From positions 1 through 60,244 of the forward strand of contig CAMBEL010000009.1 in NCBI GenBank assembly GCA_945865605.1: a stretch of 60,244 nt of DNA, read 5' to 3'. Within the stretch, counting starts at the first letter, position 1. Every line of letters begins with the position of its first letter. The position numbers were made by a program, and so were the translations under genes. This DNA is from Bifidobacterium breve (GTDB lineage Bacteria; Actinomycetota; Acidimicrobiia; IMCC26256; JAENVU01). This document shows positions 1 through 60,244 of the stretch, piece by piece. The notes beneath the pieces are model-generated. The model saw only the letters and a list, made by a program, of their open reading frames with translations, was not told the DNA's origin and made no database searches.

Positions 1-895
1 TAAGCAGCAGGCTCGTCCCGACAACTGGCCACAACGCGAGATAGCCGGGGAACGCGTCACTCTGGTTAATCGTGAACGCACCTATTCCAACGAGGAGCGT
101 TCCGACACAACCCATCACTAATGCCCACGATTTCGGCAACCTTGCCAGCCAGATTACGGACAACGCAATTAATGCTCCTGCGCTGAACTCCCATGCGCGC
201 GCAGGTGCCATGTAGAAAGCGAACTGTTGATCTATCCCACCGATGCCCTTACCAGAGGCCGAACCGCTCAGGCACAATGCGAACGATGCGAACGTGACAA
301 CCGACAACAGAATCACGAGAACGACGTCTCGATGAGCGGGCCTTAGAAATCGCTTGCCGAGCCAAATACCCAGGATCAAGAGTGCAGGGAACACAAGGTA
401 GAACTGCTCTTCAACCGACAACGACCACGTATGGAGCAGAGGATTAGTTGTTGGACCCGCTGCGAAGTATCCACTGGGTTCCCTATAAAGAAAAATGTTG
501 GCAGAGAACAACGAAGCCGCGATACCTGTCTTCGCTGTTGTGAGTTTAGGCCCTAACGGGCTGATTAAAAAATACGAAAGAACGGCCACGATGGTGGTCA
601 TCAACGCGAGCGCCGGAAGTATGCGCCGCACCCGACGCGCGTAGAACCGAGCCAAACTGATACGCCCGTTCTCGGCTGAGTCGGAACGCAACATCGATGT
701 GATGACGAAACCAGAGATCACGAAGAAGACGTCAACGCCAGTGAAACCCCCGGGAATCGGAAGTCCGGCGTGGTACGCGATTACGAGCACTACGGCGCAC
801 GCACGAAGACCCTGAACGTCAGCGCGGTGGCGGCGAGGCGGTGGCGGCGAGGCGGGTCCTGTCCGCGCTTCCTCTGCCAAATCGACGTTAGACAC
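1..895 (-). CDS. Acyltransferase 3 family membrane protein (OafA/YrhL-like), C-terminus beyond window
   Basis: Translating the minus strand from a GTG at 895 gives an open frame that runs off the left edge (about 298 codons visible). After a Pro/Arg-rich N-terminus it reads QGLRACAVVLVIAYH, then GGFTGVDVFFVISGF and RFYARRVRRILPALAL, followed by several hydrophobic segments and HTWSLSVEEQFYLVFP. This is the family 3 acyltransferase core; the His of the AYH motif is the usual catalytic residue. Such integral membrane enzymes O-acylate cell-surface polysaccharides or lipids; the substrate cannot be told here. The downstream SGNH or C-terminal part is not in the window. It lies 60 bp downstream of tyrS on the same strand but has its own candidate promoter. 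The start is supported by a -10 box six bases upstream and by lack of a Shine-Dalgarno. Confidence 0.85.
   Translation of the reverse strand, partial: MSNVDLAEEARTGPASPPPPRRHRADVQGLRACAVVLVIAYHAGLPIPGGFTGVDVFFVISGFVITSMLRSDSAENGRISLARFYARRVRRILPALALMTTIVAVLSYFLISPLGPKLTTAKTGIAASLFSANIFLYREPSGYFAAGPTTNPLLHTWSLSVEEQFYLVFPALLILGIWLGKRFLRPAHRDVVLVILLSVVTFASFALCLSGSASGKGIGGIDQQFAFYMAPARAWEFSAGALIALSVIWLARLPKSWALVMGCVGTLLVGIGAFTINQSDAFPGYLALWPVVGTSLLL
826..853. repeat. Two perfect tandem copies of a 14-bp unit inside the acyltransferase N-terminus
   Basis: The unit GGTGGCGGCGAGGC occurs at 826-839 and again, without a gap, at 840-853, followed by GG. It encodes part of the Pro/Arg-rich N-terminal tail of the acyltransferase. 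Fourteen is not a multiple of three, so gain or loss of one copy would shift the frame between the GTG start and the membrane domain. Confidence 0.9.
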
Positions 896-901
896 TCCGG
901 A

Positions 902-907
902 ATATTA
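902..907 (-). promoter_or_regulatory. Candidate -10 box of a leaderless acyltransferase promoter
   Basis: On the minus strand TAATAT is followed by six bases (TCCGGA) and then the GTG start at 895. This spacing would put the transcription start at or next to the initiation codon, as in the leaderless mRNAs common in actinobacteria. A convincing -35 hexamer is not seen. Confidence 0.45.
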
Positions 908-955
908 GATGCTGCCAGGCAAGCAACGAGCGCGCCGTGCTTTTCTGCTTAAGGC

Positions 956-2173
956 TTACGGAGTAACTGAGATCCGAGCCCACGCGCGTTTACCGACCTG
1001 AAGTGTCTTCCCGTCCATATCCTTTGCAGTGACTTCAATGTCAGCGTCGGTAACTTTGGTCCCTTCGATGCGGACACCGCCCTGTTCGATCTTGCGTTTC
1101 CCCTCTCGGTTCGATTCGACTAACGAACACTCAGAGAGCAACCGCGCCAACCGGACTGGAAACAATGTTTCAGACACTTCGCATATTGGGATTTCCGAAG
1201 GCGTACCGCGGTCCTTGAAGACACGGTCAAACTCGTCTTGCGCGTTTTGTCCCGCTCCATCGCCGTGATACAGGTCTACAACGGTGCGAGCCAGCAATCT
1301 CTTTGCTTCAACTGGCGGCAAATCTCCCGAAAGGAGCGCTTCGATAGTCGCACTCACCTGGCCTGGCAGCCAACCGGTGGCGAGTTCGAAATACTTGGGC
1401 ATCAACCCGTCAGGGATACTCATGATCTTCCCGAATTGTTCTGGTCCCGGTTCAGTAATTCCCACGTAATTCCCGAGCGACTTCGACATCTTCGCAACGC
1501 CGTCGAGACCTTCGAGCAATGGCGTGGTCAATACAACCTGTGGGTCTTGCCCGGCCGCCGTCTGAAGTTGACGACCCATCAGGTTGTTGAACAATTGATC
1601 TGTGCCGCCCAGTTCTATATCTGCGCGCACCTCCACTGAGTCAGAACCTTGCAACAGCGGATAGAGAAGCTCCGACAGTGCAATCGGATCTCCACCGCGG
1701 AACCGCTTTTCAAAATCATCACGTTCCATGATGCGCGCCACTGTGGTTCGAGCGGTCAGCTTCAAGATATCGGCCATGTCCATTTGCGCCAGCCAGTCAG
1801 CGTTGCGCACAACTTCGATTCGTCCAGGAGCAAAATCAAGAATTCGTTGAACCTGGTCGACATACGTCAACGCATGTTCCTCCACCTGATCAGCGGTAAG
1901 CGGTGGCCGTGTGGCGGAGCGACCGGTCGGGTCTCCCACCCGTGCGGTAAAATCGCCAATTACGAGTACAGCAACGTGTCCGAGGTCCTGAAATTGCCGA
2001 AGCTTCCGAAGCACTACAGCGAAACCGAGATGAATGTCGGAGGCAGTTGGATCAATGCCCAATTTCACGCGCAACGGACGCCCAGAATCGAGTTTCGAGC
2101 GCAACTCTGTCGCGGCAATGCAATCGACTGTTCCCGCCGTCAGAATGGCGAACTGTTCATCTACCGTCGGCAC
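956..2173 (-). CDS. tyrS: Tyrosyl-tRNA synthetase
   Basis: 405 aa cytosolic class I aminoacyl-tRNA synthetase that charges tRNA-Tyr. The HIGH-type motif appears as HLGF at residues 48-51, and the second signature as KMSKS at 228-232. KMSKS rather than KFGKT places it with the TyrZ-type enzymes rather than the E. coli TyrS type. The last 65 residues form an S4-like RNA-binding domain (EGKRKIEQGGVRIEGTKV). Length is normal for the family. The start is GTG at 2173, which is divergent from the penicillin-binding protein gene with 63 bp between them. No T-box leader fits in that gap. Confidence 0.97.
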   Translation of the reverse strand: MPTVDEQFAILTAGTVDCIAATELRSKLDSGRPLRVKLGIDPTASDIHLGFAVVLRKLRQFQDLGHVAVLVIGDFTARVGDPTGRSATRPPLTADQVEEHALTYVDQVQRILDFAPGRIEVVRNADWLAQMDMADILKLTARTTVARIMERDDFEKRFRGGDPIALSELLYPLLQGSDSVEVRADIELGGTDQLFNNLMGRQLQTAAGQDPQVVLTTPLLEGLDGVAKMSKSLGNYVGITEPGPEQFGKIMSIPDGLMPKYFELATGWLPGQVSATIEALLSGDLPPVEAKRLLARTVVDLYHGDGAGQNAQDEFDRVFKDRGTPSEIPICEVSETLFPVRLARLLSECSLVESNREGKRKIEQGGVRIEGTKVTDADIEVTAKDMDGKTLQVGKRAWARISVTP

Positions 2174-2236
2174 CCTGAAACGCTATCAGCGGGCCTTCTT
2201 GGTAGTGCGGGTTTCTTAGGTGACGAATAAGCGACA

Positions 2237-4540
2237 ATGTGGACCGTGAATACAATGTCCCGGCTGGCTGCGCCTTTAGTAAGTGTTGTCGCTCTCACAA
2301 CGGGGTGCAGTTATACGACCGAGCTCAGCCTCCCTAAAGAGCAGGCGATCTCGTCAGAAATCCTCTACGCAGATGGCTCACAAATGACCCGTATGCACGC
2401 TGAAGAGGACCGCGAACCAGTCGCACTTCTCGATATGGGTTCAGTCCTCCCCAAAGCTGTAATCGCCATCGAAGATGCTCGGTTCTACCAACATGATGGA
2501 GTTGATGCGAGAGGGGTAATCCGAGCCTTGACGCGCAACCTTGAGGCAGGTGACGTCGTGCAAGGAGGTTCGACGATCACCCAACAATACGTACGCGCCG
2601 TGATGCTCGGTCCCGAACGAAGTATCGAGCGAAAGATGCGCGAAGCGGTTCTCGCTCTCCAGGTAGAACAGCGATTTTCGAAGCGTACGATTCTTCAGCG
2701 CTACTTGAACACCGTGTACTTCGGTAACGGCGCGTACGGAGTACAGGCCGCGGCACGAACTTATTTCAACATCGAGGCCAGCCAACTCACCCTCGCTCAG
2801 AGTGCACTCCTTGCCGGATTGATCAGAGACCCAGGGACATTCGATCCGTACACCGCGCCAGAGGCAGCCCTCGAGCGCCGCAACGAGGTTCTCGAGCGTC
2901 TCGACAAGTTGCAGCGTTTACCCACTGCAGAGATCGCCGCTGCGCGCGCTACGCCGGTAGAGGTGACGCCGCTGGCCACCTCCGACCGTTATCCGGCACC
3001 CCACTTTGTAGAACAGGTCCGAAAATTTCTGCTCAATGACCCTAAATTTGGAGTCTCGCCAGAACAACGGCACCGGCGTCTATATGAAGGTGGCCTGCGT
3101 ATCCACACAACGCTCGACACAACTTGGCAACGCATGGCCGAAGATGCTGTAGGAAAAGTAATTTCGCGACCCAATACCGATCCGGCCGCAGCCCTAATAG
3201 CACTCGACCCGCGCGATGGTCATGTGAAGGCATACGTCGGCGGCCCAGACTTCTTCGGAACAAGCCCGTGGGCGAAGTGGGACCTTGCGGGCCAAGCCGC
3301 GCGTTCGCCGGGCAGCACGTTTAAGCCGTTCGTGCTTACGGCGGCACTCGCGGCAGGAATCCCTCTCGATCGAACATACAACGCTCCCGGAAGCATCACG
3401 CTCCCGCAACCTGGTGGCGCGGAGTCATGGAAGGTCGACAACTACGACGGCAACGGATCAGGACGCATGAGTTTGACCGCTGCAACGGTGAACTCGGTCA
3501 ATACCGTGTACGCGCAGTTGGCAATGGACCTAGGCGCTCAACCAGTAGTGGACATGGCATCAAAACTCGGCGTACGTTCACCGTTGCGGGCGGTGCCGAG
3601 CGTGGCCATAGGAAGTAGCGAGGTCACCCCACTTGATATGGCCTCCGCCTACTCGAGTTTCGCGGGCGATGGCGTCCATCACGATCCCGTTTTCGTGACG
3701 CGTGTGACTGACAAGGACGGCACCGTGATCTACGAAGCTCCACAGACTCGCGTTCGAGTGCTCGACCAAACCACCGCGCGCACCATCACTGGCGTACTTC
3801 AACAGGTCGTTGAACGCGGGACCGGTGTGAATGCTCGTATAGGTCGTCCGCTCGCAGGCAAAACCGGGACAGCAGAAGAGTGGAAAGATGCTTGGTTCGT
3901 CGGATACACACCTGAATTGGTCGCTGCGGTTTGGGTTGGGTTTCCAGATGCGGAACGAACAATGAAACCACCAGCCACCCGGATCACGGTGACGGGCGGA
4001 AGTTGGCCAGCACAGATCTTTCAACTTTTCTCCGGCGCAGCGTTGGCCGACACGCCTGCTTCCCTCTTCTTGCGTCCAACGCCACCCACGACCGCTTCGC
4101 GTGCGACAACCACTTCTTCGATTCCGCGCTTCCCTCTGCTCTCTGTCGTTGGGATGAATGCCATCGCGGCGACGCGCATCCTTGTGGACGCCGGTTACAG
4201 CGTTCTCTTGCGCAACGCCCCGAGCCGCGCATACCCACCAGGAACAGTGATAGCCCAGGACCCGCCATCAGGGCGCAATGTCCGGCCAGGCAGCAAGGTA
4301 ACGATCACCATTGCTAGCGGGAAGCCGAAGTACGCGGTGGTCCCTTCTCTCCTAGGGCTGTACGCCGAAGAAGCGGCAGCCGCGCTGAATGCGGTCGACT
4401 TCCAGTTGGACGTGACTGCGGAATCAGAACCACCGCCAGGTGATCCTTCGCGTATCGGACGAATTTGGAAACAGTCGCCAATCGCCGGTACGCGTTTGGA
4501 GGAGGGCTCTGTAATCAAGGTCTGGATCAACGCGACCTAG
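2237..4540 (+). CDS. Class A penicillin-binding protein with two PASTA domains
   Basis: 767 aa bifunctional peptidoglycan synthase acting at the outer face of the membrane. The N-terminus (residues 1-24) is a hydrophobic signal or anchor ending in LTTGC, which resembles a weak lipobox. The transglycosylase domain follows, with catalytic Glu in EDARFYQHDGVD (E79) and GGSTITQQ at 110-117. The transpeptidase domain has SPGSTFKPF (S360, K363), SVN at 420-422 and KTG at 542-544. A Ser/Thr/Pro linker leads to two PASTA repeats (about 631-693 and 699-767) that usually sense uncrosslinked peptidoglycan or beta-lactams. It stands alone on the plus strand and ends nine bases before the convergent P450 gene. 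ATG at 2255 is an alternative start. It resembles actinobacterial PonA-type enzymes. Confidence 0.93.
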   Translation: MWTVNTMSRLAAPLVSVVALTTGCSYTTELSLPKEQAISSEILYADGSQMTRMHAEEDREPVALLDMGSVLPKAVIAIEDARFYQHDGVDARGVIRALTRNLEAGDVVQGGSTITQQYVRAVMLGPERSIERKMREAVLALQVEQRFSKRTILQRYLNTVYFGNGAYGVQAAARTYFNIEASQLTLAQSALLAGLIRDPGTFDPYTAPEAALERRNEVLERLDKLQRLPTAEIAAARATPVEVTPLATSDRYPAPHFVEQVRKFLLNDPKFGVSPEQRHRRLYEGGLRIHTTLDTTWQRMAEDAVGKVISRPNTDPAAALIALDPRDGHVKAYVGGPDFFGTSPWAKWDLAGQAARSPGSTFKPFVLTAALAAGIPLDRTYNAPGSITLPQPGGAESWKVDNYDGNGSGRMSLTAATVNSVNTVYAQLAMDLGAQPVVDMASKLGVRSPLRAVPSVAIGSSEVTPLDMASAYSSFAGDGVHHDPVFVTRVTDKDGTVIYEAPQTRVRVLDQTTARTITGVLQQVVERGTGVNARIGRPLAGKTGTAEEWKDAWFVGYTPELVAAVWVGFPDAERTMKPPATRITVTGGSWPAQIFQLFSGAALADTPASLFLRPTPPTTASRATTTSSIPRFPLLSVVGMNAIAATRILVDAGYSVLLRNAPSRAYPPGTVIAQDPPSGRNVRPGSKVTITIASGKPKYAVVPSLLGLYAEEAAAALNAVDFQLDVTAESEPPPGDPSRIGRIWKQSPIAGTRLEEGSVIKVWINAT

Positions 4541-4549
4541 ATGGCAGTC

Positions 4550-5773
4550 CTAGCCGAGGGAAACCGGCAGACGGTTGAGGCCCCGCAACACCATCCGACC
4601 GTTGTGGTCAGGTGTCTCGTCGATCAGCGCGATATTGGGGAAGCGGCGCAACAGTGGACCGAATACTTCCCTCGCCTCAAGCCTCGCGAGCGACGCTCCC
4701 AAGCAATGATGAATACCGCTACCGAACGACAAATGCTGTGCGGCACCGACACGGCCGACATCTAACTCAGACGCGGTAGGCCCCCACTTCGCAGGGTCAC
4801 GGTTAGCTGCGCCTAGTCCCGTCAATACGAACGATCCGGCGTCGATGTGGTGACCATCGATCTCAATCGGCTCGAGTGTGATCCGCCGCGAGAACTGCAC
4901 CGGGCTATCGAAGCGCAATATCTCCTCAACCGCGTTCTGTTCGATCTCGGGATCCGTGCGCACTCGGTCGGCTTGCTCTGGGTGACTAAGCAGCGCGAAT
5001 AAACCGTTTCCGATGAGATTTACTGTCGTCTCATGACCAGCGACATACAACAAGACAACCTGATCCATAAGTTCGTTCTCATCGAACACAGCGCCATCGT
5101 CTTCCGCCGCCAATAGTGCCGAGATCAGTCCACCGTCAGGTTTGCGTCGCTTCTGTTCAATCAGTTCGGTTACATGCTCTTGAATTGAGGTGGCGGCAGC
5201 GAACGCGGCCCGAATCTCATCTTCGGAAATAATCGGGTCGAGAGTCTTTACGAGAGCATGCGACCAGTCTCGAAGTTCGTCACGGTTCTCTGTAGGCACG
5301 CCGAGCATCTCTGAAATGATCGTGAACGGCAGGGGGAAGGCAAGATCGGAGATCACATCCATCTCGCCACGCGCTTCCACCGCATCTAAAGCTTCGTCTA
5401 CGAGTTGACGCGCCAACGGGCGTAAATCTTCGATGAGACGCGGCGTGAACGCCTTAGAAAAAATACGGCGCAAACGATCATGATCTGGAGGATCAATATT
5501 TAGAATCGCACGGCTACCGCGGTTCAGCACTTCATCTGTGCCCAGCACCGCAGCGATCATCTCTTCACGTTCCGACGACGCCGAGTTTGTGGGTTCTACT
5601 GAGAGTGTCGGATCACGTAGAAGCTTCACGCAATCGTCGTAACGCGTGAGTAGCCATGGACCCATGAGTGTTTGGTTTACAGGTGACGTCTCGCGCAAGA
5701 CGTCGTATCGAGAATAGGGGTCCATGAAGAACCCCGGCTCAAATGGGTTGAACGCAAAATCGGCCTGCGTCAT
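4550..5773 (-). CDS. Cytochrome P450
   Basis: 407 aa soluble bacterial P450 monooxygenase. The heme-binding loop reads FGSGIHHCLGASLAR with the axial cysteine at residue 357. The I-helix oxygen-activation motif AGHETT is at 245-250, and the K-helix ExxR is E284-R287. Length and lack of a membrane anchor fit class I bacterial P450s served by ferredoxin and ferredoxin reductase. No redox partner gene lies nearby, so substrate and electron donor are unknown. It lies 70 bp downstream of argH on the same strand, with two small palindromes in the gap that may separate its control from the arginine operon. Confidence 0.93.
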   Translation of the reverse strand: MTQADFAFNPFEPGFFMDPYSRYDVLRETSPVNQTLMGPWLLTRYDDCVKLLRDPTLSVEPTNSASSEREEMIAAVLGTDEVLNRGSRAILNIDPPDHDRLRRIFSKAFTPRLIEDLRPLARQLVDEALDAVEARGEMDVISDLAFPLPFTIISEMLGVPTENRDELRDWSHALVKTLDPIISEDEIRAAFAAATSIQEHVTELIEQKRRKPDGGLISALLAAEDDGAVFDENELMDQVVLLYVAGHETTVNLIGNGLFALLSHPEQADRVRTDPEIEQNAVEEILRFDSPVQFSRRITLEPIEIDGHHIDAGSFVLTGLGAANRDPAKWGPTASELDVGRVGAAQHLSFGSGIHHCLGASLARLEAREVFGPLLRRFPNIALIDETPDHNGRMVLRGLNRLPVSLG

Positions 5774-5797
5774 ATTCGAGAACGTTAGATGAGCGAT

Positions 5798-5825
5798 CGC
5801 ACTCGAGTGCGGTGACTCTCGTCAC
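5798..5825. repeat. Two abutting perfect palindromes between argH and the P450 gene
   Basis: CGCACTCGAGTGCG at 5798-5811 is a perfect 14-bp palindrome. It is followed directly by GTGACTCTCGTCAC at 5812-5825, a 5-bp inverted repeat around four bases. They lie 25-52 bp upstream of the P450 start. No T-run follows on the minus strand, so an operator for a dimeric repressor is as likely as a terminator for the arginine operon. Confidence 0.6.
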
Positions 5826-5843
5826 ATCATCGATACACGCTCT

Positions 5844-7262
5844 TCACTGATCGAGCCACTCCTGCTCCCCAGACAGCAAGTCACAAGCAGCCTGCATCTG
5901 GACTGCTACTGGTTCGGGTCCCCCACCCCCTGGCGAAGAGCGTCGTTTTACCGCTACACCAGGAGCGAGCAACGCGAGCGCGTCCTCGTCGAATCGAGGT
6001 TCTGCGGCAATGAGTTCACCTAGTGGGATGTGACGTTCGAGTGATTGACGCACCAGCGCTCCTACCACTGCATGCGCCTCGCGGAAGGGCGTACCTTGCG
6101 TCACTAGATACTCGGCTAGATCCGTGGCTGACGAAGTCTCGGCGTCCGCCGCAGCGCGCATTCGATTCGTTTCGAACTCGACAGTGTCCATGAGTCCTGT
6201 CAGCGCTAGCAACGTGACCGTAAGTGTGTCTACCGCGTCGAACAGTGGTTCTTTATCTTCTTGTAGATCGCGGTTATACGACAGAGGCAAGCCTTTGAGC
6301 GTCGCTAGAAAACCGGTCAGATTACCGATTAGGCGACCCGCTTTACCGCGAGCGAGTTCGGCAACATCGGGGTTCTTCTTTTGCGGAAGCATTGACGAGC
6401 CCGTCGAAAACTCATCGGACAAGCGAATAAACCCGAACTCATCGCTCGACCAGAGCACGATTTCTTCTCCCAGGCGGGACAGGTGCACTTGAGCTAGTGC
6501 CGCAGCAAACAATGCTTCTGCCACAAAGTCGCGATCGGAAACCGCATCAAGTGAATTCTCAAAGCGATATGAAAAACCCAAAGCCTCGGCAACGTGGTCG
6601 GGGTCAATAGGAAGGCTGGACCCGGCAAGAGCTCCGGCACCTAACGGCGATACGTCACAACGCTTCGCAACATATTGCCAACGCTCTACATCACGAGCGA
6701 GGGCCCAAACGTGCGCGAGTAAGTGATGCGCGAGTAACACTGGCTGCGCTCGTTGGAGGTGCGTATATCCCGGCACATATTCGTCATCTCCACATTCTTG
6801 TGCTCTTCGCAATAAGACCGTCTGGAGCCCATGGAGACGAGCCACGACCGTACGGGTTTCGCGCATTACCCACAAGCGCAGGTCGAGTGCGACCTGATCA
6901 TTGCGACTACGACCGGTGTGAAGTTTGGCGCCAGCATCGCCAGCGATCTCAGTTACACGGCGTTCGATCGCCGTGTGAATATCTTCATCCGTTGCGACGA
7001 ACTCGAACTGTCTGCGTTTCAGTTCATCTTCTACAACATCAAGGGCATCGAGAATTGCGACGCGCTCATCTGAAGTCAGAAGTCCTACGAACTCAAGCAT
7101 GTTGACATGCGCACGCGAACCGCGAAGGTCATCTGGAGCGAGGCGTTGATCAAACGGCAAACTGACAGTCATGTTCATTAACGCTTCGGCGGGCCCTTCC
7201 GCGAAACGACCGTGCCACAGCGTGTTGGTCTCGCGCTCCACCTTTTCCAATTCATCAGCCAT
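5844..7262 (-). CDS. argH: Argininosuccinate lyase
   Basis: 472 aa enzyme of the fumarase/aspartase superfamily that splits argininosuccinate into arginine and fumarate, the last step of arginine synthesis. The superfamily signature is GSSMLPQKKNPD at 288-299, whose flexible loop carries the catalytic serine. GYTHLQRAQP at 165-174 carries the catalytic histidine, and HTGRSRNDQ lies at 115-123. Length is normal. It is the last gene of the arginine operon and overlaps the end of argG by 8 bp, which suggests translational coupling. A gap of 70 bp separates it from the P450 gene downstream. Confidence 0.97.
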   Translation of the reverse strand: MADELEKVERETNTLWHGRFAEGPAEALMNMTVSLPFDQRLAPDDLRGSRAHVNMLEFVGLLTSDERVAILDALDVVEDELKRRQFEFVATDEDIHTAIERRVTEIAGDAGAKLHTGRSRNDQVALDLRLWVMRETRTVVARLHGLQTVLLRRAQECGDDEYVPGYTHLQRAQPVLLAHHLLAHVWALARDVERWQYVAKRCDVSPLGAGALAGSSLPIDPDHVAEALGFSYRFENSLDAVSDRDFVAEALFAAALAQVHLSRLGEEIVLWSSDEFGFIRLSDEFSTGSSMLPQKKNPDVAELARGKAGRLIGNLTGFLATLKGLPLSYNRDLQEDKEPLFDAVDTLTVTLLALTGLMDTVEFETNRMRAAADAETSSATDLAEYLVTQGTPFREAHAVVGALVRQSLERHIPLGELIAAEPRFDEDALALLAPGVAVKRRSSPGGGGPEPVAVQMQAACDLLSGEQEWLDQ

Positions 7263-8499
7263 CGTTACGCCCCCTCGGCACTACGGGTTCCTCGGTTCGT
7301 TGCTTTTTTGCCCAGGTCTCAACCGATAGTCCCCACAAACGAACGAAGCCTGCCGCATCCTCATGACGGAATGCATCGGCATCCTCGTACGTGGCGAGCG
7401 AGAAATCATAAAGACCACGTTCTGCTCGACGGCCGACTACGACGCACTGGCCTGCTTCAAGCTTCAATCGCACTTCGCCGGTTACATGACGTTGTGTCGA
7501 ATCGATGAATGCGTCGAGCGCTTCGCGAAGTGGGGAATACCAGAGACCGTCATAGATCGTTTCCGCGTAACGCGGTTCAAGATGTGATTTTTCACGTGCT
7601 AAATCTCGTTCTAGTGTGATCGATTCAAGGTCTGCGTGCGCCAAGATGAGCGCAAGAGCACCTGGGCACTCATACACTTCGCGGCTTTTTATCCCGACGC
7701 GGCGATTTTCAACCATATCGATTCGGCCGAAACCATACGCACCTACGATCCCATCTAATTCGGGCAGCAACAGGTGGAGTGGCGTAGGCATTCCATCAAG
7801 AGAGACCGGAATGCCGCGTTCGAATCCGATGACGATTTCGCGCGGTTGATCCGGCGCGCTGGCTACCGCTCCCGTGCGTTCAAAAATAGACTCAGGTGGA
7901 GCCACCCATGGATCCTCCATCGCTCCACACTCGATGGCACGACCAACGATGTTCTCATCGACTGAATACGGCTTGTCTTCGGTCACGGTGATTGGAATGG
8001 CGTGGAGAGTGGCATATTCAATCGAGTCGCGGCGACTGAAACCCCACGAGCGAACCGGAGCGAGCACTTCGAGGTCGGGAGCGAGGGTGCGGAGCGCCAC
8101 TTCGAAACGGACTTGGTCGTTGCCCTTGCCAGTGCAACCATGCGCAACGGCATCCGCAGAGAACTCGCGCGCCGCGGCTACGAGATGACGCGCAATTACC
8201 GGGCGCGACAGGGCCGATACGAGCGGATACTTACCTTCGTATAAAGCGTTCGCCTTAATCGCGTTGGCTACAAATCGATTCGCGTATTCCTCGCGCGCAT
8301 CGACGACACGGGCTTCTACCGCTCCCGCCGTGGTCGCCCTCGCAAGGATCTCGTCCCAATACGCCTGGTCTGCACCCGGAACTTGTCCCACATCGACGGC
8401 GAGCGCAATAACTTCAGCCGACCACTCCGATTGCATCCAGTGCACTAAGACCGACGTGTCCAACCCACCCGAGTACGCGAGAACAATACGCTTTGTCAC
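7255..8499 (-). CDS. argG: Argininosuccinate synthase
   Basis: 414 aa ATP pyrophosphatase that joins citrulline and aspartate with ATP to form argininosuccinate. The N-terminus MTKRIVLAYSGGLDTSV is the family P-loop. The GTG at 8499 is chosen as start because a Shine-Dalgarno (AGGAG) sits a few bases upstream and the family normally begins right here. An upstream in-frame start at 8589 would overlap argR by more than 60 bp. The gene lies 22 bp after argR and overlaps argH by 8 bp. Confidence 0.96.
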   Translation of the reverse strand: MTKRIVLAYSGGLDTSVLVHWMQSEWSAEVIALAVDVGQVPGADQAYWDEILARATTAGAVEARVVDAREEYANRFVANAIKANALYEGKYPLVSALSRPVIARHLVAAAREFSADAVAHGCTGKGNDQVRFEVALRTLAPDLEVLAPVRSWGFSRRDSIEYATLHAIPITVTEDKPYSVDENIVGRAIECGAMEDPWVAPPESIFERTGAVASAPDQPREIVIGFERGIPVSLDGMPTPLHLLLPELDGIVGAYGFGRIDMVENRRVGIKSREVYECPGALALILAHADLESITLERDLAREKSHLEPRYAETIYDGLWYSPLREALDAFIDSTQRHVTGEVRLKLEAGQCVVVGRRAERGLYDFSLATYEDADAFRHEDAAGFVRLWGLSVETWAKKQRTEEPVVPRGRNDG

Positions 8500-8521
8500 T
8501 TCAATCTCCTCTTGATCCTCT

Positions 8522-8995
8522 TCAGAGCCCGGCCAGTTCGGCCAAACGATTCGCGACCTGTATGCCGCGGGCTTGTTCGGAACACACAAGGATCAAAGTG
8601 TCATCACCTGCGACATTCCCCAGAACATCTTGGAACCCGGCGCGGTCTAATGCTGATCCGATTACATGGGCAGATCCCGGTGGGGTACGCAGAACCACGA
8701 GGTTCCCTGAATGCGAAACTTCGACAACGAATTCTCCGAGCACTCTACGTAACCACTCCTCGGGCGGCGCATGATCCTTCGAGTGTTCCGGGACTGCATA
8801 TCCCGTCACACCACCCGGCATGCGGACCTTCACCGCTCCTAGGTCCTCGAGGTCACGACTAACCGTCGCCTGTGTCGCGATCACCCCTTCTGCAGCAAGC
8901 ATCTCTACGACCTGAGCTTGACTCGAGATCACTTGCTCTTCGAGCAAACGCGTAATTCTGTGTTGGCGCTGAGGTTTGCCAAGCGTCGCCATCAC
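8522..8995 (-). CDS. argR: Arginine repressor ArgR
   Basis: 157 aa arginine-responsive DNA-binding protein. The N-terminal winged helix is visible as HRITRLLEEQVISSQAQVVE followed by TQATVSRDLEDLGAVKV. The C-terminal half is the hexamerisation and L-arginine-binding domain, with GDDTLILVCSE near the end. It sits inside the operon it should control, between argF and argG, and its ATG overlaps the argF stop by 4 bp. With arginine bound it is expected to bind the ARG-box-like repeats at the argC promoter (inference). Confidence 0.95.
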   Translation of the reverse strand: MMATLGKPQRQHRITRLLEEQVISSQAQVVEMLAAEGVIATQATVSRDLEDLGAVKVRMPGGVTGYAVPEHSKDHAPPEEWLRRVLGEFVVEVSHSGNLVVLRTPPGSAHVIGSALDRAGFQDVLGNVAGDDTLILVCSEQARGIQVANRLAELAGL

Positions 8996-9909
8996 TCACC
9001 CTCCTTAGTCTGCACGAGCCATGCGAATAGCGCTCGTTTCGTATGCATACGGTTTTCCGCTTGCTGCCAAACGACACTTACTGTTCCGTCAATGACCTCC
9101 GCCGTCACTTCATCGCCGCGATGTGCGGGAAGGCAGTGCATGAATACGGCATCGGCGCCGGCCTCTGCCATCAACACCGAGTCGACACGCCACGTAGAGA
9201 ATGCTTTTCTGCGTGCCTCCGACTCGGCTTCCTGACCCATTGAGGTCCACGCATCTGTGTAAACCACGTCGACACCTCGTACCGCTTCATGCGGATCGGT
9301 CACAAGTTCGATCGATCCCCCGAGATTGCGCACGCGATCAACAAGGTTCTCATTAAGTTCGTATCCCGGAGGCGAACTAACGATCAGCTCAAGCCCCGTG
9401 AGAGCTGCGCCATAGGCGAGCGAGGCCACAACGTTGTTGCCGTCGCCGACAAATGCAACGCGTCGTCCTTCAAGACCACCAAATCGCTCAGAGATGGTCA
9501 AGAGATCCGCGAGCGCTTGGCATGGATGAGCAATGTCAGACAACAAGTTTACGACTGGCGTGTTCACGGCACCGGCCATTCGCATGAGCACGCCATGATC
9601 GAACACGCGTGCGGCGATGATGACGCAATAGGACGCGAGAGTGCGCGCTACATCTTCTGCGGACTCTCGTTGATCTATGCCGATTTCTTCAGCGCGCAGC
9701 GCCACGGGGTGACCGCCTAGCGAATAGACGGCTAACTCTGCTGAGGTACGGGTGCGCGCTGACGGTTTTTCAAATACCAGAGCCACCCCAGCCCCTTCGA
9801 GGGTGCGCGGCGCTGTGTCCGGTTCTTTTTTCCAACGAGCCGCAGAATCGAGCAGGTGGGCGAGTTCACTAGGTGAGAGATCGTCTATCTCCAAAAGAGA
9901 TCTGGCCAT
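8992..9909 (-). CDS. argF: Ornithine carbamoyltransferase
   Basis: 305 aa cytosolic transferase that makes citrulline from ornithine and carbamoyl phosphate. The carbamoyl phosphate motif is present as PSARTRTSAE, and the ornithine-binding HCLPAHRG motif lies near the C-terminus. Length matches anabolic enzymes. It follows argD with a two-base gap and overlaps argR by 4 bp. Carbamoyl phosphate would come from the carAB products encoded in the same window. Confidence 0.96.
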   Translation of the reverse strand: MARSLLEIDDLSPSELAHLLDSAARWKKEPDTAPRTLEGAGVALVFEKPSARTRTSAELAVYSLGGHPVALRAEEIGIDQRESAEDVARTLASYCVIIAARVFDHGVLMRMAGAVNTPVVNLLSDIAHPCQALADLLTISERFGGLEGRRVAFVGDGNNVVASLAYGAALTGLELIVSSPPGYELNENLVDRVRNLGGSIELVTDPHEAVRGVDVVYTDAWTSMGQEAESEARRKAFSTWRVDSVLMAEAGADAVFMHCLPAHRGDEVTAEVIDGTVSVVWQQAENRMHTKRALFAWLVQTKEGE

Positions 9910-9911
9910 AG

Positions 9912-11144
9912 CTACAGCACCCCTCCAAGAATCGCGACGGCAGCGTCGATTTCGTCATCGGAAACGAGCAACGGAGGAGCGAACCGAAGCGCCGATGGAG
10001 TCACGGCATTGACGATCAGCCCCGCCTGCAAGCAACCGCTTGCAACGATTATTGCTTCACGCCCTGGTTCGAGTTCAGCCGCCAACAGCAAACCGCGGCC
10101 TCGCACCGACGTGACTCCGTCTAGCTGTGCCAACGACCTCGATAGGTACTCTCCTGCTTTCGCAGCCAAGCCCGGAACGTCGTCGCGTTCCATTACGTCC
10201 AATACGCACAACGCTGCAGATGCAGCAAGCGGTTGCCCGCCGAATGTCGTCGCGTGGTCTCCCGCCTGGAACGCGTTGGCGACTTCAGTTCTTGCCCAAC
10301 AAGCACCAATTGGGAAGCCGTTACCAAGCGCTTTGGCCAGCGTGATGACGTCGGGACGAACGTCACCATCATGTTCGAATCCGAACCAACGACCGGTGCG
10401 CCCAAGACCCGTTTGTACCTCGTCAATAATCATCAAGGCTTCACGCTCATCGCAGAGGTTGCGCACCGCAGCCAAGTACCCAGGCGGAGCGGAATTGACT
10501 CCACCCTCGCCTTGAACTGACTCAAGGAGGACAGCGCAAACGCGCTCATCGAGAACCGCCCTGAGAGCATCTAAATCACCGAACGCCACCTGGGAGAAAC
10601 CGCTTGGAAGGGGCTGGAATGTCTCCTGCTTTTGCGGTTGACCCGTCGCCGCGAGGGTTGACAACGTACGTCCGTGGAAAGAGCCCAATGCAGAAACAAC
10701 ATGATGGCGCTCAGTTCCGCCGTTCGCTTGCCCGTAGCGGCGAACAAGTTTGATGGCACATTCGTTGGCCTCGGCTCCGGAGTTCGCGAAAAAGGTACGA
10801 CCCGGGATTCCAGTTGCCGAGGACACCAGAAGGTCCAGTCTCTCTGCGAGACGAGGCTGAAGTGCGTTGTAATAAAGGTTTGATGTGTGTACAAGCGTGC
10901 GTGCTTGGCGCGCTATCGCGTCAGCGACCTCTGGATGAGCATGACCGAGTGATGTCACGGCGAGCCCCGACAAGAAGTCGAGGTATTCCTTGCCGTCCGT
11001 GTCCCAAAGGCGCGTACCCTGACCGCGTACAAAGGCGACCGGAAGGCGCGCGTAGGTCGCCATAACGTGTTCGGCGTCAGCGGAAACGATTTCGTTTAGA
11101 CCAATAGCATCGCCAGTCACGGTTTGGAGATTGGATTGGCTCAT
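9912..11144 (-). CDS. argD: Acetylornithine aminotransferase
   Basis: 410 aa class III PLP-dependent aminotransferase that makes N-acetylornithine from N-acetylglutamate semialdehyde and glutamate. The PLP lysine lies in ITLAKALGNGFPIG. The upstream LMIIDEVQTGLGRTG segment carries the aspartate that contacts the pyridine nitrogen, and NSGAEANECAIK is also present. It overlaps argB by 4 bp. The position within argCJBDFRGH supports the arginine role over 4-aminobutyrate or succinylornithine aminotransferase. Confidence 0.95.
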   Translation of the reverse strand: MSQSNLQTVTGDAIGLNEIVSADAEHVMATYARLPVAFVRGQGTRLWDTDGKEYLDFLSGLAVTSLGHAHPEVADAIARQARTLVHTSNLYYNALQPRLAERLDLLVSSATGIPGRTFFANSGAEANECAIKLVRRYGQANGGTERHHVVSALGSFHGRTLSTLAATGQPQKQETFQPLPSGFSQVAFGDLDALRAVLDERVCAVLLESVQGEGGVNSAPPGYLAAVRNLCDEREALMIIDEVQTGLGRTGRWFGFEHDGDVRPDVITLAKALGNGFPIGACWARTEVANAFQAGDHATTFGGQPLAASAALCVLDVMERDDVPGLAAKAGEYLSRSLAQLDGVTSVRGRGLLLAAELEPGREAIIVASGCLQAGLIVNAVTPSALRFAPPLLVSDDEIDAAVAILGGVL

Positions 11145-12007
11145 GGGTGCACCATCGTTCCGATACCTTCACGCGTGAAGAACTCGAGCAGCAATGCATG
11201 TGGAATGCGCCCATCCAGAATATGTGCCCTCGTAACACCATTTTCCAAGGCGTGTGCACACGATTCGAGTTTTGGGATCATCCCTTCCCCCACACTTCCC
11301 GCTTCGACCAACGCTTTGAGGTCTGACACATCGAGTTGCGACAAAAGCGAATCCTCGTTCGGGTAATCAGACATCACGCCAGCGACATCCGTTAGGTAAA
11401 CGAGTTTCTCAGCGCCAAGGGCCTCCGCTATCGCGCCAGCGACAGTGTCTGCATTTACGTTGTACGCATTGCCGTCGACCCCCATACCGATTGTCGCAAT
11501 AACTGGGATCAAGTCCTCGCGCATCAAGCGTTCAACTATCGACGGATCGACATGGGAGACATCGCCCACAAATCCGAGACGCTCATCGCGTTGCGTCACA
11601 GTTAATAGACCCGCGTCTTCACCAGAGAGCCCCACAGCGAAACTCCCGTGGCGATTCAATGAGGACACAACCTCACGATTCACTTTACCGACCAACGCCA
11701 TACGCGCGATGTCGACCGTCTCTGCATCGGTCACTCGTAGGCCGTCTACAAACTCTGGCTCTTTACCCAGTCGACGCATCAGATCGGAAATCTGTGGACC
11801 TCCGCCGTGAACGATCACGGGATGCATCCCAACTAGGTGCATGAGAACCACGTCGCGGGCAAACAGGTCGGCAAGTTCGGGCGTATCCATCGCGTTTCCG
11901 CCGTACTTCACGACCACGGTCTTGCCAGAGAATTCGCGCATGTACGGAAGTGCTTCCGCAAGAATATGCGCCTTTTCGTGCGCCGTCGATAGTCGCCCGT
12001 CGTTCAC
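11141..12007 (-). CDS. argB: Acetylglutamate kinase
   Basis: 288 aa amino-acid kinase that phosphorylates N-acetylglutamate, usually the step inhibited by arginine. The phosphate-binding motif KYGGNAM is near residue 34 and VIVHGGGPQI follows. The C-terminal half has the nucleotide site (YLTDVAGVM). Two features fit the arginine-sensitive hexameric type used with the ArgJ cycle: the N-terminal helix before the kinase core and the length. The start is GTG at 12007, overlapping argJ by four bases. Confidence 0.95.
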   Translation of the reverse strand: MNDGRLSTAHEKAHILAEALPYMREFSGKTVVVKYGGNAMDTPELADLFARDVVLMHLVGMHPVIVHGGGPQISDLMRRLGKEPEFVDGLRVTDAETVDIARMALVGKVNREVVSSLNRHGSFAVGLSGEDAGLLTVTQRDERLGFVGDVSHVDPSIVERLMREDLIPVIATIGMGVDGNAYNVNADTVAGAIAEALGAEKLVYLTDVAGVMSDYPNEDSLLSQLDVSDLKALVEAGSVGEGMIPKLESCAHALENGVTRAHILDGRIPHALLLEFFTREGIGTMVHP

Positions 12008-13176
12008 GAAGTTCCTCGGTTCTCATCTATATACGCGTGCGATAGATCAGTAAATAAGACCGACGCGCGTCCGTTACCTGCATTCAGCGTGCACTCGATA
12101 TGAATGTCACGTTCGGTCATGGCTCCAGCGAGTGCTACTGCATCGTGTGTAGCCCCGATTCCATTGCGGCAACAAACAATGCCATTGAAGGAAATGTCGA
12201 CGGACTCCGGATCGAAGATTGCGCCGCTGACTCCGAGTTCAGAGAGCACACGACCCCAATAAGGGTCTTCACCGTTGAGCGAACATTGCACCAACTGCGA
12301 CCGAGCGACGCTTCGAGCAGCGAGGCGCGCTTGTGAATCAGAATGGGCACCGCGAATGGTGATTCGCGCGAGTTTTGACGCACCCTCTGCGTCTCTGGCC
12401 ATCTGTTCGGCGAGCGAGGAACAGACTTCGGTAAGTGCATCGGTAAGTGCATGAAATTCATTCCGATTCGTTATGCCTGCACCCGACGCGCCACTCGCTA
12501 GAACCAATACGGTGTCGTTCGTACTGGTACATGCATCGACACACAGCTGATTGAACGAGAGGTCGACCGCACGCGTGAGCGCGGTCTGGAGCGTGGAGGG
12601 ATCGACTTCGGCATCCGTAGTTAACACTGCGAGCATCGTCGCCATTGACGGCATGAGCATCGCTGCCCCCTTCGCCATTCCACCAATAATCGCGTTGGTT
12701 CCCTCGATGGATGCAACGGCTTCCTTGCTCACACTGTCGGTTGTGAGGATCGCATTGGCGGCCGCAGAGGAACCATTCAGGTTTGCAGCGAGTACCGGGA
12801 TGCCCGACTCGAGCGCGTACATAGGCATCGGATAACCGATCAAACCCGTCGAACAGACGAGCACATCAGTTGTGTCGCAACCCAAACCCAGCGCAGTCAA
12901 CTCGGCCATGCGCAGGGCATCAGCACGGCCATGCTCGCCTGTCGCTGCGTTCGCGTTGCCCGACGAAAGGACCACGGCAGTCGCGTGGGCGTCGTGCAGA
13001 TGTTTGCGACTCACCTGTACCGGTGCCGCCTGTGCGAGGTTGAGCGTGAATACCCCAGCAGCCGGAACCGGGCTGCGTGTCTCCGTCGTTACGATCGCGA
13101 GGTCCGGCGCTCCACCAGCCTTAATTCCGCATGCTGAACCGCCCGCCGCGAAACCCATCGCTGCCGTGACACTCAT
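12004..13176 (-). CDS. argJ: Bifunctional ornithine acetyltransferase / N-acetylglutamate synthase
   Basis: 390 aa enzyme that recycles the acetyl group from N-acetylornithine to glutamate. ArgJ proteins self-cleave before a conserved threonine; here the site reads KGAAMLMPSMATMLA, with the Thr in MATML as the expected nucleophile. The start is placed at the ATG at 13176, because GAGGGA lies just upstream and the family begins MSVTAAMGFAAGG. An earlier in-frame start at 13263 would overlap argC by 65 bp. Whether it also uses acetyl-CoA (true bifunctionality) cannot be read from sequence; no argA gene is in the window. Confidence 0.95.
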   Translation of the reverse strand: MSVTAAMGFAAGGSACGIKAGGAPDLAIVTTETRSPVPAAGVFTLNLAQAAPVQVSRKHLHDAHATAVVLSSGNANAATGEHGRADALRMAELTALGLGCDTTDVLVCSTGLIGYPMPMYALESGIPVLAANLNGSSAAANAILTTDSVSKEAVASIEGTNAIIGGMAKGAAMLMPSMATMLAVLTTDAEVDPSTLQTALTRAVDLSFNQLCVDACTSTNDTVLVLASGASGAGITNRNEFHALTDALTEVCSSLAEQMARDAEGASKLARITIRGAHSDSQARLAARSVARSQLVQCSLNGEDPYWGRVLSELGVSGAIFDPESVDISFNGIVCCRNGIGATHDAVALAGAMTERDIHIECTLNAGNGRASVLFTDLSHAYIDENRGTS

Positions 13177-13198
13177 CGTTCCCTCTCGTCCAACATGA

Positions 13199-14236
13199 TC
13201 ATGGCCACATACCGACATGGGGTAAACCTGTCGCCTCTGGTAGCCCAAGCAAGAGATTGGCATTCTGAATTGCTTGCCCAGATGCCCCCTTCACCAGATT
13301 GTCAATGACTCCCAGCGCGAGCACCGAGTTAGTGCGCTCATCGAAACGAACAGTGACATGACACGTATTGGCACCCGTCGCGGCCTTAGTGCTCGTCGGA
13401 TTATCGGATACCACGACGAAGGGTTCAGCCGAATAGAAATCGCGATAAGCCGCTTGTAACGACTCGGTGGACAATCCGGTTTTTGCCGGACGCGCATGAC
13501 ACGTTGCTTGGATTCCACGAATCATCGGAACTAAGTGCGGGGTGAAGAACACTTCGACCGGGTGGGCGGCAACATGCGCTAGTGCGAATTCGATTTCTGC
13601 AGTATGCCTATGCGTAAGCAAACCGTAGGCACTTACGCCTTCGTCCGCCTCCGCAAAATGCTGTTCCATCTTGAGCGCGCGACCTGCCCCTGAATGTCCG
13701 GACATCGCATCGACGATGATTCCACTGCGTTCAACGAGCCCATTCGCTAGTAGCGGGGCCAAGGCGAGAGACGACGCCGTCGGGTAGCACCCCGGATTAG
13801 CCACATGCTTCGAATCTTGAATGTCGCTTCTGAACAATTCCGGGAGACCGAAGGCAAAACTATTCAAGAGGTCTGGCGCCGCGTGTGACGTGCCATACCA
13901 GTGCTGATAGGTATCGGCCGGCAAACGAAAGTCGGCGCCAAGATCGACTACATGGCCGATGCTCGCAACCAACTCCGGCATTAGCTTTTGAGAGGCGCCG
14001 TGAGGCAAGGCCACGAACACCACATCTAGTGATGCAAACGCTTCGGGATCAATCGGAACGTATTTAAGGTTCGGGTATGCGGCACTGAGCGATGGATACA
14101 AATCACCGACCTGTACCCCGGCATTGGTATCTGCAGTCGCGACCACAACATCGATTTGCGCGTGAGTCGCTAGCAGTCGCAGCAGTTCTGCACCCGTGTA
14201 GCCTGAAGCACCGATGATGCCGGCACGATACGTCAT
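13199..14236 (-). CDS. argC: N-acetyl-gamma-glutamyl-phosphate reductase
   Basis: 345 aa NADPH-dependent enzyme that reduces N-acetylglutamyl phosphate to the semialdehyde. The Rossmann nucleotide motif GASGYTGAELLRLL is at the N-terminus, and the catalytic cysteine is in VANPGCYPTASSLAL. It is the first gene of the operon. Its ATG is only five bases from a TATAAT box, with no room for a Shine-Dalgarno, so the mRNA is probably leaderless. It is transcribed divergently from the MaoC/PhyH pair. Confidence 0.96.
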   Translation of the reverse strand: MTYRAGIIGASGYTGAELLRLLATHAQIDVVVATADTNAGVQVGDLYPSLSAAYPNLKYVPIDPEAFASLDVVFVALPHGASQKLMPELVASIGHVVDLGADFRLPADTYQHWYGTSHAAPDLLNSFAFGLPELFRSDIQDSKHVANPGCYPTASSLALAPLLANGLVERSGIIVDAMSGHSGAGRALKMEQHFAEADEGVSAYGLLTHRHTAEIEFALAHVAAHPVEVFFTPHLVPMIRGIQATCHARPAKTGLSTESLQAAYRDFYSAEPFVVVSDNPTSTKAATGANTCHVTVRFDERTNSVLALGVIDNLVKGASGQAIQNANLLLGLPEATGLPHVGMWP

Positions 14237-14241
14237 GCAGC

Positions 14242-14271
14242 ATTATATGCATAGAGTTGCATAGAGTGCAA
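14242..14271 (-). promoter_or_regulatory. argC promoter with overlapping ARG-box-like repeats
   Basis: On the minus strand TTGCAC (14266-14271) and TATAAT (14242-14247) are separated by 18 bases, and the argC ATG follows five bases after TATAAT. The spacer carries the half-sites TATGCA and TATGCATA, together reading ATGCAACTCTATGCATA. This resembles actinobacterial ARG boxes, in which TGCAT-type half-sites are repeated. ArgR bound here would block RNA polymerase directly. A fully consensus -10 and the tight spacing make this the clearest promoter in the window. Confidence 0.8.
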
Positions 14272-15120
14272 CCACTAGGCGCCCCCGAAGCGGCACCGGG
14301 ATCCCCATTCGGCCCAATCGAATTCACAGTCTCACCAGCAGCAAACGACCGTTATTGGGGCTCTGCTGGCGTAGATCATGTATTGATGAGGGACTGCTAC
14401 CTATATCCTCCGATGGCGGCGAACTTCACAATTCTCGCCTTCCAGACCATCGTTCCTGCACATTTCTTGCATACCGGCCAACGCCTCGAATGTCACGGGA
14501 AGGTTGCCGCCAGCGCGGACGTGACCGTGACGGGAATTGTCCTAGATCGTATTGAGAAGCGAAATCGCAATTATGTGGAGATCCGAGCAGACATTGGCCG
14601 TGACACTGGTGAGCCCCTCTGGACATCGATCGCAACCTTTTGTGATCCGCAGGCGCGGTCCACTGACGGGAGTGACCGGCCTAGACCGCCGAAGCCGGCG
14701 AGGCCAAAGGGTCCGCAGCCGGTTGGTGATCCGAACGCCGCAACCGTAGGAGCCGACGAGCAATTTCTGACGCGGTCACTCCACATGACCACGGAGTTGC
14801 TTCGTGCGTACTCCCGTCGGGGAAACTTCCATTCCGACTCAGGTGCAGCCGCCGATCTTGGATACCAAAAACTCGTTGCGCAGGGGATGCAGAGTGCAGG
14901 GCCAGCGTATGGCCTGTTACTAGACGCATGGGGCGACGATTTCCTCACTAACGGCTTAATGGAATTACGTTTCGTTGGAATGGTCGTGGAGGAAGACACT
15001 GTCAATGCACAAGTCATTATCTCTGCGGGTGACAACAGCGCAGACATTGTTGTAACAAATGAAACCACCGGCGTACCCGTAGTGGTCGGTAGTGCTCAAC
15101 GTTCCAGAATGGATATGTAA
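14257..15120 (+). CDS. MaoC-like double hot-dog protein (FAS1-type N-terminal domain)
   Basis: About 287 aa, two hot-dog halves. The N-terminal half has YPPMAANFTILAFQ and HTGQRLECHGKV, typical of the FAS1-like MaoC N-domain. The C-terminal half has NFHSDSGAAADLGYQKLVAQ, the place of the (R)-hydratase motif. Active hydratases carry D-x4-H there; here the Asp position is Arg and only the His is kept, so hydratase activity is doubtful. It may bind or modify an acyl-CoA. The start is uncertain: TTG 14257 or GTG 14266 both fall inside the argC promoter. Its stop overlaps the next start (TAATG), so it is coupled to the dioxygenase gene. Confidence 0.75.
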   Translation: MHRVQPLGAPEAAPGSPFGPIEFTVSPAANDRYWGSAGVDHVLMRDCYLYPPMAANFTILAFQTIVPAHFLHTGQRLECHGKVAASADVTVTGIVLDRIEKRNRNYVEIRADIGRDTGEPLWTSIATFCDPQARSTDGSDRPRPPKPARPKGPQPVGDPNAATVGADEQFLTRSLHMTTELLRAYSRRGNFHSDSGAAADLGYQKLVAQGMQSAGPAYGLLLDAWGDDFLTNGLMELRFVGMVVEEDTVNAQVIISAGDNSADIVVTNETTGVPVVVGSAQRSRMDM

Positions 15121-15947
15121 TGCCAACCTTCGTTCCGCACCCATGGAATACCGACTTCAACTGGGATGACCATGTCGGACCATTCCGGCGCGTCACACAG
15201 GAACAAGCTGCGGCGTTCGACCGCGACGGATTTTTCGTGCTCGAGAATGCCGTCGATGCTGAGACGCTCGCAAGACTTGAGACCGAGATTGAACCATTTG
15301 ATCTCGAAGTACTCGAGTTTTTAGCTGCTAGACCCAACGGGCGATTCAGTATCGCTGGAGTGGATACGGTCTCAATTGCGATTCATTTAGTTGCTCGATC
15401 GGAGGCATTACGCGACTTCTGCGATTCACAACTGTTCGCGGACCTCTGCCACGACCTTATCGGCGGGGAGTCGCGCCTCTACTGGGATCAGGCCGTGTAC
15501 AAACGAGCGAATGGCGCTGAGTCGGTTTTATGGCATCAGGACAATGGGTACACGTACGTAGAACCGCAGGCATATCTCACCTGTTGGGTGGCACTTAACG
15601 ACGCTACCGACCAAAACGGTTGCATACAAGTGTTACCTGGCGTTCACCGGCAGGGAACCCTTGCGCACCACAACACGCCACTCGGTTTCGAGTGTTTCAT
15701 TGATCCCGAAGGGCCGGTGTCGGTTCCGGTGAAAGCCGGAAGCATCGTCGTATTGTCCTCGCTAACACCGCATGCGACCGGTCTCAACTACACAGACCAA
15801 CTGCGCAAGGCATACATCGTGCAGTTCGCGCCGGATGGGGCGATCGCTTTACGAGGAGATCCTGATAACGGACCGGCGGTAGGCAGCGAGTTACAGAACA
15901 ATCCCGACCGACAATTCTTGTTCTCGGCACGTTTCGGGCCCTTATAG
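15120..15947 (+). CDS. Phytanoyl-CoA dioxygenase (PhyH) family protein
   Basis: 275 aa non-heme Fe(II)/2-oxoglutarate oxygenase. Metal ligands are seen as His and Asp in LWHQDNGYTY and a distal His in LTPHATGLN; the Arg in QLRKAYIVQF would bind 2-oxoglutarate. Length is usual for bacterial PhyH proteins, which hydroxylate diverse small molecules or acyl chains. Coupling to a MaoC-like gene suggests an acyl-CoA or lipid substrate (inference). Its last nine residues and its TAG stop lie inside the palindromic repeat at 15922-15966, where it overlaps the convergent cydB end by six bases. Confidence 0.87.
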   Translation: MPTFVPHPWNTDFNWDDHVGPFRRVTQEQAAAFDRDGFFVLENAVDAETLARLETEIEPFDLEVLEFLAARPNGRFSIAGVDTVSIAIHLVARSEALRDFCDSQLFADLCHDLIGGESRLYWDQAVYKRANGAESVLWHQDNGYTYVEPQAYLTCWVALNDATDQNGCIQVLPGVHRQGTLAHHNTPLGFECFIDPEGPVSVPVKAGSIVVLSSLTPHATGLNYTDQLRKAYIVQFAPDGAIALRGDPDNGPAVGSELQNNPDRQFLFSARFGPL

Positions 15948-15966
15948 GGCCTCGAACGTGCCGAGA
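15922..15966. repeat. 45-bp palindromic element, copy 1, at a convergent gene junction
   Basis: Perfect 12-bp arms TCTCGGCACGTT (15922-15933) and AACGTGCCGAGA (15955-15966) flank a core with a GGCCC/GGGCC stem around TTATA. The loop carries the TAG stop of the dioxygenase gene on the plus strand and the TAA stop of cydB on the minus strand. It could act as a bidirectional terminator without a U-tract. A second copy with identical arms and the same length is at 37457-37501; 39 of 45 positions match. Confidence 0.9.
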
Positions 15967-16985
15967 TCGCCCTGGGTGGTGGCGGGTTCTAGTAGACCTC
16001 GCTTTTCTAGCGCGTACAGCATTATCAGCGACGGTACGCAGATCACCAGCACCAACACCGCTACCACCAACACCGCCCACAGCGTTCCCGACGGCGCAGC
16101 TGCTGCGTCCAAGGTCAATGATGTCGGCAGAAGGTACGGGAACTGGGCCACTCCCCAACTCCAGACCAAAGCCGACACCGCACCAACGGCCAGCACCCTA
16201 GCCATCACCGTGCTCCCGCGAATCAGCATCACGATCGCGCCTAAACCAATGACCACCGAAAGCACGATCAGCGGCAGCGCGCGCCCGGTCAGATGGTTCC
16301 ACAGATAGGGCGAGTCATCGCGCGTGACGATTAGGCCCACTCCAGCTACCGCGCCCACCGCTATCGCAGAAACGATCGCCCTCCTGCGGAAGTCGGCGAC
16401 TAGATCGGGTTCGTCGAGTCGGTGCGCATTCGCGCCCAACCAAACCGCCGATAGGTAAATACACGCGGCTACGGCGAGGAGCCCAGCCACCAACGACGTT
16501 GAGTTCAACCAAGACTCCCACGGGTCACCTGCTGTTCCACCCGAAGGAACGCGCTCCGATGCGATCCCTCCCGCCGTCGCTCCCAGGAAGAACGGAACAA
16601 TTAAAGAAGACGTCGCGAATACGATTCCGAAGAATCGTTTCAAAGCCGGTCCCGACACGACCTTACGAAATGCAAAGCCAGAACCCCTGAGCACGATTCC
16701 GAGCGCGGCAAGCGTGATCGGCACAAATAGCGTGAGCATGATCGAGGCGAAGGCTTCGCTGAATGCCGTCCAAAGCACGATCAGACTGAAAACGAGCCAT
16801 ACGTGATTGGCTTCCCAAACGGGTCCCATCGCGTCATCGATCAGAGCTCGCCTACGCGCACCGCGCGTGGCACCTCCGGCAGTTAGATCCCAGAATCCGG
16901 CACCGAAGTCGGTGCCTCCCATCACTGCATAGCAAACAATCGATCCGAACAACACGAACGCAACTAGATCAACCACCTGGGACAC
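15942..16985 (-). CDS. cydB: Cytochrome bd oxidase subunit II
   Basis: 347 aa polytopic membrane protein, the partner of CydA in a quinol oxidase that reduces oxygen to water without proton pumping. The N-terminus VDLVAFVLFGSIVCYAVMGG followed by TDFGAGFWDL is the CydB signature, with eight or nine hydrophobic segments along the chain. Length fits the family. It overlaps cydA by 17 bp. Its stop codon lies in the loop of the 15922-15966 palindrome. Confidence 0.93.
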   Translation of the reverse strand: MSQVVDLVAFVLFGSIVCYAVMGGTDFGAGFWDLTAGGATRGARRRALIDDAMGPVWEANHVWLVFSLIVLWTAFSEAFASIMLTLFVPITLAALGIVLRGSGFAFRKVVSGPALKRFFGIVFATSSLIVPFFLGATAGGIASERVPSGGTAGDPWESWLNSTSLVAGLLAVAACIYLSAVWLGANAHRLDEPDLVADFRRRAIVSAIAVGAVAGVGLIVTRDDSPYLWNHLTGRALPLIVLSVVIGLGAIVMLIRGSTVMARVLAVGAVSALVWSWGVAQFPYLLPTSLTLDAAAAPSGTLWAVLVVAVLVLVICVPSLIMLYALEKRGLLEPATTQGDLGTFEAL

Positions 16986-18378
16986 TCACCGACGGTGGCT
17001 CCGAACGAGGACCGTAAGGAACCTCGTGTTCGCCTATTTCTCCCGTTCTCCAACGTCGTGCCATACCGCGCAACACGAAAACGGTGGCGGTTGCCACGGC
17101 GGCGTAAATAAAGAGAATGCCCAAGAAACTCCACAGCACGCCAGGGTTCGTAGTCGCACCATCTTCGACCTTCATGAATCCATGCACGATCCAGGGTTGC
17201 CGACCGACTTCCGTTACGACCCAACCGGACTCGAGGGCGATCGCTGCGCCAATACCTGCCACCGACGCGCAACGAAGAAACCACTTGGTGCGCGGTAGGT
17301 CACGCTTGCGCCACCAAACGAACCCGAACCAGGCGCTAAGGAGGGCGAGGAGAGTGCCCATCCCGATCATGATGTCCCAAGCCCAGTGAACGACATTCAC
17401 CTGACGAATCTTCGGGCGTTCATCGGCCGGTACTGCATCCAGGCCTTGAATCTCTGTAGACCTGCTGAAACCTGACAGAAACGATGCCATTCCTGGAATC
17501 GCTATTCCACCAACCACTTCTCCGTCATCGTTCATGTAACCACCGATGGTTTCTGGTACATCGGTAGCGGTTTCCGGCACCATCTCGATCGCCGCGAACT
17601 TGGTCGGTTCGTTATTGAACGTCGCGCGCGCCACGGTATCCCCGACAAGCATCTGCACGGGTGCTGCGATCGCAGCGATTGTGAAGGGAATCAAAAACCC
17701 GAGCCGCGTGTAATGATCGCGGCGCCCCTTGAGCATTGCAACTGCGTAAACAGAGGCAACCATGAACCCGCCGACCAGATAGGCCGCGACAAGCATGTGG
17801 AGTGCCTCATAGGGCATCGCATTATTAAACATGACGCCGATCGGGTCTACATCGACGACGGCACCCGCACTATCCAGTGTGAATCCGGACGGTTGGTTCA
17901 TCCATCCGTTTGCCGCAACGACAGAGACTGTGCCGCCAATACCTGCGAGAACGATTGGCACACCGGTCCAGAAGTGAGCTCTGGGCGGAAGCCTGTCCCA
18001 GCCATAAATATAAATCGCGAGGAAGATCGCTTCGGTGAAGAAAAACAATCCCTCAATCGCGAACGGAATGCCGAACGCATCACCGAACCGCCCCATAAAC
18101 CGCGGCCACAACAATCCAAATTCGAACGTGAGTACCGTTCCCGTAACTGCTCCCACTGCAAAGGTGACGGCCATAACCTTCGACCAACGCCGAGCGAGTG
18201 TGCGTGCGTCTTCATCACCTTTTTTCAACCATCGTCTCTCGGCGACGAGCATCATGAACGCCCACGAAACACCTAGAGGGACTAGGAGAATGTGTACTGC
18301 AAGCGATAGGGCCATCTGCGCGCGAGCCCACGGGAGTGGGTCGACAGCGAGGGTGACGAGAAGTGCGGAAGGCCTCAT
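16969..18378 (-). CDS. cydA: Cytochrome bd oxidase subunit I
   Basis: 469 aa polytopic membrane protein carrying hemes b558, b595 and d. The first helix contains HILLVPLGVSWAFMML with the conserved His ligand. The quinol-binding loop begins TKFAAIE and is short, as in non-enterobacterial bd oxidases. The protein ends in a soluble Pro-rich tail. It is used at low oxygen or under oxidative stress. A TAGGAT box lies seven bases before the ATG, so it may have its own near-leaderless promoter. cydDC, needed to mature bd oxidases in many bacteria, is not in the window. Confidence 0.94.
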   Translation of the reverse strand: MRPSALLVTLAVDPLPWARAQMALSLAVHILLVPLGVSWAFMMLVAERRWLKKGDEDARTLARRWSKVMAVTFAVGAVTGTVLTFEFGLLWPRFMGRFGDAFGIPFAIEGLFFFTEAIFLAIYIYGWDRLPPRAHFWTGVPIVLAGIGGTVSVVAANGWMNQPSGFTLDSAGAVVDVDPIGVMFNNAMPYEALHMLVAAYLVGGFMVASVYAVAMLKGRRDHYTRLGFLIPFTIAAIAAPVQMLVGDTVARATFNNEPTKFAAIEMVPETATDVPETIGGYMNDDGEVVGGIAIPGMASFLSGFSRSTEIQGLDAVPADERPKIRQVNVVHWAWDIMIGMGTLLALLSAWFGFVWWRKRDLPRTKWFLRCASVAGIGAAIALESGWVVTEVGRQPWIVHGFMKVEDGATTNPGVLWSFLGILFIYAAVATATVFVLRGMARRWRTGEIGEHEVPYGPRSEPPSVSVPGG

Positions 18379-18399
18379 AAAAAATATCCTAGGGTCGTC

Positions 18400-18813
18400 T
18401 CATGCGGGCGCTACTAATGCAAGCCGATCGCGCAACCGGGCCGGGATTGTGACTGAAGTGTGTGTGCCTGGGGTGACGCTCACATAGGTGATCACGCCGG
18501 TACATACGGACCGGTCGCCTACCGTCGATCGATATGTGAGGTCGAGGCTCTTATTTCCGAGCCGGGTTGGAGACACTTCTATCTCCACCCTTTCGTCAAA
18601 CCCTGCGGGACCTTCCCACTCTACGACTACCTTCACAATCATCAAGTCATAATCCGTGAAGAACGCCTTCGACGGATCATCGCCTAACCATTCGAAAAAT
18701 CGCGTACATGCCTCGTCGAAGAATGTAAGCCAATGAGCGTTGAACACGACCCCCTGCTGATCTACTTCGGCATAGCGAGGTCGAACGGTATGAACGAATG
18801 GTTCAGTCGTCAC
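18400..18813 (-). CDS. Acyl-CoA thioesterase, 4HBT hot-dog family (YbgC-like)
   Basis: 137 aa single hot-dog protein. The N-terminus reads VRPRYAEVDQQGVVFNAHWL, the typical 4-hydroxybenzoyl-CoA thioesterase core in which the Asp of the EVDQQG segment is the catalytic residue. It would hydrolyse an acyl-CoA thioester in the cytosol; the substrate is unknown. The GTG start at 18813 begins two bases after the pheT stop, which argues for coupling. A longer reading starting at 18864 overlaps pheT and is not favoured. cydA follows 21 bp downstream. Confidence 0.85.
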   Translation of the reverse strand: MTTEPFVHTVRPRYAEVDQQGVVFNAHWLTFFDEACTRFFEWLGDDPSKAFFTDYDLMIVKVVVEWEGPAGFDERVEIEVSPTRLGNKSLDLTYRSTVGDRSVCTGVITYVSVTPGTHTSVTIPARLRDRLALVAPA

Positions 18814-18815
18814 AA

Positions 18816-21206
18816 CTAGGTCCGGAATTCGGCACCGTGTACACGAACTACCGCGTCGATGCACTCTTGTCGCACTTCGGCCACTTCGCTATCGGTGAGG
18901 GTTCGATCAGCTGCTCTAAAGCACAAAGCAAATGCAACGCTCCTGCTACGACCTTCCGGTCGAAACTCATCGAACGGATACACGTGCTCGAGCAGCTCGC
19001 CGGCGGTCGCCATCAAAGTTGCTTGCACGGCACCAGCAGACACCGCGTCGCCGAGCACGAAAGCCAGGTCAACGCTCGACGTTGGAAACCTCGAGAGCGG
19101 AACAAACGTGCGCTGTCGCCTGATCCCATCTAAGAGTGCGTCCAAATCAACTTCCAGGGCAACTAGCGGACGCGCGACGCCGACCCGTTCCCCTACTCCT
19201 GGAGCAATCTCTCCGACATGGCCAATCGATTCGCCATCTACCAAGACCGCCGCTGACCGTGTCGGGTGAAATCCGGGGGCGGGCGCTGCCTCAAGACGGA
19301 GGTCCGCTAGTTCAAGCGCTACTGACAACGCGTCAATAATCTCTGTTACGTCGTGCACATCAACCGGCCGGTCGAGTTCGACGGGAGCACGCCTAACGGT
19401 GCCCGCTATCAACACCGCCAATCGGTCTCGCTCATCCGGTAGTAATGCATCGCCGACGGGCGGCAAGAAAACATGACCGACTTCGAATAGCGCAAGATCG
19501 ACACGACTAAGCCCGGCGTTGTAGGCCGCTGCCCGCAAAAGACCTGGGATGAGCGATGGGCGCAATACGGGCTCTTCGGAACGCAACGCGTTGGAGGCGC
19601 GCACGGTGCGATCTGGATCCAATCCAATCGCAGCGACGTCATCGGGTGCAATCAAGGGAATGGTCATAGCTTCGGAGCAACCCATACCAACCAGTACGTC
19701 TGTCACCAAACGGCGTTCGCGTTGGCGAACCGTTAGACCGCCACCTTGTTCCGTTGTGTGTGGCAAGGTCCGCGGTATTTCATCAAGACCAACACGGCGT
19801 CCGACCTCTTCAATGATGTCAATTTCTCGTTCGAGATCCGGTCGGTACGTCGGCGCGACTGCGATGAACCCATCGTCAAGGGTCGCGTCTACTTCGATGG
19901 CAATGCCCAGCGGCGTCAGCGACTCCTTGATCCATTCAGCGCTCAAGTCGAGACCAAGAATGGCATTGACGCGAGCCGTCCGAACTGCAATCCTCTCGCG
20001 TTGCACGGGCTCCGGATAGACATCGATCGGTCCCGGCGCGACTTGAGCTGCGGCGACTTCAATAAGAAGTTGGGCAGCCCGTGTTGACGCAGCTAGTACA
20101 CCGTTCGGGTCCACACCACGTTCGAAGCGCGCCGAAGCCTCAGAACGAAGGCCCAAACGTTTCGACGTCTTGGAGATTCCCATAGGCGTGAAGTAGGCCG
20201 CTTCGAGGAGTACCTCAGTCGTGGTCGCCTGCACCTCCGCTTGCGACCCTCCCATGATTCCCGCGATCGCCTGGCCATCACCTTGAGCGTCACAAACAAG
20301 AAGATCGTCGGGAGTGAGGATGCGCTGTACCCCATCGAGCGTCGTGATTGTCTCTTTTTCTCGCGCGAGCCGCACGATGATTCCCCTACCCGGCAAGCGA
20401 GAAAGGTCGAACGCGTGCAATGGATGACCGCGCTCCAACATCACGTAGTTGGTCACATCAACAACGTTGGAAATCGAACGCATCCCCGCAAGCGCAAGTC
20501 GCTGTTGCATCCATACGGGCGAAGCGCCAATTGTCACTGCGATTCTTCGCGCTGCAAATCGTGGACACGCGTCGATCGCTTCGATCTCAACACTTATATC
20601 GTCGTCTGTACGCGATCCCACCGTCGTGTTCTCGGGTTCTGAAATGTTCAAAACAACATCGAAATGGGCTGCAAGTTCACGCGCGATTCCGATTACAGAC
20701 ATTGCATCTGGTCTGTTCGGAGTAATGGAGAGATCGAATACCACGTCGTGAAGACCGAGAACATCGCGGACATCGGTGCCGAGCGCCGAGCCCTCTCCAA
20801 GCGACATGATGCCTTCGTGGTCATCACCAAGCCCTAGTTCGCGCGCAGAACAAAGCATCCCATCAGAGGTCTCGCCGCGGATCTTGCGTTTCTCTAGGGT
20901 GTACCCGCCTGGCAATGTTGCGCCTGATGGAGCGAATGCAACGACCATGCCAGCAACGACGTTCGGTGCGCCACAAACCACAGTGGTGGTTCCGTCCCCG
21001 TAGTCGACTTCCACCAAGCTCAACTTGTCTGCGTTCGGATGCTTCCGAACTTCGAGCGCGCGTGCCACACGCACGCCCACAATCTCACGCCCAGGTGTTT
21101 CGATCGCTTCGACTTCAAGACCTAGGCGATCAAGAGCTTCCGCTATCGCTGACGGTTCAGCCTCAATCGGAGCAAACTCACGGATCCATGAAAGCGGGGC
21201 GCGCAC
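18816..21206 (-). CDS. pheT: Phenylalanyl-tRNA synthetase beta subunit
   Basis: 796 aa subunit of the (alpha-beta)2 PheRS, which carries editing and tRNA-binding domains. The N-terminal tRNA-binding OB domain is at about residues 38-150 (EVRKHPNADKLSLVEVDYGD). The B3/B4 editing domain and B5 domain follow (LERGHPLHAFDLSRLPGRG, then YPEPVQRERIAVR). A ferredoxin-like anticodon-binding domain closes the chain (FPTSSVDLAFVL). Length is normal. It lies eight bases after pheS. Confidence 0.97.
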   Translation of the reverse strand: MRAPLSWIREFAPIEAEPSAIAEALDRLGLEVEAIETPGREIVGVRVARALEVRKHPNADKLSLVEVDYGDGTTTVVCGAPNVVAGMVVAFAPSGATLPGGYTLEKRKIRGETSDGMLCSARELGLGDDHEGIMSLGEGSALGTDVRDVLGLHDVVFDLSITPNRPDAMSVIGIARELAAHFDVVLNISEPENTTVGSRTDDDISVEIEAIDACPRFAARRIAVTIGASPVWMQQRLALAGMRSISNVVDVTNYVMLERGHPLHAFDLSRLPGRGIIVRLAREKETITTLDGVQRILTPDDLLVCDAQGDGQAIAGIMGGSQAEVQATTTEVLLEAAYFTPMGISKTSKRLGLRSEASARFERGVDPNGVLAASTRAAQLLIEVAAAQVAPGPIDVYPEPVQRERIAVRTARVNAILGLDLSAEWIKESLTPLGIAIEVDATLDDGFIAVAPTYRPDLEREIDIIEEVGRRVGLDEIPRTLPHTTEQGGGLTVRQRERRLVTDVLVGMGCSEAMTIPLIAPDDVAAIGLDPDRTVRASNALRSEEPVLRPSLIPGLLRAAAYNAGLSRVDLALFEVGHVFLPPVGDALLPDERDRLAVLIAGTVRRAPVELDRPVDVHDVTEIIDALSVALELADLRLEAAPAPGFHPTRSAAVLVDGESIGHVGEIAPGVGERVGVARPLVALEVDLDALLDGIRRQRTFVPLSRFPTSSVDLAFVLGDAVSAGAVQATLMATAGELLEHVYPFDEFRPEGRSRSVAFALCFRAADRTLTDSEVAEVRQECIDAVVRVHGAEFRT

Positions 21207-21214
21207 TGTGGCCT

Positions 21215-22240
21215 CTAATACCGGGTTAGGAAACGGACATCGTTGTCGAAGAAGGTCTTGATTGGTTCTACGCCGTATCGCAACATCGGCATCCGCTCAA
21301 GACCGAAGCCAAATGCAAAACCAGAAAACTCCTCAGGATCGATTCCTACGGATCGGAAGACGTTGGGGTCAACCATTCCGCACCCACCTAACTCAATCCA
21401 TCCCGTGTTCGAACACACGCGGCACCCGGAGCCGTCACAGAAAACGCAACTCAATGCGAACTCAGCCGAAGGCTCCGTGAACGGAAAGTACGACGGTAGG
21501 AGCCTCGATTGAACTTTCTGTCCGAAGTAAGCGCTCGTGAACGCCTCGATGGTTCCGGCAAGATCGCCAAAGGTCAGGCCCCTATCAACAGCCAAGCCTT
21601 CGATTTGATGGAAGACCGGAGAATGGCGCGCGTCGAGAGTTTCGTTACGGTAAGTGCGTCCCGGCATGACGCAATAGATAGGTGGCGTCTGTGACTCCAT
21701 CACGCGAACCTGAACAGGTGACGTATGTGTACGCAGCAAAACCTGCTCCGGTTCCCCTAGATTGACATAGAGGGTGTCTTGCATCGCCCGCGCTGGATGT
21801 CCTGGCGGGAAGTTAAGCGCTTCGAAGTTGTACCAGTCGCTCTCAACCTCTGGTCCTTCAGCTACCTGATAGCCAAGACTCACAAACACGTCTTCAAGAT
21901 CGCGTCGGCATTGCGTAACAAGATGCATGTGTCCGCGCTTACGACCATGTCCCCGCAGAGTGAGGTCGATGGGCGATTCATCGATTGTCTCGGGCCCGGC
22001 GACCGCATCTGCCGCATCGAGTGCCTCGGTCATCTTGGCAGTAAATAAAGAGACCGCCTGACCGACGATGGGCCTGTCTTTAGGGGACAGCGACTTGATT
22101 GTTTCCTTCACCCGCGCGGCGACACCCCGTTTCCCGAGGTACTCCCGGCGCAACTCGGCGAGTTGTTCGGGAGACCGCGCAGCCGACACCGCTTCAAGCG
22201 CTGCGGTGAGATTGAGGTCGGGAACGGCGTCAGCATCCAT
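21215..22240 (-). CDS. pheS: Phenylalanyl-tRNA synthetase alpha subunit
   Basis: 341 aa catalytic subunit of PheRS, a class II synthetase. An N-terminal coiled-coil (about residues 15-80) precedes the catalytic core. Motif 2 is around RNETLDARHSPVFHQIEGLA and motif 3 near the C-terminus (GFAFGFGLERMPMLRYGV). The CxxC-containing segment FCDGSGCRVCSNTGW is seen in many bacterial PheS proteins. A 58-bp gap separates it from the RNA methyltransferase gene upstream; no T-box or attenuator was recognised there. Confidence 0.97.
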   Translation of the reverse strand: MDADAVPDLNLTAALEAVSAARSPEQLAELRREYLGKRGVAARVKETIKSLSPKDRPIVGQAVSLFTAKMTEALDAADAVAGPETIDESPIDLTLRGHGRKRGHMHLVTQCRRDLEDVFVSLGYQVAEGPEVESDWYNFEALNFPPGHPARAMQDTLYVNLGEPEQVLLRTHTSPVQVRVMESQTPPIYCVMPGRTYRNETLDARHSPVFHQIEGLAVDRGLTFGDLAGTIEAFTSAYFGQKVQSRLLPSYFPFTEPSAEFALSCVFCDGSGCRVCSNTGWIELGGCGMVDPNVFRSVGIDPEEFSGFAFGFGLERMPMLRYGVEPIKTFFDNDVRFLTRY

Positions 22241-22298
22241 GGGAACGTCTGGAGTCTAGAGAGACAGGTTCGGGAAAAGCGCGACGATTCACAACAAG

Positions 22299-23099
22299 TC
22301 AGATCTCTTGCGATCTTTGGCGCGCCGCTTCGAAGCACAGCACACTGCCTGCTACGGCGAGGTTGATGCTCTCGGTCTCGCCCGCCATCGGGATCGTTAC
22401 CCATTCATCGATGTGAGCCCGAACATCTGCCGGTAGGCCGTGAGCTTCACTGCCGAGCACAATCGCAACCCCTCCTCGCAAATCAGCCTCGCCATAAGAC
22501 CGCTCACCGAAAGACGAAGTCCCAATACGACGTCTCCCTTGTGCGGCGAGACCATCGAGTGCGGCGCACGGATCAGGGAACTGCAAGACGGGAACCGACA
22601 GAATCGACCCCGCCGATGAGCGCACAACCTTCGGGTTAAAGGGATCCACCGTGTCTCCACAACAGATCACCGCTTCCGCTCCAGATGCTTCTGCGGTCCG
22701 CAGAAGGGTCCCGAGATTCCCAGGGTCCGAAACACCAACAAGCACCAGGACCGGAGCGTTACCACTTAGGGCAGCAGGCTCATCTGGCATCGGAACTATC
22801 GCGAGGACGGGTTGGGGCGTACGGGTTGTCCCGAGTTTCTCAAGCACTCCGTCTTTGAGCTCACATATTCGTATTTCCGCATCGTGAGCGGTTGCCATTA
22901 GCTCGGGGAATGCTTTGCGTGTTCCCAGAGCTACATAAATGGTTTCGATGTCGGCCTCACGACGGATGGCATCGGCTACAAGTCGAGGGCCCTCTAGAAC
23001 GTAGGCACGCTCTTTGCGACGCACTGCACTATCGCGCAGCAATGCGCGCAATCGTTGCGCTTCAACATGTCGTGCACCGATTACGTCGTCGTTGCCCAT
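22299..23099 (-). CDS. TrmH/SpoU-family RNA 2'-O-methyltransferase
   Basis: About 266 aa SPOUT methyltransferase. The SAM-binding knot motifs are present: NLGTLLRTAEASGAEAVI, then VLGSEAHGLP and ESINLAVAGSVLCFEAAR. An N-terminal substrate-binding domain occupies about the first 100 residues. Such genes sit between rplT and pheS in many actinobacteria and modify rRNA or tRNA; the target base is not deducible. The ATG at 23099 begins seven bases after the rplT stop. A start at 23129 inside rplT is possible. Confidence 0.9.
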   Translation of the reverse strand: MGNDDVIGARHVEAQRLRALLRDSAVRRKERAYVLEGPRLVADAIRREADIETIYVALGTRKAFPELMATAHDAEIRICELKDGVLEKLGTTRTPQPVLAIVPMPDEPAALSGNAPVLVLVGVSDPGNLGTLLRTAEASGAEAVICCGDTVDPFNPKVVRSSAGSILSVPVLQFPDPCAALDGLAAQGRRRIGTSSFGERSYGEADLRGGVAIVLGSEAHGLPADVRAHIDEWVTIPMAGETESINLAVAGSVLCFEAARQRSQEI

Positions 23100-23106
23100 C
23101 GATGTT

Positions 23107-23469
23107 TCAGGCCGCTTCGAGCGCCTCACGGGCCGTGGTCACCAAAGCGCCGAACGCCACCGAATCGCGAACAGCGATATCGGCCAACACCTTGCGGTCA
23201 ACTTCGACCTCTGCGGCCTTTAGGCCCGCGATGAATCTCGAGTAGCTGATGCCCTGTTCTCTGCATGCTGCATTGATACGAACGATCCAGAGCTTGCGAA
23301 ACTCCCCCTTGCGTGCGCGCCTGTCACGGTAGGCATACTGGCCAGAGTGCAGAACTTGTTCGTTGGCGGCACGGAAGTGCCTACTGCGCGCGCCGGAATA
23401 CCCCTCGGCCTTGGCCAAGATCGACCTGCGATTCTTTTTTCCTGAAACTGCGCGCTTTACGCGTGCCAT
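23107..23469 (-). CDS. rplT: 50S ribosomal protein L20
   Basis: 120 aa basic ribosomal protein that binds 23S rRNA early in assembly. The N-terminus [20 protein letters not shown] and the motif [20 protein letters not shown] match the L20 family. Length is normal. It lies in the conserved infC-rpmI-rplT order with 50 bp after rpmI. In other bacteria L20 feeds back on this operon through mRNA binding; no L20-binding structure was identified here. Confidence 0.98.
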
Positions 23470-23519
23470 AGCTCTTCTCCCTCGTGTACAGAAACCCGCG
23501 CCATTAGGCCGGGACGCTT

Positions 23520-23717
23520 CTAAGCGCGGCCCAACATGCGCTCGACGTGCTTCTTGTCTCCACCGGTAACTTCGGCGCCGCGGGCTAGCCGGCGTGTCCG
23601 CTTAGTGGGTTTGTGTTCGAGCAGGTGTGCTCGAAATGCCTTGCGGCGGCGGATCTTTCCTGATCCGGTGAGCTTGAATCTTTTAGCTGCGCCTCGGTGG
23701 GTCTTGACCTTTGGCAT
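23520..23717 (-). CDS. rpmI: 50S ribosomal protein L35
   Basis: 65 aa basic protein of the large subunit. The N-terminus [20 protein letters not shown] is the L35 signature, and [16 protein letters not shown] follows. The start codon is one base after the infC stop, so the two are probably translated together. Confidence 0.98.
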
Positions 23718-23718
23718 T

Positions 23719-24396
23719 TCAGACTCCTGATGGTGCGCCGGTTGGTTCCGGCGGAACTTCGATTATCGCTGGTATTGATTGGGTGAGAACTTCGGATGCA
23801 ATTTCTGTCTCGATCTTGGCTTCGACCGGCGTTGATTCTGTTGGTGCTACTTCTGTGCGTGGCTTGGCTGGTTTCGGCTTGCGGCGACTCGGGTTCAACA
23901 CCATCGTCATGTTGCGACCGTCCTGACGTGGTGCCATCTCAACCATTGCAACCTCGATGACGTCTTCGGCAATTCGGTCGAGGATTTTGCGACCCAACTC
24001 TGGGTGCGCCATCTCTCGGCCTCGGAACATGATCGTGACCTTGACCTTGTTCCCATCGTTTAGAAAAGACAACACCTTCCTCGTCTTAGTCGCATAATCA
24101 TGACTATCGATTTTCGGTCGGTACTTCATCTCCTTGATCACTACATTCGTAGCTTTGCGTCGTGATTCTTTGCGCTTCTGCTGCTGCTCGTACTGCCAAC
24201 GGCTGTAGTCCATGATGCGACACACCGGTGGGTTCTCGCTGGGAGCGACCTCGACGAGGTCCAACCCTTGTTCGGCGGCGAGTGCGAGTGCCTCCGTGAC
24301 AGCCCTCGGGCCCAACTTCTCGCCGTCTTCGGCAATTAGAAATACTTCGCGAGCTCGGATGCGATCGTTGATCCGGGGTTCGTCAGCAGTTGCGAT
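23719..24396 (-). CDS. infC: Translation initiation factor IF-3, non-canonical ATC start
   Basis: 225 aa factor that binds the 30S subunit and rejects wrong start codons. The N-domain begins [16 protein letters not shown] and is followed by the linker and the C-domain ([29 protein letters not shown]). A Pro/Glu-rich tail of about 50 residues makes it longer than the E. coli protein. No ATG, GTG or TTG lies in frame near the expected N-terminus. The ATC at 24396 sits six bases after a near-perfect Shine-Dalgarno. E. coli infC likewise uses a rare start (ATT), through which IF-3 represses its own synthesis, so the same loop is inferred here. Confidence 0.93.
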
Positions 24397-24566
24397 TTTT
24401 GCATCACCTCTTCGGTTTGTGGTTCCGCCGGTTTCCCAGGCGGCTGGTAAGTCGTCCCACCAGTCCCAAACGCGAAACCGGTGGACACCAAGAAGCGTCC
24501 ACCGTCCGGCGTAAGCCGGTCGACCGGTGGGTCCGGTCGAAACGGACGACCCGGACTCGATGCCAT
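24336..24566 (-). CDS. Possible small upstream frame overlapping the infC start
   Basis: 76-codon frame starting at an ATG at 24566 with GGGAA shortly upstream. It contains the infC Shine-Dalgarno and ends 61 bases inside infC in a different frame. The product is Pro/Gly-rich (RPFRPDPPVDRLTPDGG) and matches no family I know. It could be a leader peptide coupling ribosome flow to infC, or chance. Third-position GC is only moderately raised, so I treat it as weak. Confidence 0.25.
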   Translation of the reverse strand: MASSPGRPFRPDPPVDRLTPDGGRFLVSTGFAFGTGGTTYQPPGKPAEPQTEEVMQKSQLLTNPGSTIASELAKYF

Positions 24567-24698
24567 TCGCTATTCCCTTTTGGGGTGTCGCTCGGGCGTT
24601 CGGCCGGGTGGAGCCCAACCCGTCAAATTCGCAAGTTTTTGCGGTAATTCGGGTTAGTCCCACTTCCCAATTCAATTGTTCTGGCAGGATACACCGCG
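24397..24698 (-). other. infC leader and divergent intergenic region
   Basis: This 302-base stretch between infC and the divergent DUF1844 gene is the longest gap without a confident gene. It holds the infC Shine-Dalgarno, the possible small frame described separately, and presumably both promoters. TTGAAT near 24675 and TTGACG near 24626 on the minus strand could be -35 boxes, but no -10 box at proper spacing was convincing. No terminator-antiterminator pair was recognised. Confidence 0.5.
24403..24410 (-). promoter_or_regulatory. Strong Shine-Dalgarno that sets the infC ATC start
   Basis: The minus strand reads GAGGTGAT, part of AAGAGGTGAT, which matches the ideal AGGAGGTGAT at nine of ten positions. 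It is spaced six bases from the ATC codon. A strong site compensating for a weak initiation codon is the pattern expected for IF-3 autoregulation. Confidence 0.75.
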
Positions 24699-25163
24699 AT
24701 GAGCAGTCTTTGGACACCGTACGGCGAAGAACCTGTAGGAAATCCGACGGGGGGCCCGGAACCGGAACCTGGTTTTGGACCCTTAAGTGATGGAACCACT
24801 GAGCCACCAGGCCCACCAGGCCCACCAGGCGAATTGGACGAGGAGCAAATGCGCGAGATGCTCTCGCGGTTGGCTGCCACGCCGGTTGAGGCGATTGTCA
24901 CACAATTCGCAGTGGAACTGCAGGAGATTTGTGTCTTGCATTTGGGATTGGCGGGTGAACGCCCAGAATCATTGCTCCAAGCTGCCCTCGCTCTGGACGC
25001 AATGGCATCTCTTTCCGAAGGCCTTGGAGACAGACTTGCCCCCAACACCGACGCGCTACGTCAAGCCGTTTCCCAGCTACGGCTCGCGTATGTTGAGATC
25101 ACTTCTGGTAACCCGACAGTTACCGGAGAACAGCCAGTGATCGGCCCTGACAACAGCCCGTGA
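24699..25163 (+). CDS. DUF1844 family protein
   Basis: 154 aa acidic protein of unknown function. Residues 1-45 are Pro/Gly/Glu-rich with a collagen-like PPGPPGPPGE tract. The conserved part (about 50-125) includes VEAIVTQFAVELQEICVLH and is predicted helical. The family often lies beside infC in actinobacteria, as here, where it is divergent from infC. No signal peptide or enzyme motif is seen. The family assignment is from memory of its core and context. Confidence 0.65.
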   Translation: MSSLWTPYGEEPVGNPTGGPEPEPGFGPLSDGTTEPPGPPGPPGELDEEQMREMLSRLAATPVEAIVTQFAVELQEICVLHLGLAGERPESLLQAALALDAMASLSEGLGDRLAPNTDALRQAVSQLRLAYVEITSGNPTVTGEQPVIGPDNSP

Positions 25164-25221
25164 GAAATCCCTTCTTTGCTCCTTCGGCAAACCCAATATT
25201 GACCATGAACCCGGAAGGCGC

Positions 25222-27039
25222 ATGAAAACAAAGTCGCTAAAAATCGAAGATTACGCGTTGATCGGTGACACCCATACTGCGGCGCTTGTCGGTAACGACG
25301 GTTCTATCGATTGGATGTGTGTACCTCGGTTCGATTCCGGTGCTGTGTTCGCAGCACTTCTTGGCAATCCGGAGAACGGGCGATGGAAGTTGGCTCCCGC
25401 GGGCGGAATTCAGAGCGTCGAACGACGTTATGTGAAAGACACGCTCGTGTTGGAGACGAGCTTTCACACCGATGATGGTGATGTGAAGATCACAGACTGC
25501 ATGCCGATTCGAACGAGTAGCGTCGACGTAGTCCGCATTGTTGAAGGCCTCTCCGGTCGCGTCCCGATGCATATGGACCTACGCGTCCGCTTCGACTACG
25601 GATCGGTAATTCCGTGGCTAGAACACATCCGCGGTGAGCTACGCGCTGTGGCTGGGCCAGATGCTGTGGTACTGCGAACACCGGTTGACACGCACGGGGC
25701 AAACAATTCGACAGTCGCGGACTTCATCGTTGAAGCGGGCGACAAAGTGCCGTTCGTACTCGCCCACCATCCGTCGCACGAACCTCCCCCGCGTGCAGCG
25801 GATCCACTGCGCACCCTCAAGGAAACAATCCGCTGGTGGCATGCCTGGTCGTCGCAATGCACCTACGAAGGGGAATGGCGCGACGAGGTAATGCGTTCGC
25901 TCATCACACTCAAGGCCCTCACGTACGCTCCGACCGGTGGAATCGTCGCTGCTCCCACGACCTCACTCCCTGAATGGATCGGTAGCGTCCGCAATTGGGA
26001 CTACAGGTATTGCTGGTTACGCGACGCGACTCTCACGCTCTTCTCCCTCACTGTCGGGGGGTATATGGAGGAGGCACTCGCATGGCGCGATTGGCTTATT
26101 CGTGCGATCGCGGGAGAACCGGAAGATTTGCAGATCATGTACGGGGTCGCAGGCGAGCGACGCCTAAGCGAGTTCGACGTCGATTGGCTCCCGGGTTACG
26201 AGGGATCGGCGCCGGTAAGAGTCGGCAACGCGGCGAGTGAGCAATTTCAACTAGACGTGTACGGAGAAGTTCTCGCAACGCTCTATCGCACCCGCAGGCG
26301 CATGGGAGATATCGGTACACACCACGACTCGTGGGACCTCGAGAAGGCTCTGCTCGCCTCCCTTGAGGGACGTTGGCGCCAACCGGACGACGGCATCTGG
26401 GAAGTGCGTGGCCAACGCCAGCATTTTGTCCACTCGAAGGTGATGGCATGGCTGGCATTTGACCGAGCGGTACGCAATGTCTCTGAGTTCGGACTAGATG
26501 GGCCCGCGAAACGTTGGGCGAAGGTGCGCGACGAGATCCACGCCCAAGTGTGCGCCGAGGGTTTCGATCCCGAACTTGGCGCATTCACTCAGGCCTACGG
26601 ATCCAAACAACTCGATGCTTCTGTTTTGATGGCGCCCCTAGTGGGGTTCCTTCCAGGCGATGACCCGCGTATGGTGGGAACCGTTAAGGCGATCGAGCGT
26701 GAATTGATGCACGATGGATATGTGATGCGCTACAAGACGCAACCCGGCGGAGAAGTGGACGGTCTACCGGAAGGCGAGGGCGCTTTCCTGCCGTGTTCCT
26801 TTTGGCTTGCCGACTGCTACGCGAATATGGGACGCGAAGATGACGCTCGTGCACTGTTCGAACGCTTGATAGGGCTTTCAAATGATGTCGGGCTACTTGC
26901 CGAGGAGTACGACCCGGCAGCTAGACGTCAACTCGGTAACTTTCCCCAGGCGTTCACACATATCTGTTTGGTCAATACGGCGGCTCATCTAAGCCGGGGG
27001 GGGTCCGCCCCATCCGACCCAGCCCACTTCCGCATCTAG
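25222..27039 (+). CDS. Glycoside hydrolase family 15 protein (glucoamylase/trehalase-like)
   Basis: 605 aa cytosolic protein without a signal peptide. The N-terminus KIEDYALIGDTHTAALVGN and GSIDWMCVPRFDSGAVFAAL begins the beta-sandwich domain of bacterial GH15 proteins. The (alpha/alpha)6 barrel follows, with WDYRYCWLRDATLTL and LPCSFWLADCYANMGR, and ends EEYDPAARRQLGNFPQAF, typical of the family. GH15 includes glucoamylases, glucodextranases and the mycobacterial-type trehalase. Context does not decide among them. A Shine-Dalgarno (GGAAGG) precedes the ATG. The gene is convergent with the hisG unit. Confidence 0.9.
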   Translation: MKTKSLKIEDYALIGDTHTAALVGNDGSIDWMCVPRFDSGAVFAALLGNPENGRWKLAPAGGIQSVERRYVKDTLVLETSFHTDDGDVKITDCMPIRTSSVDVVRIVEGLSGRVPMHMDLRVRFDYGSVIPWLEHIRGELRAVAGPDAVVLRTPVDTHGANNSTVADFIVEAGDKVPFVLAHHPSHEPPPRAADPLRTLKETIRWWHAWSSQCTYEGEWRDEVMRSLITLKALTYAPTGGIVAAPTTSLPEWIGSVRNWDYRYCWLRDATLTLFSLTVGGYMEEALAWRDWLIRAIAGEPEDLQIMYGVAGERRLSEFDVDWLPGYEGSAPVRVGNAASEQFQLDVYGEVLATLYRTRRRMGDIGTHHDSWDLEKALLASLEGRWRQPDDGIWEVRGQRQHFVHSKVMAWLAFDRAVRNVSEFGLDGPAKRWAKVRDEIHAQVCAEGFDPELGAFTQAYGSKQLDASVLMAPLVGFLPGDDPRMVGTVKAIERELMHDGYVMRYKTQPGGEVDGLPEGEGAFLPCSFWLADCYANMGREDDARALFERLIGLSNDVGLLAEEYDPAARRQLGNFPQAFTHICLVNTAAHLSRGGSAPSDPAHFRI

Positions 27040-27058
27040 CGCTGGCTGTCCGAGGCCG

Positions 27059-27295
27059 CTAGGGAGTCAAATCTGGCGCGATGTCGGCCGCTTCCCATGT
27101 ACCGAGCAAGCCTGGAACAACATTGAAAGACACACGTGTTCCGACGTCGATTGTGCGGGAGCCGTCTGCAATCTGCACACAATGAAAGCCATAACGCGAG
27201 CCCTTAGCGGACGACACGACACCAAGGCCGCTCTGTTCGTCGAATGACGCGACGGTTCCAATCGTCGGACCAGTTGGCGTACGCGTGTCCGTCAA
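27059..27295 (-). CDS. Small cold-shock-domain-like protein
   Basis: 78 aa. Residues 12-75 (IGTVASFDEQSGLGVV ... YGFHCVQIADGSRTIDVG) follow the five-strand pattern of cold-shock domains, but the RNP1 and RNP2 aromatics (KGFGFI, VFVHF) are mostly replaced. RNA or DNA binding is therefore uncertain. Its ATG overlaps the hisG stop by four bases, so it is co-translated with hisG. It is the last gene of the rib-his transcription unit. Confidence 0.6.
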   Translation of the reverse strand: MTDTRTPTGPTIGTVASFDEQSGLGVVSSAKGSRYGFHCVQIADGSRTIDVGTRVSFNVVPGLLGTWEAADIAPDLTP

Positions 27296-28167
27296 TGGAC
27301 AATCTTGGAAATCGGCAACTCAATGATGCCGGTTGCTCCCGCGTCCTTCAAGGCTGGGATCAACGTGTTGATCTCAGATTTCGCCACCACCGTCTCAACC
27401 GCGTACCCATCTTCGCCGAACAACTTGGACACCGTCGGCGAGCGCAGAGCCGGGAGTAGACCTATAACCTCGTCTAGCGCATTGGAATCGACATTCAGTT
27501 TCACGAGCACCCGCCCGCGCGCTTCAAGCGCACCGGTGAGAAGCGTCATCAATTGTTCCATCGCTTTGCGCTTTTCTGGATTTTGATACGCCTCGTTGTT
27601 CGCAATGAACTCGGTAAATGAAACGAGGATCGTATCGAGAATTTTTAGGCCTGCTGCGCGCAGCGCCCTTCCTGTCTCTGTGATCTCTACTACCGCATCA
27701 GCAATTTCGGGAATCTTCGCTTCAGTCGCCCCATAGGACAACGTGACTACGGCTTCGACCCCTGCGGTTGCAAGAAATCTGCTGGTGATCTCTGGGTATT
27801 CAGTGTGTACCCGTACTCCGTTGGGGAGATCGGACACCGTCTGCGCGCTCGAATCACCAGCTACAGCAAGCACCATACGAATCGGTCGCGCAGTTGCTTT
27901 CGAATAGTGCAATTCCGTGAGGGTGACTACATCTGCCGAGGTTTCATCTACCCAGTCGCGCCCGGTAATCCCGACGTCGAATAAGCCCGACGCTACATAA
28001 CCCGGAATCTCCTGCGGACGCAACACGGTTACATCGATGACGCGCGGATCATCGATCGATCCGCGGTAATCAACGTCGGACGCGCGCACGACTGCGAGGT
28101 CGGCATCTTCAAACAGTTGAAGAGTGGCTCTTTCTAGGGAACCCTTAGGGAGAACGATTCGCAACAT
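27292..28167 (-). CDS. hisG: ATP phosphoribosyltransferase, long form
   Basis: 291 aa enzyme of the first step of histidine synthesis, condensing ATP and PRPP. The N-terminus LRIVLPKGSLERATLQLFED is the family start. The C-terminal 75 residues form the ACT-like regulatory domain that senses histidine (ending GATGIIELPISKI), so this is the hexameric long form that needs no HisZ. It follows ribH after 12 bp. hisE, which often lies between ribH and hisG in actinobacteria, is absent here. Confidence 0.95.
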   Translation of the reverse strand: MLRIVLPKGSLERATLQLFEDADLAVVRASDVDYRGSIDDPRVIDVTVLRPQEIPGYVASGLFDVGITGRDWVDETSADVVTLTELHYSKATARPIRMVLAVAGDSSAQTVSDLPNGVRVHTEYPEITSRFLATAGVEAVVTLSYGATEAKIPEIADAVVEITETGRALRAAGLKILDTILVSFTEFIANNEAYQNPEKRKAMEQLMTLLTGALEARGRVLVKLNVDSNALDEVIGLLPALRSPTVSKLFGEDGYAVETVVAKSEINTLIPALKDAGATGIIELPISKIVH

Positions 28168-28179
28168 TGGGGTACTTTT

Positions 28180-28680
28180 CTAGCCGCGTCGGCCAGGTAA
28201 ATGGCGGAGTAAAGCGATCATCTCTAGCGCTGTTGCTCCAGCCTCTTCACCTTTGTGGCCCTCTGAACCGCCAATTCGATCCATTGCCTGCTCGCGCGTA
28301 TCGGTGGTGAGTACGCCAAAAACCACGGGAACTCCGGTCTCCAGAGCAACATCTTGCACCCCTCTAGCAGCCTCACCGGCTACAAAATCAAAATGCGGGG
28401 TGTCGCCTCTGATGACCGCTCCAATACAAACGACTGCATCGACGGATCCAGAATTCGCGAGTTGTTTTGCCACCAACGGGAGTTCGAATGCGCCCGGCAC
28501 CCATGCGAGGAGTAGGTCTTCGTCTGCAACGCCTGCATCAAGAAGTACGCGTCTACATCCATCGAGCAGCGGACCAGTGATGTCAATATTGAATCGCCCG
28601 ACGACGATTGCGACGCACATCCCTGCACCATCGATCTCCTGTAGGGGAGGCGCGTAATCACCCACTCGTCGTCTCTTCAT
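28180..28680 (-). CDS. ribH: 6,7-dimethyl-8-ribityllumazine synthase
   Basis: 166 aa enzyme that condenses the ribityl-amino-uracil with dihydroxybutanone phosphate. Motifs seen are VVGRFNIDITGPLLDG, WVPGAFELPLVAK and VCIGAVIRGDTPHFDFVAGE, the last with the catalytic His. The C-terminus has GGSEGHKGEEAGATALEMI. It overlaps ribBA by 23 bp if the ATG at 28680 is used; GTG at 28665 is an alternative that shortens the overlap. It forms icosahedral shells or pentamers in known cases. Confidence 0.96.
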   Translation of the reverse strand: MKRRRVGDYAPPLQEIDGAGMCVAIVVGRFNIDITGPLLDGCRRVLLDAGVADEDLLLAWVPGAFELPLVAKQLANSGSVDAVVCIGAVIRGDTPHFDFVAGEAARGVQDVALETGVPVVFGVLTTDTREQAMDRIGGSEGHKGEEAGATALEMIALLRHLPGRRG

Positions 28681-29878
28681 CGAGGCCGAGAATGTGCCCT
28701 AACTTCTCCTGCTTCGCTCGCAGGTAAGCAATGTTCTCGGACGTTGGTGTTACGGCTAACGGAACCCGTTCGACAATCTCAAGGCCGAACCCTTCGAGTC
28801 CACCGTACTTGGCAGGGTTATTAGTCATCAGACGCATCGTCGTGATGCCTAGGTCGACGAGGATCTGGCTACCGATTCCGTACTCGCGCGAATCGGCAGG
28901 GAACCCGAGGTCTTCGTTGGCCTCAACCGTGTCTCTCCCTTGATCTTGAAGGCTGTACGCGCGCAACTTGTGTCCTAGACCGATGCCGCGGCCTTCATGA
29001 CCACGCAGGTAAACAACAACACCGCTTTCAGATTCGGCGACTTGCGAGAGCGCGCGGTCTAGCTGCATGCCGCAGTCGCAACGCATCGAGCCGAATACAT
29101 CGCCGGTCAAGCACTCCGAGTGCACGCGTACGAGGACATCATCTTGTCCAGATACCTCTCCGCTCACGAATGCCATGTGTTCGACGCCATCGAGAAGGCT
29201 TTCAAAAACATACGCGGTGAAGTCGCCGTACTGTGTCGGAATTCGCGCTTCGCTTACCCGACGCACCAGTTTCTCGCTATGACGGCGATACCGGATGAGA
29301 TCGGCGATAGAGATGAGCTGCAGTCCGTGGGTTGCAGCGAATACTTCTAATTCGGGTGTGCGTGCCATCGTGCCATCGTCATTCACAACCTCGGCGAGTA
29401 TTCCTGCTGACTCGAGGCCGGCGAGACGCGCAAGGTCTACCGCTGCTTCGGTATGACCAGCGCGCTTCAGCACGCCTCCTTCTCGATATCGCAGAGGAAA
29501 AATATGTCCAGGGCGCACCAAGTCCATGGGAGTGGAAGAAGGATCGACAAGCGTGCGCACCGTGCTGGCGCGGTCTGCGGCAGAAATGCCGGTAGTAACT
29601 CCCGCTCGGGCGTCTACAGAAATCGTGAATGCTGTGCGTTGCGATTCGGTGTTGTCGTGGACCATGAGAGGTATTTGCAACGCGTCAAGCCGCTCACCGA
29701 GCATTGGCATACAGATCACTCCGCTGGTGTGGCGCACGAAGAACCCCATGGTTTCAGCAGACACTTTCTCTGCGGCCATAATGAGATCGCCTTCGTTCTC
29801 ACGGTCTTCGTCGTCAACGACGACGACGATTTCACCCCGAGCGACGGCTGCGATGGCATTCTCGATATGGGTAAACAT
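28658..29878 (-). CDS. ribBA: Bifunctional DHBP synthase / GTP cyclohydrolase II
   Basis: 406 aa fusion that makes both riboflavin precursors. The N-terminal half (about 1-200) is 3,4-dihydroxy-2-butanone-4-phosphate synthase with the acidic motif DDEDRENEGDL. The C-terminal half is GTP cyclohydrolase II, with zinc cysteines in SECLTGDVFGSMRCDCGM and the active-site stretch RGHEGRGIGLGHKLRAYS. Both halves look intact. It lies between ribE and ribH in the usual order. Confidence 0.97.
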   Translation of the reverse strand: MFTHIENAIAAVARGEIVVVVDDEDRENEGDLIMAAEKVSAETMGFFVRHTSGVICMPMLGERLDALQIPLMVHDNTESQRTAFTISVDARAGVTTGISAADRASTVRTLVDPSSTPMDLVRPGHIFPLRYREGGVLKRAGHTEAAVDLARLAGLESAGILAEVVNDDGTMARTPELEVFAATHGLQLISIADLIRYRRHSEKLVRRVSEARIPTQYGDFTAYVFESLLDGVEHMAFVSGEVSGQDDVLVRVHSECLTGDVFGSMRCDCGMQLDRALSQVAESESGVVVYLRGHEGRGIGLGHKLRAYSLQDQGRDTVEANEDLGFPADSREYGIGSQILVDLGITTMRLMTNNPAKYGGLEGFGLEIVERVPLAVTPTSENIAYLRAKQEKLGHILGLDEETTSG

Positions 29879-29904
29879 CGTCAGTCTTTCCTGTTTTCGG
29901 GCTG

Positions 29905-30537
29905 TTAAATTTTCTGGTTATCTACGAATAGCAATCGCTCAACATGCTTGGCGAGCACATCGACCTCGAGGTTCACCGGATCCCCTGGGCCCTTGGCACC
30001 CAGCGTTGTTGAGGCGAGAGTATGCGGGATCACGGCAACATCAACAACCGTCGTAGCGGTACCGGCAGCATCGGAATTGTCCGTAAGCGCGGCAACCGTC
30101 AGGCTAACGCCGTCGAGGGCTATCGAGCCCTTCTCGACCACATAGCGGCCGAGCGCGTCGGCCACCTCGACACGGATACGAACTGAAAGGTCCGGTAATT
30201 CTGTGCGCTCAAGGAGAATGCCTACGGCGTCGACATGGCCTTGCACAATGTGCCCACCAAGCCGATCTGAAGCGCGTACGGGCCGTTCGAGATTCACTGG
30301 GTCGCCAACAGACAACAGGCCTAGAGTTGACCGCTCGAGAGTTTCGCTGACGGCGTCAGCAGCCCACCAACCCTTTCCAATTTCAACGACGGTTAGACAG
30401 CAACCGTTCACCGAGATCGAGGCACCCAACGCAGCGTCTTCGAGCACCCTCGCGGAAGTGATTTCGAGTCGGCTGGCGCCAGCGCTTGGCGTGACAGCGC
30501 GAACAGAACCGAGTTCTTCGACGATTCCCGTGAACAT
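29905..30537 (-). CDS. ribE: Riboflavin synthase alpha chain
   Basis: 210 aa enzyme that dismutates two lumazine molecules into riboflavin. It begins MFTGIVEELGSV and contains two lumazine-binding repeats; the second starts near residue 100 (GGHIVQGHVDAVG). The ATG at 30537 shares its A with the ribD TGA stop, which indicates coupling. The symbol ribC is used in some actinobacteria. Confidence 0.95.
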   Translation of the reverse strand: MFTGIVEELGSVRAVTPSAGASRLEITSARVLEDAALGASISVNGCCLTVVEIGKGWWAADAVSETLERSTLGLLSVGDPVNLERPVRASDRLGGHIVQGHVDAVGILLERTELPDLSVRIRVEVADALGRYVVEKGSIALDGVSLTVAALTDNSDAAGTATTVVDVAVIPHTLASTTLGAKGPGDPVNLEVDVLAKHVERLLFVDNQKI

Positions 30538-31658
30538 CAATCCACCGCCACGGTTGGTGGTTCGAACGTGAGTCTCACGTCTTCTCCAAAGCGAGCGACA
30601 TCAACCAAAGACCAACGCAATACTCCGGAAATCGTCTCCGCTTCCGGGAACCAAAACATTGGCATACTGCCGTTGCCGATGATCACGGGAGCGACGTAGG
30701 ACACGATGCGGTCTACGAGACCCTCGGCGATCAAAGCCCCATGCAGCCGTGCTCCACCTTCGATCATCGCTTGTATGACTCCGAATCGCTCCACCAAAAT
30801 CTGCAACATCGCCAGGAGATCTACTCCCCTGCCCAGCGGCCCAGTATCGACAACTTCTACCGCTGCTCCAGTTTCCCCCCACTCTTCTCGCCGCCAAGAG
30901 GTGGATGCGTCGGTCGTGATCACAACGGTGCGCGCTAGTGCCGTATCGAACAGCGGCCCTTCTGCCGCAACGCGTCCTGTTGCATCGATGAGCACGCGCA
31001 CAGGCTGCGTGAGCGGTAACGGGTCAACGTCTCGCGCCGTTAGTGATGGTCGATCCGTGATCGCCGTATAGGGACCTACAACAACAGCCTGCGATTCCGC
31101 GCGTAGGCGGTGTGCATCCGCGCGCGCTTCTGTGCCGGTAATCCATTGCGAACTGCCGTCTACGGTAGTGGTACGGCCGTCGAGACTTGCTGCTGTTTTG
31201 CAAAGGCAGAATGCGCGTCCCGTCTTACGTTGATGCACATACGAAGCGAGGTCGCGTCGGACAGCGGCGGCTTCCACGCCTTCCGTCACATCGAGCCCCG
31301 CTGCACGAAGGCGTGCGTGTCCTTCACCTGCCACTAGTGGGTCTGGATCTTCGATGCCGGTAACCACCCGCTTAACGCCTGCAGCGATGAGGGCATCCAC
31401 ACACGGAGGGGTTCGGCCAAAGTGCGAGCACGGCTCCAGCGTTAGGTATGCCGTGGCTCCCCTCGCTCGGTCGCCCGCCGCCGCGAGTGCCCCTATTTCG
31501 GCGTGCGGTCCCCCAGGAGCATGTGTTGCTCCTTCGCCAATGATCGCGCCTTCGGATACAACAACACAACCGACCCATGGATTCGGAGCACTACGTGTTT
31601 TTGCGACTTGCGCGACTCGGATCGCTCTGCCCATAAATTCGCCATCGCTCAGTTGCAT
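30537..31658 (-). CDS. ribD: Riboflavin biosynthesis deaminase/reductase RibD
   Basis: About 373 aa bifunctional enzyme. The N-terminal deaminase (to about residue 145) has the zinc motif GGPHAEIGAL with LEPCSHFGRTPPC. The C-terminal half is the NADPH reductase (KTAASLDGRTTTVDG, MIEGGARLHGALIAEGLVDR). The ATG at 31658 is preferred, but an in-frame GTG at 31679 is possible. It is the first gene of the rib unit, behind the promoter at 31732-31760. Confidence 0.95.
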   Translation of the reverse strand: MQLSDGEFMGRAIRVAQVAKTRSAPNPWVGCVVVSEGAIIGEGATHAPGGPHAEIGALAAAGDRARGATAYLTLEPCSHFGRTPPCVDALIAAGVKRVVTGIEDPDPLVAGEGHARLRAAGLDVTEGVEAAAVRRDLASYVHQRKTGRAFCLCKTAASLDGRTTTVDGSSQWITGTEARADAHRLRAESQAVVVGPYTAITDRPSLTARDVDPLPLTQPVRVLIDATGRVAAEGPLFDTALARTVVITTDASTSWRREEWGETGAAVEVVDTGPLGRGVDLLAMLQILVERFGVIQAMIEGGARLHGALIAEGLVDRIVSYVAPVIIGNGSMPMFWFPEAETISGVLRWSLVDVARFGEDVRLTFEPPTVAVD

Positions 31659-31731
31659 CGGTACACCCGCTAGCTCCACTACTCGGGAAATCTCCCGAAA
31701 TCAGTACGCAAATGCTGTAGATTAGGAGAGC

Positions 31732-31760
31732 ATATTACCATGATTCTTGCAAATTTGTAA
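31732..31760 (-). promoter_or_regulatory. Promoter of the riboflavin operon
   Basis: On the minus strand TTACAA (31755-31760) and TAATAT (31732-31737) are spaced by exactly 17 bases. The likely transcript has a leader of 45-70 bases, with a small CGGGA/TCCCG hairpin at 31684-31697. That leader is too short for an FMN riboswitch and lacks its motifs. Confidence 0.65.
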
Positions 31761-31780
31761 CACGTTCTATTTTGGTAATC

Positions 31781-32284
31781 TCAATGGGGGCGACCTCCGG
31801 AGAGCAAATCCAGGGCATGGCTCACGATCGGAAGAACGACTTCTAGGGCTTCGAGGGCACCGCTCGATGATCCAGGAGTGTTGACAACGAGAGCCTGGCC
31901 AAGCGTTCCAGCCCTAGCCCGCGAGAGCATCCCGAACCCGCGGTCGCCCTCATCGCTCGCTCGCCGTATGGCCTCGACGATTCCAGGGGCATCACGTTCC
32001 AAAACAGCCGCGGTTCCTTCTGGCGTTAGGTCTCGAGGTCCGAAGCCTGTTCCTCCTGTTGTCACGATGAGTCCTGCGAATCCTTCGGCCAACTCGCGGA
32101 GCACCTCTGACACCGAATCGATACCGTCTCTCGCGACGCGATGATCAACTACATCAAATCCACTCTCGCGCAAACGTGCGACGAGTGCGGCGCCGGAACG
32201 GTCTTCACGAACACCTTCGGCCACACCGTCTGAGACGGTAAGAACTTTCGCCTTCGGCGGCGTTACGACGTCGGCCACGCGCAT
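31781..32284 (-). CDS. mog: Molybdopterin adenylyltransferase-like protein (MogA/MoaB family)
   Basis: 167 aa protein of the MoCF-binding fold. Motifs are VLTVSDGVAEGVREDRSG, GLIVTTGGTGFGPRDLTPEG and VVNTPGSSSGALEALE. These are the molybdopterin-binding loops shared by MogA, MoaB and the G-domain of gephyrin. It would adenylate molybdopterin before metal insertion. No other molybdenum cofactor gene is present. It overlaps rpe by 22 bp if the ATG at 32284 is used. Confidence 0.88.
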   Translation of the reverse strand: MRVADVVTPPKAKVLTVSDGVAEGVREDRSGAALVARLRESGFDVVDHRVARDGIDSVSEVLRELAEGFAGLIVTTGGTGFGPRDLTPEGTAAVLERDAPGIVEAIRRASDEGDRGFGMLSRARAGTLGQALVVNTPGSSSGALEALEVVLPIVSHALDLLSGGRPH

Positions 32285-32919
32285 TCCCGAATGGCGCGCG
32301 CCGCCTCCAGGGGGTCCGGTGCCCCAAAGATCGCGCTCCCCGCCACCAATATGTCTGCGCCTGCCGACGCCGCTAACGCAGCCGTCTCGGTGTTGATGCC
32401 ACCATCGATTTCGAGTTCCACTGCTAGACCTCGGTCATCGACAATGCGTCGGGCCTCGCGCACCTTATCGAGAACTTTCGGGATAAATGCTTGACCGCCC
32501 CATCCCGGGTTCACGCTCATAAACAGCAATAAATCGATTTCTTCTAGATATGGAAGTACCGCATCCAATGGCGTCTCGGGATTGTGTACCAATCCAACTC
32601 GCATTCCATGCGCGCGCATTCGGTCGAACAACGGACGCGGATCACCAAGCTCTACATGTACCGTGCACGAGTCGGCCCCTGCCTTCGCAAAGTCATCAAG
32701 CAAATCTCCTGGATTGTTGACCATTAGGTGACAGTCAAGATAAAGGTCGGTGCGCGGGCGCAGACACCGAACAACTGGAGCGCCGATGGTGAGGACGGGG
32801 ACGAAGTGTCCATCCATCACATCTACATGGAGCAGATCGGCTTGGGTCCTAACTCTCTCGACCTCGGCTGCCAGGTCTGCGAAATCCGCGGAGAGGATCG
32901 ACGGCGCGATCTTTCCCAT
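32263..32919 (-). CDS. rpe: Ribulose-phosphate 3-epimerase
   Basis: 218 aa TIM-barrel enzyme interconverting ribulose-5-phosphate and xylulose-5-phosphate. Motifs are IAPSILSADFADL, HVDVMDGHFVPVLTIG with the catalytic Asp and metal His, and FMSVNPGWGGQAFIP. LEIDGGI carries the second catalytic Asp. The ATG at 32919 is chosen because the family begins here; the longer reading from 32952 overlaps rsmB. It starts 11 bp after rsmB. Confidence 0.96.
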   Translation of the reverse strand: MGKIAPSILSADFADLAAEVERVRTQADLLHVDVMDGHFVPVLTIGAPVVRCLRPRTDLYLDCHLMVNNPGDLLDDFAKAGADSCTVHVELGDPRPLFDRMRAHGMRVGLVHNPETPLDAVLPYLEEIDLLLFMSVNPGWGGQAFIPKVLDKVREARRIVDDRGLAVELEIDGGINTETAALAASAGADILVAGSAIFGAPDPLEAARAIRECAWPTS

Positions 32920-32930
32920 ATGAGTGCACC

Positions 32931-34268
32931 CTACCCGGCGCCTGGGTTGCACTTACGCAACCGGAGTATCCACATGCCATCGGTTCCCGCTGCCTGCGGT
33001 AGGAGACGAGCTCCCGGTCCATCTTGTTCCCAAGGTGCATCCGGTAGTGGCTCCGGCACCAGGCCATCAAAAGTGTTGACCGCCCAGTCCGCTATAGCGC
33101 GCGTCTCAAGAGCGGTCAATGTGCATACCGAATACACGAGGAGTCCGCCGGGTTTCACGAGCCCCGCTGCCGATGTAAGCAATTCGCGTTGCAGATCTCC
33201 AAGCTGCGATATCTGTTCTGGCCGCAAACGCCATCTTGCCTCAGGCCGTCGGCTCAGAACTCCGAGGCCGGTGCATGGTGCATCTACAAGTACGCGATCG
33301 AAGTGGTTCGGCCGCAATCCCGGTTTTCGACCGTCGGCGGCAACAGAGGTCACCGACTGAAGTCCAAGACGCGCTTTTGCGTTCGTGACTAACCGCAGAC
33401 GACCCGTATCGGAATCAAGCGCGACGACTTGACCCGTATCGTTCATCGCTTCTGCGATCGCCGTCGCCTTCCCACCAGGAGCTGCACCAATTTCAAGAAT
33501 GCATTCTCCTGGCTGCGCGCCGACCAGCCTCGCCACTTCTTGGCTCGCTTGGTCTTGGGGCGTGGCGCGACCTGCCGCTATCGCGGGAAGTGTCGCTGGA
33601 TCACCTGCTCCATAGACCAGTAGCGAATCCTCAATTAATGATCCGCGTCGCACCGTTGCACCGTCACGTTCCAGCTCTTTAACAAGATCATCGCAAGATG
33701 TACGCAACAGATTTGGACGTAGCGTCAGCACCCCTGGACGATTCGCAGCTTCGAGCATGCCGCGTGCAGATTCGTAACCCAGGTCGCTAACGAGGAGTTC
33801 CGCTATCCAGTCTGGCATCGATGTTCGAACCGCTAGAGATTTTGTATTGTCGCCTTGTGGCCATGGCCAATCGGGGCCCATCTCACTTACGCGACGGAGC
33901 ACCGCGTTCACATAGCCCCTCGCATACGCCTGTACAAGACCGATTTCGGTGACCGTTTCACCAACCGCTGCGTGCGCAGGTACACCCTCCACGAGTTGGA
34001 ACACGCCCATGCGAAGTGCGGCACGAACGGGCGGGTCGAGCGCGCCGATTTTGCGGTTCATCTTCTGAGATAACAAGTAATCGAGCGAACGCTGACGCCT
34101 CAAGGTTCCATAGACCAGGTCTGTCGCTTGTGCCCGCGAACGCGTATCGAGTTCGCTACGTCGAAGGATCGCTGGCAACGCTACGTTCGCGAATGCCCCG
34201 TCTTCAATCCTGACAAGTGCGGCGAGCGCCACACCCCGTGCGGTCTGTTTTGCATTCGTATCAGTCAT
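32931..34268 (-). CDS. rsmB: 16S rRNA (cytosine-967-C5)-methyltransferase
   Basis: 445 aa SAM-dependent RNA methyltransferase. The N-terminal NusB-like RNA-binding domain occupies about residues 1-150 (RGVALAALVRIEDGAFANV). The Rossmann domain has GECILEIGAAPGGKATAIAE. The two active-site cysteines are in VDAPCTGLGVLSRRPE and VYSVCTLTALE. The ATG at 34268 overlaps the fmt stop by four bases and gives the usual length. Confidence 0.95.
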   Translation of the reverse strand: MTDTNAKQTARGVALAALVRIEDGAFANVALPAILRRSELDTRSRAQATDLVYGTLRRQRSLDYLLSQKMNRKIGALDPPVRAALRMGVFQLVEGVPAHAAVGETVTEIGLVQAYARGYVNAVLRRVSEMGPDWPWPQGDNTKSLAVRTSMPDWIAELLVSDLGYESARGMLEAANRPGVLTLRPNLLRTSCDDLVKELERDGATVRRGSLIEDSLLVYGAGDPATLPAIAAGRATPQDQASQEVARLVGAQPGECILEIGAAPGGKATAIAEAMNDTGQVVALDSDTGRLRLVTNAKARLGLQSVTSVAADGRKPGLRPNHFDRVLVDAPCTGLGVLSRRPEARWRLRPEQISQLGDLQRELLTSAAGLVKPGGLLVYSVCTLTALETRAIADWAVNTFDGLVPEPLPDAPWEQDGPGARLLPQAAGTDGMWILRLRKCNPGAG

Positions 34269-35104
34269 GCGATGAAGGGGTCCGTTCCCCGGTTGCCCGC
34301 CTTCCAAGATGCAAAGGGCATCTCGGGTTTGCCAGCCGGTTGCACGATGGTGGGAACAAACGCGCCCTCGACGACATTCGCGGCGAGCACCTTTAAACGC
34401 TTGCCATCTGTTTCTATCCAAGCGCCCGGTCGCGGATTACCTGCACGGACTACACGCACGTTGTGATCTGGGGGCATCATCAGATTCAATCTGAACTCGT
34501 CGACAGACAGTTTGGGTGCGTGCTGTGGCACACCGGTCTGGGGATCAGGTGTCGCCACTCCTACGAGCGGCAACGTTCGCAGCAACAGTTCTATGCCAAG
34601 TGTTACGAGTCGCGCCGTCAACTCGCCAGCGGATTCGTCAATTCGTATGGCCGTTGTTTCGCGTGCGTACACGGGCCCTGTGTCGAGTCCTTCATCTAGC
34701 AACATGACGCATACCCCGGTACTTGGATCATCGGCAAGGATCGCTCGCTCAACGGGAGCAGCTCCGCGCCATCGGGGCAACAACGAGAAGTGCACATTTA
34801 GGAATCCGAGTGGGAGCGAATCAAGAAGTGCTTTAGGCAGCAACTGCCCAAATGCAACGACGATCGCAAGATCGGCCTCACTCGACTTAACGCGATCGGC
34901 TACTTCTATTGCGCGCTCCGGTGTTGCAACGGCAAGCCCGCGTTCAATCGCGGCCGCCTTCACGGGACTCGGCGAAAGCCCGGGTCCGCGACTGCGCTTC
35001 CGATCGGGTTGCGTGACAACTAACGAAATCTCGTGACCTGCATCCAGCAATGCAAGCATCGGTTGAACGGACTCGTTCGGCGTACCGAGGTAGACGAGTC
35101 TCAA
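34265..35104 (-). CDS. fmt: Methionyl-tRNA formyltransferase
   Basis: 279 aa enzyme that formylates initiator Met-tRNA. The N-terminal domain begins MRLVYLGTPNESVQPMLALL and contains GFLNVHFSLLPRWRGAAPVE, with the catalytic Asn, His and following loop. The C-terminal OB-fold is compact, which makes the protein about 30 residues shorter than E. coli Fmt. It lies one base after def, its functional partner. Confidence 0.95.
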   Translation of the reverse strand: MRLVYLGTPNESVQPMLALLDAGHEISLVVTQPDRKRSRGPGLSPSPVKAAAIERGLAVATPERAIEVADRVKSSEADLAIVVAFGQLLPKALLDSLPLGFLNVHFSLLPRWRGAAPVERAILADDPSTGVCVMLLDEGLDTGPVYARETTAIRIDESAGELTARLVTLGIELLLRTLPLVGVATPDPQTGVPQHAPKLSVDEFRLNLMMPPDHNVRVVRAGNPRPGAWIETDGKRLKVLAANVVEGAFVPTIVQPAGKPEMPFASWKAGNRGTDPFIA

Positions 35105-35105
35105 A

Positions 35106-35633
35106 CTAAAGCCGGCGATGGCGTCTGCCGCGTGGAACTTGTATTTTACTCAGGTCCTGTTCACGTATCTGCTTCAACGCCTTTTTCCGTTCATCCGGAT
35201 CAAGGCGATCGAGCATCAGCGTGCCATTGAGATGATCTAGTTCGTGTTGCAACACGCGACTCAGAATGTCATCAGCTTCGACTACTACCGCATTGCCTTC
35301 GGAGTCGAGGCCGCTCATCGTCACACGTTCGGGGCGCACTATTTCGAAATAGAACCCCGGTATCGAAAGACACCCTTCGTCATATGCACACTCACCAGAT
35401 TGGTCAACTATTTCCGGATTTATGAGCGCTTGTGGTCCATCTCCCACGTCGTAGGTGAACAACTGCTTTTGAACACCGACCTGCGGTGCGGCCAAACCGG
35501 CGCCGCGAGAGACATCCATCGTCACGTACATCGTGGCGACCAGCCGAGCGAGTCCGCCGTCTATCTCAGTGACCTTCTTGGCCGGAACGCGCAATACGGG
35601 GTCGCCGAAGATTCGGATTGAAAAAGCAGTCAC
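35106..35633 (-). CDS. def: Peptide deformylase
   Basis: 175 aa metalloprotease that removes the N-formyl group from nascent proteins. All three motifs are intact: GLAAPQVG, EGCLSIPG (metal Cys) and QHELDHLNG (two metal His and catalytic Glu). The EGCLSIPG form is typical of type I and actinobacterial enzymes. It lies between priA and fmt, 26 bp after priA. Confidence 0.96.
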   Translation of the reverse strand: MTAFSIRIFGDPVLRVPAKKVTEIDGGLARLVATMYVTMDVSRGAGLAAPQVGVQKQLFTYDVGDGPQALINPEIVDQSGECAYDEGCLSIPGFYFEIVRPERVTMSGLDSEGNAVVVEADDILSRVLQHELDHLNGTLMLDRLDPDERKKALKQIREQDLSKIQVPRGRRHRRL

Positions 35634-35659
35634 AACAACATGTTACAGGCGGCGCCTTC

Positions 35660-37456
35660 TCAGACTCTCGGCGGATCCACGGCGATGCGTAACCGCCCTT
35701 CAGCACGACCTACTGGTGACCCAAGTACCAAGGCATCTGCTAGTTCCATGTCGGACATAGCGTGCAAGAGGGCCCTCTGGCCGGTGGCGGTTTCCGTAGG
35801 CCCGAGAACCAATATTTCGCTCGGCAAGTTCGCGAGCAACGCCATAACTGCGGCACTCGACCCACTCACCTCAGCCAATGCGCCGAAAGGTGGGTAAGAA
35901 ACCTCACGCCGCCTCTCGGTTTCATTTTCTAGAAGGCGCGTCGGATCACCGGTTAGCGCAACATCGATCACTTCATGTTGCGGCAACCGCGTCTGGATTA
36001 GGAGCCTGCCGTTGCCGTTGCGAGGACCAAGCAAGCGAGCCGCTCTTGCTAGCAGTGCAACGGCTTGCGGCGCAGCCCGATATCTGTGAGCTGCGAGTTC
36101 CTGATCCAAGTCCAGGAACGCTGCAAGAAGTAACGGTCGACCGGGCGGCAACCTATGCAACACAGCCTCTGTTCCCATTAGTACGGGGACATCTGGCACA
36201 TCGTCTGTCGCTGCTTCCACCGCAACAACTTCGGATCGCGGCAACAGAAGAGCAAGGTCGTCACGAAGCCTCGAAATTCCGACCCTGCGTGCTCGCATAC
36301 GCGTTCCGTGACAGCCAAGACAGATCATTGGGCGAACGGTGCCACATTGGGGACACGACAAGCGCGCTGACACGAGGCCGCGTTCGGTACCACGTTCGCC
36401 TTCGACCACAGCCGAATTGCATCGTTCACAAACAGCTAGCGAGTCACATGAAAAGCAGGTGAGCTGACGTGCGCGCCCTTTTCGATTGACGATACAAATG
36501 GCGCGTCCACCGGCATCAACTGCACGATGTAGTGCTCTAGCGAGTCGTTCCGATAGAAGAGCGGTTCCCGGTGGCTCTTCGCGCAGGTCCACAACCTCTA
36601 GTTGAGGCCAGCCATTGCGCTCTTGAATTGCTGGCGGCCGAACGGGATCACCTGCAATGGCTATCGCTTCCAACGATGGCACCACCCCAACCAACGTTAG
36701 GGATGCACCCGAACGCGACGCACGCATCGCAGCGACATCACGGGCATTCCAAGTAGGTGATCGTTCCTCTTGCAGTCCCTCGTCGCCTTCGTCAAGGACA
36801 ATCACGCTCGCTAGATCTGGCACGGGTACCCAAATCGCGGTGCGACCGCCGATCACCACGCACCTCCCTGTCCGTGCATCGCTCCAGGCCCGCGTGCGTT
36901 GTGCTGCCGATTCACCCGAGTGCATTAAAAGCGCCGTGTGCCCTGCACGCTCTAGATACTTGACCAATGAACCGACCCGGCTGTCGTCTGGCACGATCAC
37001 TATCGTCGATCCCGTTGTGGCAATTCGGTCTGCCACAAGTTCCCTGCGGTCGGCAGCGGGAGGCCACGCAAGGACTTCGCGCCGAGAGCTACCAAGATCG
37101 AATGTGTTTCCAGATGATGGCCATGGCGCGCGCACGGCGTTGGGCGGCGATGCTGCGCGCATGAACGCGACTGGCGTCCCTGCCCAGCGCCACGCTGCCC
37201 ACTCGCATAAGGAGATCACATCAGCCGGTGGACCCGCTCCGACCACTTTGCCCACTGGAAGCAGCCGTTGCGGATCTGCGATGGTCGCAACATCTATAGC
37301 CGTGACCCAGCCGCGCACACTTCTTCCCTGCAATGGCACGCGCACGATTGTGCCGACCTGAATTTCGGCATGCAGCGGGTCGGGAACTAGGTAATCGAAC
37401 TCACGAGCAACCGCCGGAAGATCCGGCCGCACCCGACAAATACTCTCCCCAAGCAT
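35660..37456 (-). CDS. priA: PriA-like primosomal protein lacking helicase motifs
   Basis: About 598 aa. The N-terminal 3'-binding domain (FDYLVPDPLHAEIQVGTIV) and the zinc cluster (CFSCDSLAVCERCNSA, then CPQCGTVRPMICLGCHG) are clear. The Walker A site is gone: where GxGKT is expected the chain reads ATTGSTIVIVPDD, and the DEAH box is DEGDE. It should therefore bind DNA forks without ATP-driven unwinding, as described for other actinobacterial PriA proteins. The ATG at 37456 directly follows the palindrome at 37457-37501; a GTG at 37465 would lie inside it. Confidence 0.85.
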   Translation of the reverse strand: MLGESICRVRPDLPAVAREFDYLVPDPLHAEIQVGTIVRVPLQGRSVRGWVTAIDVATIADPQRLLPVGKVVGAGPPADVISLCEWAAWRWAGTPVAFMRAASPPNAVRAPWPSSGNTFDLGSSRREVLAWPPAADRRELVADRIATTGSTIVIVPDDSRVGSLVKYLERAGHTALLMHSGESAAQRTRAWSDARTGRCVVIGGRTAIWVPVPDLASVIVLDEGDEGLQEERSPTWNARDVAAMRASRSGASLTLVGVVPSLEAIAIAGDPVRPPAIQERNGWPQLEVVDLREEPPGTALLSERLARALHRAVDAGGRAICIVNRKGRARQLTCFSCDSLAVCERCNSAVVEGERGTERGLVSARLSCPQCGTVRPMICLGCHGTRMRARRVGISRLRDDLALLLPRSEVVAVEAATDDVPDVPVLMGTEAVLHRLPPGRPLLLAAFLDLDQELAAHRYRAAPQAVALLARAARLLGPRNGNGRLLIQTRLPQHEVIDVALTGDPTRLLENETERRREVSYPPFGALAEVSGSSAAVMALLANLPSEILVLGPTETATGQRALLHAMSDMELADALVLGSPVGRAEGRLRIAVDPPRV

Positions 37457-37501
37457 TCTCGGCACGTTAGAGGCTCTTATAGGGCCCGGAACGTGCCGAG
37501 A
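37457..37501. repeat. 45-bp palindromic element, copy 2, between metK and priA
   Basis: The 12-bp arms TCTCGGCACGTT (37457-37468) and AACGTGCCGAGA (37490-37501) are identical to those of the copy at 15922-15966. The 21-base core matches that copy at 15 positions, including TTATAGGG. Here it fills nearly the whole 51-bp gap inside an operon, six bases after the metK stop and immediately before the priA ATG. It lacks a downstream T-run on the minus strand. Confidence 0.9.
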
Positions 37502-37507
37502 TCGGTT

Positions 37508-38701
37508 TTAGGCGACCGCTTCGGCTGCCTTTCGGAATGCATCGGCTTGGTCTGTGCTCTCCCACGTGAAGTCTCGTTCCGGACGACCGAAGTGTCCATA
37601 GGCCGCTGTGCGCTTGAAGATCGGCCTCCGCAGGTCGAGCCGTTCGATGATCGCCGCTGGGCGTAGGTCGAAGTGCTCTTGCACGAGTCCAGCAAGTCGT
37701 TCCGGCGCAATCTCCGAAGTACCAAAAGTCTCAACCATGATCGACACCGGACGCGCTACGCCGATCGCATAGGCAACTTGCACCTCACACCGCGTGGCTA
37801 CGCCAGCCGCAACAATGTTCTTTGCGGCATGCCGAGCCGCGTATGCCGCCGACCTGTCTACTTTCGTTGGGTCCTTGCCGCTGAACGCCCCGCCGCCGTG
37901 ACGCGCCATTCCGCCGTAAGTGTCGACAATGATCTTGCGTCCCGTTAGGCCACAATCGGCGTGTGGGCCGCCAAGCACGAAGTTGCCTGTCGGATTACAA
38001 AGAACTTCGAAGTCATCCCCAATAAACTGCTCAGGGACAAGCGGCCTAATCACGTGCTCGATTAAGTCGGGCTTGATTGTGCCTTCGATGTCGATATCTG
38101 GACCATGTTGGGTAGAGATGAGCACTGTCGAAAGTCGCGTCGGCCTGTTGTTCTCGTATGCGATCGAAACCTGCGTCTTACCATCGGGTCGCAAATATGG
38201 GAGCAGGCCGGTCTTGCGAACTTCGGCCAAGCGGAATGCCAACTTGTGCGCGAGCCAGATGGGCATTGGCATTAGGTCATCAGTCTCGTCACACGCGTAA
38301 CCGAACATCATTCCCTGGTCGCCAGCGCCAACCTCGTCGAAGTGGTCGCCAGTTCCCGCGCGCTGCTCTACTGCCTTGTCGACGCCCATCGCAATGTCGG
38401 GCGACTGCTCGTCAATCGACGTAATCACGCCACACGTGTTGGCGTCGAACCCGAATGACTCACGGTCGTAACCAATGCCACGAACCGTGTCACGCACGAC
38501 GCGCGGGATGTCGACATGAGCGCTGGTGCTGATTTCACCCGCAACCACGACGAGTCCCGTCGTAACCAGCGATTCACACGCGACCCGGCTATTCGGGTCT
38601 TCTTCGAAAATAGCATCAAGGACGGCGTCCGAAATCTGGTCGCACATCTTGTCTGGATGGCCTTCAGTGACCGACTCGGAGGTAAACGTGAACGTACTCA
38701 A
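37508..38701 (-). CDS. metK: S-adenosylmethionine synthetase
   Basis: 397 aa enzyme making SAM from methionine and ATP. Motifs are [18 protein letters not shown], the [12 protein letters not shown] hexapeptide region and the P-loop-like [16 protein letters not shown]. Length is normal. The ATG overlaps the coaBC stop by four bases, so no SAM riboswitch can precede it. The methylases in the window (rsmB, the TrmH-like gene) would use its product. Confidence 0.97.
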
Positions 38702-39948
38702 TGTTGCTCCTTGATTAGTTCGGTTCGGCCGAGACGCTCGGCTACTCGATCCCAGATGACACCAGCCAGCGCCATCTTTGTTATGAGGGGTGTTTCTTCT
38801 TTAGCACCCGACGAGTCAAGCAGGAGTGCCCTGTTGGTGTCGACTTCGAACCCGGCGTCGGTACCACTCACATCGTTCGCAACCATTAGATCAACATGTT
38901 TACGGAGCATCTTGTCTGCAGCGTGTTCGGCCAGATTGTCTGTCTCTGCAGCAAATCCAACGAGCACCTGCGCCACTTTGCATGCGCCCAACTCGGCCAA
39001 GATATCTTCCGTAGGTTCCAACACAATTTCGGGAACACCATCGTTCTTCTTCAACTTATCGAAAGCGACCGCCTTCGGCCGGAAGTCGGCGACCGCCGCT
39101 GCCATAACAACAACATCGGCTGCATCAAATTGAGACATGACAGCTTGATGCATTTCCTGCGCGGTCTCAACGCGAATGATCTGCATCCCACTCGTAACAG
39201 CAGCTGCAGTTGTCGTCACCAACGTCACGGACGCGCCTCGCTGTGCCGCAACGGCAGCAACCGCGTATCCCATCTTTCCAGAAGAGCGGTTGCCAACAAA
39301 GCGCACAGGGTCAATCGCTTCGCGGGTACCTCCAGCGGTCACTAGAACTCGCAGTCCGGCTAGATCACGGCCACGCGCGAGCAGTTCCGAAGCCGCTTCG
39401 ACGATGCGATCGAGGCCGGCGAGACGACCTTGTCCTACATCGCCTCCCGCAAGACGCCCTGATTCAGGGTCAATGATGTGAACACCTCGACGACGCAGCG
39501 TTGCGATGTTCTCTTGTACCGCCACGTGTTCCCACATCTCGGTATGCATTGCCGGCGCCATAAGCACAGGAGCCCGGGTCGCCAATAGCGTCGCCGACAG
39601 CAAGTCGTCGGAAATTCCGGCCGCGTATTTGCCGATGATTTTTGCAGTCGCCGGAACTACCACGATTAAGTCAGCGCTCTGCCCGAGACGTGTGTGCGGA
39701 ATCGGCTCCCCTCCGTCGGAACCACTGAAGAGGTTCGTGCAAGCCGGCTCCGAAGCAAGAGCCGAGAACGTCAACGCTCCAACAAATCGTTGCGCATCAT
39801 CGGTGAGTACTGGAATTACGTGCGCGCCAGCGTCTACCAAGAGTCGGCATAACTCGACGGCTTTATAACTCGCGATTCCACCCGACACCGCAAGAACGAT
39901 TCGGCGACCGTCCAAGACCGCCCCGACGGGCGCGTTGTCTGCTGACAT
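38698..39948 (-). CDS. coaBC: Phosphopantothenoylcysteine decarboxylase / phosphopantothenate-cysteine ligase
   Basis: 416 aa bifunctional enzyme of coenzyme A synthesis. The N-terminal flavoprotein CoaC starts [20 protein letters not shown] and has [10 protein letters not shown], the actinobacterial form of the PxMNxxMW motif. The CoaB ligase half follows ([20 protein letters not shown], then SSGKMGYA), and KLKKNDG carries the catalytic lysine region. It lies seven bases after rpoZ and overlaps metK by four. Confidence 0.96.
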
Positions 39949-39955
39949 TTAGCGC

Positions 39956-40288
39956 TTAGCCGGCGTCCGGCCCGTCGACAGCCTCGACCGACTCTGTTTC
40001 GTCGGCCGCAACCGCATCCGCTTCTGCTTCCACCTCTGGAACCGGAGGGTCAGCCTTAACGATCTTGCCCTGCTCGATTTCTTCGAGGGCGATCGAAAGC
40101 GGTTTGCGGGACACCGAAGTCACCTGTGGCGGAACGATCTTGCCAAGCCCTTCACCTAAGTGGTTGTAGTAGTCATTGATCTCACGGGCTCGCGTGGCCG
40201 CAAGTGTCACGAGGGTGAACTTCGAGTCCTCGCGCTCGAGCAGGTTTTCAATGCGGGGCTCGGTGAGCGAGGCGCGGCGTTCTGACAT
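39956..40288 (-). CDS. rpoZ: RNA polymerase omega subunit
   Basis: 110 aa subunit that helps fold and stabilise the beta-prime subunit. The core RIENLLEREDSKFTLVTLAA and TRAREINDYYNHLGEGLG is typical of actinobacterial omega. SIALEEIEQGKI follows and the C-terminus is an acidic tail rich in Glu and Ala. The ATG at 40288 is used; a TTG lies just upstream. It sits between gmk and coaBC, as in many actinobacteria. Confidence 0.94.
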   Translation of the reverse strand: MSERRASLTEPRIENLLEREDSKFTLVTLAATRAREINDYYNHLGEGLGKIVPPQVTSVSRKPLSIALEEIEQGKIVKADPPVPEVEAEADAVAADETESVEAVDGPDAG

Positions 40289-40337
40289 CAAATTGCTCCT
40301 ACGGATAGACGACTAATACAACTAGATGATGCCTCGT

Positions 40338-40361
40338 AACTTCCCGCTTGTGTCGGGAGTT
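40338..40361. other. Stem-loop between gmk and rpoZ
   Basis: Eight base pairs (AACT with a bulged T, then CCCG, pairing with CGGGAGTT) close a seven-base loop directly at the gmk stop. No U-run follows, so it may be a processing or stabilising hairpin rather than a terminator. Confidence 0.35.
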
Positions 40362-40930
40362 TAGAGCGCACCGTCCTGCATACGACGAGCCATCAGGATA
40401 GCAGCGACAGCTTGAGCCGCTCGTTCTGGGTCATCATTGATCACCACTTCATCGAAGTGATCCATCAACGCTTCTTCTTCGGCCGCTGTAGCCAAACGGC
40501 GATCTATCTGTTCGTCATCATCGGCTCCACGGCCTACAAGTCGCTCCCGTTGGGCATCTGGCGAAGGAGCCCTGAGGAACACCAGAACCGCCTCTGGAAT
40601 GGACGTACGCACCGCCAAAGCTCCTTGCACATCGACCTCCAACAAGATGTCTCCACCTGAAGCAAGCCTCTCCAAAACCGCCGCCTTCGGAGTGCCTTTT
40701 GACTGCCCATACACCTCGAAGGATTCGATAAACCCTCCGGCCTCCCGCATTGCATCGAATTCATCGCGTCCCATGAAGAAGTAGTCGTCGCCTTCAACCT
40801 CGCCTGGGCGCGGAGGTCGCGTGGTGGCGCTAACCGACCAGGCGAGGCCAGGCTCACGCGACAGCAATAGCTTGCCAATCGTCCCTTTACCCACGCCCGA
40901 TGGACCTGCGATGACCAAGAGGATGCCCAC
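40361..40930 (-). CDS. gmk: Guanylate kinase
   Basis: 189 aa kinase that converts GMP to GDP. The P-loop GPSGVGKGT is near the N-terminus, followed by the GMP-binding segment TTRPPRPGEVEGDDYFFM and DILLEVDVQGA. The GTG at 40930 gives the usual short N-terminus (GILLVIAGPSG). A TTG at 40969 overlapping mihF is the alternative. Neighbours mihF and rpoZ support the assignment. Confidence 0.95.
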   Translation of the reverse strand: MGILLVIAGPSGVGKGTIGKLLLSREPGLAWSVSATTRPPRPGEVEGDDYFFMGRDEFDAMREAGGFIESFEVYGQSKGTPKAAVLERLASGGDILLEVDVQGALAVRTSIPEAVLVFLRAPSPDAQRERLVGRGADDDEQIDRRLATAAEEEALMDHFDEVVINDDPERAAQAVAAILMARRMQDGAL

Positions 40931-40955
40931 GGGTTCGACGGCCGCTACGACGCGG

Positions 40956-41276
40956 CTACTGCTGTCCAAACTCGGATAGCAGCGCAGCACGTTGCTTCGT
41001 GCCCAAACCTCGGAGTCGGCGGCTCTCACTGATCTCCAGGTCACTCATAATCCGACGGGCGCGTACCTTGCCAACGCCCGGCATCGATTCCAACACACTG
41101 ACGACCTTTAACTTCGCCAACACATCGTCGGTATCGCTTTGAGTGAAGAGATCCTTCAGGCTCAACCGATTCAACTTCAGGCGCTGCTTCACTTCGGCGC
41201 GAACTCGACGGGCATACGCTGCCTTCTCGAGTGCAGCCAGACGCTGCTCAGGTGTGAGCGTCGGCGGGAGCGGCAT
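40956..41276 (-). CDS. mihF: Actinobacterial integration host factor
   Basis: 106 aa basic DNA-binding protein, unrelated to enterobacterial HU/IHF. The helix-two-turn-helix core VSVLESMPGVGKVRARRIMS and LGTKQRAALLSEF matches mycobacterial mIHF. The start at 41276 is fixed by a GGAGG eight bases upstream. It is essential for nucleoid structure and phage integration in mycobacteria. It lies between pyrF and gmk, the usual place. Confidence 0.93.
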   Translation of the reverse strand: MPLPPTLTPEQRLAALEKAAYARRVRAEVKQRLKLNRLSLKDLFTQSDTDDVLAKLKVVSVLESMPGVGKVRARRIMSDLEISESRRLRGLGTKQRAALLSEFGQQ

Positions 41277-41328
41277 TTGTAAGGACCTCCAGAGAACATC
41301 GGAACGTCGGAACTTCGTCGGGCGGCCG

Positions 41329-41334
41329 AGTATA
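41329..41334 (-). promoter_or_regulatory. Candidate -10 box upstream of mihF
   Basis: TATACT lies in the 90-bp gap between pyrF and mihF, about 53 bases before the mihF ATG. TTGCAA occurs 14 bases upstream, which is too close to be an ideal -35. The gap size and this box suggest that mihF and gmk can be expressed apart from the pyr genes. Confidence 0.35.
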
Positions 41335-41366
41335 GGCAACCCGCGGTGTTGCAACTTTAGGACAAC

Positions 41367-42056
41367 TCAGTTCCCGGTCAATCCCTCTGCAACCTCAGAG
41401 GCAACTCGACTCGCCGCTTCCTCCGGATCATCGGCGCCCGTGACCGCCCGACCAATAACCAACCAATCGGCCCCCGCCCTTGCCGCATCCGCGGGCGTGA
41501 ACACTCGAACCTGATCCTGTGCATCAGTGCCGGCAAATCGAATCCCAGGCACAAGAGTTTTAAGCCCAGCACCATGGGCGTACTTGATCTCCGCTCCCGA
41601 GCAAACAACACCGTCACAGCCGGAAGTCCGCGCCATTTCCAACCGTGTTGCGAAGGCAGAGGTATCACTTTCCGAAGTTAGGACGGTTACGGCAAGTGTT
41701 ATGGGCGGCGCACACCCTGCATCCCTCGCGCCCTCGTGGGCGCCGGCGACAAATGCGCGAAGCATCGATTCACCGCCTGCTGCGTGGGCATTCATAATTT
41801 CAACGCCATGACGAGCATGGGCGCGGGCGGCGCGTTCGACGGTGTTCGGGATGTCATGAAGTTTCAAGTCGCAGAAGACCGCTAGCCCCAGCGAATGCAT
41901 CCGATCGAATGCCGTGGGCCCTGCATCCGCGTATAACTCGTGGCCAACCTTTGCCACTCCAAACCAAGGCGAGATCCGTCGCACTACCTCTTCAGCCGCA
42001 GCGAGATCCCCGACATCTAGCGCTACCACCAAACGATCGCGGACGTTTTCTCCCAT
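41367..42056 (-). CDS. pyrF: Orotidine 5'-phosphate decarboxylase
   Basis: 229 aa TIM-barrel enzyme forming UMP from OMP. DRLVVALDVGDLAAAEEVV opens the barrel, and FCDLKLHDIPNTVERAARAH carries the DxKxxD catalytic array. The C-terminal phosphate loop is in ADWLVIGRAVTGADDP. It is the E. coli-type short enzyme rather than the longer mycobacterial form. The ATG overlaps the pyrD stop (TGATG). Confidence 0.95.
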   Translation of the reverse strand: MGENVRDRLVVALDVGDLAAAEEVVRRISPWFGVAKVGHELYADAGPTAFDRMHSLGLAVFCDLKLHDIPNTVERAARAHARHGVEIMNAHAAGGESMLRAFVAGAHEGARDAGCAPPITLAVTVLTSESDTSAFATRLEMARTSGCDGVVCSGAEIKYAHGAGLKTLVPGIRFAGTDAQDQVRVFTPADAARAGADWLVIGRAVTGADDPEEAASRVASEVAEGLTGN

Positions 42057-43015
42057 CAGACCCCTTCTCCGTTTATCGCTCCCGTTAGTGCGGCCACACG
42101 ATCGATGCCGTTCTGCCCACACCATTCCAACAACTCATCATGAATCCGCAACATTGCTCTCGGGTCGCGAAAACTTGCTGTCCCTACACCGACTGCACAT
42201 GCGCCGGCCAACAACATCTCGACGGCATCACGACCACATGACACTCCCCCGGTACCAATGATCGGCACGCCGGGCAGCGCCTGCGCTACATCGTGAACCG
42301 CTCGCAACGCGATGGGCTTAATCGGCGGACCCGACAATCCACCATTTCCGGCGCCGAGCACAGGCCTGCGCGTCCCTGCATCAATAGCGAAACCGACGAG
42401 CGTATTGATCGTCGTTAGCCCGTCCGCACCAGCATCCATAGCGCTACCAGCCACCTCGACAAGTTCGGCAGTGTTCGGCGACAACTTTGCAAGCAAAGGC
42501 AGACCTAGGCCGCATTGCGCCACCGAATCGACCACCACTCGTGTCGCTTCGCACGAGTGCGCGAATACGCGAGCCCTATCTTCCAGATTGGGACAACTCA
42601 CATTTATTTCAATCGCCACTAGTTCGGTAACGGCCGGTGCCAATAACTTCGCTGCGTCAACAAACTCCGACACGGTACGCCCCCAGATAGAGACGATTAC
42701 GCGCGCTCCACGTGACCTCAATGCGGGTAGCTCCACATCTATCCAATGCGCGACACCAGGACCCTGAAGGCCAACTGAATTCAGCATTCCTCCACCCGGA
42801 GAGGGGTGAAGGCGTGGAGCTGGATTGCCAGGCCATTCAAAACTCGCTAGCGACTTTGTTGTTACGGCGCCAAGAATGCTTGGGTCGCAAACACGCGCCA
42901 CTTCGTCGCCATGGCCAAAGGTTCCCGATGCCGCAACGATCGGCCCAGGTAACTCAATTGGACCGACCCGCACCGTTGAATCTACCGACGGATTCCCAAT
43001 TCGTTTCTTTCTCAT
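42056..43015 (-). CDS. pyrD: Dihydroorotate dehydrogenase, class 1 (PyrDB-like)
   Basis: 319 aa FMN enzyme oxidising dihydroorotate to orotate. GTFGHGDEVARV, NSVGLQGPGVAHWI and the catalytic-loop region IEINVSCPNLEDR are of the soluble class 1B type, which normally pairs with the iron-sulfur flavoprotein PyrK. No pyrK lies in this operon. No N-terminal membrane helix of class 2 is present. It lies 21 bp after carB and is coupled to pyrF. Confidence 0.93.
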   Translation of the reverse strand: MRKKRIGNPSVDSTVRVGPIELPGPIVAASGTFGHGDEVARVCDPSILGAVTTKSLASFEWPGNPAPRLHPSPGGGMLNSVGLQGPGVAHWIDVELPALRSRGARVIVSIWGRTVSEFVDAAKLLAPAVTELVAIEINVSCPNLEDRARVFAHSCEATRVVVDSVAQCGLGLPLLAKLSPNTAELVEVAGSAMDAGADGLTTINTLVGFAIDAGTRRPVLGAGNGGLSGPPIKPIALRAVHDVAQALPGVPIIGTGGVSCGRDAVEMLLAGACAVGVGTASFRDPRAMLRIHDELLEWCGQNGIDRVAALTGAINGEGV

Positions 43016-43036
43016 TCGGGCTCGCCGACTGTCATC

Positions 43037-46000
43037 TCACAGCCCTAACTGCTGCTGATCATCAGCGTGGTACTCCTGGAGAGAGCGAATATCTACTTCA
43101 CTCGTGGCGCACTCTCTAATACCGGCCGCAGCTGCAAGTGCCGCAGCAACCGTTGTAAGACATGGCACGCCGTGTAGGGTTGCCGCTCGTCGTATATGCG
43201 CACCGTCCGCGCGCGGACCTCGGCCACGCGGAGTGTTGATCACTAGATCCACCTTGCCCGATGCGATCAAGTCGACCGCATCATCTCCACCCTGGTCGCC
43301 AACCTTGGCGACGACATTCGCAATCGGCACTCCAGAACCCTCACATGCCGCCGCGGTACCCGATGTGGCGATGATGGAGAACCCGAGTTCCGACAGATTT
43401 CGCGCCGCAGCCAAACCGAAGGTTTTGTCACGATCTGCAAGCGATATGAACACTGTCCCTTTTTGGGGAAGACGACTACCGGCCGCAGCCTGGCTCTTCG
43501 CGAATGCCTTGCCAAAACTGCGGTCGATGCCCATAACCTCACCGGTCGATCGCATCTCTGGACCGAGAATCGTGTCAACGGTCGGAAAACGAGCAAATGG
43601 CAAGACGGCTTCCTTGACGGAAATATGTCCCCCATTCGCGGGTGGCCGCACGAGACCTTCGACCCGCAGTTCAGCAAGCGTGGCTCCGAGCATCAATCGA
43701 GCAGCCACCTTGGCGAGTGGCACGCCTGTTGCCTTACTTACAAAAGGAACCGTACGGCTTGCTCGCGGGTTGGCTTCGATGACGAAGACTTCGTCTTGCT
43801 TCACGGCGAATTGCACATTGAGAAGGCCACAAACATTGAGAGCACCGGCGAGATTTCGCGTGTGTTCTTCGATTAGCGATACGACTGTTGCGCTCAGCGA
43901 GGGGGGCGGAATCGCACACGCTGAGTCGCCAGAATGGACACCCGCTTCTTCGATGTGTTCCATCACGCCACCGATGAGCACCTCACCAGTCGAATCCCGA
44001 AGCGCGTCGACATCCACCTCTATCGCATCCTCCAAGAAGCGATCAATCAGAGCGGGGCGATCCGCAGAAAGCCCGCCCTCGCGACCGAGCGTCCCGGCAA
44101 CACCGAGTTCGCCCATGGCTGCCGTAAGTTCGTCGTCGTCGTAAACAATCTGCATCGCTCTGCCACCGAGGACGTACGACGGACGGACCAATACGGGGTA
44201 GCCGACTTCATTGGCAATCGATATCGCTCGAGACGGGTCCGTTGCGGTCCCTCCTGGCGGCTGCGGTATCCCGAGGCGCGTGCACAACGCATTGAAACGA
44301 TCTCTATCCTCGGCCAAGTCAATCGAATCGGGACTCGTACCCAGAATGGGTATGCCTGCTTTTTCAAGGAGGTGCGCCAACTTGAGCGGGGTCTGCCCGC
44401 CTAGCGCGACAATCACGCCGAGAACACCGGGGGACGTTTCCGCTGCAGGCTTGCCGAGGCCTTGAGGTCCTCCGAGTGCATCGACGACATTCTGTACATC
44501 TTCTGTCGTTAGAGGCTCGAAGAAGAGACGATCGCTGGTGTCGTAGTCGGTCGACACTGTCTCTGGATTGCAGTTCACCATCACCGTCTCATAACCGGCT
44601 TCCGAGAGAGCGAACGCCGCGTGCACGCAGCAGTAATCGAACTCGACGCCTTGCCCAATTCGGTTCGGTCCACTTCCAAGAATCACAACCGCAGGGCGAT
44701 CTAGAGGAAGAACTTCATCGATATCTTCATAAGTTGAGTAGTGGTACGGCGTTGCAGCCGGAAACTCCGCCGCACAAGTGTCGACCGTCTTGAATGTGAC
44801 AGCGACGCCATGTGCAAGACGCGCCAAACGCACTACGTCTTCGGTCACGTCCCATATAGCCGCCATCTGCGCATCGCCAAAGCCGAGGCGCTTCGCTCGA
44901 CGCCAATCCGACCGCTCCAGCGATTGGGGTCCGTCGAATTCATTCAAGACTTGCCACTCCTCCACCACAATTGAAATCTGGTCAAGGAACCACGGATCGA
45001 TGTCACAGACTTCGTGTAGCCGCTCTATAGATACTCCGCGTCCGAGCGCGGCAGCGACGGCCAGCAACCGATCCGGCGTAGGAGTGCGTGTCAAACGCAC
45101 AAGTTCGTCGGTTGGAAGGGCTGCCATTTCGGGATCCGATGGGTCCAACCCGAGGCGGCCCGACTCGAGGGAACGAAATGCCTTCTGCAGTGACTCTGGG
45201 AATGTGCGCCCGATCGCCATCACCTCACCAACAGACTGCATCATCGTCGACAGCACAGGAGATGCGCCAGGCAACTTCTCGAATGCCCACCGCGGCACTT
45301 TGGTCACGACGTAATCGATAGTTGGTTCAAAACTCGCGGGCGTCAACTTTGTGATGTCGTTGGTCACCTCGTCGAGTCGGTATCCGACTGCAAGGCGCGC
45401 CGCGATCTTCGCGATGGGGAAACCTGTCGCTTTACTCGCGAGCGCTGATGATCTAGACACGCGCGGGTTCATCTCGATTATCACCATTTCGCCATCATCT
45501 GGATTAATACCGAACTGAACGTTCGAACCACCCGTATCCACACCGACGCGTCGGATGCACGCAATCGCTGCATCACGCATTTTCTGATATTCAATATCGG
45601 TCAAAGTCTGTGCGGGAGCGACCGTGATCGAGTCACCCGTATGCACTCCCATCGGGTCGACATTCTCAATTGAACAAACGATGACCACGTTGTCAGCGTG
45701 GTCGCGCATCACTTCGAGTTCGTATTCCTTCCAGCCGTACACCGACTGTTCAAGCAAGATCTCGGAAACCGGACTAGCAGCAAGACCGCGAGTCGCAACC
45801 CCTCGCAATTCCTCCACGTCATGCGCGAATCCAGTCCCGCCGCCGCCAAGAATGAAACTTGGGCGGCAGATCAGCGGAAACCCGACTTCTTCCCCAACAA
45901 GCAAAGCTTCATCTACGTTGTAAGCAAGCCCGGAATTAGGAACAGCAATACCAATTTCGATCATCGCTTCTTTAAATCGTGAGCGATCCTCGGCGGTATG

Positions 46001-46369
46001 AATCGCTTCGATGCTTGCTCCTATAAGTTCGCAATCAAACTCTTTCAAGACCCCAGCTTCATCAAGCTCGATTGCGAGGTTGAGCGCGGTTTGGCCTCCG
46101 AGAGTTGGCAGCACTGCATCTGGTCGCTCTTTTTCGATAACGCGACGCAGCGATTCAACATCGAGCGGTTCTACATAAGTCGCGTCGGCGAATTCCGGGT
46201 CGGTCATGATCGTCGCGGGATTCGAATTGACGAGGATGACTCGGTAGCCCTCATCGCGCAACACGCGGCATGCCTGTGTGCCCGAGTAGTCAAACTCGCA
46301 GGCTTGGCCTATGACAATCGGTCCTGATCCGATAATCAGGATTGATTCGATATCTGTACGACGCGGCAT
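43037..46369 (-). CDS. carB: Carbamoyl-phosphate synthase large chain
   Basis: 1110 aa protein that builds carbamoyl phosphate from bicarbonate, ammonia and two ATP. Two homologous ATP-grasp halves are visible. The first begins [20 protein letters not shown], and the second has [20 protein letters not shown] near residue 560. The C-terminal allosteric MGS-like domain ([19 protein letters not shown]) normally binds UMP or ornithine. Length is slightly above the E. coli protein. Its ATG shares a base with the carA stop. The product supplies both PyrB and ArgF. Confidence 0.97.
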
Positions 46370-47472
46370 CAGGCGCCCACCGACGTTGCTTCGCCAGCCA
46401 TCAACGCTACAAAGTCGGAAAAAAGGTATGACGCGTCGTGTGGACCGGGTCCTGCCTCAGGGTGATGTTGAACCGAATAGATGGGTTCCCCAGACACCGC
46501 CAATCCCTCGCAAACTCCATCGTTGAGGTTGACGTGTGTGATTGTCACGTCGCGTTCTACCGATGCCACATCTACTGCGTAGTTGTGATTCTGACTAGTT
46601 ATCTCTACCCGTCCGGACTTCTTATGCCGTACAGGGTGATTCGCTCCATGGTGCCCGAAGGCCAACTTAAACGTGTCTCCCCCGAGAGCGCGGCCGAGAA
46701 TTTGGTGCCCGAGACATATTCCAAAGATGGGAATACCGGTACCCAGCAATGCATACACGGCTGCGGGCGCGTGAGCAACGGCGGCCGGGTCACCGGGGCC
46801 GTTCGATAGGAACACGCCGTCGGGCGACCGCGCGACCACATCGTCAGCCGACGTCGACGCCGGGACCACCTCTACGACACAACCGACGCCCACAAGGTGG
46901 TCCAAGATCGTTGCCTTGATTCCGAAGTCATAAGCCACAACACGAAACGGTGCGTCCACGTCGCCGACTGAGTACGCATTTTGTGTCGTGACAGTCGACA
47001 CGAGATCGACACCGTCGGTTGGAACCTCGAGGCGAGCGGCCTCACGCACCGATGATTCGTCAATGCCAAATGCTCCAGGCACCGTTCCGCTATCGCGGAG
47101 ATGACGCGTCAGACGGCGCGTATCAATACCGGATATCGCTGGAACATTGTGATGAGCAAGGAACACTTCGAACGAGTCGGTGCTACGCCAGTTGCTAGCG
47201 CGCCTCGCGAGATCGCGTACAACGACGCCCCTGCAGTGCGGACGCGGATGTTCATTGTCCTCGGGGTTGGTGCCGTAGTTGCCGATATGTGGATACGTGA
47301 ACGTGATGATCTGTCCCGCATAACTCGGGTCCGTCACGATCTCTTGGTAGCCCGATAGAGACGTATTGAACACGATCTCCCCTGTGGCAACTGTCGGCTC
47401 GGCAGCGCCAACCCACTCACCTTCGAACATCTCCCCGTCGTTGAGGATCAACACCGCCTCCGTGCGGTTCAT
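46369..47472 (-). CDS. carA: Carbamoyl-phosphate synthase small chain
   Basis: 367 aa glutamine amidotransferase subunit that passes ammonia to CarB. The N-terminal domain has [20 protein letters not shown]. The class I amidotransferase domain has the catalytic cysteine in [17 protein letters not shown], with SQNHNYAVD and [13 protein letters not shown] completing the triad. It overlaps pyrC by four bases and carB by one. Confidence 0.97.
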
Positions 47473-48776
47473 CGCGTTGCCTCTCCGTACGCAACTACCG
47501 CTTCACCGCGCAAGATCGTATGTCGAGCTTTTCCGGTCAATTTCCAACCTTCCCATGGCGTATTGAAAGATTTACTAGATAGGCATTGCTGGTCGACGAC
47601 CCACGTTTCTAATGGGTCGATCACACAGAGGTTCGCCGGATTACCCGCGACGACCGGCAGACCATGTCCATGCGCGTCTAAGCCTGCGATGCGAGCGGGG
47701 CGCCACGACATTGCGGCCAACACATCGGCGAGCGACATGATTCCCGTTTCGACGAGGCGCGTGATCGCCACAGCAAGAGCAGTCTCAACGCCGAGCATCC
47801 CTGGAGGAGCTTCCTCGAAAGGAAGTTCCTTCGTCTCAGGAGAGTGCGGCGCATGGTCAGTCGCTATCGCGTCGATCGTGCCATCAGCCAGGCCCGCGAC
47901 AATCGCGGCAACATCGGATTCCGGTCGAAGTGGTGGGTTCATCTTGAATACCGGATCGAACCCTGAGCACTTCTCGTCGGTAAGAGTGAAGTGCTGCGGT
48001 GATGCCTCTGCGGTTACACGCAATCCTTCGGCTTTCGCCGCACGAACAAGTTGTGTCGCAGCGCCAGTCGACATGTGCAGGACGTGATAGCGCCCTCCCG
48101 TGAGTCTGGCCAGCGCAATATCGCGCGCAACGATCGTTGACTCTGCTTCACCGGGGCGACCGGGAATTCCTAAACGCGCCGACCATGCGCCTTCATGCAT
48201 ATGCCCGCCGGCCACCAGAGCAGGATCCTCGGCATGCTGAGAGATCACAGCTCCTGGAAGGGCGAGCGCATATTCGAATGCCCTGCGCATGACGTTGGCA
48301 TCTGCCACGCAATCGCCATCGTCTGTGAACATCCGGACGCCGAGATCATAGAGTTCACCCATAGGAGCCAACTCGATTCCGGCCCGGCCTTTCGTAATGC
48401 AGCCAGCAACGGTTACAAGACAAGCCGCGCGTCGGCCCTGTTCAAGTACAGAACTGACGATCTTCGCGTCATCTAGTGGCGGCTGCGTATTAGGCATGGC
48501 AACAACCGCTGTGTTTCCGCCAAGGGCCGCAGCACGCGCACCAGTTTCGATCGTCTCAGATTCCTCGCGGCCTGGTTCCCTGAAGTGGACCTGAATGTCA
48601 ACAAGTCCAGGGGACACGATGCAACCTTCGGCATCCAATACCTGAGTTCCTGCTTGAAGCCCGATGCCTTCGGACACCTCAGCAATGGCGCCGTCCTTGA
48701 TCAGCACATCGGATCGACGCTCGCCGGTTTCGTCGAGGACCGTTCCGCCGCGGATCAATATCGTTCCTGTAATCAC
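47469..48776 (-). CDS. pyrC: Dihydroorotase with altered HxH metal motif
   Basis: 435 aa amidohydrolase that cyclises carbamoyl aspartate. Most metal ligands are intact: VISQHAEDPALV, YHVLHMSTGAA and AIATDHAPHSPETKE. The first motif, usually DxHxHxREPG, reads DIQVHFREPG, so the first His is Gln. As far as I recall the same DxQVHFREPG form occurs in other bacterial dihydroorotases, so activity is still likely, perhaps with one metal. The GTG at 48776 overlaps the pyrB stop (GTGA). The longer reading from 48806 is not favoured. Confidence 0.93.
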   Translation of the reverse strand: MITGTILIRGGTVLDETGERRSDVLIKDGAIAEVSEGIGLQAGTQVLDAEGCIVSPGLVDIQVHFREPGREESETIETGARAAALGGNTAVVAMPNTQPPLDDAKIVSSVLEQGRRAACLVTVAGCITKGRAGIELAPMGELYDLGVRMFTDDGDCVADANVMRRAFEYALALPGAVISQHAEDPALVAGGHMHEGAWSARLGIPGRPGEAESTIVARDIALARLTGGRYHVLHMSTGAATQLVRAAKAEGLRVTAEASPQHFTLTDEKCSGFDPVFKMNPPLRPESDVAAIVAGLADGTIDAIATDHAPHSPETKELPFEEAPPGMLGVETALAVAITRLVETGIMSLADVLAAMSWRPARIAGLDAHGHGLPVVAGNPANLCVIDPLETWVVDQQCLSSKSFNTPWEGWKLTGKARHTILRGEAVVAYGEATR

Positions 48777-49693
48777 AAAGTTCCTCCACTGCCGATGAGT
48801 TCCCACAGCACTGCCATCCGAACTGCGATGCCATTCGCGACCTGCTCACGAATCAGCGAACGCGGGCCGTCGGCGACTTCCGTTGCAATCTCGGGTCCTC
48901 TGATCATGGGACCGGGGTGCATCACTAACGCGTCGGGCTTCATTTGCTCTGCGCGGTCCGCCGTCAAGCCGTATCGCATGTAGTACTCGCGCAAACTCGG
49001 CAGGATCGCCGGCCCTAACCGCTCCTGTTGGACGCGCAATATATAAGCGACATCAATTTCGCCGAGGACATCGTCAAGATTGCTCTGCACCGTGACGGGC
49101 CATCCATCGAGGTTCTCGGGCATGAGGGTCGGTGGACCGACCACGAGCACTTGCGCGCCTAGTCGTGTCCAACATTCGATACCGCTGCGCGCGACGCGCG
49201 AATTGCGAACATCACCAACGATCGCGATTCGAGCACCATCGAGGCTAGGGCCGCGGTGTCGGCGAAGAGTAAATGCGTCGAGCAACGCCTGCGTGGGGTG
49301 CTCATGGCGACCATCTCCAGCGTTGACCACCGAAGCGTCCACCCAACCCGCTATGCGATGAGGCGCACCGGCGGCGGAGTGGCGTACAACAAGAGCATCG
49401 ATGCCCATCGCTTCGATCGTCTTGACCGTATCGAGCAAGCTCTCACCTTTTTTTACCGACGATGAAGCCACCGTGAATGTCATCGTGTCTGCGCTAAGCC
49501 GCTTCGCTGCAGTTTCAAAACTGAGGCGTGTGCGCGTCGAGTCTTCGTAAAAGAGATTCGCGACCGTCTTTCCGCGCAATGCAGGAACCTTTGGTATCTC
49601 GCGACCCAGCACCGATGCCATGTGTTCTGCCCCATCAAGGATTGCTTCGATACCCGATCGCTCCAGATCTGAGATCGACAGGAGATGCTTCAC
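48773..49693 (-). CDS. pyrB: Aspartate carbamoyltransferase catalytic subunit
   Basis: 306 aa transferase making carbamoyl aspartate. The carbamoyl phosphate loop [19 protein letters not shown] is intact, followed by [17 protein letters not shown]. The GTG at 49693 overlaps the pyrR stop by four bases and is preferred over a TTG at 49705. No pyrI is present, so regulation is not of the E. coli type. In related bacteria this subunit assembles with PyrC. Confidence 0.96.
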
Positions 49694-50286
49694 TTCGGTC
49701 CCCAAAGTTCGATCGTGTCCTCGGACCCGTCCGTCTCACGTAACCGAACGCGCACATCTTCAGAAATCTTCGTGGGCAAGTTCTTCCCTACAAAATCGGC
49801 ACGGATCGGTAGCTCCCTGTGTCCCCTGTCGATCAATACAGCCAATTGAATCGCCTGCGGGCGGCCGAGTTCGGTAAGCGCATCGAGTCCTGCACGGATA
49901 GTTCTGCCGGTAAAGAGGACATCGTCGATTAGGACCACAATCTTGCCCGTCACATCCACAGGAACCTCTGTGGGCCCGAGCGGGTGGACCGACCGGATAC
50001 CGATGTCGTCGCGATAGAACGCAACATCGAGGGTGCCAACCGGCACTTGAACTCCCTCGAAGGATGCAATCGCGCCAGCGAGGCGATGTGCTATCTCGGG
50101 TCCGCGGTCGTGCAGTCCTACAAGTACTACGTCGGTAGCACCGTGATTGCGCTCGACGATCTCGTGCGCTATTCGGACCTGTGCGCGCCGAAGATCATCC
50201 GCACTGAACACAACCGCGCGGCGCTCATAGTCCGAGTCGTGGTTGTGGTAATAAGCGCGGGACTCGCCCGCAGGGCTCTCGGCCAT
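49690..50286 (-). CDS. pyrR: Bifunctional pyr operon regulator / uracil phosphoribosyltransferase
   Basis: 198 aa member of the PRPP-binding family. The PRPP loop is [20 protein letters not shown]. The N-terminal part [20 protein letters not shown] and [12 protein letters not shown] match PyrR. It binds pyr mRNA when UMP or UTP is high. A Shine-Dalgarno (GGAG) precedes the ATG, and a matching RNA stem-loop lies just upstream at 50300-50330. It is the first gene of the pyr cluster. Confidence 0.96.
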
Positions 50287-50299
50287 AATTCTCCAATAT

Positions 50300-50330
50300 C
50301 CGTGGGGGCCTCACAGGACCCCGTTGACGG
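50300..50330 (-). promoter_or_regulatory. PyrR-binding RNA stem-loop in the pyrR leader
   Basis: The minus strand contains GGTCCTGTGAGGCC (50307-50320), which fits the PyrR-binding loop consensus (purine-UCC-N-G-N-GAGG-pyrimidine) known from Bacillus. It is flanked by GGGG/CCCC and by CCGT/ACGG pairs, giving an extended stem-loop. The Shine-Dalgarno and ATG follow 14 bases downstream, and no terminator hairpin intervenes. That favours PyrR control of translation, as reported in mycobacteria, over attenuation. Confidence 0.75.
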
Positions 50331-50354
50331 AACAACCTGAATGGTAGCAGTCGC

Positions 50355-50870
50355 CTAAAAGTCGAAGGGACCTGTCAGCGTTTCAAGCAACTCGCCTTGC
50401 AAGTAAGTCAAGAAATAGTACGCGGCGAAACCCTGGGCATGGACATGGCTAGGGGGTACTTCTTGTTGAGCCTCAGTGAGATCGATCGTGACCGCCAGAG
50501 ATATCCGCAAGTCGTTGAGGGCGCTCACCCAGGTAGACATCTGTTCCTCACTCAAGTCCACCGTGGTTATGCCACCCGAACCGCTCTTCACGCGATCGAG
50601 GTCATCGAGCAGTTCACCCAACGCCGTTGCCTTGCCTTTGACGAGGTCTGGATGCACAATTGATTGCCATTCCGATTCGGCCGTGTCTTCGGTCGGATCG
50701 TCATAAGCGCGAGGGAACAAGCGGTCGCGCACCGGGTTAGCCCCGACCGCTTCGTCGGAAGCGATGAGCACAGTTGCAGTTTGAGTTGCCAATTCGCGGA
50801 GCAACTCGATTTCGTCGGGATGAAGGACGAGGTCGATTTTGCCGTCGTGGCGCGTTACGCGCTCTCCCAC
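50355..50870 (-). CDS. DUF2017 family protein
   Basis: 171 aa acidic, mostly helical soluble protein of unknown function. Typical segments are LHPDEIELLRELATQTATVL, NPVRDRLFPRAYDDPTEDTA and ALNDLRISLAVTIDL. The family commonly follows clpS in actinobacteria, as here with 13 bases between them. The GTG at 50870 is preceded by AGGTGAT. No catalytic motif is visible. A role in ClpS-dependent proteolysis is only suggested by context. Confidence 0.8.
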   Translation of the reverse strand: MGERVTRHDGKIDLVLHPDEIELLRELATQTATVLIASDEAVGANPVRDRLFPRAYDDPTEDTAESEWQSIVHPDLVKGKATALGELLDDLDRVKSGSGGITTVDLSEEQMSTWVSALNDLRISLAVTIDLTEAQQEVPPSHVHAQGFAAYYFLTYLQGELLETLTGPFDF

Positions 50871-50883
50871 TAGATCACCTGCC

Positions 50884-51189
50884 TCACGTAGCCGAATCGC
50901 GCTGCAACGTTGCCCATAACCCATTCGCATGGAGGCGCGCCACGTCCGCTTCAGCTTTCTCACGGTTGCCATGCGACACGACAGCCTTACCCTCATTGTG
51001 AATCTGAAGCATGAGTTTTGTCGCCTTCTCGCGGGAATGACCAAAGAGCTTTTGCAGCACCATGACCACATAGATCATGAGATTCACTGGATCATCCCAA
51101 ACGATTACCAACCACGGCGTGTCTGGGCCCACCTTGGTTTCATCGATTTCCGCAGGAAGTAGTTCCTGGACAGTCTCGGTCGACGACAC
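50884..51189 (-). CDS. clpS: ATP-dependent Clp protease adaptor ClpS
   Basis: 101 aa adaptor that hands N-degron substrates to a ClpA or ClpC unfoldase. The core [19 protein letters not shown] has the Asn and Asp of the N-degron pocket, followed by [20 protein letters not shown]. The GTG start is two bases after the nusB stop. No Clp ATPase gene is in the window. Confidence 0.94.
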
Positions 51190-51191
51190 CG

Positions 51192-51590
51192 CTACACCGC
51201 GGCCGCGCGCACCGATTCGGCAATGCGGGCAAGTAACCCGTTGACGAACCGACCCGAATCTTTTGTCGAGTATTGCTTAGCAAGTTCGACGGCTTCAGAG
51301 ATTACGACTGCAGTCGGAACGTCGGGAACGAAGCGCAGTTCGAAACAACCGAGTCGTAGTACCGCCCTATCTATCGACGGCATTCTCTCTACAGCCCAGT
51401 TCACGGAGAACTGAGTCAACAGTGAGTCGATCTCCTCCAGATTTGAGCTCACCCCAACAATCAATTCCGTCGCGTAGGCATCGGGAGGAGCAGGAAGGTC
51501 GGCTAAGAGACTCTGCGCATCGAGGCCGCGGACTTCGAGTTCGTAGCACAATCCGAGAGCACGTTCGCGGGACTCGTGTCGCGGGGCCAC
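51192..51590 (-). CDS. nusB: Transcription antitermination factor NusB
   Basis: 132 aa all-helical RNA-binding protein that acts with NusE (S10) on rRNA box[16 protein letters not shown] opens the fold, and the C-terminal part has [15 protein letters not shown] and [20 protein letters not shown], the family signature. It lies 13 bp after efp, the usual efp-nusB order. Confidence 0.95.
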
Positions 51591-51603
51591 GTCGTCACCG
51601 CGC

Positions 51604-52164
51604 TCAGGCGCGGGTTAAGTACTCGCCGGTTCGGGTGTCCACTTTGATGCGCTCACCCAGTTCAACGAACAGTGGCACTTGCACTACCAAGCCCGTCTCA
51701 ACCGTCGCTGGTTTGCGCGCGCCAGAAACACGGTCGCCCTGAACGCCGGGTTCGGTTTCAACAACTTCAAGTTCCACGGAAGCGGGCAGATCTACGCCAA
51801 GTACTTCCTCTTGATAGGTAGGCAGGATGGCTGTATCGCCTTCCTTCAGGTACTTCTGCGCTTCGCCCAGCGCAGCCTCTCCTACATGCACCTGCTCGAA
51901 GGAGGAGTTATCCATGAAGACGTAGTCGGAGCCCTCTCGGTAGAGGTACTGCATCTCGCGCTTGTCGATCATTGCGTGGTTGACTTTTTCGTCAGCGCGA
52001 AAGGTCTTGTCGACAACGGCGCCGGTACGACAGTTCTTTAACTTGGTGCGGACGAACGCGCCACCTTTACCCGGCTTGACATGTTGAAACTCGACAACCG
52101 TCATGAGGCCGTCGGGGAGATCGAGCGCCATGCCGTTCTTCAGATCATTGGTGGAAATGCTCAC
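51604..52164 (-). CDS. efp: Elongation factor P
   Basis: 186 aa three-domain tRNA-shaped factor that relieves ribosome stalling at proline runs. MSISTNDLKNGMALDLPDG opens the KOW-like domain. The loop that reaches the peptidyl centre reads VKPGKGGAF with lysine at the tip. The C-terminal OB domain ends ERIKVDTRTGEYLTR. Its ATG overlaps the pepQ stop by four bases. No lysine-modifying EpmA or EpmB is present. Confidence 0.97.
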   Translation of the reverse strand: MSISTNDLKNGMALDLPDGLMTVVEFQHVKPGKGGAFVRTKLKNCRTGAVVDKTFRADEKVNHAMIDKREMQYLYREGSDYVFMDNSSFEQVHVGEAALGEAQKYLKEGDTAILPTYQEEVLGVDLPASVELEVVETEPGVQGDRVSGARKPATVETGLVVQVPLFVELGERIKVDTRTGEYLTRA

Positions 52165-53261
52165 GCGCAGAGATCCTTCGGGAACTCAGTGAGGGTTACG
52201 AAGCCCTCTGGGGTAACAACAAGGGTGTCCTCTATGCGGACGCCGCCGACGCCGGGTATATACACACCGGGCTCGACAGTCACGACGTGACCTACGGCGA
52301 GGGTACCACTAGCGGTCGCAGCAACCCTTGGCGCTTCATGTATCTCAAGTCCAACGCCATGGCCCGTACCGTGAGCAAACGCGTCTCCCCAGCCCGCCGC
52401 AACTATGACCTCTCGCGCTGCATTGTCGACCGCAGCAAGTTCTACCCCCGGAGCAACCTTGCATCGGCCGGCTTCTTGAGCCTCAAAAACGGTCTCCCAC
52501 ATGTGTCGCCGTTCAGGTGACGGTTCGCCGACGCTCACGGTGCGCGTCATGTCGGAGCAATAGCCCTCAACGATGCAACCGAAATCGATAACAACGAGTT
52601 CCCCCGGCTCTATCGGCCGATCAGATGGGCGCGCATGGGGCTTCGCTCCGTTGGGGCCAGAGGCAACGATCGGCTCGAAGCTCATCGCTTCGGCTCCCCG
52701 CTCGCGCATTGCGAACTCAAGACGCAATGCGAACTCTCGTTCAGTCGGCCGTTCGCGCAGCAACGGGAGCACTTCGGCGAGAGCGGCATCGGCAATCGCG
52801 CAGGCAGCACGAATGCGATCGACTTCGCCCTGGTCCTTTACCTCGCGTTGGTCTTCGACCAAATCAATCGTCGCATGCAACACGGCGTCGACGAACCATT
52901 CCGAAGAAAAATCGCGTTCTTGGGCCCATGTCACTCCGTGCGCCTCTAAACCCAGTTGGGTGACATCGCTTACGAAATCGCTCAAAGCTTTACGTTGAAG
53001 CGATTGGTTCAATCCGATATCGACGCGAACAGGCGCTCCAGAACTCGCAAGTTGTTCTCTGGACTGTTCCCGATATCTACCGTCTGTTACCAGCAGTGCA
53101 TCCGTTCCGGTGACGAGCAGCATCGCCGCAGATCCCGTGAAACCCGTGAGGTAACGCACGTTCGGAAGACGGGTTACCAGCAGAGCTTCGATACCGGCGT
53201 TGTCGAATTTGGCGCGCAGTCGAGGAATCCGGCCGGCGATGTCTAGTGGCGCGAGGTTCAC
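52161..53261 (-). CDS. pepQ: Xaa-Pro aminopeptidase (M24 family)
   Basis: 366 aa creatinase-fold metallopeptidase that removes N-terminal residues before proline or splits Xaa-Pro dipeptides. Metal ligands are visible: the Asp pair in VVIDFGCIVEGYCSDMTRT, His in HGTGHGVGLEIHE, and two Glu in TVEPGVYIPGVGGVRIEDT. The GTG at 53261 overlaps the aroQ stop (GTGA); a longer reading from 53369 is not favoured. The aroQ-pepQ-efp-nusB order is widely conserved. Confidence 0.93.
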   Translation of the reverse strand: MNLAPLDIAGRIPRLRAKFDNAGIEALLVTRLPNVRYLTGFTGSAAMLLVTGTDALLVTDGRYREQSREQLASSGAPVRVDIGLNQSLQRKALSDFVSDVTQLGLEAHGVTWAQERDFSSEWFVDAVLHATIDLVEDQREVKDQGEVDRIRAACAIADAALAEVLPLLRERPTEREFALRLEFAMRERGAEAMSFEPIVASGPNGAKPHARPSDRPIEPGELVVIDFGCIVEGYCSDMTRTVSVGEPSPERRHMWETVFEAQEAGRCKVAPGVELAAVDNAAREVIVAAGWGDAFAHGTGHGVGLEIHEAPRVAATASGTLAVGHVVTVEPGVYIPGVGGVRIEDTLVVTPEGFVTLTEFPKDLCA

Positions 53262-53698
53262 GTTGAAAACCTCGAAATGGCGGCTTCCACTGCCAGCCGA
53301 TAACCAGCGCGTCCAAAGCCCGCCACCGTTCCGGTAACAACTGGAACGACTACCGAGCGACGCCTCCATTCCTCGCGCGCCCCTGGGTTGGAAAGGTGTA
53401 ATTCCACTTTGATGCCGTCGAATGCAGCGAGCGCGTCAGCGATCGCATATGAGGAGTGCGTCAGCGCACCGGGATTGATCACGATAGCGGCACACCTACC
53501 CCGCGCTCCATGGATCGCGTCGATGAGCACACCCTCGTGGTTCGATTGAAGATGTTCGAAAACATGGCCTGCGGCTTCGGCGGCCGCTTTAGCATCGCCA
53601 ACGCATTCGAGGAGCGTGTCTGTCCCATAAACGGAAGGTTCCCGGTCTCCGAGCAGGTTGAGGTTGGGTCCCGAAAGTAAAAGGATGGTCTTTGTCAT
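53258..53698 (-). CDS. aroQ: 3-dehydroquinate dehydratase, type II
   Basis: 146 aa dodecameric enzyme of the shikimate pathway. LLLSGPNLNLLGDREPSVYG carries the flexible-loop start and catalytic residues; QSNHEGVLIDAIH, INPGALTHSSYAIADAL and VELHLSN follow. It lies 12 bp after aroB and overlaps pepQ by four bases. Confidence 0.96.
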   Translation of the reverse strand: MTKTILLLSGPNLNLLGDREPSVYGTDTLLECVGDAKAAAEAAGHVFEHLQSNHEGVLIDAIHGARGRCAAIVINPGALTHSSYAIADALAAFDGIKVELHLSNPGAREEWRRRSVVVPVVTGTVAGFGRAGYRLAVEAAISRFST

Positions 53699-53710
53699 AT
53701 CGTTCTCCCT

Positions 53711-54811
53711 CTAGATCCCGATTCCTACGGAAGCAAATGCATATCGCAATGCCTCATCCGAGGGGTCGTCGACCCGCTCAATGCCATTCTGACCCGGAAG
53801 TACGAACGACAATCCGCCCGCGGCCTTCTTGTCTCTACGCATCACTGCCAACAACTGTTCAGCATCTCCCGATTCGCCATCAGGAACCTGCGTCGGTAAT
53901 CCCAACGCATGCGGTAGCGCCTGATAACGGTCGACGACATCACTACCGACACGGCCACACGCGCCAGCCAGGGCTCCTGCGAACACGAGCCCAATCGCCA
54001 CGGCTTCCCCGTGGGTGAGGTCGTAGCCACCGACTGTTTCGAGTGCATGCGCGAACGTGTGTCCGAGATTGAGGGTCGCTCGCCTGCCGGTTTGTTCGAA
54101 TGGATCCGCCGCCACAACCTCGGCCTTGATCGCCACACAACAAGCAACAACCTCCGCCAGTACATCTGGGTCGCGATCAAGCACCGCTGAACTGCGTAGT
54201 CGCAACAGAGCGGTTAGTCCCGTGGGGTCGGTGACAACATCGGTCAAAAGCGCGTACTTGGCTACCTCTCCGAGACCGGAAAGGAACTCCCGTTGCCCGA
54301 GCGTTTCGAGTGTTGAAGTATCCACGACAACGGCCACTGGTTGGTGGAAAGCCCCTACGAGGTTTTTGCCTTCTGCCAGGTTGACCGCCGTTTTTCCACC
54401 GATCGCGGCATCGACCATCGCTAATAGCGTTGTCGGTACTTGCACTATGGCAACTCCGCGGTGATAAACCGCGGCCGCGAATCCGGCGGTGTCTCCTACC
54501 ACTCCACCGCCCAATGCGACTATTGCATCGCCGCGCAATAACCCCCAATCGGCAAACCGACGACAGAGGTCCTCGACCGTTGTCATTGACTTGGATGCCT
54601 CGCCGTCGCCCATCAAGAACAGTCCGACTCGAGCATTGGTCTCGGACTCGATCGACGCGAGCAAACGCGCGGAATAAGTATCGGCGATCGTGGCTTGGCT
54701 TACAACCGCGACGCGCTTTCGATCTTTGAGCTTCGCGGCAACCAACTCGAGTGCTCCTGGCTCGATCTCAACGTCGTAGGGAGGATCTACCGCGACAGTG
54801 AGCGTACTCAT
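53711..54811 (-). CDS. aroB: 3-dehydroquinate synthase
   Basis: 366 aa NAD- and zinc-dependent enzyme that closes the ring of DAHP. GDAIVALGGGVVGDTAGF is the NAD-binding loop. The substrate and metal region has QVPTTLLAMVDAAIGGKTAV and LNLGHTFAHALETVG with a zinc His. Its ATG overlaps the aroK stop by four bases. Confidence 0.96.
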   Translation of the reverse strand: MSTLTVAVDPPYDVEIEPGALELVAAKLKDRKRVAVVSQATIADTYSARLLASIESETNARVGLFLMGDGEASKSMTTVEDLCRRFADWGLLRGDAIVALGGGVVGDTAGFAAAVYHRGVAIVQVPTTLLAMVDAAIGGKTAVNLAEGKNLVGAFHQPVAVVVDTSTLETLGQREFLSGLGEVAKYALLTDVVTDPTGLTALLRLRSSAVLDRDPDVLAEVVACCVAIKAEVVAADPFEQTGRRATLNLGHTFAHALETVGGYDLTHGEAVAIGLVFAGALAGACGRVGSDVVDRYQALPHALGLPTQVPDGESGDAEQLLAVMRRDKKAAGGLSFVLPGQNGIERVDDPSDEALRYAFASVGIGI

Positions 54812-55338
54812 GCCGATTCTCGCTCGAAGGACTCGATTACCCGATCGGCTACAGCGGTCGCCGTGAGCGTGTCGGTTTCAATTACGTGGTCCGCCGCTGC
54901 CGAGTATGCCTCTCGACGTGCATCCATCAGTCCGTCTAGGGCTGTCACGATGGATGAACCAGATGTAAGTAACGGACGGTCTCGCGAAGTCGCTACGACG
55001 CGTTGCGCGATCACCGATGCTTCCGCACGAAGCCATATAACAATTGCTCCGTCGCGTAGCGTCTCGCGGTTCGCGGGTTGTATTACTACGCCTCCCCCAC
55101 AAGCGATCACGCTCATTTCGGATGATGTGCACGCTTCCACTAAGGCGGCGCGTTCTTGCGATCGGAATGCAGCCTCGCCTTCGGTTTCGAAGATTTCGGG
55201 AATAGTTGCATCGGCTGTTTTTTCAATCGCCGTGTCCAGATCAACGAATACGCGCCCCAGCCTTCGTGCGACTTCTCGACCGACTGTGGATTTTCCTACT
55301 CCCATCATTCCCACAAGAGCAAGATGGCGCGCCGTCAT
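54808..55338 (-). CDS. aroK: Shikimate kinase
   Basis: 176 aa P-loop kinase that phosphorylates shikimate. The Walker A is GMMGVGKSTVG, and FVDLDTAIEKT holds the shikimate Asp. VIACGGGVV follows and the lid region is rich in Arg. The ATG at 55338 gives the normal length; a longer reading from 55401 overlaps aroC. It lies 16 bp after aroC. Confidence 0.95.
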   Translation of the reverse strand: MTARHLALVGMMGVGKSTVGREVARRLGRVFVDLDTAIEKTADATIPEIFETEGEAAFRSQERAALVEACTSSEMSVIACGGGVVIQPANRETLRDGAIVIWLRAEASVIAQRVVATSRDRPLLTSGSSIVTALDGLMDARREAYSAAADHVIETDTLTATAVADRVIESFERESA

Positions 55339-55354
55339 GAGCAACCCCGCTGGT

Positions 55355-56509
55355 TCACGCGAGAGTGGATCGGTACGCGTCGTAGTTCCGCACAAACTCA
55401 ATTAGGGAATCGCCACCAAACTTGCGTAGAGCCTCAGATGCGAGGACAAGCGCGACCATTGTTTCGGCCACTACTCCCGCCGCTGGAACGGCCGTGACAT
55501 CTGTGCGTTGCTTGAACGCGACGGTCTCTTCCTTTGTCTCGGTATTTACCGTCCGCAACACCGGTCGATTCAGCGACGCGAGCGGCTTCATCGCCGCGCG
55601 CACCACGAGCAATCCACCGCTTGTCATGCCTCCTTCGGTGCCCCCCGCTCGGTCTGATGCACGCGAGTATCCGGTGCTCTCATCCCAAAGAATCTCATCG
55701 TGGGCATCACTGCCGCGTTTCGCAGCGACTTCAAAACCTTCGCCTAGTTCAACACCCTTCATGGCGTGGATGCTCATTAGCCCTTGCGCAAGCAAACCGT
55801 CGATACGCCTGTCCCAATGAACGTGTGACCCAAGCCCAGGCGGTACGCCATAGCCAAGAACTTCGATCACGCCGCCGAGTGAGTCGCCTTCCTTCGCGGC
55901 TTCTTCGACCTCCGCAACCATCGCGGCTTCCGCGGCAGAATCGAAGCAACGCACGGGTGACGCGTCGACAGCATCAAGATCGCTCGGGTGGGGACGCGCG
56001 ACATCGGCCGCAACCGCGGCTGCTCCCATACGCGTGACATGAGAGATAACCGATGTACCCAGGTGCGACAACAGCGCCTTCGCAATTGCACCGGCGGCTA
56101 CGCGCGCCGCGGTTTCACGGGCGCTCGCACGCTCGAGCACGTTACGCGCATCGTCAAAGCCATATTTCTGCATCCCCACAAGGTCTGCGTGACCAGGGCG
56201 CGGTTGACGCAACGGCTCATCCGATACACCGGGTTCTGGAGACATCTCCTCGCGCCACTTAGGCCACTCTGTGTTGTGGATCACCACCGACAACGGCGAT
56301 CCCAAAGTGAAGCCATGACGTACGCCGGAGAGCAGTTCAATCTCGTCGGCTTCGAAGCGCATGCGCGGACCCCGCCCGAACCCAAGCCTGCGGCGGGCCA
56401 GCTCAAGGCCGATTGTTTCGGTTGTAATCGGGAGACCGGCAGGCAAACCTTCGACCACGACCACCAGGGCCGGACCGTGCGACTCACCAGCGGTTAGGTA
56501 GCGAAGCAT
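55355..56509 (-). CDS. aroC: Chorismate synthase
   Basis: 384 aa FMN-dependent enzyme making chorismate from [24 protein letters not shown] is signature 1, [18 protein letters not shown] is signature 2, and [13 protein letters not shown] corresponds to the third conserved region. It is the first of the aroCKBQ genes. A 61-bp gap separates it from the pilus genes; TAACCT nine bases before the ATG may be a -10 box. Confidence 0.97.
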
Positions 56510-56570
56510 GACCGACTCAGGTTACCGGTATGAGCCAGTCGAACCGGGCCTCGTTAATTTCGGCGGCCGG

Positions 56571-57122
56571 TTATTTGATTACCGCTTCGCCTTCACACAA
56601 CTGGAACGGGGCATCGCCGTAAAGAAGTTGGACGCAGGTGCCGGAGATACTGACGAGCCGATAGCTTGTCGCGAAGGTTTCGCCAATGATGACGGTATAC
56701 ACCGTTGAACCGACCTGAATACGGGCCTTGACGACACCGCCTTCTTCGAACACGTCAAGCAAAGCCACGCTCGTACCGCCACTTGGATTCTGATTTACCG
56801 ACGTAGTAGGGCTGGTGCCTCCACCCGTAGCGGGCGTTGTCCCACCCGGGGTTGTGGTCGGAGTGGTCGGCGGTGGCCCTACCGAAACAACTGGCTCGAA
56901 GGGGTCTCGCGTTGCGAACACATCGAACTCTCCCCCTGGAACGGTTGGCTCGCCCGGTGCGGTTGTGGTCGTCGTTGCGCTTGAAACGACCTCTGGAATT
57001 TCTACCGACGACTCCGAAGACGTGTCATCGCCGCCGCTGAAGAAGACGGTGTAAGCAAGAAACAACATGACGATGCCTGCTCCGACAGCGACGATTCTGA
57101 TTAGGCGCTTATTTTCTCTCAT
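56571..57122 (-). CDS. Putative type IV pilus assembly protein, PilP-like
   Basis: 183 aa. One transmembrane helix (about residues 8-28, IVAVGAGIVMLFLAYTVFF) is followed by a Ser/Thr/Pro/Gly-rich linker of about 100 residues. A small beta-rich domain closes the chain (VALLDVFEEGGVVKARIQVG, YTVIIGETFATSYRL). Position after pilO and the topology suggest a PilP-like role in the periplasmic or wall zone, but sequence similarity is weak and no lipobox is present. Its ATG shares a base with the pilO stop. Confidence 0.55.
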   Translation of the reverse strand: MRENKRLIRIVAVGAGIVMLFLAYTVFFSGGDDTSSESSVEIPEVVSSATTTTTAPGEPTVPGGEFDVFATRDPFEPVVSVGPPPTTPTTTPGGTTPATGGGTSPTTSVNQNPSGGTSVALLDVFEEGGVVKARIQVGSTVYTVIIGETFATSYRLVSISGTCVQLLYGDAPFQLCEGEAVIK

Positions 57123-57808
57123 CACGCAGCCTTCGTCGTTGCAGTAGTGGCGGTAGTTGAACTACTCGGAAGGGTCGTGGTGCTAGTCGAACCAGCCGGA
57201 ACCGTCGTAGGCGGCGTATCGGTAACTGGCGCTCCCGGCACAGGCGGGGGAGCACTCCGGGTGAACATGCGTCCAGCAAGTGAGACGTTGAGCGTTGGGG
57301 TGCCAGTCGTACTCGAGGATTGGCCTTCCGTTGTTACTTGCGATTCGGCAGAAATATTGACGCTGTCAACAATCACCAAGCGTTCCAAATCTTCGAGGCG
57401 ATTGAGGTAATCAAGCACCTGGAAGAACCCGCCTTGCACGCTCATCGACACGCTAATTGTGGTGACCGGGATCCCGGCAACCGGTGGTGCAGGTGAGATC
57501 GAAAGCCAGTCGATACCGGACTCCGCAGCTATTACGTTCGCCTGAATAATAAAGTCCGCTAGATCGGGAGTCTCTGGTATCGAGGCGTCGAGGCGTCGCA
57601 ACGTCGCTTGTAGTTGTGGTGCATTGTTCGCGATCTCAGTCAACCGAGAGAGCGTCGCCTCCAGGCTTTGCTTGCGCGCTTCGCCTTGAGCTACGGCTTG
57701 GCGGGCTGTGTCGAGATCACTAGATGCCGGTGCCCAAAGGAGGAAATACCATGCGAGCAGGACGACGACTGCACCTCCTGCAATGGCCACGATCATCGAA
57801 CGTTTCAT
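57122..57808 (-). CDS. pilO: Type IV pilus assembly protein PilO
   Basis: 228 aa bitopic protein. A membrane helix at about residues 5-25 is followed by a coiled-coil (LDTARQAVAQGEARKQSLEA). The PilO ferredoxin-like domain comes next (FIIQANVIAAESGIDWLSIS, MSVQGGFFQVLDYLNRLEDL). The C-terminal 50 residues are Thr/Pro/Ser-rich and low complexity. PilO pairs with PilN in the inner alignment complex of the pilus machine. It overlaps the PilM-PilN gene by four bases. Confidence 0.85.
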   Translation of the reverse strand: MKRSMIVAIAGGAVVVLLAWYFLLWAPASSDLDTARQAVAQGEARKQSLEATLSRLTEIANNAPQLQATLRRLDASIPETPDLADFIIQANVIAAESGIDWLSISPAPPVAGIPVTTISVSMSVQGGFFQVLDYLNRLEDLERLVIVDSVNISAESQVTTEGQSSSTTGTPTLNVSLAGRMFTRSAPPPVPGAPVTDTPPTTVPAGSTSTTTLPSSSTTATTATTKAA

Positions 57809-59589
57809 CGCGTTTCCCTATCCAGGCGAGCCAAACGATCACTCTGGGCAGCAGCCGTGATCACCGCATCCGAGGAGTAACTCACGAGCGAACGTCCTCC
57901 GGAGGTGACAGTCGACGAACTCGTCGGATCTGTTGCCGTTGTCGTAGAGGAGCCCTTAGTCGCTGTTGGAACCCAAAGATCCGTGAAACTCGGAATGGTG
58001 CTGATCCTCTGGATCCACGCCGACACGGATGGAAAGTCGAGACCCATCACAGTGAAAGTCGCGTTGCCGCCAGCGACCGAACCCGCCACGGATTGAACGG
58101 GTGCCGCCGTTCCCGCTGGGGTTAAACCAAAGGTGGATGTTCCTGTGAAAGCAGTCAACCACGAGTCGCTTGGAATTGTTCGCGCTATCTCTTGGAGCAT
58201 CCGCGCCCAGGAGATGTCGGTCGCAACCAGCGTAGAAGTATTTGCTCTCAACACATCGATCTGACTTTGCATTTCCGCGGCGTCCGACAGTGCGGAAATA
58301 CGCGATGTGAGATTTTGGTTCGACGCCTCGATCGCCGCGACCTTGTCGTGCTCTGAAGCGGCGGAAGATTTACGTAGCCACCAAAGACCTCCGAGAAGAA
58401 GCACAAGGACTGCAGCGACGGCTGCACCGGCTCGCAAGAATTTCGCTCGATCTAGAGCGGCGCGCCCCTCGGCTCCGAGCAGGTTGATGCGCTTGCCGGT
58501 AGCTAGACCGCCTAGCGCAAGACCGACAGGAGCCGGAAGGAATGGATCTAGCGCGGGGAGTTGTGACTGAGGAAAGCCGATGTCGCCTATCGCGAAATGG
58601 CTGCGGGGTTCGGCGAGTTCAACCGGCAAGCCGAGGACATTGCGAAGTCGATCCGGCAAGCCGGGCGTGAGCGAGCCACCGCCCGTAAGGGAGATCCGCA
58701 TGAGCCTCGCGGAGTCCGGCTGCGTGCGGTAGTAATCGAGCGAGCCCCGCACTTGCTCAACGAGGTCAGCTAATGGACGATCCATCGCAGCAGCAGCGCG
58801 CTGCGCAAGGTCTGGAGTTGCGCCACTTCCCTGACGCTTTAGCGTCTCAGCCTCATCGACGGTGATCGCCAAGTCCCGAGAGATTGCATCGGTCAGTGAC
58901 CGCCCCGCTACGCCAAGAATCCGCACAAACCGAGGAACTCCGGCCTCGTGGACGGCAACGATTGTTACGCCACCGCCAACGCTGACGATTGCTTCGGCTC
59001 CACCGGAAGCCGCGTCAGAGTCTGACGCCATACGGGAACCAATCGACCGTATGAGCGCCAACGGCACGAGGTCGACCGCGTACACACCAAGTCCAGCAGC
59101 GCGGACAGCTCCAACAATGCTGGCAACCATGTCTTTGTGCACTGCGGCCAATAGAACGCGACTCGTTGCGGTGCCGCTTGCACCGGACTCACCGGTACCA
59201 CTTCCCCTGCGATCACCGGAACTCGTCTCGACAACCTGAAAATCGAGGACTGCTTCATCCAGCGGAATCGGAATCATGTCTTGGGCTTGGAACCGCAGCG
59301 CGCCCTCAAGATCGGAATCGGGCATCGCTTGCAACTCGAAGGTGCGCACGACCACCCTCGGACTCGAAATGCCTACACGGACATCCGCGCGTCCGAGACC
59401 AAGTTCTTTCCAGAGACGTTGGATCGCGGCAGTTACGGCAGCGGCATCTACGACTTCGCCTTCCCGCATCACATCGGGAGGCAAAGCAACCTGGCCAAAT
59501 GTTGTTACACGCGGTTGATCGCCTTGTTCAATTTCCGCGACGCGAACAGCGTTGGTTCCAATGTCGAGTCCGATCAATCGGCGGGCCAT
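57805..59589 (-). CDS. PilM-PilN fusion, type IV pilus alignment subcomplex
   Basis: 594 aa. Residues 1-360 are an actin-like PilM: LIGLDIGTNAVRVAEIEQG is phosphate loop 1, FQAQDMIPIPLDEAVLDFQV follows, and LTGGGSLTPGLPDRL is the adenosine site. Residues 361-594 are PilN: the short motif INLLG, which normally docks into PilM, then a helix at about 386-405, a coiled-coil and a periplasmic-type domain, with a low-complexity Thr/Ser stretch. PilM and PilN are usually separate proteins. The fusion links cytoplasmic ring and membrane parts in one chain. It overlaps the regulator gene by 16 bp. Confidence 0.88.
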   Translation of the reverse strand: MARRLIGLDIGTNAVRVAEIEQGDQPRVTTFGQVALPPDVMREGEVVDAAAVTAAIQRLWKELGLGRADVRVGISSPRVVVRTFELQAMPDSDLEGALRFQAQDMIPIPLDEAVLDFQVVETSSGDRRGSGTGESGASGTATSRVLLAAVHKDMVASIVGAVRAAGLGVYAVDLVPLALIRSIGSRMASDSDAASGGAEAIVSVGGGVTIVAVHEAGVPRFVRILGVAGRSLTDAISRDLAITVDEAETLKRQGSGATPDLAQRAAAAMDRPLADLVEQVRGSLDYYRTQPDSARLMRISLTGGGSLTPGLPDRLRNVLGLPVELAEPRSHFAIGDIGFPQSQLPALDPFLPAPVGLALGGLATGKRINLLGAEGRAALDRAKFLRAGAAVAAVLVLLLGGLWWLRKSSAASEHDKVAAIEASNQNLTSRISALSDAAEMQSQIDVLRANTSTLVATDISWARMLQEIARTIPSDSWLTAFTGTSTFGLTPAGTAAPVQSVAGSVAGGNATFTVMGLDFPSVSAWIQRISTIPSFTDLWVPTATKGSSTTTATDPTSSSTVTSGGRSLVSYSSDAVITAAAQSDRLARLDRETR

Positions 59590-59798
59590 GTTCCACCCTC
59601 CGATCCATCATGCGCTCCGACAACGCGCGTCTCAAGATAAGAAGCGACATCGCTCTCGCGAATGCGCAGGTGCTTACCGACGCGAATCGCTCGGAGTTCA
59701 CCGGATTTGATCAGTCTGTAGACCGTCATTGTTGAAACCCGCATCGCCTCTGCCACCTCACGTGCGGTCAGAAGGTCATGCGAGAGGATCGACGCCAC
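59574..59798 (-). CDS. BldC-like one-domain helix-turn-helix regulator
   Basis: 74 aa. Residues 9-57 (LLTAREVAEAMRVSTMTVYR then LIKSGELRAIRVGKHLRIRE) form the MerR/excisionase-type winged helix found alone in actinobacterial BldC. Streptomyces BldC binds 9-bp direct repeats head to tail. It is the first gene of the pilus unit, overlaps pilM-pilN by 16 bp, and has a promoter with three 9-bp direct repeats upstream. Autoregulation and control of the pilus genes are inferred. An excisionase is less likely, since no integrase or att site is near. The GTG start has GGGAA seven bases upstream. Confidence 0.8.
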   Translation of the reverse strand: MASILSHDLLTAREVAEAMRVSTMTVYRLIKSGELRAIRVGKHLRIRESDVASYLETRVVGAHDGSEGGTWPAD

Positions 59799-59825
59799 GT
59801 TAAGTTCCCATCGTTGACTCGGCGC

Positions 59826-59855
59826 ACACTAAGGCTTGCCTACAACATTCGTCAA
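59826..59855 (-). promoter_or_regulatory. Promoter of the BldC-like regulator and pilus operon
   Basis: The minus strand has TTGACG (59850-59855) and TAGTGT (59826-59831) with an 18-base spacer. The predicted start lies about 21 bases before the GTG, leaving room for the GGGAA Shine-Dalgarno. The 9-bp repeats touch the -35 box. Confidence 0.6.
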
Positions 59856-59881
59856 CACGGACAACATGGACAACGCGGACA
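59855..59881 (-). repeat. Three contiguous 9-bp direct repeats upstream of the pilus-operon promoter
   Basis: On the minus strand the units are TGTCCGCGT (59873-59881), TGTCCATGT (59864-59872) and TGTCCGTGT (59855-59863), differing only at positions 6 and 7. They abut without gaps and end at the -35 box. A 9-bp head-to-tail period is what a BldC-type multimer would need. Confidence 0.85.
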
Positions 59882-59965
59882 TAGTTGCCATACAAGGCAG
59901 TCACCATGTTGAATTCATCGGCACGTAGTCGTCAGTAAGTTGAATCTCTGATCCGTATGGACCGG

Positions 59966-60244
59966 CTATGACCCCATATATGCGCGCAATAAGGGTTGTG
60001 AGAAACACAGCGCAAACACGGTTCCGGTGGCCAGGAACGGACCGAACGGTACGTGGTCCTTGCGACCTTTGCGCCCCAGCATGATCAACGCCACACCAAC
60101 TATCGCCCCGAGGAGGAAGCCAAAAAAAGTACCCAGGAACACCGCGCCCACCGATACCCAACCGAGCGCGATGCCGAGACAGAACATCAGCTTTACGTCG
60201 CCTTAACCCATTCCGGCTGGCGTAATTAGATGCAGGATAAGAAA
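59966..60244 (-). pseudogene. Prepilin peptidase fragment interrupted by an in-frame stop
   Basis: The minus-strand frame reads GDVKLMFCLGIALGWVSVG and several hydrophobic segments, ending HVPFGPFLATGTVFALCFSQ, as in type IV prepilin peptidases (A24 family). The second catalytic motif should be GMGxGDVKL. Here the x codon is TAA at 60203-60205: the frame upstream reads ITPAGMG, then stop, then GDVKL. The only re-start is ATG at 60187, after the catalytic Asp. Either the gene is broken or a base is wrong. The N-terminal half lies beyond the right edge. Confidence 0.75.

Follow-up and report, generated by a model that had tools for sequence, protein, structure and literature searches.

The window analysed here, the whole 60,244-base contig C9 of a MAG, carries at its right end the last part of a prepilin peptidase gene (PilD, family A24). 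The GxGD motif of this fragment is interrupted by an in-frame TAA that lies 39 bases from the contig edge. We consider it fairly probable that this TAA is a wrong consensus base, or a base from a minor strain, at the contig edge and does not describe the gene as it stands in the population. That the base is unrepresentative is an inference; an assembly-edge error or a rare, recently broken copy is probably involved rather than new biology. An ordinary prepilin peptidase gene would have been truncated by the contig edge, with a wrong or minor-strain base incorporated at the point where the graph of the short-read assembly ended. The basis for this reading is the edge position of the stop, the intact copies in congeners, selection past the stop, a bin in which no second A24 gene was found, and contig edges elsewhere in the assembly that carry mixed variants.

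A peptidase fragment with a stop in its catalytic motif

The peptidase fragment (59966–60244, minus strand; last 92 codons plus stop) reads from 60244 to 59966 as FLILHLITPAGMG*GDVKLMF..., with the asterisk marking the TAA, and ends at the gene's own stop at 59968–59966. The first-pass annotation had noticed an ochre codon within the GxGD motif, and this was confirmed at 60205–60203 on the minus strand (GMGxGD; surrounding residues ...ITPAGMG*GDVKLMF...). It had also correctly recognised which family the gene belongs to, its motif and the adjoining pilus genes. Its description of the frame as open on both sides draws, for the upstream side, on only 13 codons, because the window is a complete contig and the TAA lies so close to its edge.

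In the genome search the read-through fragment scored 26.5 bits against the Peptidase_A24 profile (PF01478), equal to the cut-off; hmmscan gave 26.3 bits, slightly under it. These scores are low because the fragment spans only profile positions 59–103 of 104. Since the fragment is 98% identical in protein sequence to an intact 259-codon congener gene, the frame is real and not due to chance. Scores at or near the cut-off, together with this identity to a clear member, place the fragment in family A24; it lacks an unbroken GxGD motif, as the TAA occupies position x in the consensus. The N-terminal domain (A24_N_bact, PF06750) is present in the congener's intact peptidase and would here fall past the contig edge; its best match in the bin (E 0.157) was under the cut-off. 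The position of the first catalytic aspartate is likewise upstream of the edge, outside the fragment.

The GxGD motif of A24 prepilin peptidases carries the second catalytic aspartate. A product ending at the TAA would thus lack this residue. The only ATG-started frame of at least 60 aa listed 3′ of the TAA in the peptidase frame (73 aa; 59966–60187, minus strand) could not be an active enzyme, because it is without the GxGD motif. With neither product functional, a real TAA would therefore be null. Of the features of a pseudogene, an interrupting stop is present, in the consensus only. The prepilin peptidase family has been called GXGD-type diaspartyl proteases (PMC2947513), and intact PilD in Pseudomonas cleaves the prepilin leader, enabling assembly (PMC13170266).

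The neighbouring genes lie on the same (minus) strand. A PilM-like pilus assembly protein (57805–59589) matched PF11104 (E 1.9e-41) over residues 7–359 of 594, and its C-terminal third, which has no Pfam match, is probably PilN-like. It is followed by a PilO-like pilus assembly protein (57122–57808; PF04350, E 2.1e-10) and a 184-aa protein without a Pfam match (56571–57125). A small helix-turn-helix protein (HTH_17; 59574–59798; PF12728, E 3.3e-16) sits between the peptidase and the pilM-like gene and overlaps the start of the latter.

To speak of a peptidase lost next to an intact pilus operon, as had been proposed, was an overstatement, since the contig breaks within the peptidase gene, and a search of the bin, which has 115 contigs totalling 2,152,670 bases and is 86% complete, recovered neither the pilin nor the peptidase N-terminal half, and pilC only in part. 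Contig C113 terminates inside a T2SSF (PilC-like) gene. The right edge of C9 gave only chance-like matches of ≤23 bases to other contigs of the bin, and no dovetail. Prepilins and pilus ATPases persist in the bin. T2SSE matched five times above the cut-off and T2SSF seven times, and the only two N_methyl prepilins found are both on C44.

Relatives encode an amino acid at the stop position

A search of 61 genomes yielded 59 match rows, one of them the window's own. Internal stops were absent from 57 of the other 58; the single exception was a weak match in G026 (E 1e-5) with a TAG inside. A close relative was G001, a Lake Baikal Acidimicrobiia congener whose contig (G001:C101) corresponds to SHUZ01000005.1 of the MAG Acidimicrobiia bacterium Baikal-deep-G23 (100% match; loci L011/L040/L155). 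Its peptidase shares 98% protein identity across the 92 codons and has the same pilM-like neighbour, but it is intact, with a leucine codon at the TAA position and two prepilin-like genes upstream. In a second congener, G002, the peptidase is intact and 70% identical. The scan of genome contigs, which may omit such records, contained no same-species record, and no solved structures of close relatives were found by sequence at E 0.001. The fragment therefore resembles PilD of family A24 (PF01478 with N-terminal PF06750, both matched by the congener copy) in its C-terminal GMGxGDVKL motif and adjoining pilM/pilO genes, and differs in comprising the C-terminal part only, in the TAA within the motif, and in an N-terminal half that was not found in the bin.

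For the residue at x, 49 loci were compared and 48 matched; leaving out the window itself and four loci not covering the position gave 43 readable relatives, including seven duplicates of the same record. Phenylalanine was present in 28, leucine in five, glycine in five, methionine in four and tyrosine in one, and none of the 43 had a stop, glutamine, glutamate or lysine. CAA, GAA and AAA, which the first-pass annotation had offered as the codons that a single base change would restore, are therefore not likely to be ancestral.

Purifying selection past the stop

Compared with G001 over 276 bases, the fragment has 11 differing sites in 10 codons, of which eight are synonymous, one is F/V and one is the stop. 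Within the part 3′ of the TAA, seven of the eight changed codons are synonymous, against ∼27% expected (P 0.00065), and this comparison revealed none of the further decay or relaxed selection of a pseudogene. By these substitutions, the codons after the TAA still show purifying selection, so the stop, if real, would be very recent. In the last 41 bases of C9 there are three differences from G001, two of them within one leucine codon and synonymous; the C9 edge is thus not garbled.

Contig edges in the assembly

As a control for edge effects, all 230 contig ends of the bin were compared, which gave 25 dovetail pairs, 15 exact and 10 imperfect. The 13 exact overlaps of exactly 149 bases suggest that the contigs come from a de Bruijn assembler run with k close to 149. 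Disagreement between the overlaps in 10 of the 25 pairs shows that mixed variants or copies of repeats are present at the contig edges. Four of the ten imperfect pairs share the end C40R and resemble copies of a repeat, and the pair C37R/C107L, with 17 synonymous changes and one nonsynonymous change, resembles real variation; the gapped pair C40R/C104L was left out of this classification. Stop differences occurred only in C38R/C107R, a pair without a clear coding frame. Overall, most of the differences in the overlaps resemble real variants and not random errors.

One clear coding frame was found in 117 of the 230 ends, and 16 of these (C9R itself not among them) had a stop less than 100 bases from the edge. 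In none of the 16 was there a clearly coding frame beyond the edge stop, and no general excess of frame-breaking stops was found at the 230 ends. As frame-breaking edge errors are uncommon, a simple error story is weakened. A consensus error had been among the options offered in the first-pass annotation.

Contig breaks were also compared in 29 relatives, these being the other-genome match rows for which the locus and contig extent were returned. The break was closer on the upstream side of the peptidase gene in 22 of the 29 (two-sided P 0.008), and a break within 3 kb was seen upstream in 15/29 compared with 4/29 downstream. This fits a hard-to-assemble pilin region.

Genetic code and competing explanations

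TAA is an ordinary stop in this genome, where it terminates 86 of 400 long coding frames (670,617 bases scanned). Reassignment of TAA was rejected on this count and because TAA made up only 15 of 107 flagged same-frame stops, many of which may simply mark junctions between genes or lie in shadow frames. The five flagged stops in the window interior were checked one by one by reading their translations. Two proved to be gene junctions, one a gene end and the others shadow frames, so that no comparable interrupted gene was found there.

The readthrough option raised in the first-pass annotation is without support. Purifying selection continuing in frame past the TAA speaks for a functional enzyme made at a low level by readthrough or recoding, but TAA terminates genes as above, no suppressor tRNA was present in the 43 sequences scanned (part of the genome), and the sense codons in relatives mean that there is no conserved recoding site, as programmed readthrough would have. 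We regard readthrough or recoding as extremely improbable, and it is just as hard to credit that the TAA is real and fixed and that the sole peptidase for all pilin systems of this species depends on occasional readthrough within the catalytic motif; were that so, it would throttle piliation. The further proposal, that a second A24 enzyme, unrelated or unbinned, has taken over from a broken gene, gains some room from the 86% completeness of the bin. However, a profile search of the bin found no other A24 gene, and both congeners, of which one is 98% complete, likewise gave a single A24 gene, which makes such an enzyme very unlikely.

The main rival to the edge reading is a TAA that is real, namely a nonsense mutation of very recent origin, whether fixed or still segregating, by which the peptidase is inactivated. 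We rank this second, as a possible though less probable explanation. The TAA stands in the consensus, de Bruijn contigs normally require repeated k-mers, and frame breaks are not in general excess at other edges. The ungarbled last 41 bases and overlap differences that are mostly variant-like count against an edge error. Pilus lesions, one of them in PilD, were selected by a pilus-targeting phage in Pseudomonas aeruginosa (PMC13170266). Set against a real null are the lack of any other lesion or of relaxed selection past the TAA, the retention of the peptidase's substrates beside the sole A24 gene found, and the chance placement that it needs within 39 bases of a contig edge. PilD loss can also carry a high cost, as in Synechocystis, where photoautotrophic growth is blocked and no suppressors arise (PMC8546353).

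A wrong or minor-strain base at the edge remains the favoured explanation. If 40 bases are counted at each of the 230 contig ends, these zones amount by arithmetic to ∼0.4% of the 2.15 Mb bin, and the TAA falls in such a zone, whereas no comparable interrupted gene was found in the window interior. A single A24 gene was found while prepilins, T2SSE and T2SSF genes persist. The intact G001 and G002 copies, the synonymous changes past the TAA, the discordant dovetails and the upstream contig breaks in relatives count towards the same explanation. A stop less than 40 bases from a MAG contig edge, with the other half of the gene missing, should not be taken as gene loss. If the TAA were real, pilins would go unprocessed, and the affected cells would lose type IV pili, together with any further filament that depends on this enzyme; attack by pilus-binding phage is one possible selective setting. 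A stop both real and common would mean a wild lake population losing its sole pilin-processing enzyme, perhaps under phage pressure, with the other machinery kept. In the library searched, no paper combined a prepilin peptidase with a premature stop codon, a pseudogene and type IV pili.

Repeated segments at contig ends

A repeated segment, ∼94–100% alike between copies, was observed at the ends C4L, C17R, C40R, C60R, C66R, C88R and C104L (loci L076, L129, L152, L175, L181, L202 and L218). A gene present in several copies, at which the assembly breaks, is its probable source. A second family of contig ends comprised C8L, C30L, C53L, C57L, C57R, C84L and C115L (loci L080, L102, L168, L172, L198 and L228); some of its copies differ from one another by an insertion of ∼28 bases.
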